Assembly: GCA_947625305.1 (NCBI GenBank)
Contig: CANQNW010000004.1
Coordinates: 1 to 64,000 of the forward strand
Source of the DNA: Candidatus Gastranaerophilales bacterium
GTDB lineage: Bacteria; Cyanobacteriota; Vampirovibrionia; Gastranaerophilales; Gastranaerophilaceae
Length of the DNA: 64,000 nt
Direction of reading: 5' to 3'
Shown: piece after piece, positions 1 to 64,000 of the stretch
Layout of the letters: the number at the start of each line of letters is the position of its first letter
Position numbering within the stretch: position 1 is the stretch's first letter
Made by a program: the position numbers and the translations under genes
Notes under the pieces: generated by a model
The model's database searches: none
Told to the model about the DNA's origin: nothing
Seen by the model: the letters and a program-made list of their open reading frames with translations, nothing else

Positions 1-1311
1 AAAGGCTGGGAGTGTTGTCGTATATCGGATTTATACGATTTTAAGACTGGAATATCATATAAAAAAGAATTGCTTGATATAAAAAGTAATAAAATGGTAA
101 GGATTTTAAGAGGTGGAAATATCAACAATTTACAGTATGTACTCAAATCTGATGATATTTTTATTGCATCCGAATATGTAAAAGATGAACTGTTATTGAA
201 AGAAAATTATCTTATAACCCCTGCTGTTACAAGTTTAGAACACATTGGAAAATTCGCTTATATAGATGAGAATTATACTGATACTATTGTTGGTGGATTT
301 GTTCTAATGTTTGTACCCTGTAGTTCAAATATTTTATCTAAATTTTTCTTATATATTTTTTCTAGTCCTTATGTAAGAGAATATATGAGAGATACAACAA
401 ATAAATCCGGACAAGCATTTTATAATATCTCAAAAGAAAAATTGAAAGAATTATGTATTCCTATTCCACCACTTGCGGAACAACAACGTATTGTTGATAA
501 ATTGGAAGAAATTTTGCCACTTATTGAAGAATACGGCAAAAACGAAGAAGAATTAGAAAAATTAAATAAAACTCTGCCCGATAAAATAAAACAATCAATT
601 CTTCAACACGCAGTTCAAGGAAAACTCGTTCCTCAAAACCCGAACGACGAACCCGCAAGTGAGCTTTTAAAAAGAATACAAGCAGAAAAAGAAGAACTAA
701 TAAAACAAGGTAAAATCAAAAAAGAAAAATCTCTTCCACCGATTACAGAAGATGAAAAACCATTTATCATTCCTGATTCTTGGACATGGTGCAGGGTAAG
801 TGACATTGGAATATATAAAAAAGGACCTTTTGGCAGTGCTTTAACAAAAAAGATATTTGTTCCAAGGGGTAACAACACTATTAAAGTCTATGAGCAAAAA
901 AATGCAATACAAAAAGATGCAACTCTTGGGAATTATTATATATCAAAGGAATATTATGAAAAATCAATGAAAAATTTTAAAGTATCAGCAGGTGACGTAA
1001 TTGTTAGCTGTGCTGGTACAATAGGAGAAACCTATGTAATGCCAGATAATATTGAATTGGGTATTATAAACCAAGCATTAATGAGAATGACCATTACAAA
1101 AGACATTAACTTAAAATATTTTCTTATATATTTTGATATTATCCTAAAAAAAGATTCTAAAACATATAGTAAAGGTTCTGCAATAAAGAATATACCGCCA
1201 TTTGATATATTTAAAAAAATGCTTATTCCCCTCCCTCCACTTGCCGAGCAACAACGTATTGTTGATAAAGTCGAAGAACTTATGAAAATTGTTGATAAAA
1301 TAAAAAATTAA
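1..1311 (+). CDS. hsdS: Type I restriction-modification specificity subunit HsdS (5' partial)
   Basis: Target-recognition subunit of a type I restriction-modification enzyme; it sets the DNA sequence methylated by HsdM and cut by HsdR. The frame is open from base 1 and begins KGWECCRISDLYDF, a usual start for a target-recognition domain, so the N-terminus lies outside the window and the TTG at 70 is not the start. 436 residues are visible: target domain 1, a conserved helical spacer beginning IPPLAEQQRIVDKLEE, a charged linker with QGKLVPQNPNDEPASELL, target domain 2, and a second short LPPLAEQQRIVDK helix at the C-terminus. hsdM and hsdR are expected upstream. The TIR gene follows after 10 nt with its own AGGAG site, so both are probably one transcript. 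Confidence 0.93.
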   Translation, partial: KGWECCRISDLYDFKTGISYKKELLDIKSNKMVRILRGGNINNLQYVLKSDDIFIASEYVKDELLLKENYLITPAVTSLEHIGKFAYIDENYTDTIVGGFVLMFVPCSSNILSKFFLYIFSSPYVREYMRDTTNKSGQAFYNISKEKLKELCIPIPPLAEQQRIVDKLEEILPLIEEYGKNEEELEKLNKTLPDKIKQSILQHAVQGKLVPQNPNDEPASELLKRIQAEKEELIKQGKIKKEKSLPPITEDEKPFIIPDSWTWCRVSDIGIYKKGPFGSALTKKIFVPRGNNTIKVYEQKNAIQKDATLGNYYISKEYYEKSMKNFKVSAGDVIVSCAGTIGETYVMPDNIELGIINQALMRMTITKDINLKYFLIYFDIILKKDSKTYSKGSAIKNIPPFDIFKKMLIPLPPLAEQQRIVDKVEELMKIVDKIKN

Positions 1312-1321
1312 AGGAGATTTT

Positions 1322-2074
1322 ATGAAAAAAGAACAGATTATAAATAGCATAAACTTACTATTAGAAAAAGGGGAGGAAGTATTAAAAACAAAAAAATACC
1401 ATAATTTAGAATTTTTTTCTGGCGATTATGTAGATGATGATTTATACAATGAGTGGAAATGTCAAATAAAAATTTTTCTATCGTCCGATGAAAAATTTAG
1501 CACAACTAAAGAACAATTCGATAACACCCACAATGGAATGTTAACAAATTATGAAATATCTAAAAAATATATAAGTATGTTGAAGGGCTTGTATAATTCA
1601 ATTGAAAATAATATTATTTTATTTGACAAAGAAAATTTGCCAAATAATCAAATTGATAATTGCGTTTTTGTTGGTCATGGACATAGTAATTTATGGAATG
1701 AAGTTGTACGTTTTCTTAGAGATGACTTAGAATTAGAGAATGTAAATTATTTTGAAAGAGATTCACATGTTGGACGTTCTATAGCAGATGCGTTGAGGAA
1801 TTTCCAAAATGAAACAAATTTTGCAATAATCGTAATGACTGCTGAGGATGAAACTGCACAAAATACGAAACGTACAAGACAGAATGTCATACATGAAATT
1901 GGATTCTTTCAAGGTAAGTTAGGTTTTGAAAAAGTTGCAATTTTAAAGCAAAATGGGGTGGAATCATTTAGTAATATAGATGGAATACAATATATAGAAT
2001 TTAATGGAAATAATATAAATCAAACTTTTTATGAATTACACAAAATGCTCAAAAGAGAAAATGTAATTTCTTAA
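1322..2074 (+). CDS. TIR-domain protein (predicted nucleotide-binding / NAD hydrolase-type effector)
   Basis: 250 aa. The N-terminal 110 residues are helical and unrecognised. The C-terminal half matches the CAP12/Pycsar-effector TIR type (PF10137-like): a first strand with VFVGHGHSN (about residues 115-123), then ERDSHVGRSI (about 145-154), and VIHEIGFFQGKLG, where Glu192 sits at the place of the catalytic glutamate of NAD-cleaving TIR domains. Start ATG with AGGAG 6 nt upstream, 10 nt after hsdS, so it is co-transcribed with the type I system. Known relatives deplete NAD+ on phage sensing. That it acts as a back-up effector of the restriction system is inference. Confidence 0.8.
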   Translation: MKKEQIINSINLLLEKGEEVLKTKKYHNLEFFSGDYVDDDLYNEWKCQIKIFLSSDEKFSTTKEQFDNTHNGMLTNYEISKKYISMLKGLYNSIENNIILFDKENLPNNQIDNCVFVGHGHSNLWNEVVRFLRDDLELENVNYFERDSHVGRSIADALRNFQNETNFAIIVMTAEDETAQNTKRTRQNVIHEIGFFQGKLGFEKVAILKQNGVESFSNIDGIQYIEFNGNNINQTFYELHKMLKRENVIS

Positions 2075-2093
2075 AAGTAAAAAAGAGGGTGAT

Positions 2094-2186
2094 ATGCTAA
2101 CTGATATTTCTAAAATTTATAAGCGATACAATAGAGTTTTTTATATTACTTGGACAAAGAACTCATATGAAATGCTGATAGCATAG
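2094..2186 (+). CDS. Possible 30-residue micro-ORF between TIR and AbiH genes
   Basis: ATG preceded by GAGGG at good spacing, running 30 codons to TAG at 2184-2186, 12 nt before the AbiH start. The peptide is basic and aromatic (begins MLTDISKIYKRYN). I recognise no family. It may be a real leader peptide, a remnant, or chance; the ribosome-binding site is the only support. Confidence 0.3.
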   Translation: MLTDISKIYKRYNRVFYITWTKNSYEMLIA

Positions 2187-2198
2187 GGATGTAATTAT

Positions 2199-3332
2199 AT
2201 GGATATTTTAATTTTAGGAAACGGATTTGATTTAGCACATGGACTAAAAACATCATATAAGGACTTTTTAAATTACTGTATTGAAAAAAACAATAAAAGA
2301 TTAATCCCTGCGGTTAACTATAATTCATATTTTATAGATAATATATGGTTTAGACATTTTGTAAATAAGATGCAAAAACTGGGAGATACATGGATTAACC
2401 TTGAAGAAGAAATATTTGAAGTTATTAAAAATATAAACGAGCAGGTTTTTGAACACTACGGCGGAGAAAATAAATATTTTCAACATATAATGTTTTCTTA
2501 CAACAAGGATATTTATGATTTTACTTTTGAAAATTTCATTTATAACCTGCAAAATAATTATCCCTATGATATTGATTACAAAAAGTACAAAGAAATTGAA
2601 ACAAATGATTTTTCAAAGAAATTTATTTATATTGATAATTTTTATGGGCTTATAAATTTTATATATGACCAGCTTAGAGCTTTCACCAAAGAATTTGAAG
2701 AATATTTAAAAACAGAAGTTTCTCACCTAAAGAATAATTCCAAATACACACTATCAATTCATTCAAATAACAATCTGATTTATGCCTTAAGTTTTAACTA
2801 CACCAATACTTGCGAACTTCTTTATATGAATGATTTTAATACCTCAATTCAAAATTTAGAAATAAAAACTATCTATGTTCATGGAAGAATATGTAACACA
2901 GAAGATTGTAATTTAGTGCTTGGAACTCATAGTTTTGACAATAGTCAAATATCAAACAAACAAAAATACATTCCTGCAGATTTTAATATATTTAAAAAAC
3001 ATCATCAAAGGCACAGATATGGAACAATAGAACCATATCAAGATTTATTGGAAAAAATTAAGAAATCTGCCTCAAAACCAATATTTCATATTATTGGTCA
3101 TTCTTTAGATATTACCGATCGTGCTATACTAAAACACTTGTTGCTGGCAAATGACAATGCGTTGATAAATATTTATTACCACAATGAAGAAGCATTGGCA
3201 CGAATGCAGAGTAATATTGATCTAATCATAGGCGAAGAAGAGGTTATGGCAAAAGTAAGATTTATACCCCAACATGACTCCAAACGAGGAATTTTGTTAC
3301 CGGTTGAAGATTCCGTTTTAGTTGAAAATTAA
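2199..3332 (+). CDS. AbiH-like abortive infection protein
   Basis: 377 aa. The N-terminus carries the family's nucleotide-loop signature GNGFDLAHG (residues 7-15). The other AbiH blocks are present: FNYTNT near residue 200, VHGR near 227 and IIGHSLDITD near 300-309. The family (PF14253) is known from phage abortive infection in lactococci; its biochemical activity is unclear. Length is typical. It starts at ATG after a weak GGGATG-like site and lies on the same strand as hsdS and the TIR gene, so it is part of a defence island. Confidence 0.88.
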   Translation: MDILILGNGFDLAHGLKTSYKDFLNYCIEKNNKRLIPAVNYNSYFIDNIWFRHFVNKMQKLGDTWINLEEEIFEVIKNINEQVFEHYGGENKYFQHIMFSYNKDIYDFTFENFIYNLQNNYPYDIDYKKYKEIETNDFSKKFIYIDNFYGLINFIYDQLRAFTKEFEEYLKTEVSHLKNNSKYTLSIHSNNNLIYALSFNYTNTCELLYMNDFNTSIQNLEIKTIYVHGRICNTEDCNLVLGTHSFDNSQISNKQKYIPADFNIFKKHHQRHRYGTIEPYQDLLEKIKKSASKPIFHIIGHSLDITDRAILKHLLLANDNALINIYYHNEEALARMQSNIDLIIGEEEVMAKVRFIPQHDSKRGILLPVEDSVLVEN

Positions 3333-3393
3333 GCACTTTTTTATGGTAAAATAAAGATGTTAAGAGTTACTCCTAACACAAGGATGTATAAAG

Positions 3394-4371
3394 TTGTACA
3401 CACCACCGTTTGAAATTACATCAAAAATAATTGAACTTATCTCCAATATTTCGGAAAAAATCGGAGAAGTAAATTATCTGCAAAATAGTCCGTATCATAT
3501 TCAATTACGCAAAGAAAACAGGATAAAAACTATTCATTCGTCTTTAGCTATTGAAAACAACAGTTTAAGTCTTAAACAAATAACGGATATTATTGACGGT
3601 AAACGCATTTTAGGCAACCCTAATGAAATAAAAGAAGTAAAAAATTCTATCCAGGCATATGATTTGCTTTTATCTCTAAACCCTTACAAAGAAAAAGATT
3701 TATTACAAGCTCATAAACTTATGATGCAGGATTTAGTTGAAAGAAACGGCAAATACAGAATAGATGGTGTCGGAATATTTGACGGTAAAAAGGTTGTTCA
3801 TATGGCTCCGCCTGCTAAAAGGGTTCCCGAGCTTATGGGAGATTTATTTGAATGGCTTAAAACAAGTGATGCTCATCCGCTTATCAAAAGTTGTGTTTTT
3901 CATTATGAATTTGAATTTATCCACCCGTTTCAAGACGGAAATGGCAGAATGGGACGTCTGTGGCAAACTGTGATTTTAAAAGAATGGAAAGAAATTTTTG
4001 CGTGGTTACCTGTTGAAACTTTAATCAAAGAAAATCAAAAAGAATATTATAAAGTACTCGGAACAAGTGATAGCGAAGCAAACAGCACCAAATTCATAGA
4101 ATTTATGCTTTCTTTAATTTTGAATACAATAGAAGAAATTATTGCGACAGAAAAAAGAGTTACTCAAAAGGTTACTGTAAAAGTTACTGTAAACCAGCAA
4201 AAAATTATTGATGCAATTAAGGCCAATCCGTATGTAACACAAGAAGAACTTGCCGATATTGTTGGAATTGCAAGGAAAAATATTATTGCCAACATGAAAA
4301 AACTCCAAGAAAACGGATTAATAAAGCGTATCGGTGCCGACAAAAACGGATATTGGCAAGTAGAAGAATAA
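3394..4371 (+). CDS. Fic-domain protein with C-terminal winged helix
   Basis: 325 aa. The Fic core motif HPFQDGNGRMGR (residues 177-188) is complete, so AMP (or other nucleotide) transfer to a target hydroxyl is expected. SLAIEN (residues 50-55) fits the inhibitory helix motif [S/T]xxxE[G/N], so the enzyme is probably auto-inhibited. Residues about 265-325 form a winged helix-turn-helix (VTQEELADIVGIARKNIIAN), giving the common Fic-DNA-binding layout. The start is TTG at 3394, chosen because AAGGA lies 9 nt before it; the ATG at 3384 is out of frame. Found last in the defence island. The substrate is not predictable from sequence. Confidence 0.9.
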   Translation: MYTPPFEITSKIIELISNISEKIGEVNYLQNSPYHIQLRKENRIKTIHSSLAIENNSLSLKQITDIIDGKRILGNPNEIKEVKNSIQAYDLLLSLNPYKEKDLLQAHKLMMQDLVERNGKYRIDGVGIFDGKKVVHMAPPAKRVPELMGDLFEWLKTSDAHPLIKSCVFHYEFEFIHPFQDGNGRMGRLWQTVILKEWKEIFAWLPVETLIKENQKEYYKVLGTSDSEANSTKFIEFMLSLILNTIEEIIATEKRVTQKVTVKVTVNQQKIIDAIKANPYVTQEELADIVGIARKNIIANMKKLQENGLIKRIGADKNGYWQVEE

Positions 4372-4399
4372 AGCATTGGGACACCACTTCCAAGTATTG

Positions 4400-4457
4400 G
4401 CAAAAATTCTTTACATAACTATGCAATCAACAGATTGCTTGTATGTAAGAATTTTGC
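4400..4457. repeat. Long imperfect palindrome after the Fic gene
   Basis: Arms GCAAAAATTCTTTACATA (4400-4417) and TATGTAAGAATTTTGC (4442-4457) pair with two bulged bases; inside is a second perfect hairpin GCAATC/GATTGC (4423-4428, 4433-4438) with an AACA loop. It begins 28 nt after the Fic stop. It could act as a transcription end or processing signal, or be a recombination structure. Confidence 0.6.
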
Positions 4458-4463
4458 ATCCAT

Positions 4464-4497
4464 CATTCTAAGGCTCGAATTCTTCTCGCCAAGAATG
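4464..4497. repeat. Second imperfect palindrome
   Basis: CATTCT (4464-4469) and AGAATG (4492-4497) pair, with an inner GGC (4472-4474) pairing GCC (4488-4490) after small bulges. It follows the first palindrome by 6 nt. Confidence 0.45.
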
Positions 4498-4527
4498 AAT
4501 GTATTTTTGTTTTGTATCAATTAAAAA

Positions 4528-4566
4528 TTTCTGAAATTTGTGTTACTTTTTCTGAAATTTGTGTTA
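4528..4566. repeat. Two direct repeats of an 18-mer, 21-bp period
   Basis: TTTCTGAAATTTGTGTTA occurs at 4528-4545 and exactly again at 4549-4566. The 21-bp step equals two DNA turns, so a protein could bind both on one face. Only two copies exist, so this is not CRISPR. Confidence 0.7.
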
Positions 4567-4654
4567 ATTTTTTGCTAATTTTCAAAACAGACTTTTTCGA
4601 AATAATCAGCTCAAACCCAAACAGGAAGCCAACTTTCCGAAAAAAGCAAACTAC

Positions 4655-4686
4655 TCAATTAACTACAAACATCAATTAACTACAAA
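4655..4686. repeat. Two direct repeats of a 15-mer, 17-bp period
   Basis: TCAATTAACTACAAA occurs at 4655-4669 and exactly again at 4672-4686, next to the tRNA-Gln terminator. Function unknown. Confidence 0.65.
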
Positions 4687-4709
4687 AAATTTACTCGGAC
4701 AAAATAAAT

Positions 4710-4736
4710 AAAACTCCCGAAAATTTCGAGAGTTTT
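4710..4736 (-). terminator. Terminator of tRNA-Gln
   Basis: Stem AAAACTC (4710-4716) with GAGTTTT (4730-4736) and inner CGAAA/TTTCG (4718-4722, 4724-4728). Read on the minus strand, the stem is followed by a T-rich run, and it lies just 3' of the tRNA. Confidence 0.75.
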
Positions 4737-4739
4737 AAT

Positions 4740-4815
4740 TGGCTGGGACGGAAGGATTCGAACCTCCGAAATGCCTGGACCAAAACCAGGTGCCTTACCA
4801 CTTGGCGACGTCCCA
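4740..4815 (-). tRNA. tRNA-Gln (TTG anticodon)
   Basis: 76 nt on the minus strand with CCA encoded. Acceptor arms TGGGACG (4744-4750 is its complementary 3' side, 4809-4815 the 5' side), anticodon stem CCTGG/CCAGG around the loop TTTTGGT, giving anticodon TTG (Gln). The T arm contains GGTTCGAATCC. Its 3' end faces the defence island, the usual orientation for an integration target. nusB diverges on the other side. Confidence 0.96.
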
Positions 4816-4832
4816 TTACCTTTGACTATTAT

Positions 4833-4861
4833 ATATTATTAAGACCGCAATCAAAAGTCAA
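4833..4861 (-). promoter_or_regulatory. Promoter of tRNA-Gln
   Basis: On the minus strand TTGACT (4856-4861), a 17-nt spacer, then TAATAT (4833-4838), placing the start about 10 nt before the mature tRNA 5' end. Confidence 0.7.
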
Positions 4862-4940
4862 GACATTTTTAAGGTATATACTTTTATTTATTTTTATGGG
4901 TTAATAGAAGACATAAAATACATTTATAAGGACAAAAAAA

Positions 4941-5597
4941 ATGCAAGCACGTAGAGCCGCAAGAGAATTAGCTTTAATTTTATTTTCTCAAATAGAATCA
5001 ATCCAAAATTTAAATAAATTTGATTTTCAGGATATCGTTTTGAAATCAGTGAGGACACTTACAAATAATGCGACAGATGATTTAAAATCAGCTGCGGCAT
5101 ATATTCTTTCTTTAAAACAGGATATTGAAGAATATGAATCCAATCATCCTAAAAATTTGGAAAGACCTATTGAAGTAAATAATGTTGCAGTTCCCTTGCC
5201 CACGACTTCTGATATGCAAAACAAACTGGAGGAACTTTTAAATATTGCAGAAAAAACCATGCTCGCTTTAGAAATTGCGGAAATGGCAACTTTAGAAGAA
5301 AATTCCGATGTAAAAGATTATATAACCAAAATTACAAACAGCTTTAAAGAACATAAAGATGAAGTTGACGAACAAATAAAAAAATATGCCCTGGGCTGGG
5401 ATATAAACAGGCTTGTTAAAATGGATAAAGACATTTTAAGAATTGCAATTTGCGAACTTTTATATGTTAATAATGCTCCTATAAAAGTTGTTATTGATGA
5501 AGCGGTTGAACTTGCAAAAAAATATTCAACCGATGATTCAGGTGCTTTTGTTAACGGAATTTTAGGCAAAGTTGTTATTGAAAATAATTTAAAATAA
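4941..5597 (+). CDS. nusB: NusB-family transcription antitermination factor
   Basis: 218 aa, longer than the usual 140-150. The N-terminus MQARRAARELALILFSQIE is the family's RRxARExAL helix, and the C-terminal half (GWDINRLVKMDKDILRIAICELLY, then VVIDEAVELAKKYSTDDSGAFVNGILGK) is typical NusB. Extra length is a helical insert in residues about 30-120. NusB binds boxA RNA with S10 to keep polymerase processive on rRNA operons. AAGGA precedes the ATG. ftsY follows 12 nt later, so a nusB-ftsY operon is likely. Confidence 0.92.
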   Translation: MQARRAARELALILFSQIESIQNLNKFDFQDIVLKSVRTLTNNATDDLKSAAAYILSLKQDIEEYESNHPKNLERPIEVNNVAVPLPTTSDMQNKLEELLNIAEKTMLALEIAEMATLEENSDVKDYITKITNSFKEHKDEVDEQIKKYALGWDINRLVKMDKDILRIAICELLYVNNAPIKVVIDEAVELAKKYSTDDSGAFVNGILGKVVIENNLK

Positions 5598-5609
5598 CTC
5601 AAGGTATAC

Positions 5610-6587
5610 ATGTTTAATTTTTTCAAAAAAAATTCTGAACAAACGGAAAATAACAATGAAACCAAAGAGAACTCAAAATCTTTTTGGAATTTTTCTTTTG
5701 AAAATTTAAAAAAAACGATTTCTAATACAACTCAAAACCTTGTAGAAAATGTTGTTTCAACAATCAGCACTGAAGAAGAATTTGATGATTTTATCCTTGA
5801 TGATATGGAGGATTTACTTATTAAAGCTGATTTAGGAGTTAATCTTTCATCCTCAATTACTGATAAATTAAGGAAACAAAAAAATATAAAACCCTCTCAG
5901 GTTAAAGAATTTCTTAAAGATGAATTTACAAATATTTTAAAAACGGCAGGGAGTACAGAGTTAAATTTTAAAGACGGCAACTTAAATATTTATTTTATAA
6001 CCGGAGTAAACGGTGCAGGCAAAACAACACTTATAGCGAAGCTTGCCAATAATTTCAGATTATCAGGAAAAAAGGTTCTTTTAGCGGCGGGTGATACTTT
6101 TAGAGCAGCTGCGGAAGAACAGCTTGATATTTGGGCAAAACGGGCGCAGGTTGATATAGTCAGAAAAGACGGTATTGATTCTGCTGCTGTAGTTTATGAT
6201 GCAATAAAAAAAGCTCAAAGTGAAAATTATGATGTTCTTTTGATTGATACAGCAGGAAGATTACATAACAAAAAAAATCTTATGGAAGAACTTAATAAAG
6301 TAAAATCCGTTATTGATAAATTAGCCCCTGATTCCTTGCAGGAAAGTATACTTGTGCTTGATGCAAATACGGGGCAAAACGGTTTATCTCAGGCTAAATT
6401 ATTTTCCGAAGCCGTAAATTTAACCTCAGTTGCATTAACTAAACTTGACGGCAGTGCAAAAGGCGGAATTATTATTGCTATTGCAAAAGAATTTAATCTG
6501 CCCGTAAAACTTATTGGTGTTGGCGAAAAATTGGAAGATTTAAAATTATTTAACCCTGAAGACTTTTTAAATGCTCTTTTTGATTAA
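5610..6587 (+). CDS. ftsY: Signal recognition particle receptor FtsY
   Basis: 325 aa. SRP-type GTPase that docks ribosome-SRP complexes at the inner membrane. After a short charged N-terminal region and the four-helix N domain come the P-loop GVNGAGKTT (132-140), the insertion-box region around GDTFRAAAEEQL, DTAGR (213-217), TKLDGSAKGG (about 278-287) and the closing GVGEKLEDLKLF. The acidic A domain is minimal. It follows nusB by 12 nt in the same direction. Confidence 0.97.
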   Translation: MFNFFKKNSEQTENNNETKENSKSFWNFSFENLKKTISNTTQNLVENVVSTISTEEEFDDFILDDMEDLLIKADLGVNLSSSITDKLRKQKNIKPSQVKEFLKDEFTNILKTAGSTELNFKDGNLNIYFITGVNGAGKTTLIAKLANNFRLSGKKVLLAAGDTFRAAAEEQLDIWAKRAQVDIVRKDGIDSAAVVYDAIKKAQSENYDVLLIDTAGRLHNKKNLMEELNKVKSVIDKLAPDSLQESILVLDANTGQNGLSQAKLFSEAVNLTSVALTKLDGSAKGGIIIAIAKEFNLPVKLIGVGEKLEDLKLFNPEDFLNALFD

Positions 6588-6671
6588 TTCTTAACAATTG
6601 TTACATTTTTATATAAATTTGACAATTTTTATTTTGTTGACTTTTTAAAAAAGACATCAAAAGGAGTTAGT

Positions 6672-7688
6672 ATGAATATATCACCCGTAAACTATAATGT
6701 AACACCTCAAAATATTAATTTTAAAGGACATAAAACAGCAAAAGCTAAAAAACACATAGTAGCAAAAACAATATTAGCGGCAAGTGCTCTCACGGCAGCC
6801 GCAATTACCGGCATGATTATTGCTAAAAAATTTCCAAATACTGCTATACTTAAAAAAGTAACATCACCGCTGGATAAAAACGGAAATAATACTGTATCCA
6901 AGTTTGCTGCGGGAGTTTCTGCTACGGTTGCGGCAGCTGCAGCAGCAGCGGCTGTTTCAACACCTCAAGAAACTAAAAAACCTGATGTTGATACAGAAAA
7001 AGACAACAAATCTAATGAAAATAAACCGCAAAGTCAAAAAGCTGCAGATATTAGCTATTCTATCCCCAAACAATTAACAGGCGATAATGAAGAAAAAGCA
7101 CAACGACTTCAAGATTTCATAGATGAAGTAGTTAAATCTAAAGTAGAACCGCATGTTTCAGAACTTGAAAATATTGAACCCGCTAATTTAATAAAACCGA
7201 CAAAAGAAGAAGTTATTGAACTTAAAGACGGCAATAAACTTACTAAAACTACTCAATATACCAAAGCTCATAAAATTGTAAATTTTGTGCTTGAACAGCC
7301 TGTTAACGGTGTTAGAAGAGTAGAACAAATTAGACATCCGAATAATAAATTATCTACGGTCAACATATACGATTCGACAAACAAAATTAAACAAACCAGT
7401 GCATATAAATATAACTATGAATCAGGAAAACTTATTGATATCACAATATACGACAAAGACTTAGGCAGAAGAAGTAAAGTTAAATATATATATAATGACA
7501 ATTATACAAGACTTGAAAAAGTTGTAATAATCGGAACTGACGGCAGGGTTAAAAATATAACAAAATTACCTCTTTCGCTTAATAAAAGATTAAAGAATTC
7601 TTTAGATTCAATTCAAGACAGTTTTGCAGTAGCAGGCGATAAATTATCTGATTCAATCAGAAGATTTAAAAAAACGGCTATGTTTTAA
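6672..7688 (+). CDS. Membrane-anchored protein of unknown function with NINFKG motif
   Basis: 338 aa. The N-terminus has NINFKG (residues 15-20), a basic stretch and one hydrophobic segment (about 31-52), so it is probably anchored in the membrane. An Ala-rich stretch (about 85-97) and a Lys/Glu/Asn-rich linker follow. The C-terminal half contains Tyr-rich beta-strand repeats (for example YKYNYESGKLIDITIYD) resembling degenerate YD/MORN-like strands. No catalytic motif is seen. AGGAG lies before the ATG and the gene stands alone after ftsY. The motif also occurs in the broken gene at 20344 and appears lineage-specific. Confidence 0.75.
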   Translation: MNISPVNYNVTPQNINFKGHKTAKAKKHIVAKTILAASALTAAAITGMIIAKKFPNTAILKKVTSPLDKNGNNTVSKFAAGVSATVAAAAAAAAVSTPQETKKPDVDTEKDNKSNENKPQSQKAADISYSIPKQLTGDNEEKAQRLQDFIDEVVKSKVEPHVSELENIEPANLIKPTKEEVIELKDGNKLTKTTQYTKAHKIVNFVLEQPVNGVRRVEQIRHPNNKLSTVNIYDSTNKIKQTSAYKYNYESGKLIDITIYDKDLGRRSKVKYIYNDNYTRLEKVVIIGTDGRVKNITKLPLSLNKRLKNSLDSIQDSFAVAGDKLSDSIRRFKKTAMF

Positions 7689-7691
7689 TCT

Positions 7692-8432
7692 TTATTTAAC
7701 CGTAAATGTTGCAGTAACAGTTGCGACAACTTTCTTTTCAATGCTTGAGGTATCATTTATGCCGTAGTCTTGAACTTCTGTTGAATCAACCGGAACTATT
7801 TGGAAAACTCCCAGTTTTGCGCTTGTCATTACACCGATTTTTCCGTTTGTTCCTTTAACAAGGCTCTTTGCTCTTTCTTTTGCGTTTTTAGAGGCCTCCT
7901 CGGCTGTTTCTACTTTTATATTATCAAGGTTTGAAACAAAATACTGCATTGGGGAGGAAGTTAAATTTATATCCTGATTTATAAGTGTATTCACCTTCTT
8001 TGAAATTTCAGTCAATTTATTTATATCAGTTGATTTAACCGTTACATTTTGGCTTACTTCATAACTTTCCACTTCGTTTGAATAGTTATATGAGCCGGGA
8101 AATCTTTTATATTTTGGCATTGAATCTATTACTGAAAATTCAATTGCATTTTCATCAATACCGTTAGAGGTAAAGAATTTTTTTATTTTTAAAGAATCAT
8201 CTTCAAGCTGTTTATAGCCTTCTTTTAATGTCGGTTTATCCGCTACAAACCTAATAGACCAAGAGGCGCTGTCTGATGTTACATTTTTACTTGCGCTTCC
8301 CGTTACTCTGATTGTTTGATTTTGAAGTTTTTGAAATTCTATAACCGATTTGGATAATATATATGTTGAAAATACGCACCCGAGCGCTATTATTATACCT
8401 AATACAACTATTTGATAATCTTTTATCTGCAT
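7692..8432 (-). CDS. SIMPL-domain (DUF541) protein
   Basis: 246 aa. One N-terminal transmembrane or signal segment (residues about 7-29) precedes a SIMPL domain starting VTGSASKNVTSDSASW, with KVETAEEASKNAKERAKSLVKG and a C-terminal VVATVTATFTVK strand. Relatives include periplasmic oxidative-stress proteins (YggE), but the biochemical role is unknown. AAGGAG precedes the ATG. It follows the AsmA-like gene by 13 nt on the same strand. Confidence 0.85.
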   Translation of the reverse strand: MQIKDYQIVVLGIIIALGCVFSTYILSKSVIEFQKLQNQTIRVTGSASKNVTSDSASWSIRFVADKPTLKEGYKQLEDDSLKIKKFFTSNGIDENAIEFSVIDSMPKYKRFPGSYNYSNEVESYEVSQNVTVKSTDINKLTEISKKVNTLINQDINLTSSPMQYFVSNLDNIKVETAEEASKNAKERAKSLVKGTNGKIGVMTSAKLGVFQIVPVDSTEVQDYGINDTSSIEKKVVATVTATFTVK

Positions 8433-8445
8433 ATTTTACTCCTTT

Positions 8446-11205
8446 TTATTTTATTTTCTTTAAAGATGAGATGAAATTATTATGTTCCACGTCACCATCT
8501 ACTTTAGTTAAAAAGACCTGACAATCTTTATCCTCCGCCTCTATATCGGGGAGCTGTTCAAGTTCTGCCGAATAGTAATTTGCGTCATTTCTGGATTTTA
8601 GCGGTATTCTATTTGCAAGACTATTTAAAGATAAGCTTCTTAAAAATCCTCCGACTCCTTTATGTTTGTTGCTGAATTTTGTATATATTCTCAATATTGC
8701 ATCGGAATTTTCCAAGTCGTATTTTCCTATTATGAATGCACTTAATTGAGGCGAATATGATTTTATCTTAATTAATTCTATCACATTATTTTTAAGTTTT
8801 AACTCACCCGTTATTTTGTCAAAATTACCTTCGGGGATATTAATAATATCTGAAAATATTGAAGGACTTATCATAGTAAGCGGATTTCTAAATACCGAGG
8901 CAAAATTTAAGACATATTGAACCAGTCCTACTTTTTGGATTGCACCGTTTGATACCAAAAATTTAATATTTCCGTTAAGTTTCAAGGAATCATCCGTATT
9001 TAATTCAATAAGCCCGCTTGCTTTTCCTGCTATTTCCCGTTTTAAGTTTAATATAGCGGTTGACATAATATCAGAATCTACTTCTTTTATGCCGAGGCGG
9101 ATATAATATTTATGATTTTTCAAGTCGCAGTTTACTTTTGCATTTGTCTGCCCGCCTGCTATATCGAACATATTTGAAGTAAGTTTAAATATTCCCTGCT
9201 TATCCAGCGACATATTTGCTTCCACGTTTGAAAAATTAATTTCGTTATAGCTTCCTTTTTGTATTTTTACTTTGGCATTTTCTATAATTAAATTAGTCGG
9301 GTCGAAAGCTAAATTGTTACTGTCATCATCAGATTCTATGTCGTCATTATTATAAGAGGCCTTTTGAACGGGGCTGTTTAATGCCCTCATTATCCTTGCT
9401 ATATTTATATCATCAACGACAAGAGATGTATTTTTAATTATAATCGGGAATACTATTTCATTTAAAATATTTCCGTTAAATTCCCAGCCGCATCTTCTGT
9501 ATTTACCGTTTGCTTCAACTTTAATAAGATTGTTTTCCGTATAAATTCTGCCCGATTTTAAAAACATTCTTTGAGGCGGGATTAATACTTTATCTGCCTG
9601 CAAATTTCCTTCTATTACGGGAACTCTGCCGGTATTTACATATCTCATATCACCGTAAAATTTACCTTTTTTAAACATCTTTTGTCCGATTAAGACATTT
9701 AAGAACTCACTAGGCAGAGGGTTTGGAATTTGAAACCCTAAATCCAAAATTTTTCCGTTTATTATATTTAAGTTGCCGTCCAGTGTAATTATCGGTTTTA
9801 CACCCTTTGTCTGTTTATTCAGTTCTTTTGCTATATAATATTTTATTGTTTCTATATTTAAAATATCGCCATTTAGATGAAGGTTAGCGGTTAAGGCTCT
9901 GTCATAATTTACGGGGCTTAAAGAAGCGCCTTCCACAAGGATATCATCGCCTTTTGCGATTTTACCCATTGCTGTTATATCTGTTTTGCTGCCTTCAACA
10001 TCAATAATTGTTTTAGATTGGCTTTTACCCTTTAGTGTTAAATTAACTCCCGTAGTTTTTGAAAGGTATTTAGAGAAAAAGTCATTTGTTAACAATGCTC
10101 TTAAAACAATATTTGTTTTCATTGTTTTTAAGTAGTCTTTAACAGTTCCCTCTAAAGACAATTCATTTGATTTTTTATTATCGTAATAACCCTTAAAATT
10201 TTGTAAAATAAGGTCATTACCTTTTAGAAGAACCGTTCCCGAATTAACAATAAAGGGCATTTCCGCTAAAGGAATAAGCTTAGCGCTGATTTTATTAAAT
10301 TTAATATCACCTGAAATGCCTGATTTTAACAGTTTTATATTAAAATCAAAGTCGCCGTTTAAATTTTTTAAAGGGCTTAAAGAGTCTTTTATGTTATTTT
10401 CAACAATATTTGTTTCTAAAAGTTTTATTAAATCGGGGATAAAAAACCTTTTTGCAAAAATATTTATTTCATAGTCATTTCTGTCAGCCTGTGCATTAAA
10501 AAACATTTTTGAATAATTTATTACGAGCGGACAGTTCTCAACATATATATGTTTATTTTTTATAACTATTTTATTATCGTCTTTTATTGATACATTAACT
10601 TTTTTGCTATCCTTAAAAATATCAGCATTGAGGTTAAAATGAACAAATCTTTCAATTTTTTCACGGTTATCAACATTTAAATCGTTTGCAGTTAATTCTA
10701 TTTTAGTAGTTTCTTGAGGGTAATAAACAATAAAGCTTTTATTTAAATACAAAACGGAATCATATAAATCTATAATCCAATCCGATTTTTTGTTTTGCTC
10801 TTGCTTTTCCCCTGCTGGAAATGCCTGCATTAATTTATTTACATCAGCATAAATATTATCAGCCCCAAAGCGGTCAACAACAATTACTTTTTTAAATATT
10901 TCATTAAAATTAAGAGCGCAGTCAAGTTTTGATATTTCAAGCAGTTTACTGTTATTTTTATTTAAAGAAATTAAATCTAAACCAAATTCAATTTTTGGAG
11001 AAAGGTAAGTTTTTAATTTCGGATTTTGTAAATCTATATCAATACCGACATACTTTTTCGCTGATTTTTCAACTGAAGATATTATAAATTCATTTGAAAC
11101 TAAAAAAGGAAACCCCTTGAGCCAGAAAGCCAAAATAAGCCCCGATAATATTAAAAGAGCAATTATTATTTTTAAAAATATTTTTATAACGGATTTTATC
11201 TTCAT
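8446..11205 (-). CDS. AsmA/TamB-like large membrane-anchored protein
   Basis: 919 aa from ATG at 11205, which begins MKIKSVIKIFLKIIIALLI; the longer frame to 11373 would overlap the divergent gene and is rejected. One N-terminal membrane segment (about 7-30) is followed by a long beta-rich periplasmic domain with AsmA-type C-terminal features (NGNIKFLVSNGAIQKVGLV; GELKLKNNVIELIKIKS). Relatives bridge inner and outer membranes or affect lipid transport and outer-membrane assembly, which fits a two-membrane cell. There is no clear Shine-Dalgarno; it diverges from the WG-repeat gene 22 bp away. The downstream partner is the SIMPL gene. Confidence 0.75.
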   Translation of the reverse strand: MKIKSVIKIFLKIIIALLILSGLILAFWLKGFPFLVSNEFIISSVEKSAKKYVGIDIDLQNPKLKTYLSPKIEFGLDLISLNKNNSKLLEISKLDCALNFNEIFKKVIVVDRFGADNIYADVNKLMQAFPAGEKQEQNKKSDWIIDLYDSVLYLNKSFIVYYPQETTKIELTANDLNVDNREKIERFVHFNLNADIFKDSKKVNVSIKDDNKIVIKNKHIYVENCPLVINYSKMFFNAQADRNDYEINIFAKRFFIPDLIKLLETNIVENNIKDSLSPLKNLNGDFDFNIKLLKSGISGDIKFNKISAKLIPLAEMPFIVNSGTVLLKGNDLILQNFKGYYDNKKSNELSLEGTVKDYLKTMKTNIVLRALLTNDFFSKYLSKTTGVNLTLKGKSQSKTIIDVEGSKTDITAMGKIAKGDDILVEGASLSPVNYDRALTANLHLNGDILNIETIKYYIAKELNKQTKGVKPIITLDGNLNIINGKILDLGFQIPNPLPSEFLNVLIGQKMFKKGKFYGDMRYVNTGRVPVIEGNLQADKVLIPPQRMFLKSGRIYTENNLIKVEANGKYRRCGWEFNGNILNEIVFPIIIKNTSLVVDDINIARIMRALNSPVQKASYNNDDIESDDDSNNLAFDPTNLIIENAKVKIQKGSYNEINFSNVEANMSLDKQGIFKLTSNMFDIAGGQTNAKVNCDLKNHKYYIRLGIKEVDSDIMSTAILNLKREIAGKASGLIELNTDDSLKLNGNIKFLVSNGAIQKVGLVQYVLNFASVFRNPLTMISPSIFSDIINIPEGNFDKITGELKLKNNVIELIKIKSYSPQLSAFIIGKYDLENSDAILRIYTKFSNKHKGVGGFLRSLSLNSLANRIPLKSRNDANYYSAELEQLPDIEAEDKDCQVFLTKVDGDVEHNNFISSLKKIK

Positions 11206-11215
11206 ACCAGCATGA

Positions 11216-11221
11216 TATAAT
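11216..11221 (+). promoter_or_regulatory. -10 box for a probable leaderless mRNA (WG-repeat gene)
   Basis: TATAAT at 11216-11221 with only 6 nt to the ATG at 11228 and no Shine-Dalgarno. Transcription would begin at or next to the A of the start codon. The -35 is not convincing. Confidence 0.5.
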
Positions 11222-11227
11222 AAAATT

Positions 11228-12109
11228 ATGAAAAAGTTATTAATATTTATTTTTATTATATTTTTTGCTTCTGCGGAAATTTCGTATGCCGATATTAAGA
11301 TAATCAGCGAAGAAAATAAATTCGGACTTTCGGATGAAAATAATAATATCCTTGTAAAGCCCGTATATAACAAAATTATAAGACTTGGCGATAAAGGATT
11401 TCTTGTTCAAAAGAAAGTTAAGTTCGGAATTATTAATGAAAACGGGGAAGTCCTTGTACCGATTAAATATAGGCACGTAGAAAGAGTTCTGGGCAAATAC
11501 GCAAAACTTGGGAATTATTCTGATTTCGGGCTGTATGATGAAACGGGATTTGCAATTATTCCGCCTGTTTATGATTCAATAGATTTACTTTTCGGCGGGA
11601 TGTTTTTAACATATAAAAATTTTAAATACGGGGTAACGGATTCAAAAGGGAAAGTATTGCTTGATAATCTTTTTGAAGATATATATATGCCAAAACCCAA
11701 CGTAATGAGGCTTTGCTATAAAGGGCAGTGGTATGAAATTGAGCAGGTTTCCGCAAAAACACTTACTCTGCCGGATGACGTAAAAACGGTTTCCGCAAAT
11801 CCGGATTATAAAGTATCAAGTTTAATGGTAAATACGGGGGTAGTCTCAGGGTATTCATTACTTACATTTACGGATTACATAATTAAATTATTATCGTCTA
11901 TTTCGCCTGCACACGAAGATACTATTGATGAATTAATGCTTTCGCAAGGGGCAGATACAGTAAATATTTTAATTAAATTCACATGGCTTCCGAAGTATCC
12001 GTTTGCATATGCAAGGAACTATTACAGACACTTAAGAAATCCTAACAACGGCCCTTTAAGTGATGTAAGACAAAATTTAATAAACAAGATTAAAAGAGAA
12101 GATGAATAA
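11228..12109 (+). CDS. Secreted WG-repeat protein
   Basis: 293 aa. A signal peptide (hydrophobic residues 3-17, cleavage near SYA-D) precedes about four WG-type repeats of roughly 35-40 residues, for example FGLSDENNNILVKPVYN and FGIINENGEVLVPIKY. The C-terminal 120 residues are alpha-rich and unrelated. WG repeats form beta scaffolds of unknown binding partner. A second member is at 23145. ATG at 11228 lacks a Shine-Dalgarno but sits 6 nt after TATAAT. Confidence 0.8.
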   Translation: MKKLLIFIFIIFFASAEISYADIKIISEENKFGLSDENNNILVKPVYNKIIRLGDKGFLVQKKVKFGIINENGEVLVPIKYRHVERVLGKYAKLGNYSDFGLYDETGFAIIPPVYDSIDLLFGGMFLTYKNFKYGVTDSKGKVLLDNLFEDIYMPKPNVMRLCYKGQWYEIEQVSAKTLTLPDDVKTVSANPDYKVSSLMVNTGVVSGYSLLTFTDYIIKLLSSISPAHEDTIDELMLSQGADTVNILIKFTWLPKYPFAYARNYYRHLRNPNNGPLSDVRQNLINKIKREDE

Positions 12110-12111
12110 CT

Positions 12112-13122
12112 TTATAATCCAAGCACATAAGCCCTGTCAAAAAAATCAAAATTAATATTATCTTTTTTACATCTGTCTCTTAAATAAACCAGTAATTCTT
12201 TTATGTAATCGGGAACATCTCCGTTATGCCTTATAAACCAGTGTTCCTCAATATCAGCCATCAGATATTTTACTCCCAGTTTATTCACGCATAAATCATA
12301 AAATTTATCTATTTCTTCTTTTGTATCATTAATTTTCGGAACAATAATATATTTAATTCCTAAAGCGCAAGGGTTATCTTCATGAACGGCTTTAGAATAT
12401 TTTTTTATTGTTTTAACAACATTGTTAAACTTATCAACCATTTTGATTTTTTTAAATACCTCCCTGCTCCCCGAATCAAGAGAAATAATTACTCGAATAC
12501 TGACTTTTTCATTATGTTTTAAAAATTTTTCAACCATTCTGCTGTATTTTATACCATTAGTATATAATGCAATATTACGATTACCATACTTTTCAAATAA
12601 TTTTAAGATACCATCGAAACTATTTAACAATAAGGGTTCACCATGCGCAAAAGATATAATTGAATCAGGTGCTTTTTCCAAATTATAAATTTTCTTTTTC
12701 AGCATTTCTTCCAGTAATTTAATAACCCCGTAATCTTTAGTATCTATTTTTGTACTAAGCGCAACAAAAGCATTACAATACATACATCTTGCATTACAAT
12801 GATTAGAATGTCCAATCCAAACAATATCAATATAATTATCAAAATCAGATGAATATTGATTTTCGGAATCTTCATCAAATTCTTCAATGTACCTGCAGCC
12901 TTTGCAAAAAGCAGGAATAATTCCATCTCTCATATCTTGGAGTAACTTTTTTTTCTTTGAAAAAACTTCTTCCCAATCAACTTTACTTTTTTTGGGTCCA
13001 TAGTAATTTATTATAAAATTTTGTTCTTCCCTTGCCTCAGGAGAATGAAAATATAAACAACAATGTCTGAACTCATTTAAGCCTATATATAATCCATGTG
13101 CTAAATATTTACATCTATACAT
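12112..13122 (-). CDS. Radical SAM protein, function unknown
   Basis: 336 aa from the second Met; the AGGAG lies 7 nt before it but only 1 nt before the first ATG (13128). The radical SAM cluster motif CNARCMYC (C111, C115, C118 counted from 13128) sits after a long N-terminal region that has two further Cys pairs (RHCC and FCKGC), possibly a second metal site. FAHGEPLL matches the GGE-type SAM site, with H in place of the first G. No SPASM cysteines are visible at the C-terminus. It follows nusA by 15 nt, but a functional link is not evident. Confidence 0.8.
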   Translation of the reverse strand: MYRCKYLAHGLYIGLNEFRHCCLYFHSPEAREEQNFIINYYGPKKSKVDWEEVFSKKKKLLQDMRDGIIPAFCKGCRYIEEFDEDSENQYSSDFDNYIDIVWIGHSNHCNARCMYCNAFVALSTKIDTKDYGVIKLLEEMLKKKIYNLEKAPDSIISFAHGEPLLLNSFDGILKLFEKYGNRNIALYTNGIKYSRMVEKFLKHNEKVSIRVIISLDSGSREVFKKIKMVDKFNNVVKTIKKYSKAVHEDNPCALGIKYIIVPKINDTKEEIDKFYDLCVNKLGVKYLMADIEEHWFIRHNGDVPDYIKELLVYLRDRCKKDNINFDFFDRAYVLGL

Positions 13123-13143
13123 TTTCATTCTCCTTAAATAGTA

Positions 13144-14379
13144 CTATTCTTCAATAGATTCTTGTTCTTGAGATATTTCATCGCCTTCAATATTAGCCAT
13201 ATCTTCTTCATCAACGGCATATTCTTCCTGTTCTCTAATTTCTTCAGCGATTTCATCAACTTCATCCTCCGAAGTTTCTTCAACATCGTCACTATGTTGT
13301 GTTTGAGGCGGATATTCCATTTTTGATGCTTGTGTTTCGCTTTTAATATCAATCTTCCAGCCTGTTAATTTATGAGCAAGTCTGACATTTTGTCCGTCAC
13401 GACCTATTGCCAAACTCAATTGATCATCAGGAACGATAACAAAAGCTTCTTTTGAATATTCATCATCCGCTAAAATATCAACCGATACTATTCTTGCGGG
13501 TGATAGTGCGTTAACGATGTATTCAACAGGATTATCAGAATATCTTACGATATCTATTTTTTCATTTTTTAATTCACCTATAATTGTTTGGATACGGCTG
13601 CCTCTTGGGCCAATGCATGCGCCGACGGAATCTACATCAGGGTCATTGCTTGTTACGGCTATTTTTGTTCTGTAGCCTGCTTCTCTTGAAATTGATTTTA
13701 TTTCTACAATTCCGTCTTCAATTTCGGGAACTTCAAGTTCAAAGAGTTCTCTTACAATTTCTGCATGGGCATGAGATACAATAACCTGCGGTAGTCTTGA
13801 TGTTTCTTTTACATTAAGTACAAAAACTCTGATTCTGTTGCCGGGTTTATAATATTCACCCGGGATTTGTTCTTTTTGAGGCATTATGGCATCAGTTTTT
13901 CCGATATTAACTATAACGTTTCTGTTTTCAACTCTTTGAATAATCCCTGTTGTAAGAGTACCTTTCTTTTCCATAAATTCATCAAGAACAAGTTTTCTTT
14001 CTGCCTCTCTAATTCTTTGAGTAATAACCTGTTTTGCGCTTTGTGCCGCAATACGGCCGAAGTTTTCAGGGGTTACTTCTATTTTAACTTCATCTTCAAG
14101 TTCAACTTCTTCGTCTATTTCTTTTGCATCTTTTAAAGATATTTCCAAATCAGGGTCTTCTACTTTTTTAACTACTGATTTTGTTCTGAAAACACCTATT
14201 TCGCCTGTTTGTTCATCAAGTATTGCTTCAACATTCGGTACTTCTTTTTGTTTTATATGTTTTTTATATGCAGTAACCATCGCATCACATAATGAGGCTA
14301 TAATTACATCTTTTGATATACCTTTTTCTCTTTCAAGTTCTTCGCAAGCTTCAAATAATGCTGTTCCGATTTTAATCAT
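13144..14379 (-). CDS. nusA: Transcription termination/antitermination factor NusA
   Basis: 411 aa from ATG 14379 (MIKIGTALFEACEELEREKG), chosen over 14400 because AGGAGA precedes it. An N-terminal polymerase-binding domain (to about 120) is followed by S1 (GIIQRVENRNVIVNIGKTDAIMP), KH1 (about 225-300) and KH2 with SLAIGRDGQNVRLAHKLTGW. The tail after about residue 345 is very acidic, with no AR2-type repeats. It follows rimP by 10 nt, the common rimP-nusA pair; the usual downstream ylxR-infB genes are absent here. Confidence 0.96.
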   Translation of the reverse strand: MIKIGTALFEACEELEREKGISKDVIIASLCDAMVTAYKKHIKQKEVPNVEAILDEQTGEIGVFRTKSVVKKVEDPDLEISLKDAKEIDEEVELEDEVKIEVTPENFGRIAAQSAKQVITQRIREAERKLVLDEFMEKKGTLTTGIIQRVENRNVIVNIGKTDAIMPQKEQIPGEYYKPGNRIRVFVLNVKETSRLPQVIVSHAHAEIVRELFELEVPEIEDGIVEIKSISREAGYRTKIAVTSNDPDVDSVGACIGPRGSRIQTIIGELKNEKIDIVRYSDNPVEYIVNALSPARIVSVDILADDEYSKEAFVIVPDDQLSLAIGRDGQNVRLAHKLTGWKIDIKSETQASKMEYPPQTQHSDDVEETSEDEVDEIAEEIREQEEYAVDEEDMANIEGDEISQEQESIEE

Positions 14380-14389
14380 CTTTCTTCTC

Positions 14390-14917
14390 CTATATTTCAC
14401 TCGAGTATAATTTTGCCGATAATATATTTTCTTTTTTTATTAAAATATTTTGTTTATCTTTGTATGTATAAACGGTTAATCCTTCATTTTCATCAAAATC
14501 AACTATTTTGGCAACAAACTGTTTTTCACCCGATTCATCAATACTCTCTTTAAGTTTTATATTTATGTCTTTTCCTTTAAAAATTAAATATTCCCTGTCT
14601 GATTTAATTTTTCTTTCCATTCCGGGAGAACTTACTTCAAGATAATATTTAAACGGAATAAGTTCCTCCAAAAAGTCCGATAAACTTCTTGAAACTCGTT
14701 CGCAATCATCAATCCCCACTTCTTTTTCCATAGAATAAATAAATATTCTAAGAAACCACCTGTGATTTTCTTTAACAAGTTCCACTTCAACGGGGACAAG
14801 GTTATAACGCATAAGAGTATTTTCTATAACGGGCATAATTTTTTCCATAATTTCCCGTTTGTTACAGTATTCAAAAGGAACGTCTTTTTCAGGTTTAGAG
14901 TATTTATCTTTTGCCAT
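14390..14917 (-). CDS. rimP: Ribosome maturation factor RimP
   Basis: 175 aa from ATG 14917 (MAKDKYSKPEKD), with AAGGA 8 nt before it; the ATG at 14938 lacks a site. Motifs: LVPVEVELVKENHRWFLRIFI, the GIDDCERVSRSLSDFLEE helix and YLEVSSPGMERKI, diagnostic of RimP, which helps assemble the 30S subunit. First gene of rimP-nusA. Confidence 0.95.
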   Translation of the reverse strand: MAKDKYSKPEKDVPFEYCNKREIMEKIMPVIENTLMRYNLVPVEVELVKENHRWFLRIFIYSMEKEVGIDDCERVSRSLSDFLEELIPFKYYLEVSSPGMERKIKSDREYLIFKGKDINIKLKESIDESGEKQFVAKIVDFDENEGLTVYTYKDKQNILIKKENILSAKLYSSEI

Positions 14918-14945
14918 ACAAACTTCCTTTCTACACATAACTAAA

Positions 14946-14971
14946 TAAAAAAGAAACGGTTTTCCGTTTCT
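14946..14971 (-). terminator. Rho-independent terminator after the ART-like gene
   Basis: Stem AGAAACGG (14952-14959) and CCGTTTCT (14964-14971) with a 4-nt loop; on the minus strand it is followed by six T then a T-rich run. It separates the gene at 15028 from rimP. Confidence 0.88.
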
Positions 14972-15027
14972 CTAATCAACATATTATTATAATAACATAA
15001 TATAATTTTTTTTAAAGTAAAGATTTA

Positions 15028-16779
15028 TTAAACTTCTTGTAAATATATTACATATCTTGCTCCGTTTTCGGGTTTTTGGGGATTACGCATAAATCTTTCC
15101 TCAACACTAAATTCTTCCCAGCCCTTATGAATAACTTTAAATTGAGTTCCCGCAGGGTACATTACCTCTCTATCTCCATATTTTCCTTCTACAAAATCAT
15201 ATGCTTTTGAAACTTGACTTTTTGGGTAAATTATTAATTTTACATTTTTATCCATAGAATAATCCGCAAATTCATTTTCACAATAGTTAAATTGTTTTGA
15301 ACAAGATTGTTGTCTGTCAAAAGTATATATTTCGCCCTCTTCAGGAATAGATTTTATATAATCATCTAATGTCATATAACCATCATATGGTTCATTAATA
15401 AATTGCATCCATCTTACAACAGGTTGATATAGACCACCCTTAAAGAAGAATTTTGAACTGTCATATCTCGGCATTGTTTGCAGAAAAGCTGTAATCATTT
15501 TTGGATTTTCTCTTGATCCTCCGCCTCTAATATATCTCTTTTTCCATTTATATGCTATATCTTCTAAAGGTGTGTCTTCAGGCAAATCAAATTCTTTTGC
15601 ATATTCTCTTCTTTCTTCATCTGTTATTTCTACTTTTTCAACAGGCACTTCATCCGTCAGCGAATATTCAAGATTATTTAATTTATCTTGTTTTATTTTT
15701 TCATCATTTTCCTTCTCTTGATTATATAAATTTCTTACTCGTTTAAAGTAGTCAAGGGAAGTTTCACTTTCTTCTTTTGAATTTGAATTCATAATATTTA
15801 TAATTTTATCAGACATCTGATTTATAATTTTTTCTTTTGCTAAAATGCCAGGATAAGAAATATATTCAGTAATGCAAGAAGATTTATCATTGTAAAAAGA
15901 CTTTAAAGTTTCCGAAAAAATACCGAATAATTTTTTGTAATCTGAAATTTCCATATTGTAATTACCGTTTTCAAGCATGTTTTCAATTTTATTTAATATG
16001 TCATCAGTATTTATTAATTCCAAATACCCGGTTAAAGCAAGTGAACTAACTTTAATAGAAATCCTTTTTTCATTTGCAAATACATCATTTTCTTCATAGC
16101 TTGTCGGAATAATATAACTTTTAAACTCTGAAAATAACTTTTCTTTATCATCATATGGTTTTATAACAGGTTCTTCAACAATTTCAGGCTCTGCAACAAT
16201 TTCGGGTTCTTTAGCAGTTTCAGGGACATTAACTTTTTCAATAAGAATTTCTTCTTCCTTATCTGCTATCTCCCTTATTTTATTCAAGCTATAAAGAGGA
16301 TTATTGGCATCATAGTATTTATTAAATAATTCATTTACTTTATCTATTCCGTATTCTTCCAAGATATATTCCGCAGTATTAAACTTTTGCGCAATATTTG
16401 TATCATAATAGCTATTTACATAGTCTGCTGTTTTTTGAAAATAGTCTTCTAAATCATATTCATTATTTTTTATTTTGACATTAAATGCCATAAATTGAGA
16501 ATCCTTTAGTTTCTCAATAAAAACATCAAGTTTATCACAATCCACGTTTCTTACAATGGCTGCAACAGAATCAGGTGAAATTTTTGATTTATACTTTTCT
16601 TTTAATGAAGAAATTAATGCTTCCCGCTTAATAATATCAACAACATTTATTTTAGTATTCGGGTTTGTATTTTTCTTACTTGAGGATACAAATTTATCAT
16701 TAGGATATTGAGCTAATTTAGTTATTGTGTGTATTTTATTCCCCAAATTAAAATTAACGGTTGAATTATTTATTTTCAT
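15028..16779 (-). CDS. Large protein with probable C-terminal ADP-ribosyltransferase domain
   Basis: 583 aa, no signal peptide. The N-terminal 200 residues are acidic and helical with a Glu/Pro/Val repeat (EPEIVAEPEIVEEPV); the middle is helical. The last 170 residues read like an R-S-E type ADP-ribosyltransferase: FFFKGGLY at the first-strand position, SCS (492-494) in the STS position after EIYTFDRQQ, and YGDREVMYPAGTQFKVI with Glu538 as the candidate catalytic Glu, closing with YVIYLQEV. The first-motif Arg appears to be Lys and the ExE motif is DxE, so activity is uncertain. It is a single gene with its own terminator. The call is from motif reading only. Confidence 0.55.
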   Translation of the reverse strand: MKINNSTVNFNLGNKIHTITKLAQYPNDKFVSSSKKNTNPNTKINVVDIIKREALISSLKEKYKSKISPDSVAAIVRNVDCDKLDVFIEKLKDSQFMAFNVKIKNNEYDLEDYFQKTADYVNSYYDTNIAQKFNTAEYILEEYGIDKVNELFNKYYDANNPLYSLNKIREIADKEEEILIEKVNVPETAKEPEIVAEPEIVEEPVIKPYDDKEKLFSEFKSYIIPTSYEENDVFANEKRISIKVSSLALTGYLELINTDDILNKIENMLENGNYNMEISDYKKLFGIFSETLKSFYNDKSSCITEYISYPGILAKEKIINQMSDKIINIMNSNSKEESETSLDYFKRVRNLYNQEKENDEKIKQDKLNNLEYSLTDEVPVEKVEITDEERREYAKEFDLPEDTPLEDIAYKWKKRYIRGGGSRENPKMITAFLQTMPRYDSSKFFFKGGLYQPVVRWMQFINEPYDGYMTLDDYIKSIPEEGEIYTFDRQQSCSKQFNYCENEFADYSMDKNVKLIIYPKSQVSKAYDFVEGKYGDREVMYPAGTQFKVIHKGWEEFSVEERFMRNPQKPENGARYVIYLQEV

Positions 16780-16833
16780 TTTATGTCCCCAATAAATTTG
16801 TAATATATATATAAAAAAATTTTTAATGAAAAA

Positions 16834-16861
16834 TTGCCTTGAAAATTAATTAATGTATAAT
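16834..16861 (+). promoter_or_regulatory. Promoter of the HD-domain gene
   Basis: TTGCCT (16834-16839), 16-nt spacer, TATAAT (16856-16861); the ATG at 16882 has AAGGA before it. Confidence 0.55.
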
Positions 16862-16881
16862 AATAAAAAGGATATAGCCAA

Positions 16882-17688
16882 ATGAAATCAGTAAAAGAAT
16901 CAGTAACGGAAACAAAAATATTTGAGAAGTTAAAGAACTACCCAAAATGTAAAGAGCTTGTAAAATATCTTTTTAATGATGTTGAACTGCAGGAAATGCA
17001 GGACTATGCAAATAATGTATCCATAAAAAGGCTTGGATTTAATGACCATGGGCCTGTTCATATGAGGCAGGTAGCCATTAATTCAATAAAAATGCTTAAA
17101 ATATTAAATGAAGCGAAAATTCCGACATCATTAGAGCAGGAAGAAATCGGGACATTCGAGGACAGTCTTTGCGCTGTTGTAATTGCAAGTTTAATGCACG
17201 ACTTAGGAATGATGGTTGGCAGGCAGGGACATGAAGAAATGTCTGTTATGCTTGCTCTGCCTTTAATTGATAAAACCTTAAACTCCATTTTTCCTGATGA
17301 TATCCATAAAAGAGTTGTAATAAAATCACTTGCGATAGAAGCTATTATAGGGCATATGTCATCAAGAAAAATCCACTCAATAGAGGCGGGAATACTTTTA
17401 ATAGCTGACGGATGTGATATGACTAAAGGCAGGGCAAGAATACCCATGGCTTTAAATACAACCCCTAAAGTCGGAGATATTCATAAATACTCTGCAAGTG
17501 CTATTACTAAAGTAAATATTCAGCACGGTGAAACAAAACCCATAAAAATAGATGTTGAAATGTCCGCTGAAGTTGGATTTTTCCAAATAGAAGAAGTTTT
17601 GCTTACAAAAGTAAATTCAAGCCCCGCTAAACAATTTATTGAATTATATGCAGGGGTAACGGGCGAAGAAAAAAAGAGATATTTATAA
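16882..17688 (+). CDS. HD-domain phosphohydrolase
   Basis: 268 aa. Metal-binding HD superfamily residues are in order: NDHGPVH (His56/His60), HD at 106-107 in LMHDLGMM, GHEEMS and GHMSS, then the conserved Asp in LLIADGCDMTKGR. Such enzymes cleave phosphate or phosphodiester bonds, often in nucleotides; the substrate cannot be told from sequence. It runs convergently with the coiled-coil gene, stop codons 5 nt apart. Confidence 0.82.
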   Translation: MKSVKESVTETKIFEKLKNYPKCKELVKYLFNDVELQEMQDYANNVSIKRLGFNDHGPVHMRQVAINSIKMLKILNEAKIPTSLEQEEIGTFEDSLCAVVIASLMHDLGMMVGRQGHEEMSVMLALPLIDKTLNSIFPDDIHKRVVIKSLAIEAIIGHMSSRKIHSIEAGILLIADGCDMTKGRARIPMALNTTPKVGDIHKYSASAITKVNIQHGETKPIKIDVEMSAEVGFFQIEEVLLTKVNSSPAKQFIELYAGVTGEEKKRYL

Positions 17689-17693
17689 CTTAA

Positions 17694-18932
17694 TTATTTG
17701 TTTAATTTATTTACCGTTAATTTGCCAAAAAATGGTTTAGCTGTTGATTCTACTTTATTTTCGGTTGATTTTTTATCAATAGTAAATAATAGTGAATTCA
17801 GTTTAAGACTATCCTTTTCATCATCTTCATTTTCTTCAGAGTTGGTTTCTTCTATTTTAATTTCAGGCATTCCAAAATCTTTAACAGAATTTACTTTAGT
17901 ATTATAATCATTAAATTTAATATCTGCATCATATTCAACTTTTTCAAAATCATCTGTATCAATGGAACTGAATAATTTATTACTTACGGGAGAAATATCA
18001 TTATTTTCGTTAAATGAAAATACGGTATTATTTTCAAGTCCTGCATTATTATTCATAATTGACATTGCCATATCCGAATTTTTATTTTCATTATTTTGAA
18101 TGAATATATTGCCGGCTGCGGCACCTTGTCCTTTTAAATTTGCCAATGCATTAGTATAAAGGTTATATTCTTTTTCATTAATTTTTAAATTTTCATTTAT
18201 ACCATCTCTTTTTGTTTGCGTATTAGTTATTAATTTATTCATTGATGAAATAGCTATTTGAGTATTGTTTATTTCATTCATTTGTAAAATAATTTTTTCT
18301 TGTATACTTAACCTTCTGTTTTCTATGGTTGCTTTTTGATCATTTAATGAATTTAGTGTATTTAACAGTACTGATAAGTTTTTAAATGCTTTAAATAATT
18401 CATCCGGGTTAGATACTTCTGTGCTATTAATAGCCTTGACTTGTGAATTTTGTTTATCAATATCAAGTTCTGTAGCTTTTATTTCCTGAATAACTTTATT
18501 AAGTTTGTCTTTTTCTGTCTTTTCCTCCTGTTGTAAATCAGATAAAACTGCTTTTTGATTTTCATAATCAGTGTCTAATTCACCTTGGTCGTTTATTAAT
18601 CCGGAAAGTTTGTCATTTAAAATATTCAACTGATTTTTATATATTTCACCATTATTTTTAAGTTCATTAATTTTATTTGAAACTGAATCAATACTATTTA
18701 AATCTGTATTTCCATCTGAAGAGTCATTGGTTATTAATTGCATGGATAAATTTTCAATTTCTTGAATTATTTCAGAATATCTTAAACCATCCTCTTCCGT
18801 AAGTCCGTCAATAGTAACAGTATCTATTTCCTGTTCATCCTTAATTTCTATATTATTTATAACATTTTCATTATCAGTATTTAATTTAGAGGAATAGTTA
18901 TTATCGATTTTGCGTATTCCATCAATTTGCAT
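17694..18932 (-). CDS. Coiled-coil protein of unknown function
   Basis: 412 aa, acidic and Asn-rich. Residues about 45-270 are heptad-rich coiled coil (for example DLQQEEKTEKDKLNKVIQEI). No signal peptide, membrane segment or catalytic motif is visible. The tail is disordered. ATG follows a GGAGT site. It is not recognised outside this context and is probably lineage-specific. Confidence 0.65.
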   Translation of the reverse strand: MQIDGIRKIDNNYSSKLNTDNENVINNIEIKDEQEIDTVTIDGLTEEDGLRYSEIIQEIENLSMQLITNDSSDGNTDLNSIDSVSNKINELKNNGEIYKNQLNILNDKLSGLINDQGELDTDYENQKAVLSDLQQEEKTEKDKLNKVIQEIKATELDIDKQNSQVKAINSTEVSNPDELFKAFKNLSVLLNTLNSLNDQKATIENRRLSIQEKIILQMNEINNTQIAISSMNKLITNTQTKRDGINENLKINEKEYNLYTNALANLKGQGAAAGNIFIQNNENKNSDMAMSIMNNNAGLENNTVFSFNENNDISPVSNKLFSSIDTDDFEKVEYDADIKFNDYNTKVNSVKDFGMPEIKIEETNSEENEDDEKDSLKLNSLLFTIDKKSTENKVESTAKPFFGKLTVNKLNK

Positions 18933-19019
18933 TAAAATACTCCTAGATTAATATACAAGTTTTATTAACGGAATTTTTTTTAAATACTTTAGGAATTTTA
19001 AACAACTATTAATAATATT

Positions 19020-19406
19020 TTACATTTTTATTTCATTAATTGAATTAAAATCTATAATTGAATTCATAATTTTACAGAGTTCAAAAAATCTGTTTTTGTC
19101 GTGAATATAATTGTAGCCTAATACAACCTCTAACGAAGTTGCAGTGGAATGCAGGGCTCTATCTATTCTGCGGGAGGGAGATGTGGGGATATTCCTTGCT
19201 CTGCGGGCTAAATCTTTTTCTTTTTCCGTAAAATACGGAGTAAGTTTTTCTAAAAGTTCGGTTTGAAATTTAGCATTTACAAAGTGTATTGTATACTCAT
19301 GAAGTCTTTTTAAATTTGAAGTCATCATTATTGTATGCTCACGAATAAAGACTTCATAAACACTATCACCTATATGGGCATAATTTTTTATGTTAAGTTC
19401 CTGCAT
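19020..19406 (-). CDS. mrnC: Mini-ribonuclease III
   Basis: 128 aa, the compact RNase III without a dsRNA-binding domain that matures 23S rRNA ends. The catalytic signature AHIGDSVYE carries Asp14, RARNIPTSPSRR is the conserved basic loop, and SLEVVLGYNY carries Glu93. It partners a full-length RNase III at 60991. It lies 17 nt after the decayed HD-like gene on the same strand, with a weak AGAGA site before the ATG. Confidence 0.94.
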   Translation of the reverse strand: MQELNIKNYAHIGDSVYEVFIREHTIMMTSNLKRLHEYTIHFVNAKFQTELLEKLTPYFTEKEKDLARRARNIPTSPSRRIDRALHSTATSLEVVLGYNYIHDKNRFFELCKIMNSIIDFNSINEIKM

Positions 19407-19423
19407 TTTAATATCTCTTTATC

Positions 19424-20344
19424 CTATTTAATCACCGAAAACAAGAAACGGCAAATCATTTTCTTTTGCGTAATTTTTAATAAAATATAGTTAGCATCAC
19501 AGGCGCTTTCTGCCGGCATCTTATTTATATTACCGAAAAATGCAGAAAGTAAAATAAGTTTTTTATCCTGTTTATTTAATTTTTCATATTCGGGACTTTT
19601 TGTAATATTACTTATTTGTATTAAAATATGCTCTAATACTTGATTTTTGCCGTCGATATTAACCCTTAATTCAGGGAAAGCATTTAAAATGTTATTTAAT
19701 AACTCTCCTATTTCGGGGTTATTACATAATATTTGATTATTTTGAGTATATTTAACAATAACGGGGCTTAATTTTTCTATAGTTGATTTTGTTTTAGGAT
19801 TTTTAATATACGAATATTCTTCTGACGAGTTTACGGGATAGCCGATAATCTCATAAGAATTGCCTGTCTTTTTTAATTCAAACCCAAAATAATCATAAAT
19901 TTTTTGGATTTCCGTTTCGGGAAGTCCCGTTATGTGTCTATTTACAGACCTTATAAAATCAGATTTAGAATATTCCTGTTTTATTGATAATGATTTAATT
20001 TCTTCAATGTCACTATTATTTTTATTTAAAGACTTTAAAATGTTGGTTACCCCCTCTTTATAAAATCTGAAAGCTCCTGCTCTTTTATCTTTTTCTATAT
20101 GTTTTACAAGCAATTTATAAACTTCTTCTTTTTCGGGATTATTATTGAAAACAATTTTCATAATATTTGAAAAAGAATACTGTTTATTTCCATTTGAATC
20201 ACAGCCTCCGCCTTTAGACATTTTTTGAAAGATATCTTTTCTTTATTTTAAGGAGGCTTTAAAAGAAACCGATTGGACGAGTTTAGCGGTATTTTTATAT
20301 ACCGCACCGCTATTATTTAAATTAAAAATCGGATTTATATTCAT
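19424..20344 (-). pseudogene. Broken gene: HD-like protein with in-frame stop and frameshift
   Basis: An ATG at 20344 opens MNINPIFNLNNSGAVYKN and continues through VSFKASLK to TAA at 20243-20245. The same frame resumes directly as RKDIFQKMSKGGG and runs to 19424, so one nonsense codon splits the gene; the 265-aa frame from ATG 20221 lacks a usable ribosome site. Near the end, LLSAFFGNINK stands where HD proteins have LHDIGK, and a run of five T at 19474-19478 (five A in the coding strand) shifts the frame: with six A it would read LLKNYAKENDLPFLVFGD. It is therefore probably non-functional, or carries assembly errors. The N-terminus resembles that of the 6672 gene. Confidence 0.6.
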
Positions 20345-20439
20345 TTCATTTGATTAAAAACTCCTGATTTCGGATTTTACTTAATTAATTTATTTTTTTA
20401 CACTTTGTAATAATAAAAAATAATAGTATTATAAATAAT

Positions 20440-21564
20440 ATGAAAATACTTTTTGTAACGGATTTATACCCGATAGGTGATGAAAAAATAGCAAAGGCTT
20501 TGTTTTATTTTGTCCGAGAATGGCAAAAACAGGGACATTTTGTTGAGGTTATAAGGTCAAATTTTATATTTAATACTCTGATAAGGGGCAGAAAAATTAT
20601 TAAAGAAAAAGAGTATTTTGAAAATAATATAAAAATATACAATTTAAATTTTCATACTCCGTTTTGTTTTAATGTAAACAATAAACTGCCAAAGGATTTC
20701 TCGCTTAAAAATTACGATGTAATAATATCACATATGCCATCAGGTGCATTAATGGCACAAAAGCTTTTAAAAAGAAAAGATGCCGAAAATTTAAAATATG
20801 TATGCGCTGTTCATAATTCTGATATTACGGTGCTGAAAGATTTAAAATATTCCTTATTTTTCGGGCAAAGATTAAAAAATGCTTATAAAAGAGCGGATAA
20901 AATTTCCGCAAGAAGCCCTATATTAAAAGAAAAAATCGAAAAAATTCTGCCCTTTTCAAAGGGTAAAACATTTACGGCATACTCGGGGCTTGATGATAAT
21001 TTAATCAATAACAAGGGCGGATACAAACCTTTTAATCCTGCTGATATAACAATATCAACAGCCTGCTCGTTAATAAAAAGGAAAAATATTGATATTCTTA
21101 TAAAAGCAATGGCGGAATTAAAAGAATACAATATAAAATTAAAAATAATCGGTGAAGGGAAAGAAGAAAAACATTTAAAAAATCTGGCAGATAAACTGCA
21201 AATAAAAGATAGGATTACATTTTTAGGAAGATTAAGCAGAATAAAAGTACTTGAAGAACTTAAAAAATCAGATATTTTTGCGCTTATAAGCGATAATGAG
21301 ACCTTCGGGCTTGTTTATTTAGAAGCTTTATCAGCGGGAAATATTGTTATTGCAAAAAAAGGCGACGGAATAGACGGCATTTTAAAAGATAAAGAAAACT
21401 CATTCTTAATTAATCCCGATAAAAAAGAGCTGAAAGAATGTATAAAAAATATAATTTTAATGTCTAATGAAAAAATAGCCCTTATAAAATCCAATGCGCA
21501 AAAAGCATTAGAAGGACTAAAACTAAGTGACAGCGCCGAACATTATATAAAAAATATAATTTAG
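20440..21564 (+). CDS. Glycosyltransferase, GT-B fold (family 4-like)
   Basis: 374 aa. The N-terminus MKILFVTDLYPIGDEKIA and the C-terminal block NETFGLVYLEALSAGN (the EX7E-type donor site) with KIIGEGKEEKHLKNLA are typical GT1/GT4. It is cytoplasmic and would transfer a sugar from a nucleotide sugar to a lipid or glycan. No Shine-Dalgarno is visible; a TATAAA lies 4 nt before the ATG. The neighbouring permease is 36 nt downstream. The acceptor is unknown. Confidence 0.87.
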   Translation: MKILFVTDLYPIGDEKIAKALFYFVREWQKQGHFVEVIRSNFIFNTLIRGRKIIKEKEYFENNIKIYNLNFHTPFCFNVNNKLPKDFSLKNYDVIISHMPSGALMAQKLLKRKDAENLKYVCAVHNSDITVLKDLKYSLFFGQRLKNAYKRADKISARSPILKEKIEKILPFSKGKTFTAYSGLDDNLINNKGGYKPFNPADITISTACSLIKRKNIDILIKAMAELKEYNIKLKIIGEGKEEKHLKNLADKLQIKDRITFLGRLSRIKVLEELKKSDIFALISDNETFGLVYLEALSAGNIVIAKKGDGIDGILKDKENSFLINPDKKELKECIKNIILMSNEKIALIKSNAQKALEGLKLSDSAEHYIKNII

Positions 21565-21600
21565 TCATGTTTGTTTTATAATTAATAAGACCATACAAAA

Positions 21601-23148
21601 TTGACGGAAGAAATGAAACAAACACTTATAAATGTAATAAAAAATATGTTGAGCAAAAAATCAACCGATCTTTTTATTGCAGAGAGTAAAAATACGGAAT
21701 TAAAAAAGACATTAAATATATTTGATTTGTTAATCCTCGGAGTTAGTGCCGTAGTCGGAACAGGTATATTTACAATAATAGGAAGTGCAATAGCAGGGAG
21801 CGCCGACGGCTTAGGCGCCGGAACGGCAATAGTATTTTCAATGCTGATAGCGGCACTTGCAAGTTTATTTTCAGCACTTGCTTATTCAGAAATTGCCGCA
21901 ATGATACCCGTTGCAGGTAGTGCATATACATTTACCTACGCAACAATGGGCGAATTTATGGCTTGGATGGTCGGCTGGATTTTAATGCTTGAATATGCAA
22001 TAGGTAATATCACAGTTGCGACGGCCTGGACGGGATATCTTGTACAGCTGTTAAAAGGATTTAAACATATTTTGCCCGATTTTGTGGTTAATTATCCTTT
22101 GTGGTTAAGGAATGATTTCCGCTCTATGTATGCAATATGCGATAAATACGGGTGGGATGTCCATGATAAAATGCCGTTTATTAATCTTCCGTTTGGCATT
22201 GAAATGCCTGTAGCAATTAATATTCCCGCAATTTTTATAGTTTTTGTGCTTACAATTCTTCTCATTAAAGGAGTTAAAGAATCAACAAGAGTTGCAGGCA
22301 TTATGGTTTTTGTAAATTTATCAATAATAATATCATTTGTTATAGTAGGTGCTAAATATGTAGCGCCTGAAAACTGGGTACCGTTTGCACCTAACGGATT
22401 TGAAGGAATTTTAGCGGGTACATTCATTATTTTCTTTGCGTATATAGGTTTTGATGCAATATCAACAGCGGCCGAGGAAACAAAAAATCCGCAGAGAGAT
22501 TTACCTATTGCTATTATAGGAACTTTAGTATTATGCACTGTTTTATATGTATCCGTTGCACTGGTATTAACGGGGGTAATACCTCTCGGTAATATTGATA
22601 CGCAGGCACCGTTAGCGCATGCAATGCGTGCAATAGGCAAAAATTGGTATGCAGGTGCAATATCCGTCGGTGCATTATGCGCTTTAACCTCTGTTTTACT
22701 TGTTTACCAGCTTGGGACTACAAGAATTTTTTACGCAATCGCAAGAGATAATTTTCTTCCGAAAAACATAATGAAAATCCACCCAAAATTTAAAACCCCG
22801 CATATTATAACTTGGTTATCGGGGATAATAGTTATTTTAGGCTCGCTATTTATGGATTTGAATATTTCGGCAGAACTTTGTAATTACGGAACATTTGCAT
22901 CTTTTGTAATAATTTGTATAGAAGTATTAATTTTAAGAAAAACGGAACCAACCAGGTATAGACCCTTTAAAGTCCCGTTTTGTCCTTTATTTCCGATACT
23001 CGGCATTGTAATGTGCAGCTGTTTTATGATATATAAAAGCCTTTCAGGCGGGGACTCGTCACTTTATTTTCTGCTATGGGTTATAATGGGACTTACAATA
23101 TACATATTATACGGCTATAAAAATAAAAGAAATAAGGAGGATTTATGA
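21601..23148 (+). CDS. APC-superfamily amino acid permease
   Basis: Up to 515 aa with 12 transmembrane segments. The first helix, LLILGVSAVVGTGIFTIIGSAI, carries the GxG(I/V)F substrate-site loop, and the segment after it (SALAYSEIAAMIPVAGSAYTF) is typical of the cationic amino acid transporter branch (YfnA-like). Start is uncertain: TTG 21601, or ATG 21613 just after GGAAGAA. The WG-repeat gene overlaps its end by 4 nt, so they are co-translated. Confidence 0.88.
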   Translation: MTEEMKQTLINVIKNMLSKKSTDLFIAESKNTELKKTLNIFDLLILGVSAVVGTGIFTIIGSAIAGSADGLGAGTAIVFSMLIAALASLFSALAYSEIAAMIPVAGSAYTFTYATMGEFMAWMVGWILMLEYAIGNITVATAWTGYLVQLLKGFKHILPDFVVNYPLWLRNDFRSMYAICDKYGWDVHDKMPFINLPFGIEMPVAINIPAIFIVFVLTILLIKGVKESTRVAGIMVFVNLSIIISFVIVGAKYVAPENWVPFAPNGFEGILAGTFIIFFAYIGFDAISTAAEETKNPQRDLPIAIIGTLVLCTVLYVSVALVLTGVIPLGNIDTQAPLAHAMRAIGKNWYAGAISVGALCALTSVLLVYQLGTTRIFYAIARDNFLPKNIMKIHPKFKTPHIITWLSGIIVILGSLFMDLNISAELCNYGTFASFVIICIEVLILRKTEPTRYRPFKVPFCPLFPILGIVMCSCFMIYKSLSGGDSSLYFLLWVIMGLTIYILYGYKNKRNKEDL

Positions 23149-23948
23149 AGAAAAATTTAATTCTTGCTATCACATTAGCTGTATTTGCACTTCCAAGTTT
23201 AGCTTACACAACAACAACCTCAAATACATCTGGCAACGGCGGGCCTATTAATAATCCTAACGCAGGTGTTTCAGGCTTAGAACCCGGGGATGAAGATACA
23301 TACTATACTCACTATAAAACAATTACAGGTTACAAATCCAACGGAAAATGGGGTTTCTACAGCGAAAACGGAAGAATAAACCTCCCACCTATATTTACTG
23401 AAATTGAAGGTTTAAACTACGAATACATTAAAGTCGCAATCAACGGTCAATGGGGAATTATTGATACTAACGGAAATCAGATAATCCAGCCTAAATACGA
23501 TGATATTTCAACAATGGAACACGACCTGTTTAAAGTTAAATTAAACGGAAAATACGGTGTTATTAATAAAAACGGGCATGTAGTCGTAAAAGTATTATAT
23601 GATGATGTCGACGAATTAACTTCAAATTACTTTTCTATTGAAGAAAATGACAGAAAAGGTTTAATAACCGCTGAAGGTAAAGTAATAATTAAACCTCAAT
23701 ATGATGATATTGAAAAACTCGGTAACGATTTATTTAAGGTTGAAAGCTACGACAGATGGGGTGTTGTAGATTTAAACGGAAAAGTTTTAATTGCTCCTAA
23801 ATACGATAAAATTGAAACAGCAAGAGGCAACTATTTAAAAGTTAAACATAACGGCAAATGGGGCGCTGTTACAACAACGGGAGAAGAAGCTGTTCCTATT
23901 GTATACGGCCCTCTGCAGGTTAATAAATATATTAAAAAATTATATTAA
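23145..23948 (+). CDS. Secreted WG-repeat protein
   Basis: 267 aa. Signal peptide with cleavage near LAYT (residue 21), a Thr/Ser/Gly/Asn linker, then six regular repeats of about 37 residues ending in motifs such as KWGFYSENGRINLPP, QWGIIDTNGNQIIQP, RWGVVDLNGKVLIAP and KWGAVTTTGEE. A strong GGAGG site sits inside the permease gene end. It is probably periplasmic or outer-surface; the binding partner is unknown. A strong terminator follows. Confidence 0.85.
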   Translation: MKKNLILAITLAVFALPSLAYTTTTSNTSGNGGPINNPNAGVSGLEPGDEDTYYTHYKTITGYKSNGKWGFYSENGRINLPPIFTEIEGLNYEYIKVAINGQWGIIDTNGNQIIQPKYDDISTMEHDLFKVKLNGKYGVINKNGHVVVKVLYDDVDELTSNYFSIEENDRKGLITAEGKVIIKPQYDDIEKLGNDLFKVESYDRWGVVDLNGKVLIAPKYDKIETARGNYLKVKHNGKWGAVTTTGEEAVPIVYGPLQVNKYIKKLY

Positions 23949-23966
23949 TTTTTAATACTTATAAAA

Positions 23967-24001
23967 ATATAACTTACCATATTGGTAAGTTATATTTTTT
24001 T
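23967..24001 (+). terminator. Rho-independent terminator after the permease/WG-repeat operon
   Basis: Perfect 12-bp stem ATATAACTTACC (23967-23978) and GGTAAGTTATAT (23984-23995) with loop ATATT, followed by a T run. Confidence 0.92.
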
Positions 24002-24038
24002 ATGTTTGAACTAAAATATAATAAACAAGGGTATTAAA

Positions 24039-25691
24039 ATGAAACATTCAAAATATTCTGCAGTAATTGTAGGCAGCGGTATAGCAGGATTATATGCGGC
24101 AATAAAGCTTCAAAAAGAAGCCGCTTTGCCTGATGGCATTCTTATAATTACAAAATCACAATTAATAGAATCCAATTCAAAATATGCTCAGGGCGGAATG
24201 GTATGTGTAATGCCCGAAAATAAACTTGATTCCTGCACACTTCATATTGAAGACACAATAAAAGCAGGAGCGGGATTAACAGATATTTCCACAGCGGAAT
24301 TTATATCAAAAAGAAGCGCCGAAGTTGTAGCAGAGCTTCAAAAACTTGGTGTTGATTTTGACAGGGACGAAAATAATAAGCTTAAATTTACAAAAGAAGC
24401 GGCTCACAGTGTAAACAGAATACTGCATGCCGGCGGTGACGCAACGGGATTTTGTATAGAAAATGCCCTTGTTAAATACCTGATGAGTAAAAAAGAGGTA
24501 AAAGTATATGAGCAAACTCTTGCGGTTGAACTTTTAACCGATTCAAAAAATATAAACAGGGGGTTAATCGCCTATAACTACAGCGAAAATGAATATGAAA
24601 TAATAGAATCACCTGCGGTAATACTAGCTACAGGCGGTATAGGACAGTTATACAGATATACGACAAACCCCGATATTACAACAGGTGACGGAATAGCACT
24701 TGCATACAGAGCCGGTGCAATCGTAAAAGATATGGAATTTGTACAATTTCATCCGACAGCATTTGCGCTTGGCGATAAAGATAAAGGCACAATGTTTTTA
24801 ATCTCGGAAGCTGTTCGGGGGGAAGGCGCAAAACTCGTAGATAAAAACGGCAATACCTTTATGGAAAAATATGATGAAAGGCTTGAACTTGCACCAAGAG
24901 ACGTTGTTACCCGTGCAATATATAACGAAATGAAATTAACGGGAGCAAAAAATGTATTCCTTGATGCAACTCATATAAATGAACTCAAATTTGAAAAAAG
25001 ATTTCCTACTATTTATGGTGCCTGCAGAGAATATAATATAAATCCTTCGGAAAACTATATACCCGTATCGCCCTCGGCACACTATTTTATGGGCGGAATT
25101 AAAACAAAAGTAAACGGAGCCACTTCAATTAAAGGACTTTATGCAATAGGAGAAGCTTCTTGCACGGGACTTCATGGGGCAAACAGACTTGCCTCAAATT
25201 CAATTCTTGAATGTGCCGTAACGGCATTTGAACTTGTAAATCTGCTTAAAACACTCAAGCTTGAAAATAACTTTAACCAAGATGAACAAATATCTAAAAT
25301 CATAGGATTTTATGAAAATAATACAATAACCTATGATAAACAGGATATTACCCCTATTTTTGACAAAATAAAAAAAATCATGTGGGAAAACGCGGGAATT
25401 ATCAGGAACAACGATAAACTTTTAAAAGCAAAAGAAGAAATTTTAAAAATAAAAGAGCAATTCCCATACTCATATAAATGTATAGACAGAAACAGTTATG
25501 AAATCCGCAATATGCTTACCATTGCAGAATTAATAACTGATTTTGCACTAAACAGAAAAGAATCACGAGGCGCACACTACCGTGACGACTATCCTCAAAA
25601 AGATTTAACGGCATACTCATATGAATTATCAAAAAATACGGAAATGAAAGGAATAATATGTCCTCACAATTTATGCACAACTTCATTATAG
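24039..25691 (+). CDS. nadB: L-aspartate oxidase NadB
   Basis: 550 aa FAD enzyme oxidising L-aspartate to iminoaspartate, first step of NAD synthesis. FAD-binding VGSGIAGLYAA at the N-terminus, SKYAQGGM, HSVNRILHAGGDATG, LATGGIGQLYRYTTNP, PRDVVTRAI and LHGANRLASNSILE all match. It is slightly longer at the C-terminus, which ends in a short Cys-bearing tail (GIICPHNLCTTSL). nadC overlaps its end by 34 nt. nadA is not in this window. Confidence 0.96.
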   Translation: MKHSKYSAVIVGSGIAGLYAAIKLQKEAALPDGILIITKSQLIESNSKYAQGGMVCVMPENKLDSCTLHIEDTIKAGAGLTDISTAEFISKRSAEVVAELQKLGVDFDRDENNKLKFTKEAAHSVNRILHAGGDATGFCIENALVKYLMSKKEVKVYEQTLAVELLTDSKNINRGLIAYNYSENEYEIIESPAVILATGGIGQLYRYTTNPDITTGDGIALAYRAGAIVKDMEFVQFHPTAFALGDKDKGTMFLISEAVRGEGAKLVDKNGNTFMEKYDERLELAPRDVVTRAIYNEMKLTGAKNVFLDATHINELKFEKRFPTIYGACREYNINPSENYIPVSPSAHYFMGGIKTKVNGATSIKGLYAIGEASCTGLHGANRLASNSILECAVTAFELVNLLKTLKLENNFNQDEQISKIIGFYENNTITYDKQDITPIFDKIKKIMWENAGIIRNNDKLLKAKEEILKIKEQFPYSYKCIDRNSYEIRNMLTIAELITDFALNRKESRGAHYRDDYPQKDLTAYSYELSKNTEMKGIICPHNLCTTSL

Positions 25692-26500
25692 ATGAACACA
25701 TTAAAAATGCGCTGAAAGAAGATATAGGTTTTGGAGATATTACAACAGACTGTATCGTAGATAATGATGAAACTATGACAGCCAAATTAAATACCCGCCA
25801 AGACGGTATTTTATGCGGAATAGATATAGTTGAAAGAGTATTTAAAATTCTTTGTGATGATATAAGAATTGAGAAATACTATAAAGACGGGGATGAAATT
25901 AAAAAAGGCGATACCCTTGCGGTAATAAACGGAAACGCAAGAGCAATATTAACGGGAGAAAGAACGGCATTAAATTATATTCAAAGATTAAGCGGAATTG
26001 CAACAGAAACAAATAAATATCAAAAGGCAATCGGTAATTGTAAAGCAAGAATAACCGATACCAGAAAAACAACCCCTAATTTCAGAATGTTTGAAAAATA
26101 TGCCGTTGCAACAGGCGGAGCAAGGCTCCATAGGTTTAACCTCTCTGACTGCGTTATGATTAAAGATAATCACATTCAATTTGCAGGTTCTATAACAAAA
26201 GCGGTTGAAAAAATTCGTTTGAATTTATCTCACACACATAAAATAGAAGTTGAATGCGACACTTATGAACAGGTAAAAGAAGCTTTAACCGCAGGCGCTG
26301 ACATTATTATGCTTGATAATATGGATATAGAAACAATGAAAAAATCCGCAGAACTTATAAATAATAAAGCAATAATTGAAGCCAGCGGAAATGTAACTTT
26401 AGATAACATTTCACAAATTGCCCAAACAGGGGTTGATGTTATCTCATCAAGTGCTATCGTAGCAAAAGCAAAGACTCTTGATATTGCACTTGATATGTAA
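25658..26500 (+). CDS. nadC: Quinolinate phosphoribosyltransferase NadC
   Basis: 280 aa. It converts quinolinate and PRPP to nicotinate mononucleotide. Family blocks: GERTALNYIQRLSGIAT, ARITDTRKTTPNFRMFEKYAV, GGARLHRFNLSDCVMIKDNH, and the C-terminal EASGNVTLDNISQIAQTGVDVIS. The ATG at 25658 has AGGA 6 nt upstream inside nadB; translational coupling is likely. Confidence 0.96.
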   Translation: MSSQFMHNFIIDEHIKNALKEDIGFGDITTDCIVDNDETMTAKLNTRQDGILCGIDIVERVFKILCDDIRIEKYYKDGDEIKKGDTLAVINGNARAILTGERTALNYIQRLSGIATETNKYQKAIGNCKARITDTRKTTPNFRMFEKYAVATGGARLHRFNLSDCVMIKDNHIQFAGSITKAVEKIRLNLSHTHKIEVECDTYEQVKEALTAGADIIMLDNMDIETMKKSAELINNKAIIEASGNVTLDNISQIAQTGVDVISSSAIVAKAKTLDIALDM

Positions 26501-26556
26501 AACATTTGCACTAATTACTTTTTTATAGGAAAATAAAAGTATAAAGGGGTTATTAA

Positions 26557-27345
26557 TTGAATATTACCGTGTTTATAAAGCAAGTCCCCGATACAGATGA
26601 TGTAAAATGGACTGAAAATAATAATATAGACCGAACAAATATGGAAAGCATATTAAATCCTTTAGATAAGCAGGCAATAGAAGCAGCACTTAATTTAAAG
26701 GAAAATAATAATGCCAAAGTAACCGCTGTATCAATGGGCCCGAGTAAAGCGGAAGCTGTTTTAAAAGAAGCTTTAGCTATGGGGGTTGATGAGGCTTATC
26801 TGCTTTGTGATTCTAAATTTGCGGGTTCTGATACCAATGCAACCTCAAGAGTTCTGGCATCTGCAATAACCCAAAAATTTCCCGATACCGATTTAATATT
26901 ATTCGGACAGACTGCCATAGACGGAGAAACAGCACAAACAAGCGTTTCTACCGCAGCAAGGTTAAATTACCCTTATATATCCAACGTAAACGGTTTAATA
27001 GAAGTAAATGAAGATAATTGTATTACGGCATATTCTGAAACCGAAACCGAAAAAATAACAACAAAAACAGAACTTCCTGCCGTTATCGCTATCAATAATT
27101 ATTGCGTAAAACCAAGAATACCAAGAATATCAGGGTATATAAAAGCAAAAGATTATATTGTAAAATCATATAATTTATACGATTTAAACATAAGCGAAAA
27201 TACAACGGGAGTTAAAGGCTCACCTACTTATGTTTCAAAGGTATTTAAAAATTCTGAAGGCAGAAACTGTAATTTTATTGAAACATCAAACAAAGATTAC
27301 ACTAAAACAATAAAAGACAGAATAGAAAAAATCAGGAAGCAGTAA
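26557..27345 (+). CDS. etfB: Electron transfer flavoprotein beta subunit
   Basis: 262 aa, the usual size. Starts at TTG 26557 with AAGGGG about 8 nt upstream. Typical blocks: INITVFIKQVPDTDDVKW-type start, LNPLDKQAIEAALNLKE, VSMGPSKAEAVLKEALAMGVDEAYLL and LFGQTAIDGETAQTSVSTAARLNYP. The heterodimer with EtfA binds FAD and AMP and moves electrons between dehydrogenases and the quinone pool. No dehydrogenase partner is adjacent. Confidence 0.94.
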   Translation: MNITVFIKQVPDTDDVKWTENNNIDRTNMESILNPLDKQAIEAALNLKENNNAKVTAVSMGPSKAEAVLKEALAMGVDEAYLLCDSKFAGSDTNATSRVLASAITQKFPDTDLILFGQTAIDGETAQTSVSTAARLNYPYISNVNGLIEVNEDNCITAYSETETEKITTKTELPAVIAINNYCVKPRIPRISGYIKAKDYIVKSYNLYDLNISENTTGVKGSPTYVSKVFKNSEGRNCNFIETSNKDYTKTIKDRIEKIRKQ

Positions 27346-28346
27346 TGGAACCAAACGGGATATTAATATACGGTGAATTAAACGAGGACTGCGGTGTATC
27401 AGCCGTAGTTACCGAACTGCTTACCAAAGCAAGAGAATTAAAAGAAAAAATTTGGAATCAAAGAATAATGGTCTGTATAATAGGCCCGAGAATTAATTAT
27501 GAAAACATTATTACAACTCTTGGGGACTACGGTGCTGATGAGGTTATAATTATTAATGATGACAGATTAAAACAGTATGATAAAAAATACTTCGGCGAAA
27601 TTTTTACGCAAGTAGCTCAAAAATACCCGCCCCGAATAATACTTGCAGGAGCAACAAATCAAGGCAGAGAAATTATGCCGTATACCGCAATTAAGCTTAA
27701 TACAGGTCTGACTGCAGATTGTACAAATCTAAACATAGCGGATAACGGTTTATTATTATCCACAAGACCAACCTTTGGCGGAAAACTTACTGCGGATATA
27801 TTATGCAAAACCTTCCCGCAAATGGCAACAGTCCACCAAAATACATTTAAAGCCGAAAAAACAGAAAATCATGTAAATGCAATTTTTGATTGGATAGATA
27901 TTGATAAAATTGAAAATAAATCAAAAATAATAAATATTATAAAAAAGAACATCTCATCAAAAGATATAAATACCGCTGATATAATAGTATCTGGCGGTTT
28001 AAGTGCCTGTAAAGATAACGGGTTTACCCTTATCTATGAGCTTGCACAAAGATTAAATGCTGCTGTTGCAGGCTCAAGAGCGGCTTATGAAAAAGGTTAT
28101 ATAATTAAATCCCAGCAAATAGGGCAGACGGGAAAAACAGTTGCACCTAAATTATATATAGCTATAGGCATTTCAGGTGCGGCTCAGCATATTGCGGGAA
28201 TTAAAAATAGCGGTACAATAATAGCTATAAACAAAGATAAAAATGCACCCATATTTAAACATGCAGATATAGGACTTGTTGGTGATTTATTTCAAATTAT
28301 ACCGGAATTAATTGAAGAGTTAGATAAAGAGGAAAAAGATGAATAG
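27345..28346 (+). CDS. etfA: Electron transfer flavoprotein alpha subunit
   Basis: 333 aa; its ATG overlaps the etfB stop by one base. The C-terminal FAD domain has GSRAAYEKGYI, QIGQTGKTVAPKLYIAIGISGAAQHIAG and the closing KHADIGLVGDLFQIIPEL. No extra ferredoxin domain is fused at the N-terminus. The MFS gene starts 8 nt before its end. Confidence 0.95.
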   Translation: MEPNGILIYGELNEDCGVSAVVTELLTKARELKEKIWNQRIMVCIIGPRINYENIITTLGDYGADEVIIINDDRLKQYDKKYFGEIFTQVAQKYPPRIILAGATNQGREIMPYTAIKLNTGLTADCTNLNIADNGLLLSTRPTFGGKLTADILCKTFPQMATVHQNTFKAEKTENHVNAIFDWIDIDKIENKSKIINIIKKNISSKDINTADIIVSGGLSACKDNGFTLIYELAQRLNAAVAGSRAAYEKGYIIKSQQIGQTGKTVAPKLYIAIGISGAAQHIAGIKNSGTIIAINKDKNAPIFKHADIGLVGDLFQIIPELIEELDKEEKDE

Positions 28347-29736
28347 TGAAGCAGCAAATAATGAAAATGGATTAAAAAGATTTTCAACATTACAGTTACT
28401 TAATTTTTGTTTGGGATTTTTCGGGCTTCAATTTGCCTGGCAGATGAGAATAATTCTATCAGGGCCAGTAACGGAAAACTTGGGGGCATCTCCCTTGTTA
28501 TTCGGGCTTATCTGGCTGGCAGGCCCGGTTACCGGAATGCTTGTTCAACCTATTATAGGTGAATTGAGTGATAAAACACATACAATATTCGGAAAAAGAC
28601 GTCCCTATTTGTTTGCGGGCGCTATATTTGCCAGCCTCGCATTATGGGCATTTCCAAATTCCGCACTATTATCTCAAAAAATAGCTAATTTATTACATAT
28701 ACCAGAACACGTATTCGGCGGATTAATTATAGCGGCAATTATGATATGGGTTATAGATGCCTGCGTTAATGCGGCACAAGGTCCATATAGGGCTTTAGTT
28801 CCTGACTTGGTTCCGCCTGAACAGCACTCGCTTGCTAACGCATATTTAAGCTTTGCTATCGGGCTGGGGTCTGTTGTTGCTGCAGGTACGGCCCCGTTTT
28901 TAAAATATGTCTTTCATTACCAAATGAGTATTAATGCTCAATTTGTTATGGCTGCTCTTGCTTTTTCTTTAGCTATGACTTGGACTTGCTTAACAATTCA
29001 AGAACATAAATCTAAAAAAATAAACACACAAACTGAACAAAAAGCTGAAAAAGAAAATCAACCGTCTTTTATAAAAAAAGTTGTTGAATTCTTTAAATCT
29101 TCACCCGAGGTCAGCAAAATCTGCATTATGCAATTATTCACCTGGATTGGGATAATGAGTTTAAATATATTCTTTACTCAATACGCAATTCACACAATCT
29201 ATGGAGTTCCTGACTTAACAACGGCAACGGAAGAAGTTAAAAATTCATATATAAATACAATCAATCAGGCAACTAATTTTTCATCCATTTGTTTTGCAAT
29301 CCAAAACTTAATTTGTTTCCTTGTTTCTATTCCTATAGGCTTGTTATCAACTAAATTAGGAAACAGAAAAGTACATTTTATATCATTAATAACCCTAACA
29401 TTTGCATTTGTCGGTATGGGATTATCTACAAATCCTTCATTTGTCTTATTATGTATGTCAATAGCAGGTATCGGCTGGGCGAGTATTTTAGCATTGCCGT
29501 TTGCAATGTTATCGGAATTTATTCAAAAAGGTTCAGAAGGCTCTGTTATGGGAATTTTCAATATCTTTATAGCAGGCCCGCAAATTTTAGTATGCACACT
29601 ATTAGCTTGGTTCATTTACCAATGTTCTTACGGTGTGGCTAACGGCATTAATTATCACTGGGAATATGCTTTCTTTATCGGAGCAGTAACAATTATAATT
29701 GCAGCTGTTATTACAAATCTGATTAAAGAAAATTAG
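28339..29736 (+). CDS. MFS transporter of the sugar (GPH/SUT-like) type
   Basis: 465 aa, 12 membrane helices. The start FCLGFFGLQFAWQMRIILSGPVTENLGASP and QPIIGELSDKTHTIFGKRRPYLFAGA are very close to the sucrose/maltose symporter (SLC45/SUT-like) pattern, with the RXGRR-like loop as FGKRRP. A long cytoplasmic loop sits around residues 230-260. GAGGA precedes the ATG, which overlaps etfA. The substrate is probably an oligosaccharide, by family only. Confidence 0.85.
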   Translation: MNSEAANNENGLKRFSTLQLLNFCLGFFGLQFAWQMRIILSGPVTENLGASPLLFGLIWLAGPVTGMLVQPIIGELSDKTHTIFGKRRPYLFAGAIFASLALWAFPNSALLSQKIANLLHIPEHVFGGLIIAAIMIWVIDACVNAAQGPYRALVPDLVPPEQHSLANAYLSFAIGLGSVVAAGTAPFLKYVFHYQMSINAQFVMAALAFSLAMTWTCLTIQEHKSKKINTQTEQKAEKENQPSFIKKVVEFFKSSPEVSKICIMQLFTWIGIMSLNIFFTQYAIHTIYGVPDLTTATEEVKNSYINTINQATNFSSICFAIQNLICFLVSIPIGLLSTKLGNRKVHFISLITLTFAFVGMGLSTNPSFVLLCMSIAGIGWASILALPFAMLSEFIQKGSEGSVMGIFNIFIAGPQILVCTLLAWFIYQCSYGVANGINYHWEYAFFIGAVTIIIAAVITNLIKEN

Positions 29737-29748
29737 GAATATTGAAAG

Positions 29749-30837
29749 ATGAAAGCTGATTGCTCATTCCTGTTTGATAAATTAAGGAAGTATTACGCAT
29801 ATTTATCATATTATAATCCTACAGGGTATATGTTTGCACCTGTCAGATATTTTATGGAATTAACTTACAAATGCAATTTAAATTGCAGTTTTTGTTTTAT
29901 AAATAAAAATCGAAAAAGAGATGAAATGACAACGGAAGAATGGTTTAAACTAATTGAGCAAGTCCCGTTTTATTCTTTTATATCACTTGTCGCAGGCGAG
30001 GTTATGTTAAGAGAGGATTTTTTTGAGATATTAAACAAAGCCTCAAAACAAACAATGGGCAAAGTTAGTATAATTACAAACGGAACTCTTTTAAATGAAG
30101 ATACCGTCAATAAATTATATAACAGTAATATTTTATTATTATCTGTTTCTCTTGACGGATATAAATCTCATCACGATGAGATAAGACACAAACAAGGCTT
30201 ATGGGATAATGTTATTAATAATCTTGAACTATTAAACAAGTTAAAAGAAAAAAATAAAAATAAACGGCCCCTTACTGATATAAAAACAGTAGTTTTGGAA
30301 AATAATTTGGAGGATATTCCGAAAATATATAAAGAAGCAAATAGATTACATTGCGAGTTTTTATCACTATCATTAAAACGTAACAATTTTCTAAGGCAAA
30401 ACTCAGAACAGACTGAAGTTTTCGGAGAAGAATTTTATAAGCAGGAATATCCATTAGAGATGTACTTTGATAAAGAACAGTTTATTGAAATGTATAAAGA
30501 GCTCGAAAGCATTTCAAAAACAGCATATACGAAATTAAGATGGGCGCCTAAATTCAAACCGACAGGGCAATCAGATAAAATTATAAAGTTCTTTCAGCTT
30601 GGGAATACTCCCGTAACTGATATTTATCACCCGTGTAATCATCCGTTTTCTACGGTATTTATTGCTCCGGATGGTGATATTTATCCTTGCATTTCATATA
30701 AAATAGGGAATGTCAGAGGTAAAAATATTCAACAAGTTTTAAACAGTGAAAAGCCAAAAGAATTTAGGAAATTAATGAAAAAATATAAAATTTTAAATGC
30801 TTGTCAGTTATGCTGTGATGCATATCCAAAAATTTAA
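29749..30837 (+). CDS. Radical SAM/SPASM protein
   Basis: 362 aa. Cluster motif CNLNCSFC (C42, C46, C49) after the strand MELTYK; SAGE-type block VAGEVMLREDFF; C-terminal SPASM-like cysteines in HPCNHPFSTVF, DIYPCISYKIG and CQLCCDAY. Such enzymes often modify peptides or transfer groups using extra iron-sulfur clusters. No precursor peptide is adjacent. It lies 12 nt after the MFS gene and overlaps the next gene's 3' end by 4 nt. Confidence 0.86.
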   Translation: MKADCSFLFDKLRKYYAYLSYYNPTGYMFAPVRYFMELTYKCNLNCSFCFINKNRKRDEMTTEEWFKLIEQVPFYSFISLVAGEVMLREDFFEILNKASKQTMGKVSIITNGTLLNEDTVNKLYNSNILLLSVSLDGYKSHHDEIRHKQGLWDNVINNLELLNKLKEKNKNKRPLTDIKTVVLENNLEDIPKIYKEANRLHCEFLSLSLKRNNFLRQNSEQTEVFGEEFYKQEYPLEMYFDKEQFIEMYKELESISKTAYTKLRWAPKFKPTGQSDKIIKFFQLGNTPVTDIYHPCNHPFSTVFIAPDGDIYPCISYKIGNVRGKNIQQVLNSEKPKEFRKLMKKYKILNACQLCCDAYPKI

Positions 30838-32276
30838 GATATTACATTTTTCAAAAGCCTTAAACCGTATTTAACATAATTAATAAATAAAGGGAAGGTT
30901 AAATCTTTATTAAATATTTTTTTCAAAATATAAGACGGTCTTAAGTGATATCTTAAAATTATATCTTTTCTGAATTTTTCAAGTTCTTCCCTTGAAACAA
31001 AATTTGTTCCCATTGTTACATTCTTAAATGAGTCTTTACCCAAAATCAAATCATTATGATTGGAGGAGGAAAGAACCATATTATAAAGTTCGCTTCCCTT
31101 AAAAGGTGCTGCAATTGATAATTCTATGAAATCAGTATTTAATTTAAAAATTAAGTCCTTTGTTTTCTTTAAATGTTCTTTAGTTTCCCATGGAAAACCG
31201 ATTAAATAAAATCCGAAAATTTTAAACCCGTATTTTTTTATAAGTTTTACAGCATTAATATTTTGTTCTACGGTAGTACCTTTTTTCATTTGCTTAAGAG
31301 AATCATCACTGCCCGATTCCAAGCCTAATGCTATTACACTGCAGCCTGCCTGTTTCATTTTTATAAGCATTTCATCATCAACAGTATTAACTCTTGAATT
31401 TGCGACCCAGTTGATTTTACCCTTTAGGTCTGAAGAAATTATTAAATCACATAAAGAAATAACCCACTCTTTATTAATAGTAAAGGTATCGGATTTAAAG
31501 AAAAAATCACGGATATTATATTGATTAACGCACTCTTTGATTTCGTCCATTACGGATTGCGGTGAGCGAAAACGAACTTTCCTCCCTGATATAACAGGGG
31601 ATACACAATATATACAAGAAGAAGGACAACCTCTTGATGTTGATATTGTTGCCATTGGTCTGTTTGTAGCAGGATTTATATAAAGTTCATTTTCCATTAA
31701 ACTTCTGTCGGGGAAAGGAATTGAATTCAAATTTTCATTAAATGAATTAACTTTATTTGTTATCCATTGCCCGTTATTTTTATATGAAATTCCTTCAATT
31801 TTGGAAAGAGCCGTTTTATCATTATAATGCGCTTCAAGTAAAGGTTTTATAATAAATTCACACTCTGAGCCAATCAAATAATCAATATCAGACAAGTCTA
31901 ATTCTTCAAATAAGTCCTGCTGGGGGTTAAAGAATAATGCACCTTTAAGGATTACCAGCGTATCTTTTTTAATACTTTTAATTTTCTTTGCCGTATTTAT
32001 ATCTTCAAAAATACTTCCGTTTGTAATACTTATAAATACTATATCGGGATTTTCTCTTTTTAAATCATTTTCAAAATCAATAAATGAATATTTATGAGCC
32101 GAATAATCTTTAAGAAATACCAAAAAATCTGCCTGTTTCATTATTGAAGCGACATATCCTAAATCATTACAAGCTCGAAGTGAATTTGCAACAGATGCTT
32201 TTACATTTATCTGACACCTGTCTTCAGCTCTTTGGTATACTTCCCCCGGAGGGTATATCAGCATTATTTTTTTCAT
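30834..32276 (-). CDS. B12-binding domain radical SAM protein
   Basis: 480 aa. N-terminal cobalamin-binding-like Rossmann domain (residues about 1-150, with NPDIVFISITNGSIFEDI) followed by a radical SAM domain with GCPSSCIYC (C217, C221, C224) and the long C-terminal helical tail. The family carries out methylations, ring closures and similar reactions on unactivated carbons. The canonical DxHxxG B12 motif is not obvious, so cobalamin binding is inference. ATG with no strong ribosome site; divergent from the CdsA paralogue. Confidence 0.85.
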   Translation of the reverse strand: MKKIMLIYPPGEVYQRAEDRCQINVKASVANSLRACNDLGYVASIMKQADFLVFLKDYSAHKYSFIDFENDLKRENPDIVFISITNGSIFEDINTAKKIKSIKKDTLVILKGALFFNPQQDLFEELDLSDIDYLIGSECEFIIKPLLEAHYNDKTALSKIEGISYKNNGQWITNKVNSFNENLNSIPFPDRSLMENELYINPATNRPMATISTSRGCPSSCIYCVSPVISGRKVRFRSPQSVMDEIKECVNQYNIRDFFFKSDTFTINKEWVISLCDLIISSDLKGKINWVANSRVNTVDDEMLIKMKQAGCSVIALGLESGSDDSLKQMKKGTTVEQNINAVKLIKKYGFKIFGFYLIGFPWETKEHLKKTKDLIFKLNTDFIELSIAAPFKGSELYNMVLSSSNHNDLILGKDSFKNVTMGTNFVSREELEKFRKDIILRYHLRPSYILKKIFNKDLTFPLFINYVKYGLRLLKNVIS

Positions 32277-32338
32277 GTTTTTTTATTATTATTTAATGTG
32301 TTACAATTAGTATATTACATTATATAGATAAATAAAAT

Positions 32339-33166
32339 ATGAATTTAAAATTTATAAGATACACTCTGGGATTTATACTTTTTATAATCATACTGGCATC
32401 ATTTTACTTTTCAAAGTTTGCAGTATTTACAGTATCCGCATTTTTAATAATTATTGCGATGAAAGAATACAGGGATATGATGAAAACAAAAGAAATATAT
32501 CCTCATAAATTTGTACCTGAAATAACAGGAATAATTTGTGCATATATATTTACTTTTTATAATAATATTAACTTTCATTATTTTATAACTCCGATATTAC
32601 TTATGGGAATTATATTATCTTTTATTCTTACGGTAATAAAAAACCGAAAACCATATTTAATGACTTCTTTTAGTACGATGGCAGCATTTTTATTAATATT
32701 TTGCGGATTATATGTTATAAAACTCACCTATTATTTTGAAGAAAATTACAGCCGGTATTTAATATTAATCTACTTTTTTGCCGTATTATCAGGAGATTAT
32801 TCGGCATCAATCTTTGGGCCAAAATTTAAAAAGAAATATATTGCACCTGAAATAAGTCCAAATAAAACACTTGCGGGTTGTATATCAAATCTTATATTCA
32901 GTTGTTTATTCTGCCTGTTATTAACACAATTTTTAGGGTTTTCAATTCCTATATGTATAGGATTTGGAATAACCATTTCAATATTTGCACAATTAGGTGA
33001 TTTGACCGTTTCGACATTTAAAAGAGATTTGGGAATTAAACACAGCGGAAATTTATTTTTAGACTACGGCGGGATATTAGACAGAATGGATGCATTTATA
33101 TTTTCTGCACCTGCCGCTTATTATTATTTATTTATAATTTCTCTAATCGGTAATAAATTTATTTAA
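32339..33166 (+). CDS. CdsA-family paralogue with degenerate signature
   Basis: 275 aa, about eight membrane helices; matches phosphatidate cytidylyltransferase in fold. Compared with the canonical CdsA at 61703, the signature is altered: SxxKR (225-229) and DRMD (248-251) remain, but KD becomes KH (234-235) and PGHGG becomes LDYGG (241-245). It may use another substrate or have lost activity. It starts at ATG without Shine-Dalgarno and stands beside the peptide locus, not in the lipid operon. Confidence 0.8.
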   Translation: MNLKFIRYTLGFILFIIILASFYFSKFAVFTVSAFLIIIAMKEYRDMMKTKEIYPHKFVPEITGIICAYIFTFYNNINFHYFITPILLMGIILSFILTVIKNRKPYLMTSFSTMAAFLLIFCGLYVIKLTYYFEENYSRYLILIYFFAVLSGDYSASIFGPKFKKKYIAPEISPNKTLAGCISNLIFSCLFCLLLTQFLGFSIPICIGFGITISIFAQLGDLTVSTFKRDLGIKHSGNLFLDYGGILDRMDAFIFSAPAAYYYLFIISLIGNKFI

Positions 33167-33251
33167 GCAATCTATACACTGCTTTTATCCGTACGCACTT
33201 ATATTGGTTGAATTAGATTTTTTTCAAAAAAATAAGATTTTCACTTTTAAG

Positions 33252-33494
33252 TTATTTACAATACTGACCCTCTGTATGATGACCTACCAATTTCCCTCTG
33301 CTATCATAATCTGCACAACTTCTATACTGGTTATGAGAAATAGGATCACAAGCGCCCCAAGTATAACAGTCACTATAACCGCCACCCACGTGACCATATC
33401 CGGTAACTGCCGTTAAATCGCCTTCTTCTACAATGTCTTTATACATTTCAAGGATTTGTTCTTCAGGTAAATTTTCTACATCATCAAAATCCAT
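33252..33494 (-). CDS. Putative modified-peptide precursor (80 aa, Cys/Gly/Tyr-rich core)
   Basis: 80 aa on the minus strand, ATG with AAAGGG 5 nt upstream. The first about 30 residues are acidic and helical (DDVENLPEEQILEMYKDIVE), like a RiPP leader. From about residue 32 the sequence is Gly/Tyr/His-rich with four Cys (GHVGGGYSDCYTWGACDP then SCADYDS and GQYCK). A consensus promoter with flanking inverted repeats lies upstream, shared with a divergent Xre gene; a radical SAM and an ATP-grasp gene follow nearby. It could also be an unmodified bacteriocin-like peptide. Confidence 0.6.
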   Translation of the reverse strand: MDFDDVENLPEEQILEMYKDIVEEGDLTAVTGYGHVGGGYSDCYTWGACDPISHNQYRSCADYDSRGKLVGHHTEGQYCK

Positions 33495-33626
33495 ATTAAC
33501 CCTTTCTAAATCAATTATTTTTGTTCAACACTCTGCCTTAATTTAAAAATATAAAGTCCAGAAAGCGGAATACTTTTATTTTTTAAAATTTCTTGATTTT
33601 TAAATTCAAGATAAATTAACACTGTC

Positions 33627-33676
33627 TGATTATATTTGATTGTAACACGCAATATATAACTAGTCAAATATAATCA
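33627..33676. promoter_or_regulatory. Operator: perfect 13-bp inverted repeat flanking the peptide promoter
   Basis: TGATTATATTTGA (33627-33639) and TCAAATATAATCA (33664-33676) are exact inverted copies. One arm overlaps the -35, the other abuts the -10 of the minus-strand promoter. The adjacent Xre protein is the obvious candidate binder. Confidence 0.75.
33639..33667 (-). promoter_or_regulatory. Promoter of the peptide gene
   Basis: Minus strand: TTGACT (33662-33667), 17-nt spacer, TACAAT (33639-33644). The transcript would have a leader of about 140 nt. Confidence 0.75.
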
Positions 33677-33751
33677 ATTTTATATTTTACTAATCATATT
33701 TAACCTTAAATATTAATCAAAATTAAATTATCTTTTAATAATGGTGGAATT

Positions 33752-34075
33752 ATGATTACTAAAGAACTTATAGGGAAAAAAATTCAACAGGCTCGTATCC
33801 GTAATCAATTAACACAAGAAGAACTTGCAGAAAAAATTGAATTATCAGAAAATTACTTGAGTAAGGTCGAACGAGGGCTAAACATGCTAAATTCCGTTAA
33901 ATTTTTAAGAATTATTGACGTTCTTAAAATAAATCTTGAAGAATTCGGAATTAATAATCAAAATATTTTAGAAACTAAACGCACTGCATTAAGTGAAATC
34001 ATCTTAAATTGTGATGATGAAACTTTAAAAATGATAACAGAAATTGCAAAAATTATTGTAAATCTAAAAAAATAA
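33752..34075 (+). CDS. Xre-family helix-turn-helix regulator
   Basis: 107 aa. HTH at residues about 8-62: KKIQQARIRNQLTQEELAEK then LSENYLSKVERG, the classic Cro/C1 type. The C-terminal helix may dimerise. GGTGG lies before the ATG. Divergent from the peptide gene across the 13-bp inverted repeat, so it most likely represses or activates that promoter. It has no lytic or toxin domain. Confidence 0.88.
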   Translation: MITKELIGKKIQQARIRNQLTQEELAEKIELSENYLSKVERGLNMLNSVKFLRIIDVLKINLEEFGINNQNILETKRTALSEIILNCDDETLKMITEIAKIIVNLKK

Positions 34076-34101
34076 TTTAAATTGTAATATTTCACATTTA
34101 T

Positions 34102-35115
34102 TTAAGTATGTTTATATACGTGCTTTCTTAAATCTTCAATCTTATGTAATTTATATGTAAAACAAATTCCGCATTTATCCATAAATCTTGACTTGCAATC
34201 CTCACAATTTTTATTTACAAAAGATAATCTTGCGTATAAATCTATTTTATTATGGAAGTAATTAATAAGTCCAGTTAAGGATTTGAAGTTGGTAATTGGG
34301 ACTTTCATATATTTTGAAAGTCCAAAGCACCTTACTGCATTTAAATCAGGCAATATGTCTATTACCGGATGACAGGTTTTTGAAGAAAGTATTGTCATAT
34401 TTTCCGTCAAGTTATTTTTTTTCGCCAAAACACCTAATTTTAGTAATAACCTTTTATTTTCAACTGTTAACAAACAATCCGGAATTGCATTACAATCATT
34501 ATATGGAACTATATTATTATTTAAACAATCCTCAAGGAATTCAAACAATTTTGTATGCATTTCTTCAAAACCTTTGAGAATATTTTTTGTTTTTTCTTTT
34601 TTATCATTAGGTAATGCCGTAGAAAACCTTAGTTCTTTACCCTCCGCAAGTTTTAATAAATCAAAAATATAAGAATAATCCATATCCTTAGAGTATAAAT
34701 TAATACCCAGTTTAAATTTTTTATTTATTTCCTTGAACTTTAATATATTATTTTTAAGCTTTTCATATTGTGAAGTTCCGATATCCTTTTCGGAATTGCA
34801 GTTAATTAAACAGCTGATTTTTTCATGTCCTAAAATATCAAAATATTTATCAAGATTTATTCCGTTTGTATAAATAACAATTGTTTTTATTTGTTCATCA
34901 GAAATTAAAATTTCTATTATTTCTTTAAAATGAGAATAAACCAGCGGTTCACCTCCGATAAGCCCGACCCGTTCTGTTCCGTCTGCTTTTATAAAGTTTA
35001 AAATTTTATTAAAATTTTCAAGTGTAACTTCTTCATTTTCTTTATTAACAAACTCCGAAGCAAAACAATACGGGCAATTTAAATTACACTTCCTTGTCAA
35101 AAATATATTAGCCAA
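34102..35115 (-). CDS. Radical SAM protein with C-terminal Cys cluster (candidate peptide modifier)
   Basis: 337 aa. It starts TTG at 35115, supported by AAGGAA 5 nt upstream. CNLNCPYC (C10, C14, C17) and GLIGGEPLVYSHF follow. The C-terminus has Cys-rich SPASM-like blocks: CHPVIDILPDLNAVRCFG and NCEDCKSRFMDKCGICF. This fits radical SAM/SPASM enzymes that make thioethers or other crosslinks in peptides. It lies on the same strand as the 80-aa peptide and the ATP-grasp gene. The substrate link is inference. Confidence 0.82.
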   Translation of the reverse strand: MANIFLTRKCNLNCPYCFASEFVNKENEEVTLENFNKILNFIKADGTERVGLIGGEPLVYSHFKEIIEILISDEQIKTIVIYTNGINLDKYFDILGHEKISCLINCNSEKDIGTSQYEKLKNNILKFKEINKKFKLGINLYSKDMDYSYIFDLLKLAEGKELRFSTALPNDKKEKTKNILKGFEEMHTKLFEFLEDCLNNNIVPYNDCNAIPDCLLTVENKRLLLKLGVLAKKNNLTENMTILSSKTCHPVIDILPDLNAVRCFGLSKYMKVPITNFKSLTGLINYFHNKIDLYARLSFVNKNCEDCKSRFMDKCGICFTYKLHKIEDLRKHVYKHT

Positions 35116-35171
35116 GATATTTCCTTTCTATATAACATTTAATTTAAGTTATTTATAATACCACCTTTTGT

Positions 35172-35220
35172 ATAAATTTTTGACATCCTTTAAATCTATA
35201 TTAATCCTTTCTTAAATCAA
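35172..35220 (-). repeat. Degenerate second copy of the peptide gene start
   Basis: This stretch matches 33467-33514, the ribosome site and first codons of the 80-aa peptide, in 32 of the 39 positions compared after the one-base indel. The copy would read INIDLKDVKNLYKRWYYK and stop; its ATG has become ATA, so it is vestigial. It overlaps the last codons of the ATP-grasp gene. Confidence 0.6.
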
Positions 35221-36118
35221 GCATTTCGCCCAGTTTAATATCCCATTTTTTATCTTCAAAATTATAAAATCCGGAAAACGGAGTAAATGTAATTTCATTA
35301 AAATAAATTTTATCATGATAAATTAACCAGTCTACACGAGCCAATTTAAAGCCTTCTGCTAAATTTTTTGACAATTCAACCGACAATTTTAAGTTATCGT
35401 CAATATCTTCTTGGATTAAGCTGTATTCAGGCATAAATTTTAAATTTATATGATTAAAATTATTATCAAATACACTAACCTCTCTGGGGAAAGTATATTT
35501 AATTTTTTGAAAAACTTTAACTTCACCGTTAAAACAATAGACTTCAATTTCTTGAGGTTTTTCATTCTTATCATCCCTTAATAACGGTTCAATTAAAAGT
35601 TTCGGGGTTATATCTTTGTATTGCATTTCAAATCCGGCAAAAGGATAAAACTTCAAACCCAGCCAATCAGTAAGTCTTGCCTTTAGTATTTCCATTAATA
35701 CAGGATTGTTAATAAGTTTTTCTTTATTTTTTACTATAAAATGCCACTTACAGCCATGATTTGCTTTGATAATAAAAGAATCGGGTAAAGTATCAAACGG
35801 AATTGAATCATAATCATCTCCAACCCATAAGCAAGGTTTTAAGTATTGTTCACCAATTTTTTCTTTTACAAAATCTCTTACTTTTACTTTATCTGTTAAT
35901 TCTGTTTTTTTAGGAGTTGTATCATTTAATTTCAGCCACTGTATCTTTTCTGAAAATGTCTTAGGGTTCTTTAAATTTAAATTTTTTTGAAGATACATCC
36001 TATATAATTTTTTTAAATATTTCGGATACTCGCTTTCAGGAAGTTCTACAATAAGACTATAATCATACGGCGGATTTGGAATATTATCTTTTTTAATTTT
36101 TTTTAAAAACTCAAGCAT
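35201..36118 (-). CDS. TupA-like ATP-grasp ligase (cluster A)
   Basis: 305 aa. Matches the TupA-like ATP-grasp family (PF14305): NPKTFSEKIQWLKLND, KVRDFVKEKIGEQYLKP, LPDSFIIKANHGCKWHFIVKN (ATP-binding Lys and His-Gly), EIEVYCFNGEVKVFQ, and metal-binding VDWLIYHDKIYFNEITFTPFSG. TupA adds amino acids in teichuronopeptide synthesis; relatives sit in glycan and peptide clusters. Here it lies beside a radical SAM gene and a peptide. A consensus promoter is 29 nt upstream. It shares the fold with the second copy at 49257. Confidence 0.85.
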   Translation of the reverse strand: MLEFLKKIKKDNIPNPPYDYSLIVELPESEYPKYLKKLYRMYLQKNLNLKNPKTFSEKIQWLKLNDTTPKKTELTDKVKVRDFVKEKIGEQYLKPCLWVGDDYDSIPFDTLPDSFIIKANHGCKWHFIVKNKEKLINNPVLMEILKARLTDWLGLKFYPFAGFEMQYKDITPKLLIEPLLRDDKNEKPQEIEVYCFNGEVKVFQKIKYTFPREVSVFDNNFNHINLKFMPEYSLIQEDIDDNLKLSVELSKNLAEGFKLARVDWLIYHDKIYFNEITFTPFSGFYNFEDKKWDIKLGEMLDLRKD

Positions 36119-36146
36119 ATTTTTAACCTATTACTACTTACTTGTG

Positions 36147-36175
36147 ATTTTACCACCAGTAATACGGATAGTCAA
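36147..36175 (-). promoter_or_regulatory. Promoter of the TupA-like / radical SAM operon
   Basis: Minus strand: TTGACT (36170-36175), 17-nt spacer, TAAAAT (36147-36152), about 22 nt before the ATG. Confidence 0.7.
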
Positions 36176-36273
36176 TTATAATAATATTATACAAACCATT
36201 ATCATATTGTAGATACTGTATTCATCTTAAAAGTTTCCTATCAAAAGAATATATCAGTCTTAAAATATGACTT

Positions 36274-37461
36274 TTACTTGTTTATACTGCCGTATTTATT
36301 ATTTCTCAAATCAGTGACAAATTTATTTAATCTGTCCATTGCTTTTTTAAGATTATCTAATGAATACGCATAGGATATTCTTAAATACCCTTCACCGCTT
36401 TTGCCAAAGGCGCTCCCCGGAATTGCAGCTACATTTTGTTCTTCTAAAAACTTTGTTGCAAATTCTTCGCTCGAAAGTCCGAATTCTTTAATACAAGGGA
36501 ATACATAAAAAGCCCCAAACGGTTCAAAACATTCAAGTTTCATTTCTTTAAAAGCATTTATTAAAAATCTGCGCCTCTGATTATATGATTTTCGCATTTC
36601 ATCTATGTCTTTATCTCCGTTTTTTAAGGCTTCAACAGCTGCATATTGGCTTGTTGTAGGAGCGCACATTATTGCATACTGATGTATCTTTAACATCTGT
36701 TTTATTATCTCGTTCGGAGCGCAGGCATAACCTAAACGCCAGCCTGTCATAGCATAGGCTTTTGAAAATCCGTTAATTAATATCGTTCGTTCTTTCATGC
36801 CTGAAAGTGCGGCTATGGAAGTGTGTTTTCCGTTATAAGTTAATTCCGAATATATTTCATCAGACATTACATAAATATCATGTTTTTGGATAATTGGGGC
36901 AATTTTTTCTAAATCTTCTTTGTTCATTATTGCGCCCGTCGGGTTATTTGGGTAGGGCAGAATTAAAACTTTTGTTTTATCTGTTATTGCTTGTTCAAGA
37001 TCCTCGGGTGTTAATTTAAAATCTTTTTCGGGTTTTAAATCGATAATAACAGGTTTCGCATTGGTAAGCATTGTGCAGGGTTCATAAGATACATAAGAGG
37101 GCTGGGGAATAATAACCTCATCACCGTCATTAACCAAGGCTCTTAAACCTATATCAATAGCTTCAGAACCGCCTACCGTAACTATTATCTCATCAGCGGG
37201 ATTATACAAAATATTTTGAGTTCTTTTTATGTAATTTGAAATTTCAATTTTTAAATCCTTTAAACCTGAATTAGAAGTATAAAAAGTCCTGCCCCGCTCA
37301 AGCGCATAAATACCTTCATCCCTTATATGCCAAGGAGTTTCAAAATCGGGTTCACCGACCCCTAAAGAGATTACATCTTTTCTTTCACTGACTAAATCAA
37401 AGAACTTTCTAATCCCTGAAGGTTTAATATTTAATACTTTTTCGGATAATTTTTTTGTCAC
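36274..37461 (-). CDS. Class I/II PLP-dependent aminotransferase
   Basis: 395 aa, aspartate-type fold I. Motifs: LGVGEPDFETPWHI, PYPNNPTGAIM, MSDEIYSELTY and the lysine signature NGFSKAYAMTGWRLGY with PLP-Lys234; the substrate carboxylate Arg is in YLRISYA. The subgroup resembles MalY/PatA-like and aspartate transaminases, so the amino donor is uncertain. The Lrp-like regulator gene overlaps its start by 4 nt, so both are one operon. Confidence 0.9.
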   Translation of the reverse strand: MTKKLSEKVLNIKPSGIRKFFDLVSERKDVISLGVGEPDFETPWHIRDEGIYALERGRTFYTSNSGLKDLKIEISNYIKRTQNILYNPADEIIVTVGGSEAIDIGLRALVNDGDEVIIPQPSYVSYEPCTMLTNAKPVIIDLKPEKDFKLTPEDLEQAITDKTKVLILPYPNNPTGAIMNKEDLEKIAPIIQKHDIYVMSDEIYSELTYNGKHTSIAALSGMKERTILINGFSKAYAMTGWRLGYACAPNEIIKQMLKIHQYAIMCAPTTSQYAAVEALKNGDKDIDEMRKSYNQRRRFLINAFKEMKLECFEPFGAFYVFPCIKEFGLSSEEFATKFLEEQNVAAIPGSAFGKSGEGYLRISYAYSLDNLKKAMDRLNKFVTDLRNNKYGSINK

Positions 37462-37940
37462 GGCGAAATTATCTCTCTTCCGTCTTCATGTTTTTTATCC
37501 AATATTGTGCCAAAATCCTTATATTTTTTAAGAATAAAGTGAGTACCCGTGCTTAAAACACTTTCAAGAGTAGATAATTTATCGGAAACAAAATTAGCTA
37601 TTTCTCTTAAAGATTTTTCTTCTAATATAACAAGAAGATCAAACCCGCCTGATATAAGGTATACTGCTTTAACTTCAGGATAGTTGTATATTCTTTGTGC
37701 AATTTTATCAAACCCCTGACCTCTCTGCGGAGTAACCCTGACTTCTATTAGCGCAGTTACCTTTTCAATAGAAGTTTTTTCCCAATCAATTAAAGTATGA
37801 TAACCGCATATTATATTCTCTTTTTCAAGTGTTTCAAGTTCCTTTAGGACTTCATCTTCACTTGTACCCAGCATAACGGCAAGTTCATTTAAGCCTATTC
37901 TGCTGTTTTTCTCTATTATTGAAAGTAATTCTTCACGCAT
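37458..37940 (-). CDS. Lrp/AsnC-family transcriptional regulator
   Basis: 160 aa. N-terminal winged helix (SRIGLNELAVMLGTSEDEVLKEL) and a C-terminal RAM effector-binding domain (VTALIEVRVTPQRGQGFDKIAQRI, VYLISGGFDLLVIL). Typically senses an amino acid. It lies directly upstream of the aminotransferase with a 4-nt overlap and probably controls it. Confidence 0.92.
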   Translation of the reverse strand: MREELLSIIEKNSRIGLNELAVMLGTSEDEVLKELETLEKENIICGYHTLIDWEKTSIEKVTALIEVRVTPQRGQGFDKIAQRIYNYPEVKAVYLISGGFDLLVILEEKSLREIANFVSDKLSTLESVLSTGTHFILKKYKDFGTILDKKHEDGREIISP

Positions 37941-37961
37941 TTATATATCCTTTAAGTAAAT

Positions 37962-38846
37962 TTATCTTATAAAATTCCAAAAATATCTTTTTGCCGTTTT
38001 CATTGCAGATAATTTTTCAAATCCTTGTTTTTCCGCAGTTGAAATACTTACCTCATTCGGCAGTGTGGTTCTTGAGTAATTAACAGCTTTAGGGCCAAAA
38101 AGCATTACATATTGGCTTTTGTATCCTTCGGGGATTTTTAAATATTCGCTCAGTTCAGGGAATAACATCATACATATTTGACCAAACCCGCACCAGCAAG
38201 TCCCGACACCTAAGCTTTGAGCATAAAGTTCAAAATAGCTTAAAGCAATATCCGCATCTTCTTTAGCACATGGCGCTGTAACGGAATTAGAAACAACAAG
38301 CATATGCGGAGCGCCTCTAAATATAATATCTTCTCCGTTTAAGAAATCTTTTGTAAAAGGCGCAAATTTATCAGCTACAGCTTTTATGGGCTTTGATGTC
38401 AAAGCATTTATAATTTTGTTATTTACATGTTCCCTTAATTCATCCATTACCTGAATATCATCAACAAAAGAAAAATGTAATTTATGATGATTACAGCCTG
38501 TCGGAACCCATTTCAGCATATCTTTAAGCTTTTGAAGAGTTTGTGCATCAAGATTTTCTTTCTTATAATTTCTGTCGCTTCTTCTTGATTTTATTAAATT
38601 TAAAAGCATATCAGGACTTTGAGATAATATTTTTTCGCAGCTATCGGGATTTTTATCAAATATTGAAATTGCACCCGCAGGACAAATCATAAAACAGTGC
38701 ATACAACCTATACAATTTTTTTCATCAACTGCTTTTGGCACTTTATTACCGTCTAATTCAATTACGTGTTCAATGCAATCATTTACGCACAATCCGCAAT
38801 GAATACATTTTGATTCATCAACTTTAAAATTTAAATTTCCCATCAT
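37962..38846 (-). CDS. Ferredoxin-nitroreductase fusion protein
   Basis: 294 aa. Two [4Fe-4S] sites, CIHCGLCVNDC and CIGCMHCFMICP, precede a nitroreductase/FMN domain with RSDRNYKKENLD (about residues 92-103), VVSNS and a Trp-Cys-Gly (GTCWCGFGQI) site. Such fusions use ferredoxin-type electrons to reduce flavin substrates. The physiological substrate is unknown. Starts MMGNLNFKVDE. Separate from its neighbours. Confidence 0.9.
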   Translation of the reverse strand: MMGNLNFKVDESKCIHCGLCVNDCIEHVIELDGNKVPKAVDEKNCIGCMHCFMICPAGAISIFDKNPDSCEKILSQSPDMLLNLIKSRRSDRNYKKENLDAQTLQKLKDMLKWVPTGCNHHKLHFSFVDDIQVMDELREHVNNKIINALTSKPIKAVADKFAPFTKDFLNGEDIIFRGAPHMLVVSNSVTAPCAKEDADIALSYFELYAQSLGVGTCWCGFGQICMMLFPELSEYLKIPEGYKSQYVMLFGPKAVNYSRTTLPNEVSISTAEKQGFEKLSAMKTAKRYFWNFIR

Positions 38847-38876
38847 GATACCCCTTTTTGTTTATAATAACAATTA

Positions 38877-39878
38877 TTATAGTGTTGTACAATATATTAT
38901 TACAAGCTCCCATAATTTATCTTTTGAAAATATGCTTGTAAAGACTCTTATATAATAGTCATCTGTTGTTATTTTTCCGTTTGTATAATAATAATATATA
39001 TTGCCTTTATCGGTTTTGAGCATTCTCATTTGTTTATTATAACTATACTTTGTTTGGGAATTTATTATTTTAAATCCTTGATTTCTTAAACATAAATCGG
39101 GATTATGTATAGCCTGCCATGATTTGGATTTAATCTTTATTATTATATTTTTTCCGTCATTATATTTTTGAACTTCCGCACCGTATTTTTTATACAAACT
39201 TTTTTCACTGTCACTTAAGGATAAATTTTTATATACAGGATGAAGAATTATTTTATATTCCGTTTTTTCTTCAGGCTCTAATTTACAATAACCGTAACAT
39301 AAAGCACCTAAAATATATATTATTAACGCATGGTATTTCCAAGTTTTATTTGATTGCTCCCCGTTTTTATTCATATTTAAAAGGAAATAAAATAATAGTG
39401 CTATTAAAATAAAATTAATAATACCTAACGGCACATGTATAATTTGTACGAATTGACTTAAATCATTATTAAATGATAAGGTTATTAATATAAAAATCCT
39501 TAGAATGTTTAAAAAGACAGCAAGACCAAAACATATAAACAAATTTATAATTAATTTAAAATCGGGCTTTTTTCCTTTAATTAAACAAATAAGTACAGCT
39601 AAAATCAAAACGTAATATAATAAAGCACTTCCGCTGCAAGGATAATCAATGTTTGTTATATTATTTTCAAATATTAATACTGAATTTTCACTTACAGACT
39701 TTACTTTGAAAAATGAAAAAATGTTTTCTATTACTTTTGCACTGATTAAGCGAAAAGGAACTCCCAAAAATATTTGAAAGTAATCTTTTACACTTTGGCG
39801 AAGTATAATTAAAATCGACAGCCAAAATAATCTTATATATGTTTTTTCATTTTTTATCAGTGTTTTAAATATATCCAT
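38877..39878 (-). CDS. Exosortase with fused EpsI-like domain
   Basis: 333 aa. Membrane-embedded exosortase: Cys81 in YPCSGSALLYY, Arg127 in NILRIF, His148 in IIHVPLGIINF, the canonical catalytic triad. Residues about 205-333 form an EpsI-like domain with WQAIHNPDLCLRNQGF (H258, C263). It cleaves PEP-CTERM proteins at the membrane for export or anchoring. It overlaps the start region with the end of the VIT gene by 22 nt, and that gene carries the only obvious PEP-CTERM tail here, so the pair is likely dedicated. Confidence 0.88.
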   Translation of the reverse strand: MDIFKTLIKNEKTYIRLFWLSILIILRQSVKDYFQIFLGVPFRLISAKVIENIFSFFKVKSVSENSVLIFENNITNIDYPCSGSALLYYVLILAVLICLIKGKKPDFKLIINLFICFGLAVFLNILRIFILITLSFNNDLSQFVQIIHVPLGIINFILIALLFYFLLNMNKNGEQSNKTWKYHALIIYILGALCYGYCKLEPEEKTEYKIILHPVYKNLSLSDSEKSLYKKYGAEVQKYNDGKNIIIKIKSKSWQAIHNPDLCLRNQGFKIINSQTKYSYNKQMRMLKTDKGNIYYYYTNGKITTDDYYIRVFTSIFSKDKLWELVIIYCTTL

Positions 39879-42400
39879 TTATTTCTTAGTGCAAAAATTG
39901 ATATCATTATTAAAATTAAGAATATATAAATCCAATCTTCGGGCTCAGGTACTGCTGCTATATTTTCTGCTTTTAAATTTCTGTCCTCGCCTGTTTGAAT
40001 ATCAGCATCATATTTATCATCGGACTTTTCGTTTTCTTTCAGTTCTTCTTTCTGACTGCTGTTTACAAGCGCAATTAAAGAAGAATAATTTGTAACAATA
40101 TTATTTTCTTGGGCAATTTTATGTATTTGTTCTTTTGTATTAATATCCTCCGGGTTTTTTGTTCTTAATATTTCATTTACTTCTTCCATTGCTTTTATTT
40201 GAGGCTGAATATTCCCTTCCTTTTCAGAAGCAAGAGAAATAACCGCTTCATAAGCACTCTTTATATCAGTAAACACGTTTCCTTTTGTTTTATAAATTAA
40301 ATTTGTTAAAGCAATGCTGTAAGGCGGAATTTTCTTAGAATGTTCCTTATCAATATGTACAATATATAAAGGAGTATTGTTTTCGCACGTTGAATTAAGC
40401 GAATAATCATACTCGCTTGTATCTGTGAGCATAATTATTCCGTCATAGTTTTCTTTAACTGAGCAATAAGCATCTATTCTTGCCGTTTGGGCGAAGTTAA
40501 CCTGTTTTTCTTTATCAAGAGATGAAAATTTTTCGCTTAAAAACTTATTAAAGAAATAATAATCTATATTTTTATTATTTTTAATTTCGGGGAATTCTTT
40601 ATTTATGTACTTTTTCCAGTTTATTTTATTTGAATATGATGTATCTAAAAGCAGCGCAATTTTTTTATCGGAATTAGCAAAATCCGCCGTTGATTGAGGA
40701 TTTGCGTCTTTTACTTTTACATATATATCATTTTTATTTGATTTAATTTTTTTGCCGTTTAAATACGTATTATATTTTGAGCCTAAACCGTAATATACAT
40801 TCCTTGATTGGTAAATAACAGGCAGAGGAATTTTACCGTTTTCAAGTTCTGTATAATATTCAAAGCTCATTTTTTGTATATCATCTTTTGAATAGTATAT
40901 GTTAACGGGGTAAACTCTTAATGTATACTGTCTTACTCCGTTTTTTTCAATTAATGCGGGGTCGGAATTTACAACCATTTGAGCCTCGTATGTTTTTCTT
41001 GCCGCTCCTTTGGCTGAAATTTCTCCCTCATACTGCAAATTATTACCTAACCTTAGTCTTGTTACAGCAGCATTTTCGGGCAGTGAAAATTCATAATACA
41101 CTTCTTTATTTCTTAAAGCTCTGTTTAAATATTCCTCCGTTATTATGACTTTATATGTATCAGGAGCTTGCGCCTGCTCTATTTCTACCGTTTTAGATAA
41201 TACTTTTACATCTTTTGAATTAACATCTAAAAGCGAAGCAGCCTCTTGTTTAGCAAAAAAAGTGGAATTTACACTGTTTGATACAGTTTTTTGTTCGCCC
41301 TTTTGTATATCTTCATCAAAAAGTATTTTATATTGTTCATTTATATTTCGTTTGTAAAAATCCTTGTTATAAAAGAACGGATATGCAATTTTTGTATATA
41401 TATTCTGCATTACTTTTGATGTTTTTTCGCCGTAATTCGCCGATATGTAAAAGTCATATATTAAGTCATCCTTAACATCCGATATATACCTTAACCTCGC
41501 AAGATAATTATCAAGTATAACATTTTTTATAATATATTCATCCTTAAGTATTTTTTCTGCCACAATTTTTAACTGTTCATAATTTTGAGCATTTTTAGTC
41601 ATTTCTATTTTTTTAGTTATATCTATATCCGAAAAATGAAAAGCCGAACAATAGAATAGAATAATATAAACTACAGCCCATATGGCACATAACTTTTTTT
41701 GAGGATTTTCTTTATATTTTGTTATAAATTCCTTAATGTATATTATTGCACTTGTTAAAGGTGTGATAAAAAATAAAACTATAATAAGCAATATAAATAA
41801 TACAAGTAATACAGCATATATTTCTTCCAGTAAATATGATAAACTTATAATCCTAAAATTTGATATATTAAAAATAACATCGTGTATATTTATATTCAAT
41901 TTTGATAAACTTTGGATTAAAATCGCACCCAAAGGAATTATAAAAAACAATGATAACAAACAAAAATAAACACCTAAAATAACAGGGATTTCAAAAATCA
42001 ATAATGAAATATTGTTAAGTCTTTCTTTTAAAATATTTTCCTTAAATAAATCTATAATATAAATAATAACAGAAAGGAAAATTCCTATATATAAAAACCA
42101 ATAAAAGAATGTCATTTCCCTAAGTAATAATAATCTTATAAGCATAAGCAGCAAAACAGGTGTTTCAACTGCAAAGAAAAATTTTAAAATTTTATCAATA
42201 TTTTTATTTTTTGTTGAATATATTGTAAATAATATAGGTAATAAAAGTATAATAAATATTGAGATTTCTATATTTAATGCAATTTCTCTAATATTAAATA
42301 AAAAAGCACAGCTGCCGGCACAAATCAAAAAATATACAGCATTAAATACGATTGAAAAACCCAATGCGAATTTTTTTATAAAATTTTTAAACATCATCAT
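39857..42400 (-). CDS. VIT/VWA-like PEP-CTERM protein, exosortase substrate
   Basis: 847 aa. Residues about 9-260 contain seven or eight membrane helices, followed by a periplasmic region; a VIT domain (about 415-510, with YEFSLPENAAVTRLRLGNN and TYEAQMV) precedes a degenerate VWA-like domain (IALLLDTSYSNKINW; MIDAS motif incomplete). The last 31 residues are a sorting tail: VPEPEDWI (817-824), a hydrophobic helix, then a basic end with K/R. The layout resembles VIT partners of dedicated exosortases in other phyla. Start could be the third ATG (42394), 7 nt after GGGG. Role unknown. Confidence 0.82.
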   Translation of the reverse strand: MMMFKNFIKKFALGFSIVFNAVYFLICAGSCAFLFNIREIALNIEISIFIILLLPILFTIYSTKNKNIDKILKFFFAVETPVLLLMLIRLLLLREMTFFYWFLYIGIFLSVIIYIIDLFKENILKERLNNISLLIFEIPVILGVYFCLLSLFFIIPLGAILIQSLSKLNINIHDVIFNISNFRIISLSYLLEEIYAVLLVLFILLIIVLFFITPLTSAIIYIKEFITKYKENPQKKLCAIWAVVYIILFYCSAFHFSDIDITKKIEMTKNAQNYEQLKIVAEKILKDEYIIKNVILDNYLARLRYISDVKDDLIYDFYISANYGEKTSKVMQNIYTKIAYPFFYNKDFYKRNINEQYKILFDEDIQKGEQKTVSNSVNSTFFAKQEAASLLDVNSKDVKVLSKTVEIEQAQAPDTYKVIITEEYLNRALRNKEVYYEFSLPENAAVTRLRLGNNLQYEGEISAKGAARKTYEAQMVVNSDPALIEKNGVRQYTLRVYPVNIYYSKDDIQKMSFEYYTELENGKIPLPVIYQSRNVYYGLGSKYNTYLNGKKIKSNKNDIYVKVKDANPQSTADFANSDKKIALLLDTSYSNKINWKKYINKEFPEIKNNKNIDYYFFNKFLSEKFSSLDKEKQVNFAQTARIDAYCSVKENYDGIIMLTDTSEYDYSLNSTCENNTPLYIVHIDKEHSKKIPPYSIALTNLIYKTKGNVFTDIKSAYEAVISLASEKEGNIQPQIKAMEEVNEILRTKNPEDINTKEQIHKIAQENNIVTNYSSLIALVNSSQKEELKENEKSDDKYDADIQTGEDRNLKAENIAAVPEPEDWIYIFLILIMISIFALRNKWIYLKH

Positions 42401-42451
42401 ACCCCGTTAAAATAAAATTACAAAATTATTATACAATTAACAGATAGAATT

Positions 42452-42481
42452 TTGTTAAATATAAATTTTTTGTTGTATATT
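42452..42481 (+). promoter_or_regulatory. Promoter of the 67-aa gene
   Basis: TTGTTA (42452-42457), 18-nt spacer, TATATT (42476-42481), upstream of ATG 42502 with AGGAG. Confidence 0.45.
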
Positions 42482-42501
42482 AAAGAAAAAGGAGAAAAGT
42501 T

Positions 42502-42705
42502 ATGTTTCAAGTTATAACGGAAAGAGATTACTCTGAATTTTCACGCAAACAAATAGGCGAATTTACTGATTTTGACAAAGCATTAGAAACTGCACAAAAA
42601 GCAATCGCTGGCAAAGAAGGTTTAAGATATATAATTGAAAAAACAGATGGTCATATAGACAGCTACGGAAATCAGATAGTAACTGTTGTAGCTGAAAGTG
42701 AATAG
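42502..42705 (+). CDS. Small conserved-looking protein of unknown function
   Basis: 67 aa, alpha/beta with KALETAQKAIAGKEGLRYIIEK and no signal or metal motif. A strong AAAGGAG site stands before the ATG. It runs convergently with mtnN and overlaps its end by 34 nt. I do not recognise a family. The ribosome site and its own promoter argue it is real. Confidence 0.65.
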   Translation: MFQVITERDYSEFSRKQIGEFTDFDKALETAQKAIAGKEGLRYIIEKTDGHIDSYGNQIVTVVAESE

Positions 42706-43415
42706 TTAAGCATAGTTTCTACTGTTTTAGCTGAAACTTCCGCCATTATTTTTTCAAAAGCCTCCAAAGATTTAGGAGAATCCCCGTTTGCCAAGTCTGA
42801 TATAGCTCTGACTATTACAAACGGAATATTATTTACATATGCGCATTGAGCGATGGCACATCCTTCCATTTCAACGGCATACGCATTAAATAAATCTCTT
42901 ATTTCAAATTTTAAATTGTTATCGGAAATAAAAGTGTCGCCGGTTGCTATAACACCCTTATGGATTGCAGACTTAAATCCGCTTTCTTTAAGAGCTTTTT
43001 CATAATAGTTTATTAAATTTTCATCCGAATAATATACGGTCGGCTTATCTTTATTAATTCCCGTACACATATAGCCTCTGGCATAGCCTAAAGCCGTAAC
43101 ATTAAAGTCATATTGAACTAAAGATGTTCCTATAACAATATCGCCGACGGACATATTATCGGCAATTCCGCCTGCAACTCCCGTATTTAATATAAAATCA
43201 GGATGAAGAGTATCTATAATATATTGAGTTGTAATAGCTGAATTTACCTTGCCGACACCGCTTTTAGAAACAATAACCTCATTGCCGTTAATTGTTCCCG
43301 TATAAATTGTCATTTTTGCATTTTGAATTTCCCTGCGGTCTTTTAAAAGTGATTTTAAAATATCAACTTCGCAGTCCATTGCACCGATTATCGCAAGTTT
43401 TTTATTATTCAGCAT
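42672..43415 (-). CDS. mtnN: MTA/SAH nucleosidase
   Basis: 247 aa from ATG 43415 (MLNNKKLAIIGAMDCEVDIL), with AAGGA 8 nt upstream; the longer frame to 43451 is rejected. It hydrolyses methylthioadenosine and S-adenosylhomocysteine. Family blocks: GAMDCEVDILKSLL, GVGKVNSAITTQYIID, LNTGVAGGIADNM and AVEMEGCAIAQCAYVNNIPF with the catalytic Glu. luxS overlaps its start by 11 nt, giving the AI-2/methyl-cycle pair. Confidence 0.95.
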   Translation of the reverse strand: MLNNKKLAIIGAMDCEVDILKSLLKDRREIQNAKMTIYTGTINGNEVIVSKSGVGKVNSAITTQYIIDTLHPDFILNTGVAGGIADNMSVGDIVIGTSLVQYDFNVTALGYARGYMCTGINKDKPTVYYSDENLINYYEKALKESGFKSAIHKGVIATGDTFISDNNLKFEIRDLFNAYAVEMEGCAIAQCAYVNNIPFVIVRAISDLANGDSPKSLEAFEKIMAEVSAKTVETMLNYSLSATTVTI

Positions 43416-43866
43416 AATACATATCCTTTTCCGTCCAGTTTTCAAGTACATTTATCATATCTTTTGCAACTGCTTTAGCGCCCTCTAAATCATGCTCAAG
43501 GTAATTACCGCATTCAATTCTGCTAACCCCGGGGATTTTACCTTCAAATTCCGATATAAATTTTAAACTTCCTCTAAATAAATCCAAAGCCTGCGTATGC
43601 GAGATTTTATCCCTTACTATAAAATAAAACCCTGTCCGACAGCCCATAGGCCCTACATAAATAATTCCGTCTTTTAAATCGGTATTTCTTACATAGGTTG
43701 CAAATAAATGTTCAAAAGTATGCATAGCACCGTTTTCAAGATAATCACCGCCATTTGGCTTTTTCATTCTGACATCATAAGTTACAATATCACCATCTAT
43801 TCTTGAAATATACATGCCCTTTTGAAGAACATCGTGATTTACTTTAAAACTTGCTATTTTTTCCAT
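43405..43866 (-). CDS. luxS: S-ribosylhomocysteine lyase LuxS
   Basis: 153 aa, usual length. Metal ligands HTFEH (H49, H53) and ECGN (C119), and the catalytic Cys76 in GPMGCRTGFYF, are intact. It makes homocysteine and the AI-2 precursor DPD. Its ribosome site AAGGA lies in a hairpin with the end of cysK. The gene overlaps mtnN by 11 nt, so the SAH route is encoded together. Confidence 0.97.
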   Translation of the reverse strand: MEKIASFKVNHDVLQKGMYISRIDGDIVTYDVRMKKPNGGDYLENGAMHTFEHLFATYVRNTDLKDGIIYVGPMGCRTGFYFIVRDKISHTQALDLFRGSLKFISEFEGKIPGVSRIECGNYLEHDLEGAKAVAKDMINVLENWTEKDMYYAE

Positions 43867-43874
43867 TTTTTAAC

Positions 43875-43908
43875 ATCCTTTTTTTATAATTATATAATAA
43901 AAAAGGAT
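43875..43908 (-). promoter_or_regulatory. Hairpin covering the luxS ribosome-binding site
   Basis: On the minus strand an AT-rich stem pairs ATCC plus T-run (43894-43908 side) with A-run plus GGAT (43875-43887 side), so the AAGGA of luxS (at 43876-43880) is base-paired. It sits between the cysK stop and the luxS start, and could attenuate luxS or act as a partial terminator. Confidence 0.5.
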
Positions 43909-44831
43909 TAATCGGAAATCACGGATAAATACCTTTCGCCCGTATCAGGGAGCAAAACCGCAATCATTTTTCCTTTATTTTCAAGTCTTTGAGCAAGTTT
44001 TACCGCGGCATTTAATGCAGCCCCCGAGGAAATCCCGACAAGCAAACCTTCTTTTTTAGCAAGAAGTTTTGTTGTTTCAAGCGCATCCTCGTTACTTATC
44101 GTAATTATTTCATCGTAAATCTCGGTATTAAGAGTTTTAGGAATAAATCCTGCTCCTATACCTTGTATTTTATGTGCGCCTGCCTTTCCTCCCGATAAAA
44201 CAGGTGATGATAAGGGTTCTACGGCTATTATCTTAATACTTGGATTTTTAGATTTTAAATACTTGCCGACACCTGAAATTGTTCCGCCCGTGCCGACACC
44301 AGAAACAAACATATCAACTTTGCCTTCCGTATCCGCCCAAATTTCAGGGCCTGTCGTATTTTCATGGACTTTCGGGTTTTCGGGATTTTCAAACTGGCTC
44401 GGAATAAAGCTGTTGGGGATTTCTTTAGCCAGTTCAAGTGCTTTTTCAATAGCGCCTTTCATTCCTTTAGCGCCCTCTGTTAAAACAATTTCCGCCCCGT
44501 AAGCTTTTAAAAGATTTCTTCTTTCTATGCTCATTGTTTCAGGCATGGTGAGGATTACTTTATAACCTTTTGATGCACCTATTGAAGCTAAGCCGATACC
44601 CGTATTTCCGCTTGTAGGCTCTATTATAACAGAGCCTTCTTTTAATAAGCCTTTATTTTCGGCATCTTTTATCATTGCGCAGGCGACCCTGTCTTTTACA
44701 CTGCCTGCCGGGTTAAAATATTCCAGTTTTGCAACGATTTTTGCCTCAAGATTATATTCTTTTTCTATATTTTTTAATTCCAATAGGGGAGTTTTTCCTA
44801 TTAAATCCGTTATTTTTTCAAATATTTTCAT
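43908..44831 (-). CDS. cysK: Cysteine synthase A (O-acetylserine sulfhydrylase)
   Basis: 307 aa. PLP-Lys46 in [11 protein letters not shown], the [10 protein letters not shown] substrate loop, [17 protein letters not shown] for PLP phosphate, and [11 protein letters not shown] for ring N contacts are all present. Makes cysteine from O-acetylserine and sulfide. It lies directly upstream of luxS-mtnN, joining homocysteine recycling and sulfur assimilation. The gene lacks a clear start-site problem; ATG with a GGATG-type site. Confidence 0.97.
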
Positions 44832-44888
44832 CGGCTCATCCTTTCATAAGAATTTTAGACTTTGCCTTAAAATTAGTCAATAGTATTA

Positions 44889-45859
44889 TTAATAAGCGAT
44901 TAGAACTAAATCTGCCTGAGGTAGTATCATCTGGCTTCTTCTTATCATAAATTTATAACCGAGATTTAAATTTTCCAATTGAGTTTTTAATTCAAAAAAA
45001 TCAATCGGGGTATGATACATAGCAATTGCAAGTACAGGCTTATCTTTTCTTAAAATATTAACTGCACCCTTAATTATATCAGCCTCACAGCTTTCAGTAT
45101 CCAATTTAATCAAGCCGATTTCTTTTTCACTTTTTGCATAGTATTCGTCAACAGAGATAAGTTTTGCATCTTTATCATCTATTTTAATTGTTTCGGATTT
45201 TTCACCAAGTCCATAGTTAACGGGAGTAATTTTTCCGCCGCAATTATCAACCGAAAGTATTTTATTTATTACATCTAAATTATCTTTAACCGGTTCAAAT
45301 ACATCTATTTGAGAGAGCGGGAAATATTTATGAAAAACCAATGCCGTATCCCCGTTTGCTCCGCCGCCATCTATAATAGTTTTTCCGTTTATTTTACTTA
45401 GTATTTCTTCGGGTAAATCTGCTAACCCGTACATATTTGAATAAAAATAAGGGTCAATTGTTAAAATTTCAGGGAAAGGCTGATTAAATGTTTTTAAAAA
45501 TTCGTTGTGTCTTTTTATTGTCTTTTTATCATAATCAGACCATATCCCTATTTTATACCTATCCCAATAAGGAACAAGTTTCATAAAATAATCCGCATAT
45601 TCGCATGATATATCATCTAAATTATTTTTTAATCGGGAAAGTTTTAAATTCATATCGTTGGATTTAAAATATTCACTAAATTCCTTCTGCCAATAGAAAA
45701 TTATATATGAGCAATTCCCCCCCCCCTAAAAAATAACCGAGCGAACTGATACTTTAAAAAGTCCTTTTTTATATCAAATTCCATGCCAAGAACAGATACT
45801 ATTTCGTGATGTATTTTTTTTTCACTAGGTCTTACGGAAATAAAATTTTTAATATTCAT
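44889..45859 (-). CDS. FkbM-family methyltransferase, frame broken at a G10 tract
   Basis: The true start is ATG 45859 with AGGAG 5 nt upstream (MNIKNFISVRPSEKKIHHE). The frame runs to a ten-G tract (minus strand, 45717-45726) and stops soon after; the 254-aa frame from ATG 45653 continues the same protein. Eleven or eight G would rejoin both, giving 322-323 aa. The domain carries IDGGGANGDTALVF (SAM site), DVFEPVKDN and LIKLDTESCEADIIKGA, typical FkbM. It probably methylates a sugar or small acceptor. Lies between cysK and tRNA-Ala. Either phase-variable or an assembly error. Confidence 0.8.
45717..45726 (-). repeat. Ten-G homopolymer in the FkbM gene
   Basis: Ten C on the plus strand, i.e. 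G10 in the coding strand, at codons about 45-48. Frame needs 8 or 11 G. Long G runs are very rare in this AT-rich DNA. Confidence 0.9.
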
Positions 45860-45879
45860 AAATACTCCTAAATTTATTA

Positions 45880-45918
45880 AATAAAAAATAAAAGACTTAC
45901 CTTGAGGATAAGTCTTTT
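45880..45918 (-). terminator. Terminator of tRNA-Ala
   Basis: Perfect stem AAAAGACTTA (45890-45899) and TAAGTCTTTT (45909-45918), inner CC/GG, and on the minus strand a T-rich run afterwards. Confidence 0.88.
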
Positions 45919-45922
45919 ATTT

Positions 45923-45995
45923 TGGAGAATAGGAGACTCGAACTCCTAACCCCCTGCGTGCAAAGCAGGTGCTCTACCAATTGAGCTAATCCCCC
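45923..45995 (-). tRNA. tRNA-Ala (TGC anticodon)
   Basis: 73 nt, minus strand. Acceptor GGGGGAT/ATTCTCC, D arm TAGCTCAATTGGTAGAGC, anticodon stem CCTGC/GCAGG with loop TTTGCAC (anticodon TGC), T arm GGAGTTCGAGTCTCC. CCA is not encoded. A terminator follows. Confidence 0.96.
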
Positions 45996-46054
45996 GCAAA
46001 GGATTTGTTAGTCTTACGATTAACAAAATTATATTAACATGTCATAAAAAAAAA

Positions 46055-47845
46055 TCAACCGTTTTTTTTCATATCTTTTATTATTTTTTTTATTTGTGCT
46101 TTTTCTTCTTTTGAAATTACGGTCTTTTCCAATTGATTTAATAATTTAACTGCCGATTTTTTATTGCCGATTTCTTTTAGATATTCCGCATATTCTTCTA
46201 TATAAAATATATTATTAGGTGCAAGCCGTTTCATTAGAGAAAAATTTGTCAATGCGCTTTGTTTATCACTGTTTTGAACGGCGCATTTTGCCATATAGTA
46301 TCTTATCTCGACATTAGATATATCAAATTCCGAGGCCTCTTTATAATATTCATAAGAATCCTTGTAATTTTCGAGCATATAATAACATTTTGCTATATTT
46401 TCATAATATTTTTTTTCTTTCGGATTTATTGATAATCCCGTTTTATACTGTTCAATTGCTTTTTCATAATGTGATTGAGCATAAAAAATATCACCTTTAA
46501 TAAAATAAATGTCGGCGCAGTTGATATCTAATTTTAATGCTTTATTAAGTATTTCTTCCGCCATTTGGTATTCGGCGGTTTTATAGCATACTTTTGCGGA
46601 TAAAATATATGCAGGCAGGTATTTATTATTTTTTTCAATCAATTCATTGCAATTTTTTAATGCAAGAGAATAATTTTCAAGATAATAATAATCTTTTGCA
46701 AGTTCAAACCTATACTCAAGAGAGTTTTCATTTAATTCAACAGCTTTATTTGCCGAATATACAGCCTTATTCCACAAATTCAATTTTCCGTAATATAATG
46801 CCTGCGCATACCACGAAAAATCCTCCTGATTTTTAATCGTATTTAGTTTTTCTATATATTTTTTAGCCTCGGTTATATTATTTTTTTTGGTCAAAAGTAA
46901 TATATTTAAAGAGATTGCATTTATATTTTTATCCTCCAGCCTTAAAATATAATCCGTTAATTTTTCTGCCAAGGCATATTTTTTATTTGTGTAATAAAGA
47001 TATGCAAGAGTATAGTTATAATTTATATTGTCAGGCTCTAATGTCAGGGCTGTACAAAAGCTTTGCTCCGCCTCATTAAAAAAACCTTTTAATGAATATG
47101 CAATACCTAATTTAAAATAATATTCCGCAATTTTCGGATTGATATTTACAGCATAAGAATAATTTTTTATTGCCTCATCAAGATTTTTATTAATAAAACA
47201 AATCTCTGCCAAAAGGTAAAAGGCTCTGTCATCATCAGTCCTTTTTAAAATTTTGTATATTAAATCTTCGCATTCAGTGTATGCTTGCTGATTAAAAAGG
47301 ATTTTCGCAACAGCGCAGGCTGAATTAATATTTGTACTGTCTAATTCAAATGAGTCTTTATACAGGCTTTGCGCAAATATTTCATTATTGCTCTTTTCAT
47401 ACGCAATTGCACAATAGTAGCATATTTTACTTGTTTTATATTTTTCGCCTTTTGTTTTATACAGATTTATTATTTTTTCATATTCGGCTTGTTTCAGTAA
47501 TATAGGAAACCAATTTTCCAAAACATTTTGTATATCGTATTCTTGGGCATACAGTTCCGAAAATAAGTTATTTGCTTTTGTATATTCCTGAAGTTTTTTA
47601 TATAACAGGGCTAAATCTAATTTATTTTTATTATTTTCAGGGTCAATGGAAAGTATTTGTTCATAAAGATTAGAGGCTCTATCGTATTTGCAAAGTTTAT
47701 TATAGATATATGCCAATTCCGAAATAATTTCCACACTGTTATTATCAATAGCCAGAGCCTTATAAAAATAGTCTATGGCATTTTCCCAGTCAGATTCGTT
47801 TTTATATTCAAACGCTTTTTTTAAGTAATTCGTTATATCTTCCAT
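46055..47845 (-). CDS. TPR-repeat protein
   Basis: 596 aa from ATG 47845 (MEDITNYLKKAFEYKN); the longer frame to 47881 is rejected because a -35/-10 pair spans it. About fifteen tetratricopeptide repeats cover almost the full length, e.g. AIDYFYKALAIDN, AIKNYSYAVNINP and AIEQYKTGLSINP. TPRs bind other proteins; the partner is unknown. No signal peptide or enzyme domain. ATG stands 7 nt after TATAAT, suggesting a leaderless mRNA. Lies next to the glycan/peptide genes but separately transcribed. Confidence 0.88.
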   Translation of the reverse strand: MEDITNYLKKAFEYKNESDWENAIDYFYKALAIDNNSVEIISELAYIYNKLCKYDRASNLYEQILSIDPENNKNKLDLALLYKKLQEYTKANNLFSELYAQEYDIQNVLENWFPILLKQAEYEKIINLYKTKGEKYKTSKICYYCAIAYEKSNNEIFAQSLYKDSFELDSTNINSACAVAKILFNQQAYTECEDLIYKILKRTDDDRAFYLLAEICFINKNLDEAIKNYSYAVNINPKIAEYYFKLGIAYSLKGFFNEAEQSFCTALTLEPDNINYNYTLAYLYYTNKKYALAEKLTDYILRLEDKNINAISLNILLLTKKNNITEAKKYIEKLNTIKNQEDFSWYAQALYYGKLNLWNKAVYSANKAVELNENSLEYRFELAKDYYYLENYSLALKNCNELIEKNNKYLPAYILSAKVCYKTAEYQMAEEILNKALKLDINCADIYFIKGDIFYAQSHYEKAIEQYKTGLSINPKEKKYYENIAKCYYMLENYKDSYEYYKEASEFDISNVEIRYYMAKCAVQNSDKQSALTNFSLMKRLAPNNIFYIEEYAEYLKEIGNKKSAVKLLNQLEKTVISKEEKAQIKKIIKDMKKNG

Positions 47846-47852
47846 ATCAATT

Positions 47853-47881
47853 ATTATATTTAAATAAACAATATATAACAA
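47853..47881 (-). promoter_or_regulatory. Promoter of the TPR gene (leaderless)
   Basis: Minus strand: TTGTTA (47876-47881), 17-nt spacer, TATAAT (47853-47858), then 7 nt to ATG 47845. No Shine-Dalgarno exists. Confidence 0.72.
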
Positions 47882-47893
47882 CTATCTTTTAAA

Positions 47894-47902
47894 TGATATA
47901 AT
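47894..47902 (+). promoter_or_regulatory. Extended -10 for the PurD-like / TupA-like operon
   Basis: TGATATAAT at 47894-47902 fits TGNTATAAT; the ATG at 47941 has AAGGA. Divergent from the TPR gene. Confidence 0.55.
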
Positions 47903-47940
47903 TACTCAAAAAAGGTACTTTAACAAAAGGAATAACTTTA

Positions 47941-49209
47941 ATGTCAGCAGATAAGAAAATTAATATTTTAATATACGGTATATCAGGTATTTGTTGTTCT
48001 TTAATAAGAAATTTTCAAAAGAGTAAGAATATTGGCAATATATATATAGCAAACGGAAAACAAAATAAACTTTTAAAAAATATTACATATTTAGGTGATA
48101 CCCGTAATATTAAATTCGGAGAACACAAAAAATTTATAAAAGAAAATAATATTGATTTTGTTATCATATTTAGTGAAACATTACTTTATAAAGGGTTTGT
48201 TAATTTTTATAAGAACGAAGTTAAAATTCCCATTATAGGAACAACTCCAAAATGGTTCTTAATAGAATGCAATAAAGTATACGGGAAAAAATTTATGACT
48301 GAAAATAATATTAAAATTCCCAAATACAAAGTTATAAAGACGGAAGAAGAAATAAAGAATATAGATGAATTCGGATTGCCAATCGTAATAAAAAGCAACT
48401 ATTTAAAAGGCGGATATGGGTCTTACATATATAACAATAAAGAAGAGGCGAAAAAAAAGGCAAAATCAATATTCAAAAATGAAAAACAGGTTATCTTAGA
48501 GGAATACATAAAAGGGACGGAATTAACCCAGCAGTACATATGGGACGGGAACAATTTAGTTCCGTTACTTTCCGTAAGAGATTACAAACCGTTATGTGAA
48601 GGTAATAAAGGAATTAATACAGGCGGGATGGGCAGCTATACTCCTGTAGCTCTTACATCAAATCAAAGAAAGATGTTAGATGAATATAATCAGCATATGT
48701 CTGATATTTTTCAAAATTTAAAACCCGATTTTAAAGGTATTTTTGCCTCAAACATAATATTCACCGATAACGATATATATACTTTTGAACTGAATATGCG
48801 CCCCGGAATAACGGAATTTGAAAATCTTATTGAACATATGGATTGTGATATTTTAGAATTATTTTATAATATTGCACACGGGCAGGTTTCAAAAACGAAA
48901 ATAAAGTATAAGAATGGTTATACGGGATGCGTTGTTTTACAATATAAAAATATAGAAAAAAGAAAAAACAAAATTATTAGAATTTCAAACCCTGAAAAAT
49001 TAATACCGACACATATTCCTAAAGATATAAAAATTAATTATAATTTTTATTCATATAAAAAAAGTTCTTTATATGTCGGTTTTAGAATTTATAATCTGAT
49101 TACAACGAACAAAGAAAAATCTTTCAAGAATATTTATAATTTTTTAGAACGGTTAAAATTTAGAAATATATATTACAGAAAAGATATAGGCATAGATTAT
49201 AAACACTAA
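47941..49209 (+). CDS. PurD-like ATP-grasp ligase 1
   Basis: 422 aa. Follows glycinamide ribonucleotide synthetase (PurD) layout: N-terminal dinucleotide-like domain, IPIIGTTPKWFLIECNK with MTENNI before the ATP domain, GLPIVIKSNYLKGG, ELTQQYIWDGNNLVPLLSVRDYK, NTGGMGSYTPVAL and ELNMRPGITEFE. The usual GREHAL start is replaced by GISGICCSLI, and the C-terminus is divergent, so it is a paralogue, not the purine enzyme. It likely ligates a carboxylate to an amine in an unknown product. AAGGA precedes the ATG. First gene of an operon with a TupA-like gene and a second copy. Confidence 0.8.
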   Translation: MSADKKINILIYGISGICCSLIRNFQKSKNIGNIYIANGKQNKLLKNITYLGDTRNIKFGEHKKFIKENNIDFVIIFSETLLYKGFVNFYKNEVKIPIIGTTPKWFLIECNKVYGKKFMTENNIKIPKYKVIKTEEEIKNIDEFGLPIVIKSNYLKGGYGSYIYNNKEEAKKKAKSIFKNEKQVILEEYIKGTELTQQYIWDGNNLVPLLSVRDYKPLCEGNKGINTGGMGSYTPVALTSNQRKMLDEYNQHMSDIFQNLKPDFKGIFASNIIFTDNDIYTFELNMRPGITEFENLIEHMDCDILELFYNIAHGQVSKTKIKYKNGYTGCVVLQYKNIEKRKNKIIRISNPEKLIPTHIPKDIKINYNFYSYKKSSLYVGFRIYNLITTNKEKSFKNIYNFLERLKFRNIYYRKDIGIDYKH

Positions 49210-49238
49210 CATAAAAATGTATAACAATAATTTTTATA

Positions 49239-49247
49239 TGTTATAAT
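49239..49247 (+). promoter_or_regulatory. Extended -10 in front of the TupA-like gene
   Basis: TGTTATAAT (49239-49247), then 9 nt to the ATG at 49257 and no ribosome site: an internal, possibly leaderless promoter. Confidence 0.45.
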
Positions 49248-49256
49248 TATTTCTAC

Positions 49257-50168
49257 ATGAGAAATTTTATAATAGATAAACTTATATACGATTATTATTT
49301 CAATAAAACAGGAGGGTTTTATCCCTTTTTTAAATATTGTCCTGACTATTTAAAAGAGTACTATCTTAAAAAGAGAGCATATAATGTTTTAGGATATGAA
49401 TATAATTTTAAAGAGCCGAAAACTCTTAATGAAAAAATACGCTGGCTTGTTTATAACGAGAAACTCGACCTAAAAACCAAGTTAACGGATAAAATTTTAT
49501 GTAAAAGCTATGTTGCTTTAAGACTGGGACAAAACCACAGTGCCGATTTATACGGAATATATGATAATTTTAAGGAAATAGATTTTTCCGTAATGCCGAG
49601 ACAATTTGCACTCAAAGCAAATCACGGCTGGAGGATGAACATTTTAGTTAAAAATAAAAGTAAATTATTAACGAACTATACTTCAATAGAAAAACTTACA
49701 AAAAGATGGTTAAGAACCAATTTATATGATTTCAGTCTTGAGCCTCAATATAAAGGGATAAAAAGAAAATTATTTGCCGAATATTTACGGCCGTGGAAAA
49801 ATGATTCTTTTAGAAGAGAAATACAGGTATATTGTTTTAACGGCAATCCCGTATTAATAGAACTTCCGCTCGGAATATATAACAGAATATATTATTCACA
49901 ATTTTATGATACCAATTGGAAGTTACAGAAATATTATACAAAACCCTATTATGTCAACCAAGAAAATCCCGCACCTCAAGAACTTGAGACGCTTTTAGAA
50001 TATTCAAAAATTTTATCCGCTGACTTTAATTTCGTAAGGATTGATTTTGCAATATTTGATAATAATATACATGTTGTGGAAATGACTTTTACACCGTGCA
50101 GTGCAATAATACCTTTTGCCGAGCAAAGTTTTGATATTGAACTGGGTGAAATGCTTAACATTAAATAA
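49257..50168 (+). CDS. TupA-like ATP-grasp ligase (cluster B)
   Basis: 303 aa. Same family as the gene at 35201: EPKTLNEKIRWLVYNEK, ALKANHGWRMNILVKN (ATP Lys, His-Gly), REIQVYCFNGNPVL, FVRIDFAIFDNNIHVVEMTFTPC. TupA-type enzymes link amino acids or similar to polymers. It sits between two PurD-like genes, an arrangement I do not recognise. A TGTTATAAT box 9 nt before the ATG suggests it can be transcribed from inside the operon. Function inferred only from fold. Confidence 0.85.
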   Translation: MRNFIIDKLIYDYYFNKTGGFYPFFKYCPDYLKEYYLKKRAYNVLGYEYNFKEPKTLNEKIRWLVYNEKLDLKTKLTDKILCKSYVALRLGQNHSADLYGIYDNFKEIDFSVMPRQFALKANHGWRMNILVKNKSKLLTNYTSIEKLTKRWLRTNLYDFSLEPQYKGIKRKLFAEYLRPWKNDSFRREIQVYCFNGNPVLIELPLGIYNRIYYSQFYDTNWKLQKYYTKPYYVNQENPAPQELETLLEYSKILSADFNFVRIDFAIFDNNIHVVEMTFTPCSAIIPFAEQSFDIELGEMLNIK

Positions 50169-50182
50169 AGAGGTTTTATCAA

Positions 50183-51467
50183 ATGCAAAAAGATAATAAA
50201 AAGATAAATGTTTTAATATACGGACTTAGAAGTCTTTCAACATCTTTAATAAGAAATTTTCAAAAATCCGATAAGCTCGGCAAAATATACATTATGGATA
50301 AGGGGAAAAATAACCTTTTAAAAAAAGTTACTTATATTGGCGATACAAGCAGAATAAAAGTATATGAACATATAAAGTTTATAAAAGAAAAAAATATCGA
50401 TTTTGTAATTGCATATCACGATTATTTAGAAATATTTGGGCTTGTAGACTTATATAAAAATAAAATAAAGATCCCCGTTATAGGTACAACAAGCAGATGG
50501 TATTTAATTGAAGCGGATAAACTTCACGGCAAAAAATTTATGACGGAGAATAATATTAAAACTCCCGAATATATAACTATAGAAAAAAAAGAGGATTTAA
50601 AAAATATCGATAAATTCGGTTTACCTATTGTAATAAAAAGCAGCTATTTAAAAGCAGGGTATGGTTCATATATATTTAATAATAAAGAGGAGGCACTCAA
50701 GAAGGCAAAAAGAATATTAAGAGAAGAAAAAACCGTTATTATTGAAAAATACGTATGGGGGGGGGGTAAAACAAGAATTAACCCAGCAATACATATGGGA
50801 CGGAAATAATTTAGTTCCGTTACTTCCCGTAAGAGATTATAAACACTTTTTAGACGGTGATAAAGGAGTTAATACGGGAGGTATGGGTTGTTATACCCCG
50901 GCAGATATTACGGAAAATCAAAAAAAATTATTGGATAAATATAATCAGCATATGTCTGATATTTTTCAACATTTAAAACCCGATTTTAAAGGTATTTTTG
51001 CCTCAAACATAATATTCACCGATAACGATATATATACTTTTGAACTGAATATGCGCCCCGGAATAACTGAATTTGAAACTCTTGTTGAACATATGAATTG
51101 TGATATTTTAGAATTATTTTATAATATTGCACATGGGCAGGTTTCAAAAACAAAAATTAAGTATAAAAAAGGTTATACGGGCTGTGTAGTGGTTGTAAAT
51201 AAGGATATTGCAAAGAGAAAAGAAACATTGGAAAAAGTATCAAAAAAGGAATTATTCCCCGATAATATTCCTGAAAATATAAAAATTAATTATAACTTTA
51301 ATACAGATAGAAATAATGTTATAATAAATAAGAGCAATAAAATTTTCAGTTTAATTGTAACAAATAAAAGTAAAACCTTTACTAATATTTATGACTATAT
51401 TAAATTAATAAAGTATAGGGATAAATATTACAGAAACGATATAGGTACGGAATATGAGCAAAGATGA
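50183..51467 (+). CDS. PurD-like ATP-grasp ligase 2, frame broken at a G10 tract
   Basis: It starts ATG 50183 after AAAGAGG. It is paralogous to the gene at 47941 (MTENNIKTPEY, GLPIVIKSSYLKAGYGS), then meets ten G at 50757-50766 and leaves frame, ending at 50809. The rest (from codon 3 of the frame at 50742: QELTQQYIWDGNN, PLLPVRDYKHFLDGD, NTGGMGCYTPADI, ELNMRPGITEFE) is intact. Nine or twelve G restore 427-428 aa. The tract replaces KGT of copy 1. Function as for copy 1; expression would depend on the tract length. Confidence 0.8.
50757..50766 (+). repeat. Ten-G homopolymer in PurD-like gene 2
   Basis: Ten G in the coding strand, out of frame by one base. Nine or twelve would be in frame. 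It has no equal in the paralogue at the same spot, which reads AAAGGGACGG. Confidence 0.9.
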
Positions 51468-51741
51468 TGATTTGTTATTTATAAATTATATAAATTACTT
51501 TGATGGGGACGATTTATATATAGATGAGTTTCTTGCGCTTAATACAAGTCCCAGACTGCCCGGTGAAAGCGGTTCGGGTGGTGGCTTTCAACCGACTGAT
51601 CTTACGACTGAATCAGGAGTGCCTACAACAATGCCGGAAGGTGGAGCTCTTCCGACAATCACAGAAGAAGGTACAAATGGTATTGGTGAAGGCGGTATTA
51701 CACTTCCTTCTAAAGAAAGTGGTGGTGGTGAATATAAATAA
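51454..51741 (+). CDS. Candidate precursor peptide, Thr/Glu/Gly-rich (95 aa)
   Basis: 95 aa, overlapping the end of PurD-like gene 2 by 14 nt, so it is translationally coupled. Residues 1-30 are acidic and aromatic, leader-like (DDDLLFINYINYFDGDDLYI). Residues 31-95 hold repeated Glu-Gly boxes: GESG (37-40), TESG (52-55), PEGG (61-64), EEG (71-73), GEGG (78-81), KESGGGE (87-93), interspersed with Thr and Pro. Thr/Glu-rich cores are the hallmark of ATP-grasp-made esters in graspetides, but no RimK-like enzyme is here. A disordered surface tail is the alternative. Confidence 0.55.
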   Translation: MSKDDDLLFINYINYFDGDDLYIDEFLALNTSPRLPGESGSGGGFQPTDLTTESGVPTTMPEGGALPTITEEGTNGIGEGGITLPSKESGGGEYK

Positions 51742-51762
51742 CATATAATTTAATTTTACTTA

Positions 51763-52644
51763 TTATATCCCTGTAATTCTTATATTGTTTAAAACCATAT
51801 CAATAACATCAGAGCCGTAAATTTGTTTAATATCGTTTTGTTGTTTAATTATTTCAAAAGCTTTTTCTACATCCCTTATATCATATTCATTAAACGGAAA
51901 GTTAATTAACAAATCCGTTACCTGATTAACTTCCTCTTCACTTAATAATTTTGATAACATTTTCCGTTTTATTTTAAAGGAGTTATTTTTTTGTACTTCT
52001 TGGGTTTCTCTAATACCTGTAATCCTATTATTATGCATTCTGTACTTAACTAATTTTTCACCGATATTAGCAAGTTTACCGCCCTTAAACAGTACCTGCG
52101 TATATAACTCATAATCCTGAGCTGCCAAATAACTCAGATTATAATTTATATTATTTTCCTCCATAAAGGCTTTATCATATATTACTGTTGAATGACACAT
52201 AGGATTATATAAATTCATTACAAAATTAATTACCTCGGGAGTTTCGTATTTTACCCAGGAATTAGAAACAGTTTCCCCGAAGGTTTCTATATAAGTACCC
52301 GAGAGCTTAATTTCAGGATGTTCCCGCATATAATTTAATTGAATATCAAATCTGTAATTTGAAGATATATCGTCATCATCCGTATGAATAATATATTTTC
52401 CCCGTGCTAAATTATGCGCAATATGATAATTAAAAGTACAGCCTCTGTTTACATTATTTCTGTACAGCTTTATCCTCGGGTCTTTGAAGTCTTTTATAAC
52501 AGAATATGTATTATCCGTTGAACAATCATCTATAATTATGTATTCAAAATCACGATACGTTTGATTAAGTATAGATTCTATCGTTTCAGAAACAATACTT
52601 TCCCTGTTATATGTACTCATTACAACTGATAATAACGGTGTCAT
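51763..52644 (-). CDS. Family 2 glycosyltransferase
   Basis: 293 aa from ATG 52644 (MTPLLSVVMSTYNRESIVSE), chosen over 52680 because the family start is there. GT-A signatures: SVVMSTYNRE, IIIDDCSTDNTY, the DXD motif IIHTDDDDIS, and LAAQDYELYTQ. It adds sugars to a surface glycan or lipid. There is no Shine-Dalgarno; TAAAAT lies 7 nt before the ATG, so perhaps leaderless. Converges with the T/E/G peptide gene with 21 nt between. Confidence 0.9.
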   Translation of the reverse strand: MTPLLSVVMSTYNRESIVSETIESILNQTYRDFEYIIIDDCSTDNTYSVIKDFKDPRIKLYRNNVNRGCTFNYHIAHNLARGKYIIHTDDDDISSNYRFDIQLNYMREHPEIKLSGTYIETFGETVSNSWVKYETPEVINFVMNLYNPMCHSTVIYDKAFMEENNINYNLSYLAAQDYELYTQVLFKGGKLANIGEKLVKYRMHNNRITGIRETQEVQKNNSFKIKRKMLSKLLSEEEVNQVTDLLINFPFNEYDIRDVEKAFEIIKQQNDIKQIYGSDVIDMVLNNIRITGI

Positions 52645-52701
52645 ATTTATAATTTTATCACGGCAGATGAAAAAAAACATAATTTAATATAAAATACCAA
52701 T

Positions 52702-54687
52702 ATGGAAAAAAAATTTAAAATATGTTCAAAATATAAGCCCTCGGGCGACCAGCCAAAAGCAATATCTCAGCTTGTTGACGGATTAAATAAAGGTTATGAC
52801 AGCCAGACACTTTTAGGTATTACAGGTTCGGGCAAAACATACACAATCGCAAACGTAATAGAACAAGTTCAAAAACAGACCCTTGTTATTGCGCACAATA
52901 AAACACTTGCCGCACAGCTATACAACGAGTTTAAAGAACTTTTTCCGAATAATGCCGTGGAATATTTTATAAGCTATTACGATTATTATCAGCCTGAGGC
53001 ATATATTCCGAGAAGTGATACATATATTGAAAAATCCGCAACAATTAATGATGAAATAGACAGATTAAGACACAATACCACAAGAAGTCTTTATGAAAGA
53101 AATGACGTAATAGTAGTAGCCTCTGTAAGCTGTATATACGGTTTAGGTCTGCCCGAACAATATTTGAGCAGTTCACTTAAAATAGAAGTCGGTGATGAAA
53201 TCGACAGAAATGCCTTTTTAAAGGAACTTGTAAAAATTCAATACACGAGAAACGACCTTGAACTAACCCGTTCAACTTTTAGAGCAAAAGGCGATACTAT
53301 TGAAATCATGCCCGCATATGAAAAAATGATTACAAGAATTTCGCTCTTTGGAGATGAGGTTGAAAAAATCATAAGAATAAACCCTGTTTCGGGCGAAATA
53401 ATTGAAAATTTGGAGTCGGTTGTAATATTCCCCGCCGTGCATTACTTGTCTGATGAAAATGATAAAGAACAGACTATTGCACTAATCAAGCAGGAATTAA
53501 ATGAACAGGTTAAAAAATTTGAATTTGAAAATAAACTTATTGAAGCCCAAAGAATATATCAAAGAACAAATTACGATATAGAAATGATAAAAGAAATGGG
53601 CTATTGCAGCGGGATTGAAAATTATTCAAGGATAATAGAAAGACGGCCAAAAGGCAGTGCGCCCTCTACTCTGCTTGATTATTTCAACGATGATTTTCTT
53701 GTTGTAATAGATGAATCACATGTTTCAATCCCGCAGTTAAAAGCAATGTATAACGGTGATCAGGCAAGAAAGACCGTGCTTGTAGACTATGGTTTCAGAC
53801 TTCCGAGCGCTAAAGATAACCGCCCTTTGAAAATAGATGAATTTTGGGCTAAAGTCGGGCAAAAAATATATGTATCCGCCACCCCCTCCGATTTTGAAAA
53901 AGAAACCTCCTCTCAGATTGTTGAGCAAATAATCCGCCCGACAGGACTTGTTGACCCTGAAATATTTGTTAAACCAACCTTAAATCAGGTGGATGACTTA
54001 ATTGAAGAAATCAAAAAAGTAACTGATAAAAAAGAAAGAATTTTAGTTACTACTCTCACAAAAAAAATGGCGGAAGATTTATGCGATTATCTGCTCCAGC
54101 TTGGTATAAGAGTTAGATATCTGCACAGCGAAATAACTTCAATCGAAAGGGTTGAAATCCTTAGAGATTTAAGACTGGGTGTCTTTGATGTGCTCATTGG
54201 TGTAAACCTTTTAAGAGAAGGGCTTGATATACCCGAAGTATCGCTTGTCGCCATTATGGATGCGGATAAGGAAGGGTTTTTAAGGTCAGAAACAAGCTTA
54301 ATTCAAACAATAGGCAGAGCCGCAAGAAATGTATGCTCTAAAGTTATTATGTATGCCGATAAAATTACTGACAGCATGGATAAAGCCATAAAAGAAACGG
54401 AAAGAAGAAGAACTCTTCAGCTTGAATATAATAAAATTCACAATATTACTCCTCAAACAATTAAAAAACCAATTGAAAATAATCTTCTTCAGCTTGTCGC
54501 AAGCTATAGAAATATCGAAGACATTGTTGCGGAAGAAATGGTTGAAAATAATATTTCTAAAAAAGATTTGCCTAAACTTCTTGATAACCTTGAAAAATCA
54601 ATGAAAAAAGCAGCCTCTATTCTTGATTTTGAAAGAGCGGCAGAAATCCGCAATCAAATTAAAAAACTTAAAAGCTTATCTCTTTAA
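52702..54687 (+). CDS. uvrB: UvrB, nucleotide-excision repair helicase subunit
   Basis: 661 aa. Walker A GITGSGKT (39-46), beta-hairpin region [39 protein letters not shown], and [19 protein letters not shown] with the Arg finger QTIGRAARN, closing with a UVR domain (about 625-660) for UvrC contact. Loads UvrC at DNA damage. ATG has TATAAA 8 nt upstream and no ribosome site. Convergent with the gene at 54676 by a 12-nt overlap. Confidence 0.98.
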
Positions 54688-55401
54688 TTTTTTCTTCTTA
54701 GATTTTTCTTTTAACTCGGGTATTACCTCAGGATATAAGTCTGAACAGAAGGAATATAATGTAAATATTGAAAAAACAATAAATATACTTATGCTAACAT
54801 TCAAAATTGTTTGGTCTTTTAACATTTCAGTAAGAAACTTATATATAGCAATCCCGAAAAATCCGAAAATTAAAACATATTGAACTAAAAATGAAAGAAA
54901 AGCTATTGTAAAATTTCCTGATGCATCAATTATTAACTTTAAATTTAAAGCATCAAATATATTGTCACGCACCGAATAATAAACGGTAGGCAAAAGAATA
55001 AACGGCGAAAGAAGCAACACCGCGCAAAACATTACAACATACATTACAATTTGTTGAAAATGTAAAAATTGATAAATATAATTTAATATAAAAAACAACG
55101 CTGTATATAAAGGTATGGCTATAAATAAAACGACTAAGGCTCTTTTAATTATATCAAGCACCTCAGGTAATGAGGGCAAAACAGGTACTGTATTGTTGAC
55201 ATTTCTGTTAATTATAAAAGAACTTATCCCTATATATATACTTGCCAACACAAGACAGGGAACTACCCTTCCGCCTCCAAAAACATCTCCTGTTGAACCG
55301 TAATTTATTATAAAAAATAAAGGTATTGAAAAAACAACTATTTTTATAATCCACAAAGAATCACTTAAAATATTTCTTACCGCATTTAATACCGATGCCA
55401 T
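54676..55401 (-). CDS. Integral membrane protein of unknown function
   Basis: 241 aa with about six membrane segments (for example [34 protein letters not shown] and [17 protein letters not shown]) and a Lys-rich C-terminus KKKKLKR. No catalytic motif is seen. It overlaps uvrB by 12 nt at the 3' ends. It lies 33 nt downstream of ftsH on the same strand. Not recognised. Confidence 0.7.
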
Positions 55402-55434
55402 TTTTACTTAACCTCTTTGTTTAATATATACCCG

Positions 55435-57303
55435 CTAAATTCTTTCTATAAACTCTTCTCCCTTTATGCGGGTAATTATTTCAGTTACATCATTATCATC
55501 AAGAGTTTCTTTTTCAAGCAGTTCATGAGATATCGCATCCAATAAGTCTCTGTTTTCGGTTAAAAGATTTTTGGCAAGTTCGTATCTTGAATCTACAATC
55601 TTTTTAATTTCCTTATCGATGTCAGCAGCTATTTCTTCGGAGAAATCTCTTGTCTGACCGAAATCTCTGCCCATAAATACATGTTCTTGAGATTTACCGT
55701 ATGTCATAGCACCAAGTTCTTCGGACATTCCCCATTGAGTTACCATTTTTCTTGCAATAGAAGTTACTCTTTCTATATCATTAGAGGCTCCCGTGCCTAT
55801 TTTATCAGGGCCGTATACAATTTCCTCCGCCACACGGCCGCCCAGCATCATTGTTATCTGGGCTAAAAGTTTAGCTTTACTTACGTGCACCTTATTATCC
55901 TCTGGTTTTGTCCAGGTAATACCTAAAGCATAACCTCTCGGAATAATAGTTACTTTATGAAGTTCATCACAATCTTTTAATAATTTAGCTATTAATGCGT
56001 GTCCGACCTCATGATACGATGTAATTTCTTTATCTTCATCGGTCATAACTCTGCTTTTCTTTTCAATACCCGCCAGAACTCTATCTATAGCGGCATCTAC
56101 TTCTTCCATATTTATTTTATTTTTATTTTTTCTGGCTGCTAAAAGTGCCGATTCATTTAATAAGCTTTGTAAATCAGCCCCCGTGAACCCCGGTGTTCTT
56201 TTTGCAAGAACTTTTAAGTCAACATCTTCATCTAAGGGTTTGCCTTTAGAGTGAACCTTTAATATTTCTTCTCTACCTTTAACATCGGGGAGGCTGACCA
56301 TAATCTGCCTGTCAAATCTGCCCGGTCTTAATAAGGCATTATCTAAGATATCGGGTCTGTTTGTTGCGGCAAGTATTATTATATTTGTATTTCCGTCAAA
56401 CCCGTCCATTTCAACCAATAATTGATTTAAAGTCTGCTCTCTTTCATCATGCCCGCCGCCTAAACCTGCACCTCTTTGACGGCCGACGGCATCTATTTCA
56501 TCTATAAATACAATACAGGGCTGATGTTTTTTAGCCTGTTCAAATAAATCTCTAACCCTTGATGCACCGACACCTACGAACATTTCAACGAAATCGGAAC
56601 CGCTTATTGAAAAGAACGGAACACCCGCCTCACCAGCTACAGCTTTTGCCATTAATGTTTTACCTGTTCCCGGAGCTCCCACCAGAAGTACGCCTTTCGG
56701 TATTTTTGCGCCGAGTTTTAAATATTTTTCACCGTTTTTTAAAAAATCAACTATTTCTTCAAGTTCTTGTTTTTCTTCATCAATACCAGCCACATCTTTG
56801 AAGGTCACTTTTACTTTGCTGTCCAGCATCATTTTTGCTTTGCTTTTACCGAACGATAATGCCTGAGACCCGCCTGTTTGTATGATTTTTGCAAGTATTA
56901 TAAAAAATGCGATTATTAACAATATCGGAAGTGCAGTACCCATTAACCCCATAACGGAGGAGTTTTCATTTGCCTTCTTTATGTCAATGTTTACGTTATT
57001 ATCTTCTAATGTCTTATATAAACTGTCATCATTTTGAGGAACGGTTACCTTGTATCTTAAAGATGCAGTAACCGCCTCTTTTCCGTCTACATTTGTTTTT
57101 ATTTCATCTTCAATCGGAACAGCCGTTACAGTATCATTTTCTATTACTACTTCTTTAATTTCAGCACTTCTTACCTTTGATAGAAATTCCGTATATGTTA
57201 AATCTTTTGTGGAGGTTGTAGGCCCTGCAAAAAGCATTGATGCAAGCGCAAGTACCAAAATCCCTATTACAAGCCAAATTCCTAATGATTGATTTTTATT
57301 CAT
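55435..57303 (-). CDS. ftsH: ATP-dependent zinc metalloprotease FtsH
   Basis: 622 aa. Two membrane segments (about 7-26, 119-141) enclose a periplasmic part. AAA+ Walker A GAPGTGKT (209-216), Walker [32 protein letters not shown], and zinc motif HEVGH (431-435), a variant of HEAGH. Degrades damaged membrane proteins and regulators. The C-terminus has the usual acid region. It follows manC by 42 nt on the same strand. Confidence 0.97.
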
Positions 57304-57345
57304 AATTTATTTTCCTTCAAAATTATATAGAAAATTATAGCACAA

Positions 57346-58743
57346 TTATTTATTAGTTTTTACTCGTCCGTAAATATCTTCATATCTTATAATGTCATCT
57401 TCTGATATGTAATCCCCTTTTTGAACCTCAAGAATTTTTAATACCTCCTTATAAGGATTTTGCAGCGAGTGCTTAGATTTAAGAGGAATATCAATACTCT
57501 GCCCTTTTGAAAGCTTATTTGTCTTGCCGTCTAATATAACAACTGCATTGCCTTCCAATACCACCCAATGCTCTGACCTGTGGTTATGTGATTGAAGCGA
57601 CAGTTTATGAGAAGGTAATACCGTTATAATTTTTGATAACCAGCCTTCTCCGGAGTTTAACCTTGTATAATATCCCCAAGGACGAAATACCGTCTTATGT
57701 ATTTGAGTTATTTCTTTATTATCTTTTTTTAATGCTTTAACCAGCTTATTAATTTCACTTGCCCTATCTTTATCACAAACCAATAAAGCATCTTCAGTTT
57801 CCACAACGGCAATGTTTTTCATATTTGAAACACATACAAGTTCTTTAGAAGAATAAATTAAAGAGTTCTCTACTTTATTAATCAGAACATTTCCCGTAAT
57901 AACATTTCCGTTTTTATCTTTTTCACTCTCGTTATAAATTGAATGCCACGAGCCTAAATCACACCATTTTGATTTTAACTCCGTCATAACAAGATTATCC
58001 GATTTTTCCATAATTGCATAATCTAAAGAAATAGAGGGCATTTTTTCATAGTTTTTATAATTGATATTTAAATTTTCATTAAACATATCAGATGAACAGC
58101 AATCCAAAATATCTTTTGCATACTTTGTAAAAGCTTCATATAAAACAGAAACTTTTGAGGTATAAATCCCACAGTTCCAATAATATTTTTTATCTTTTAA
58201 AAAGACTTGGGCTGTTTTATAATCGGGCTTTTCGATAAATCTTTCTACTTTTTTGCCAAACTTTAAAACCTCGGATGTTTTTATATAGCCAAAACCCGTT
58301 TCGGGTTTTAAAATTTTAGTTCCTACAGCTCCAATATATCCTTTTTTCGCAATATTTACAGCATTTTCCAAGGTTTCAATAAAGTCTTTATTATTTGAAA
58401 TAACAAAATCAACAGGCAGGATAACTAAAACTTCATCTCTTTTTGATTTTTTTAAGTATCTAAGAATGGATGCTATAGCAGGTGCGGTATTCCTTGCCAA
58501 CGGCTCGGAAATTACAATCGGAGATTTCATAATTTCTTTAAGCTGAAGTCTTGTATCCGTTTCAAGTGAAATATTTGTTATCGTTATTATATTTTTGGGG
58601 CTTGCTAAATTCATTAAAACTTCACAGGCATTTTGAAGTGCAGATTTTCCGTTATCTCTTTTTATTAACGATTTTGGATATAATGCCCTTGATAACGGCC
58701 AAAGTCTTTCTCCTGAGCCTCCTGCCAACAATATAAACTTCAT
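57346..58743 (-). CDS. manC: Mannose-1-phosphate guanylyltransferase/mannose-6-phosphate isomerase
   Basis: 465 aa type II enzyme. N-terminal nucleotidyltransferase LLAGGSGERLWPLSRALYPKSL (the consensus has T in place of E), FIEKPDYKTA, WNCGIYTSK; C-terminal cupin isomerase domain with TVLPSHKLSLQSHNHRSEHWVVLEGNA. Makes GDP-mannose for glycans. Divergent from the 58907 gene and upstream of ftsH. Confidence 0.93.
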   Translation of the reverse strand: MKFILLAGGSGERLWPLSRALYPKSLIKRDNGKSALQNACEVLMNLASPKNIITITNISLETDTRLQLKEIMKSPIVISEPLARNTAPAIASILRYLKKSKRDEVLVILPVDFVISNNKDFIETLENAVNIAKKGYIGAVGTKILKPETGFGYIKTSEVLKFGKKVERFIEKPDYKTAQVFLKDKKYYWNCGIYTSKVSVLYEAFTKYAKDILDCCSSDMFNENLNINYKNYEKMPSISLDYAIMEKSDNLVMTELKSKWCDLGSWHSIYNESEKDKNGNVITGNVLINKVENSLIYSSKELVCVSNMKNIAVVETEDALLVCDKDRASEINKLVKALKKDNKEITQIHKTVFRPWGYYTRLNSGEGWLSKIITVLPSHKLSLQSHNHRSEHWVVLEGNAVVILDGKTNKLSKGQSIDIPLKSKHSLQNPYKEVLKILEVQKGDYISEDDIIRYEDIYGRVKTNK

Positions 58744-58834
58744 TATTATTTCCCTTATTTACCTACGTTTTAATACTACCACCTTATTTATTCTTAAACA
58801 AAATGAAAAGTTATGTAAAGATACTTCATTTTCT

Positions 58835-58863
58835 TAGACAAATATTTTAAAACAATATATAAT
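58835..58863 (+). promoter_or_regulatory. Promoter of the MerR-like gene
   Basis: TAGACA (58835-58840), 17-nt spacer, TATAAT (58858-58863). ATG 58907 has AAGGGG. Confidence 0.7.
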
Positions 58864-58906
58864 ATTTTTAGCAGTAGTACATGCTTATTATAAGGGGATT
58901 GCTTTT

Positions 58907-59428
58907 ATGACTTCATCAGTTATTGATTCAATTAAAGATAAAGAAATTACACCGAAAGAAATAAGAGAAATGCTCGGTATTGATAATTCGGGTATTAAAG
59001 AATTATGTAAAATGGCTGATGTAAAACTGAAAAAAAATGATAGAGGTTTGACTTATTTCACTAAAGATGATGCAGATGCTCTAAGCAAAATATCCGCTAA
59101 AGTAACTATCCCGATACCCGTAAAAAGTATTGTTTATAAAGGAACTAATTCAATCTCTAACGGCTCTATTGTTCAACTCGTTAATACACTTAAAAATATT
59201 GAAAAATCTATAACCGATAAATTAACTTCAGTTTTGGATGAAAAACTTGACGGCATGGATGATGTTGTTATGGAACTTATCAGAGTTAAAACCGAAAATG
59301 AAACTATGAGATTTAAAATTAATGAATTAAATAAAGAAAATTATAAACTTAAAAAAGAAATTAATTCATTTAAAAAAGTTCCGTTCGGGTTCTATGCAAA
59401 AACTTCAACAGGAAGTAATCCTTTTTAA
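58907..59428 (+). CDS. MerR-like helix-turn-helix and coiled-coil protein
   Basis: 173 aa. Residues about 15-60 look like a MerR-type winged helix (ITPKEIREMLGIDNSGIKELCKMADVK and YFTKDDADAL). The rest has a Pro-rich turn, and a coiled coil (about 85-160, with KLTSVLDEKLDGMDDVVMELIRVKTENETM). No effector domain. Good promoter and ribosome site. Its DNA target is unknown; nagA converges with a 4-nt overlap. Confidence 0.7.
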   Translation: MTSSVIDSIKDKEITPKEIREMLGIDNSGIKELCKMADVKLKKNDRGLTYFTKDDADALSKISAKVTIPIPVKSIVYKGTNSISNGSIVQLVNTLKNIEKSITDKLTSVLDEKLDGMDDVVMELIRVKTENETMRFKINELNKENYKLKKEINSFKKVPFGFYAKTSTGSNPF

Positions 59429-60354
59429 ATAAATTCTGTTTTATTTATTGTAAAATCGTCATTCCAATAAACTTTTAAATTATTTTTAAGGTCGTGATAA
59501 TTTAAAGGGTTTTCTGATGCGTATTTAACTGCCTGAGAAAATGCTAATATTTTTTTATCCGATAAATTTTTAACAATATCACACAATAATTTTGAACTTC
59601 CGGCAAAAACCCCATCAGAATTAACAAGTTTGCCATTCTTATTAAATATTTTCTGACCTGCGAATATACCTTCTTTTTCCATAGAGTGCGCCATAGGGAG
59701 TGCATCACTTATTAAAATAATTTTATCATCAGGTTTTAAGCGGAATGTAATATCTAAAACCTCATCACTTACGTGCATTGAGTCCGCTATAATTTCAATA
59801 TAAATATCGTTATTATGTAAAGCACTAACAACGGTTGAATTTCCTCTATGCGAGAATGCGCCCATCGCATTATATAAGTGAGTTACCTGATTTATTCCGT
59901 CAAAGTTCGTGCCGATTGAATGCCCGAGCGAAATTTTAACATCTTTAGATTTTAAATGGTTTATAAATTCTCCGTTTTTATCAAGTTCGGGGGCAAGTGT
60001 TATTATTTTAATTATTTCATCGTCAAATTTTTTATACAGGTCAATTTGAAGAGGCAGAATATATTTTTTTTCATGTATACCTGATTTTTCGGGATTAATA
60101 AAAGGCCCTTCCAAATGAATACCTGCAATTTTAGAGGTTTTTTCTTTTTGCCGAGCCTTTGCTGACTTTATTAAAGATATCCTGTCTTTTATTTTTTCAA
60201 TATCATCAGTCATAACGGTTGGGAAAAATGCACTAACTCCATTTTGCGCCAATAAATCCGAAGTTTCAAGGAGTTCCTTTTCGCTGCAATTCATAAAATC
60301 ACAGCCGAAGGCTCCATGTATATGCTGTTCTATAAGTCCTTGTGTTTCTATCAT
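59425..60354 (-). CDS. nagA: N-acetylglucosamine-6-phosphate deacetylase, short
   Basis: 309 aa; the usual length is about 380. EQHIHGAFGCDF (metal), GIHLEGPFINPEKSGIHE, LGHSIGTNFDG, VTHLYNAMGAFSHR, ISDALPMAHS are present, so the barrel is intact, but the N-terminal beta domain of about 50 residues is absent. ATG overlaps the end of rpe by 1 nt. It catalyses GlcNAc-6-P to glucosamine-6-P plus acetate. No upstream in-frame extension is possible because it would lie in rpe. Confidence 0.85.
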   Translation of the reverse strand: MIETQGLIEQHIHGAFGCDFMNCSEKELLETSDLLAQNGVSAFFPTVMTDDIEKIKDRISLIKSAKARQKEKTSKIAGIHLEGPFINPEKSGIHEKKYILPLQIDLYKKFDDEIIKIITLAPELDKNGEFINHLKSKDVKISLGHSIGTNFDGINQVTHLYNAMGAFSHRGNSTVVSALHNNDIYIEIIADSMHVSDEVLDITFRLKPDDKIILISDALPMAHSMEKEGIFAGQKIFNKNGKLVNSDGVFAGSSKLLCDIVKNLSDKKILAFSQAVKYASENPLNYHDLKNNLKVYWNDDFTINKTEFI

Positions 60355-61004
60355 TATCCCCTCAATGAATTTATTGCCTCTTTTATGTTGGTGCTTGTAA
60401 AAATATAATTACCCGCAACAAGCGCATTAATACCGTAATTTTTGCAGATTTTGGCAGTTTCAGAGTTTATTCCGCCATCCGCCTCTATTATTACATCTTT
60501 TGTTAAATAAGATTTAATATCAACCGCCTTTTTACTGCACTCTGTCATAAATTTTTGTCCGCCGAACCCCGGTTCTACCGTCATAATAAGGATTAAATCC
60601 GCCATATTTACATAATCTTTTATTTCTTCAGGCTTTGTATCGGGTTTTATTGATATTCCCGCCTTTATATTATAAGACTTAATTATATTAATCACCTCGG
60701 GAGTTTTTTCTTTTACCGCTTCATAGTGGAATGTAATAATATCAGACCCCGCAAGCGCAAAGTCTTTTATATATTTTTCGGGATTATCTATCATTAAATG
60801 AACATCTAAAGGAATATTACATACTTTTCTTAATGCTTTAACGACAGGTGCGCCGATTGTAAGATTCGGCACAAAATGCCCGTCCATAACATCAACATGC
60901 ACCCAATCGGCGCCGTTTAGTTCAAGTCTTTTTATTTCATTTTCAAGATTTGCGAAGTCACTTGATAATATAGAGGGAGCAATTATTATATTATCCATTT
61001 TCAC
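60354..61004 (-). CDS. rpe: Ribulose-phosphate 3-epimerase
   Basis: 216 aa TIM-barrel enzyme of the pentose phosphate pathway. IAPSILSSDFANLENEI, WVHVDVMDGHFVPNLTIGAP (metal ligands), LDVHLMIDNP, MTVEPGFGGQKF and EADGGINSETA are all intact. It overlaps rnc by 14 nt and nagA by 1 nt, so translation is coupled through the operon. Confidence 0.97.
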   Translation of the reverse strand: MKMDNIIIAPSILSSDFANLENEIKRLELNGADWVHVDVMDGHFVPNLTIGAPVVKALRKVCNIPLDVHLMIDNPEKYIKDFALAGSDIITFHYEAVKEKTPEVINIIKSYNIKAGISIKPDTKPEEIKDYVNMADLILIMTVEPGFGGQKFMTECSKKAVDIKSYLTKDVIIEADGGINSETAKICKNYGINALVAGNYIFTSTNIKEAINSLRG

Positions 61005-61722
61005 ACTCCTTTAAGACTTTTAAGCTTTTTAGCGCATTATAAGCAGCATTTTTTTCCGCATCTTTTTTTGTTTTTGCCGTTCCTCTTCCGAGTTCTTTAT
61101 TTTGATAGATAACACTTACCTCAAATGTTTTATTATGGGCTTTTCCTGTTTCATTTATTACTTTATATTCCGGTAAGTCCTTATTTAATCCTTGCGTATA
61201 CTGCTGGAGAAGTTCTTTTGTATTGAAATTCAGCATTATTTCTTCAAAATCAGTATTTACATCAGAATACATTCCGTATATAAAATTTTTAGCCTCGTCA
61301 AATCCTGCCGTCTTATATACTGCTCCTATTACAGCTTCAAATGCACAAGCATTGATGGATTCCTTTTCTCTGCCGCCGTCTTTTTCTTCGTGTATACCGA
61401 TATTCAAGTATTCCTTCAAATTTAGTTCATCCGCCAGAGTTGATATAAATCTGTCGCTTACCAGAGTACTTCTTATTTTTGTAAGTTTCCCTTCATTGTA
61501 ATCAGGATATTTATCAAATAAATACTCGCTTACGCAAATTCTTAAAACAGAATCGCCCAGAAATTCAAGCCTTTCATAGTCGGGCAAATCGGCATTATCT
61601 GATTCATAGTTATAAGATGAATGTGTCAGGGCAGTATTTAATAATTCTAAATCCACATCGGAAATATTTAATATTTTTTTAAATTTATTTAACTGTCTTT
61701 TTCTAACTGCAGATAACATCAA
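60991..61722 (-). CDS. rnc: Ribonuclease III
   Basis: 243 aa. Catalytic signature YERLEFLGDSVLRI, FEAVIGAVY for the second acid, and a C-terminal dsRNA-binding domain with NTKELLQQYTQGLNKDLPEY and GTAKTKKDAEKNAAYNAL. Processes rRNA and structured mRNAs. Together with mini-III at 19020 the cell has two RNase III types. Overlaps cdsA by 20 nt. Confidence 0.97.
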   Translation of the reverse strand: MMLSAVRKRQLNKFKKILNISDVDLELLNTALTHSSYNYESDNADLPDYERLEFLGDSVLRICVSEYLFDKYPDYNEGKLTKIRSTLVSDRFISTLADELNLKEYLNIGIHEEKDGGREKESINACAFEAVIGAVYKTAGFDEAKNFIYGMYSDVNTDFEEIMLNFNTKELLQQYTQGLNKDLPEYKVINETGKAHNKTFEVSVIYQNKELGRGTAKTKKDAEKNAAYNALKSLKVLKECENG

Positions 61723-62605
61723 GAACTTTCTTCATAAATTCAATAATCATTGGCATGGGAAATATTACACCCGTAAGAATAAAATATTTAATATAATAGT
61801 ATGCAGCGGGGACTGAAAACAGGTAACTGTCGGCTCTATCCAAAAAACCGCCATGCCCGGGCAGTGACGTGCCTGAATCTTTAACTCCCGCATCTCTTTT
61901 TATAAGAGATTCCGATAAATCACCCAATTGAGCCATAACGGTAATTATTATACTTAACACAAAACTGTGATATAAAGAAATTCCAATAAGTTTACCGATT
62001 ATGACCCCTGTAATTACAGCGCAAACTGTACCTGCAACAGCGCCTTCCACTGTTTTTTTAGGGCTGATTACAGGAGATAGCTGATGTTTACCGTATCTTA
62101 CACCAAAAAAGTATGCGGCAATATCCGTCACCATAATAACAAAAAACAGCATTAAAAGGAAATAAAGTCCCTGCGAGAATTTTAATCCGAATAAAGAAAC
62201 TTCAGGTCCGATATGTCTTATTGTATAAACATGGCAAGGCAGCCAAGCAATTAAAAAACCTAATATCGTAGTAGCGACATTTGCAATGTAGGGCTGCCGC
62301 CCCCGAAATAATACCGCCAGAAATGACCCTATTGTACCTGCTATAAGCACAAGCGGTATCAATTTATCATACCCGCTGGCTGTTACAAGTATCATAATTA
62401 CTGATGTTATAAATATAACTTTAAAAAAGGGCAAAAACCCCTTATGTCTCAATATATCGGTATATTCCTTGCTTGCGGTGATTATAAAAATAAGCAATAA
62501 AGCCAGCAAAAACTTTCCGCCCGCAAGAATACACCCAAAAACCAAGGAGGCTACAATAAATCCCGTAATTAATCTGTTTTTTAATAAATTATTAAGTACA
62601 GCCAC
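61703..62605 (-). CDS. cdsA: Phosphatidate cytidylyltransferase CdsA
   Basis: 300 aa, about eight membrane helices. The signature is complete: SLIKRDAGVKDSG, PGHGGFLDRADS near the C-terminus. Makes CDP-diacylglycerol from CTP and phosphatidate, the branch point of phospholipid synthesis. Shares its last base with the start of rnc's overlap and its first base with the end of frr. The diverged paralogue is at 32339. Confidence 0.95.
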   Translation of the reverse strand: MAVLNNLLKNRLITGFIVASLVFGCILAGGKFLLALLLIFIITASKEYTDILRHKGFLPFFKVIFITSVIMILVTASGYDKLIPLVLIAGTIGSFLAVLFRGRQPYIANVATTILGFLIAWLPCHVYTIRHIGPEVSLFGLKFSQGLYFLLMLFFVIMVTDIAAYFFGVRYGKHQLSPVISPKKTVEGAVAGTVCAVITGVIIGKLIGISLYHSFVLSIIITVMAQLGDLSESLIKRDAGVKDSGTSLPGHGGFLDRADSYLFSVPAAYYYIKYFILTGVIFPMPMIIEFMKKVLDVICS

Positions 62606-63165
62606 TATACGGTTAAGACCTCTTTTTCTTTTTCCGCAGAAACATCATCTGCTATTTTAATATATTTATCGGTTAATTTTTGGATTTTATCCTGATTATC
62701 TTTTACCATATCTTCAGAAAGATTTTCCGATTTTTCAAGTTTTTTCAGTTCATCAGCCAAATCTCTTCTGATATTTCTTATAGCTACTTTAGAATCTTCA
62801 CAAACTTTTTTAACGTCCTTGCAGATTTCTTTTCTTTTATCCGCTGTTAAAGGCGGAAAAGCAAGGCGGACAACAATACCGTCAGAATTCGGATTAATTC
62901 CCAAATCTGCTTTAACAAGCGCTTTTTCAACATCTTTTAGTATTGTTTTATCATAAGGAGCAATAACAAGAGTTGTTCCATCCTGCACACTTACCTGTGA
63001 TAATTGTCTTAACGGGGTGGGCGCTCCGTAATATTCAACCAAAACTTTATCTAAAATCATAGGATTTGCTCTGCCCGTACGGATAGATGCAAATTCCTTT
63101 TTCATTTGCGCTATTGTTTTTTCCATTTTTTCTGTTCCCGAAGAAAACATTGAATCCAATGTCAT
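62605..63165 (-). CDS. frr: Ribosome recycling factor
   Basis: 186 aa, normal length. ASIRTGRANPMILDKVLVEYYG, PLRQLSQVSVQDGTTLVIAPYD, LGINPNSDGIVVRLAFPPLT and RRDLADELKKLEKS are typical. Releases ribosomes after termination together with EF-G. Strong AGGAGG inside the end of pyrH, 1 nt between genes. Confidence 0.98.
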   Translation of the reverse strand: MTLDSMFSSGTEKMEKTIAQMKKEFASIRTGRANPMILDKVLVEYYGAPTPLRQLSQVSVQDGTTLVIAPYDKTILKDVEKALVKADLGINPNSDGIVVRLAFPPLTADKRKEICKDVKKVCEDSKVAIRNIRRDLADELKKLEKSENLSEDMVKDNQDKIQKLTDKYIKIADDVSAEKEKEVLTV

Positions 63166-63166
63166 A

Positions 63167-63892
63167 TTAACCTCCTACATATGTTCCTATATTTTTACCT
63201 TTTAATATTTTAATAATGCTGCCTTTTGCGGCAAAATCAAATACCACAATGGGTATAGAATTTTGTTTACATAGGGCGCAAGATGCAGTATCCATAACTT
63301 TTAACCCTTTTACAATGATATCATCGTATGTGATATTACTGTATTTTTTAGCATTCGGGTTAGTCCTCGGGTCATCGGAGTATACTCCGTCCACTCCGTT
63401 TTTAGCCATCAGCATAGCCTCAGCCCCTATTTCAGATGCTCTTAAGGCTGCGGCGGTATCTGTTGTAAAAAACGGATTTCCTGTTCCTGCCGCAAATATA
63501 ACTACTCTTTCTTTTTCCAAATGTCTTATTGCTTTAAATCTTATATACGGCTCTGCTATTTTATTCATATCTATTGCGCTTTGAACCCTGCAGGGGACAT
63601 CGATTTTTCTCAATGCGCTTTGAAGTGCTAAAGCATTCATAACGGTTGCAAGCATTCCTATATAATCGCCCGTAGCCTGATCCATTCCGTATTTAGCTGA
63701 ATTTTTTACACCTCTGAATATATTTCCCCCTCCGACAACAATAGCAATTTGAGCACCTGTTTTATATGCCTCTTTAACTTCATTAGCTATCATTTCCAAA
63801 GGACTTTGGTCTATTCCGAATTCCTGTTTCCCAAGTAATGCCTCACCGCTAAGTTTCAGCAGAATTCTTTTATATTTTAATTGCTCTCCCAT
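63167..63892 (-). CDS. pyrH: UMP kinase PyrH
   Basis: 241 aa. KRILLKLSGEALLG, VGGGNIFRG, MDQATGDYIGMLATVMNALALQ, FAAGTGNPFFTTDTAAALRA and KNGVDGVYSDDPRTNPNAK are the bacterial UMP kinase set. Makes UDP from UMP. First gene of pyrH-frr-cdsA-rnc-rpe-nagA; AGGG lies 6 nt before the ATG. uppS, common at this place, is missing. Confidence 0.98.
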   Translation of the reverse strand: MGEQLKYKRILLKLSGEALLGKQEFGIDQSPLEMIANEVKEAYKTGAQIAIVVGGGNIFRGVKNSAKYGMDQATGDYIGMLATVMNALALQSALRKIDVPCRVQSAIDMNKIAEPYIRFKAIRHLEKERVVIFAAGTGNPFFTTDTAAALRASEIGAEAMLMAKNGVDGVYSDDPRTNPNAKKYSNITYDDIIVKGLKVMDTASCALCKQNSIPIVVFDFAAKGSIIKILKGKNIGTYVGG

Positions 63893-63928
63893 ATAAACCC
63901 TATTCGTAAATCTGATAAATATAAGTTT

Positions 63929-63934
63929 ATTATA
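63929..63934 (-). promoter_or_regulatory. Possible -10 of the pyrH operon
   Basis: TATAAT on the minus strand (63929-63934), 36 nt before the ATG of pyrH; the -35 is weak. The remaining bases to 64000 contain nothing else I can name. Confidence 0.4.
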
Positions 63935-64000
63935 TCTTAAATTGCATATATTTGTTCAAAAATTACAAAATTGTAATTATTTTTGACAAATTTTGTTATA

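Follow-up and report, generated by a model that had tools for sequence, protein, structure and literature searches.

The window analyzed here is a stretch of 64,000 nucleotides from a Gastranaerophilales genome, in which a row of ATP-grasp genes on the plus strand ends in a small open reading frame. What could such a group of enzymes be making? The first-pass annotation had described three ATP-grasp genes in a row, followed by a 95-aa ORF overlapping the last of them by 14 nt. ORFs and profile scores confirmed the coordinates of the small ORF and of the first two genes, which are intact: a PurD-like ligase of 422 aa (PurD-like 1, 47941-49209, +; GARS_A 118.6 bits) and a TupA-like ligase of 303 aa (49257-50168, +), which scored 100.4 bits against PF14305, above the Pfam gathering score of 25. 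The third gene, however, is read as two ORFs because its frame breaks at a run of ten G. The 5' part of this second PurD-like ligase (PurD-like 2, 50183-50809, +) encodes the N domain and the first ATP-grasp half, with a frame that ends past the G10 tract (50757-50766, +), and the 3' part (50742-51467, +) encodes the second ATP-grasp half and the C domain in a different frame. The tract, which is in the out-of-frame state in the assembly, is the sole break between the two. The small ORF (51454-51741, +) starts over the stop of PurD-like 2. The FkbM (ORF 44889-45653), GT2 (51763-52680) and manC (57346-58743) genes reported nearby were also found, and neither a transporter nor a protease was recognised in the window cluster. 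AlphaFold models were poor for the TupA-like protein (mean pLDDT 41) and middling for the PurD-like protein (mean pLDDT 59), and no solved structure matched the TupA-like protein by sequence.

The PurD-like proteins might be the purine enzymes (GAR synthetase, GARS) of the organism, as PurD-like 1 matches TIGR00877 over its full length at 207.7 bits and no protein in this genome lies above the PurD cut-off. This score nevertheless falls short of the cut-off of 288 for GAR synthetase. The PurD-like proteins keep the full-length fold and the ATP-grasp residues, but they have lost the substrate-side motifs of purine PurD (GxGAREHA and FGDPE), and their genes lie in an accessory context, outside the purM/purN operons where real PurDs are located. 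Clustering with true purine GARS had been proposed as a check, and it was not observed: in the tree, the PurD-like proteins fall into a clade of their own, separate from purine PurD (support 99/98). Their nearest relatives are PurDs of the Gastranaerophilales themselves, at about 35% identity. Moreover, most genomes of the same genus contain neither a PurD-like gene nor PurD, and one (G031) contains a PurD-like gene plus a purN-purD fusion. A role in purine synthesis is thus very improbable. Strong PurD matches in other genera and families proved to be purine-operon PurD and were rejected.

In this Gastranaerophilales genus, a short ORF lies -10 to +23 nt past the end of most TupA-like genes; it encodes a conserved acidic leader (L..LS..EINELFxDIIE), and its C-terminus is hypervariable and often Cys-rich. 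When 56 precursor-like ORFs were counted, from loci many of which had been fetched via TupA, 44 came after a TupA-like gene, 42 of them within this spacing. Loci retrieved from non-seed genomes by the peptide model alone displayed the same pairing. The relative G022 has about 50 TupA-like matches, and 23 of the 24 loci examined there carry the leader ORF; among five TupA genes from other genera, none did. The leaders align (mean shuffle z 6.4) whereas the cores do not (0.5), and the Cys content is 0.8% in leaders versus 10.7% in cores, which are D/E-poor relative to the leaders. A conserved leader and a variable core at the family level, with the precursor gene adjoining a modifying enzyme, are the features of a ribosomally made and post-translationally modified peptide (RiPP). 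This arrangement, often with a radical SAM enzyme, is multi-copy in the genus; between copies the leaders are conserved, the cores unrelated. In G034, G024, G029 and G030, TupA-like and PurD-like genes again occur as a pair together with a small ORF that has the leader. It is the TupA-like enzyme, and not the PurD-like one, that constantly accompanies the leader peptides. In G010, seven peptide matches were found for one TupA match, and no adjacent recognised leader was found beside the TupA genes of G031, G006 and G018. Precursor matches in G232, G226 and G042 were dismissed as coincidental. The precursor peptides fit no family in Pfam or NCBIfam.

The N-terminal part of the 95-aa ORF in the window is acidic and contains DDLYIDEF, and its C-terminal part is rich in Thr, Glu and Gly; the first-pass annotation was correct in describing an acidic-aromatic, leader-like part and a Thr/Glu/Gly-rich tail. 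Its GC content by codon position (53/46/23%) is consistent with a true coding sequence, and the overlap of its start with the preceding stop is also found in G034 (L113). A full-length search of 41 genomes gave no full-length homologue, the weak matches (L077, L078) being unrelated. This search had suggested that there was no precursor, a reading overturned by the small ORFs present in gaps beside other ligase pairs. The window ORF resembles the leader family over a short stretch only. For the G034 peptides, 12 to 33 shuffles per thousand scored as well, and for one G024 peptide the match was not significant. The Thr/Glu-rich core is an exception among the otherwise D/E-poor cores. The window ORF is a probable precursor peptide. 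The expectation that small ORFs would accompany the ligases was borne out at related loci, but the window ORF itself showed a short leader match and no full-length homologue. Likewise, the proposal that ATP-grasp ligases make a modified peptide outside any described system gained its support mainly from the other loci.

The broken frame of PurD-like 2 could also mean that this gene is a decaying pseudogene, that its G10 run arose through drift or an assembly error, and that the cluster belongs to ordinary accessory metabolism. Indeed, G011 has a degenerate TupA/PurD remnant at the corresponding place. However, both halves of PurD-like 2 retain full-length homology around the single break, and the tract is one of many. 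The window contains two G/C runs longer than 6, both G10 and both interrupting a coding frame. The other one (45717-45726) breaks the FkbM methyltransferase gene (44889-45859, -) near its 5' end, and this gene is a further, putatively phase-variable surface gene adjoining the cluster. Four overlapping G9 matches were counted in the window versus 0.04 expected, a number reached in none of 100 shuffles. Genome-wide there are about 65 G9+ tracts (95 overlapping matches versus about 1 expected), 9 to 11 in length and mostly in surface-glycan-type genes; in-frame and out-of-frame states are mixed, and many tracts are in frame. In G020, two near-identical TupA 5' ends differ in tract length, one having G9 (in frame) and the other G10 (out of frame). 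These observations make the pseudogene reading quite improbable.

Some clusters have C9-C11 tracts within the precursors. Three tandem peptides flanked by two PurD-like genes in G034 include two with C9 tracts, and at L093, C11 and C9 tracts lie where leader meets core in two tandem precursors. As in contingency loci, a homopolymer tract lies in a coding region and a change in its length changes the frame. Poly-G contingency loci are known in Campylobacter, Helicobacter and Neisseria. They likewise have long G/C tracts in the coding 5' halves and promoters of surface genes and a mixture of on and off states, but here the tracts occur in uncultured gut Gastranaerophilales, where RiPP-like clusters have them within ligase and precursor genes. 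With tract-length variation within one strain deduced from paralogues and frame states, the poly-G/C tracts in this genome are, on sequence grounds, probable sites of phase variation. G026 has many tracts and no TupA-like gene, and the predicted phase variation is thus broader than these clusters. No report of phase variation in Gastranaerophilales was found in the literature searched.

Altogether, the locus is probably a member of a genus-specific, phase-variable family of RiPP-like clusters, in a PurD-containing subtype. For the substrate, the bond, the coupling and the final fate of the product, either secretion or attachment to surface glycan, we infer the following mechanism. The precursor, short and composed of an acidic helical leader and a core that is hypervariable, would be made beside a TupA-like ATP-grasp enzyme. 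The most likely role of this enzyme is to bind the leader and to couple a carboxylate to an amine via an acyl-phosphate, the candidate carboxylates being core Asp/Glu, the C-terminus or an external acid. In the PurD-containing subtype, one or two PurD-like enzymes would serve as extra ligases, probably for an amino-acid-like unit or a second linkage; in other clusters, radical SAM enzymes would carry out additional chemistry. Slipped-strand changes in poly-G/C tracts would switch several clusters, through PurD-like 2 here and through the TupA 5' end or the precursor elsewhere. Since the start of the precursor gene lies close to the ligase stop or overlaps with it, tract switching could alter precursor translation too.

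The ligases might instead attach amino acids or amines to a surface polysaccharide, the small ORF being incidental or a regulator. The sole characterised TupA-like domain, that of Cj1438C, forms an amide on the glucuronic acid of the C. jejuni capsule (PMC11800379). Cj1438C and the teichuronopeptide TupA share PF14305 with the proteins described here, and the same ATP-driven carboxylate-amine chemistry is expected. GT2 genes are present in the G024 and G029 loci, the FkbM, GT2 and manC genes lie near the window cluster, and surface-glycan-type genes are the main site of the predicted poly-G variation in the rest of the genome. However, Cj1438C is a glycosyltransferase fusion acting on glucuronic acid, whereas the genes of this genus each encode a single domain and adjoin a leader-peptide gene. 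Most of their loci have no neighbouring sugar genes, yet the leader peptide follows within a few nt; the TupA genes examined from other genera have different neighbours and no such peptide; and a leader z of 6.4 is not expected of incidental ORFs. Decoration of a polysaccharide alone is therefore rather unlikely. Less likely again is a combination of the two, in which the ligases would link the ribosomal peptide covalently to a carboxylate or amine of a surface glycan or the wall, giving a phase-variable peptide coat. The amide chemistry on uronic acids (PMC11800379), the peptide pairing, the hypervariable cores and a phase variation typical of surface structures would all suit such a coat, but most clusters lack glycan genes and a glycan partner is not directly evidenced.

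Among known RiPPs, a modified peptide made by a TupA-like enzyme would resemble graspetides such as microviridins, the omega-ester/amide RiPPs formed by ATP-grasp ligases. These too have a short precursor, whose leader is conserved and probably helical and whose core varies, encoded beside an ATP-grasp gene; tandem paralogous precursors are also shared, and some graspetide loci have radical SAM/SPASM partners (PMC8939145). The ATP-grasp enzymes differ, however: the TupA-like proteins match PF14305 only, with no NCBIfam maturase match, and do not belong to the graspetide (MvdC-MvdD) branch. The leaders have the consensus given above and not the PFFARFL or P-h-h-x-h (Pro-hydrophobic-hydrophobic) motif, and the cores, often Cys-rich, have no shared Thr/Ser/Lys plus Asp/Glu motif. 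The graspetide survey does not mention TupA or PurD (PMC8939145), and the literature searched yielded no RiPP family that uses a TupA-like or PurD-like ligase. Clusters like that of the window, numerous in uncultured gut relatives of cyanobacteria, look like systems for producing a short ribosomal peptide and altering it by ATP-driven ligases. More tentatively, with a chance that we put just short of even, they may represent a new ribosomal-peptide class with a TupA-like maturase and PurD-like or radical SAM partners, confined to one Gastranaerophilales genus, present in dozens of copies in some members, and with tracts in the ligase or some precursors that switch or exchange the product. If so, this would be a new peptide-modifying enzyme pair, and a purine enzyme would have been recruited to peptide or surface chemistry. 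Uncultured gut bacteria of poorly known lifestyle would also possess a large, individually switchable peptide repertoire. The pairs of a single TupA enzyme and a precursor are compact enough for direct work in E. coli.

A second cluster of this type spans 33252-36118 of the same window, on the minus strand. It comprises a second TupA-like ligase (35201-36118), a MoaA/SPASM-like radical SAM protein below all equivalog cut-offs (34102-35115) and an 80-aa leader peptide (33252-33494) consisting of MDFDDVENLPEEQILEMYKDIVEEG and a Gly/Cys-rich core. Radical SAM enzymes often follow TupA-like and leader-peptide genes. The seven that were scanned matched PF04055 strongly; PF13186 was above its cut-off in two, below it in three and absent from two, and no named radical SAM family was over its cut-off. 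These enzymes resemble those of radical SAM/SPASM RiPP systems (sactipeptides/ranthipeptides; AlbA, SkfB, SCM, GeoRSP) in their extra N-terminal part of about 100 aa and in the adjoining leader peptides with Cys-rich cores. In contrast, all named families score far below cut-off, and here the TupA-like enzyme is constant and the radical SAM enzyme optional. A B12 radical SAM gene adjoins the G024 and G029 clusters; its nearest match is the RiPP C-methyltransferase TIGR03975, below cut-off.

The window cluster lies on contig C4 of a 1.97 Mb genome bin (G000) of the gut order Gastranaerophilales. The first-pass annotation described three ATP-grasp genes in a row followed by a small ORF. The PurD-like ORF (47941-49209), the TupA-like ORF (49257-50168) and the 95-aa ORF (51454-51741) were confirmed, but the third gene is not a single ORF: GARS_A homology extends over a 5' ORF (50183-50809) and a 3' ORF (50742-51467), between which the frame changes at a G10 run (50757-50766). 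The cluster flanks include uvrB and a TPR gene. Since uvrB also adjoins a TupA-like gene with its peptide in G024 (contig C16), and a TPR gene adjoins decayed TupA/PurD in G011, this site looks like a hot spot. An exosortase-like (EpsH) protein (38877-39878) is encoded nearby, next to an 847-aa VIT-domain protein.

The PurD-like proteins did not cluster with true purine GARS enzymes, in keeping with the first-pass reading. They form their own clade (support 99/98), lack the GxGAREHA and FGDPE motifs, both present in nearly all compared Gastranaerophilales purine PurDs, and are not encoded in the purM-purN-purD operons that house the real PurDs. A minority of the genus encodes close members. 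The proteins retain the ATP-grasp lysine and the presumed Mg-binding E-x-N residues, so they probably work as ligases, though on a different substrate. No protein of G000 (bin 97% complete) scored above the PurD cut-off and PurD was not seen in most of the genus; these bacteria may therefore be purine auxotrophs.

The TupA-like and PurD-like pair recurs in G034, G031, G024, G029, G006 and G030. G034 has a pair of PurD-like genes with three small ORFs arranged in tandem between them. Two of these ORFs contain C9 tracts, and all three share the stretch 'LTxxQINELYDDxYIDSF', after which their C-termini are unrelated. Extension from such ORFs led to a peptide family with the leader 'L..LS..EINELFxDIIE', for which Pfam and NCBIfam hold no fitting family. 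The leader-peptide search model, A3, matched 12 genomes of the genus and gave no convincing match in other lineages; outliers were rejected. A TupA-like gene stood immediately upstream in 44 of 56 precursor cases (42 of these at -10 to +23 nt), a count mixing loci found by either partner, including TupA-fetched ones; loci fetched by the peptide model displayed the same pairing, in new genomes. The peptide was present at 23 of the 24 TupA-like loci examined in G022 and at 0 of 5 in other genera. On alignment, leaders match but cores do not, and cysteine rises from 0.8% in leaders to 10.7% in cores. A conserved leader with a variable core beside the ligases was found at family level; the compared genomes appear metagenome-assembled. 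At many loci a radical SAM protein follows that carries an additional N-terminal segment. A second such cluster, on the minus strand of the window (33252-36118), comprises a TupA-like gene, a radical SAM gene and a gene for an 80-aa leader peptide whose core is rich in Gly and Cys. At locus L093, two tandem precursors have C tracts where leader and core meet (C11 in one, C9 in the other), the likely core being in a different frame from the leader. Two proteins of 217-230 aa in G013 (L242 1228-1920; L255 1071-1724) seemingly repeat the leader motif. The 2.5 Mb genome G022 contains about 50 TupA-like matches, most of them accompanied by a Cys/Tyr-rich leader peptide that is longer (90-160 aa). 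Several of the TupA-like matches begin equally far from contig ends, which suggests repeats or recombination.

The link of the window's own small ORF to this family is weaker than that of other peptides. Its 'DDLYIDEF' was equalled by 60 and 164 of 5000 shuffles against G034 leaders and by 14 of 5000 against one G024 peptide; a second G024 peptide gave no leader match in this test. As in G034, the ORF starts before the PurD-like stop codon, and its codon-position GC is in line with coding sequence. The ORF is fairly likely to be the precursor.

Graspetide systems work in a similar way, but the TupA-like clusters differ from them in ATP-grasp type, leader motif and core motif, and were therefore not classed as such; a graspetide survey mentions neither TupA nor PurD (PMC8939145). 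The radical SAM partners resemble peptide maturases, yet score below every cut-off. Searches of open-licence PMC papers returned no TupA-type RiPP, consistent with the first-pass annotation, which recognised no described system.

The TupA-like Cj1438C reportedly forms an ATP-dependent amide on the C6 carboxylate of GlcA (PMC11800379). By analogy, we infer that the TupA-like enzyme here would activate a carboxylate for coupling to an amine, and that the leader would serve as the recognition element. PurD itself joins the glycine carboxylate to an amine, suggesting that the PurD-like enzymes add an amino-acid-like unit. The end product could be a free modified peptide or a peptide fixed to a surface glycan. 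Because the ligase stop overlaps the precursor start, the two genes could plausibly be translationally coupled, and switching off the ligase may then also lower precursor synthesis.

Such switching would involve G/C tracts, of which the window has a pair of 10-base runs and a single 6-base run. Counting G9 gives 4 occurrences in the window, where 0.04 would be expected, and none of 100 shuffles reached that count. The second G10 (45717-45726) breaks the frame of an FkbM methyltransferase gene near its start; this gene, which lies downstream of a tRNA-like sequence, is a putative independent phase-variable gene. G000 has 95 overlapping G9 matches, or about 65 tracts. Six tracts fall at own-genome clusters against 0.9 expected (P about 3e-4, computed post hoc on data already known). 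Among 67 tracts of length at least 8 within the stretches examined, 47 touch a long ORF, with in-frame and out-of-frame states both present. By inspection, the genes concerned (GT2, FkbM, sugar aminotransferase, deacetylase, radical SAM, SDR and similar) look mostly like surface-glycan types. Direct comparative support for phase variation comes from G020, where two TupA paralogues have near-identical 5' ends but different tract lengths, a G9 that keeps the frame and a G10 that breaks it. Family f1 is rich in tracts (up to 519 matches per genome), yet some members have none; most other families rarely have them. Searches of open-licence PMC papers returned no account of phase variation in Gastranaerophilales. 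Some intergenic tracts sit directly 5' of TATAAT-like boxes, which suggests promoter-spacer switching. At L080 3803, L087 4074, L088 3067 and L146 741, intergenic G8-G9 tracts are followed by the repeated sequence TAAAAGTGGTATAAT; these are probably several sites of promoter-spacer phase variation, spread over two genomes. In several surface-type enzymes, an N-terminal motif resembling 'KIIKLFGLKLKLK' recurs beside tracts and may be a common start that binds membranes. Finally, at L106 (3084-3093) and L110 (3080-3090) of the own genome, leader peptides are preceded by an apparent poly-G-bearing TupA N-terminal start whose TupA body is missing.
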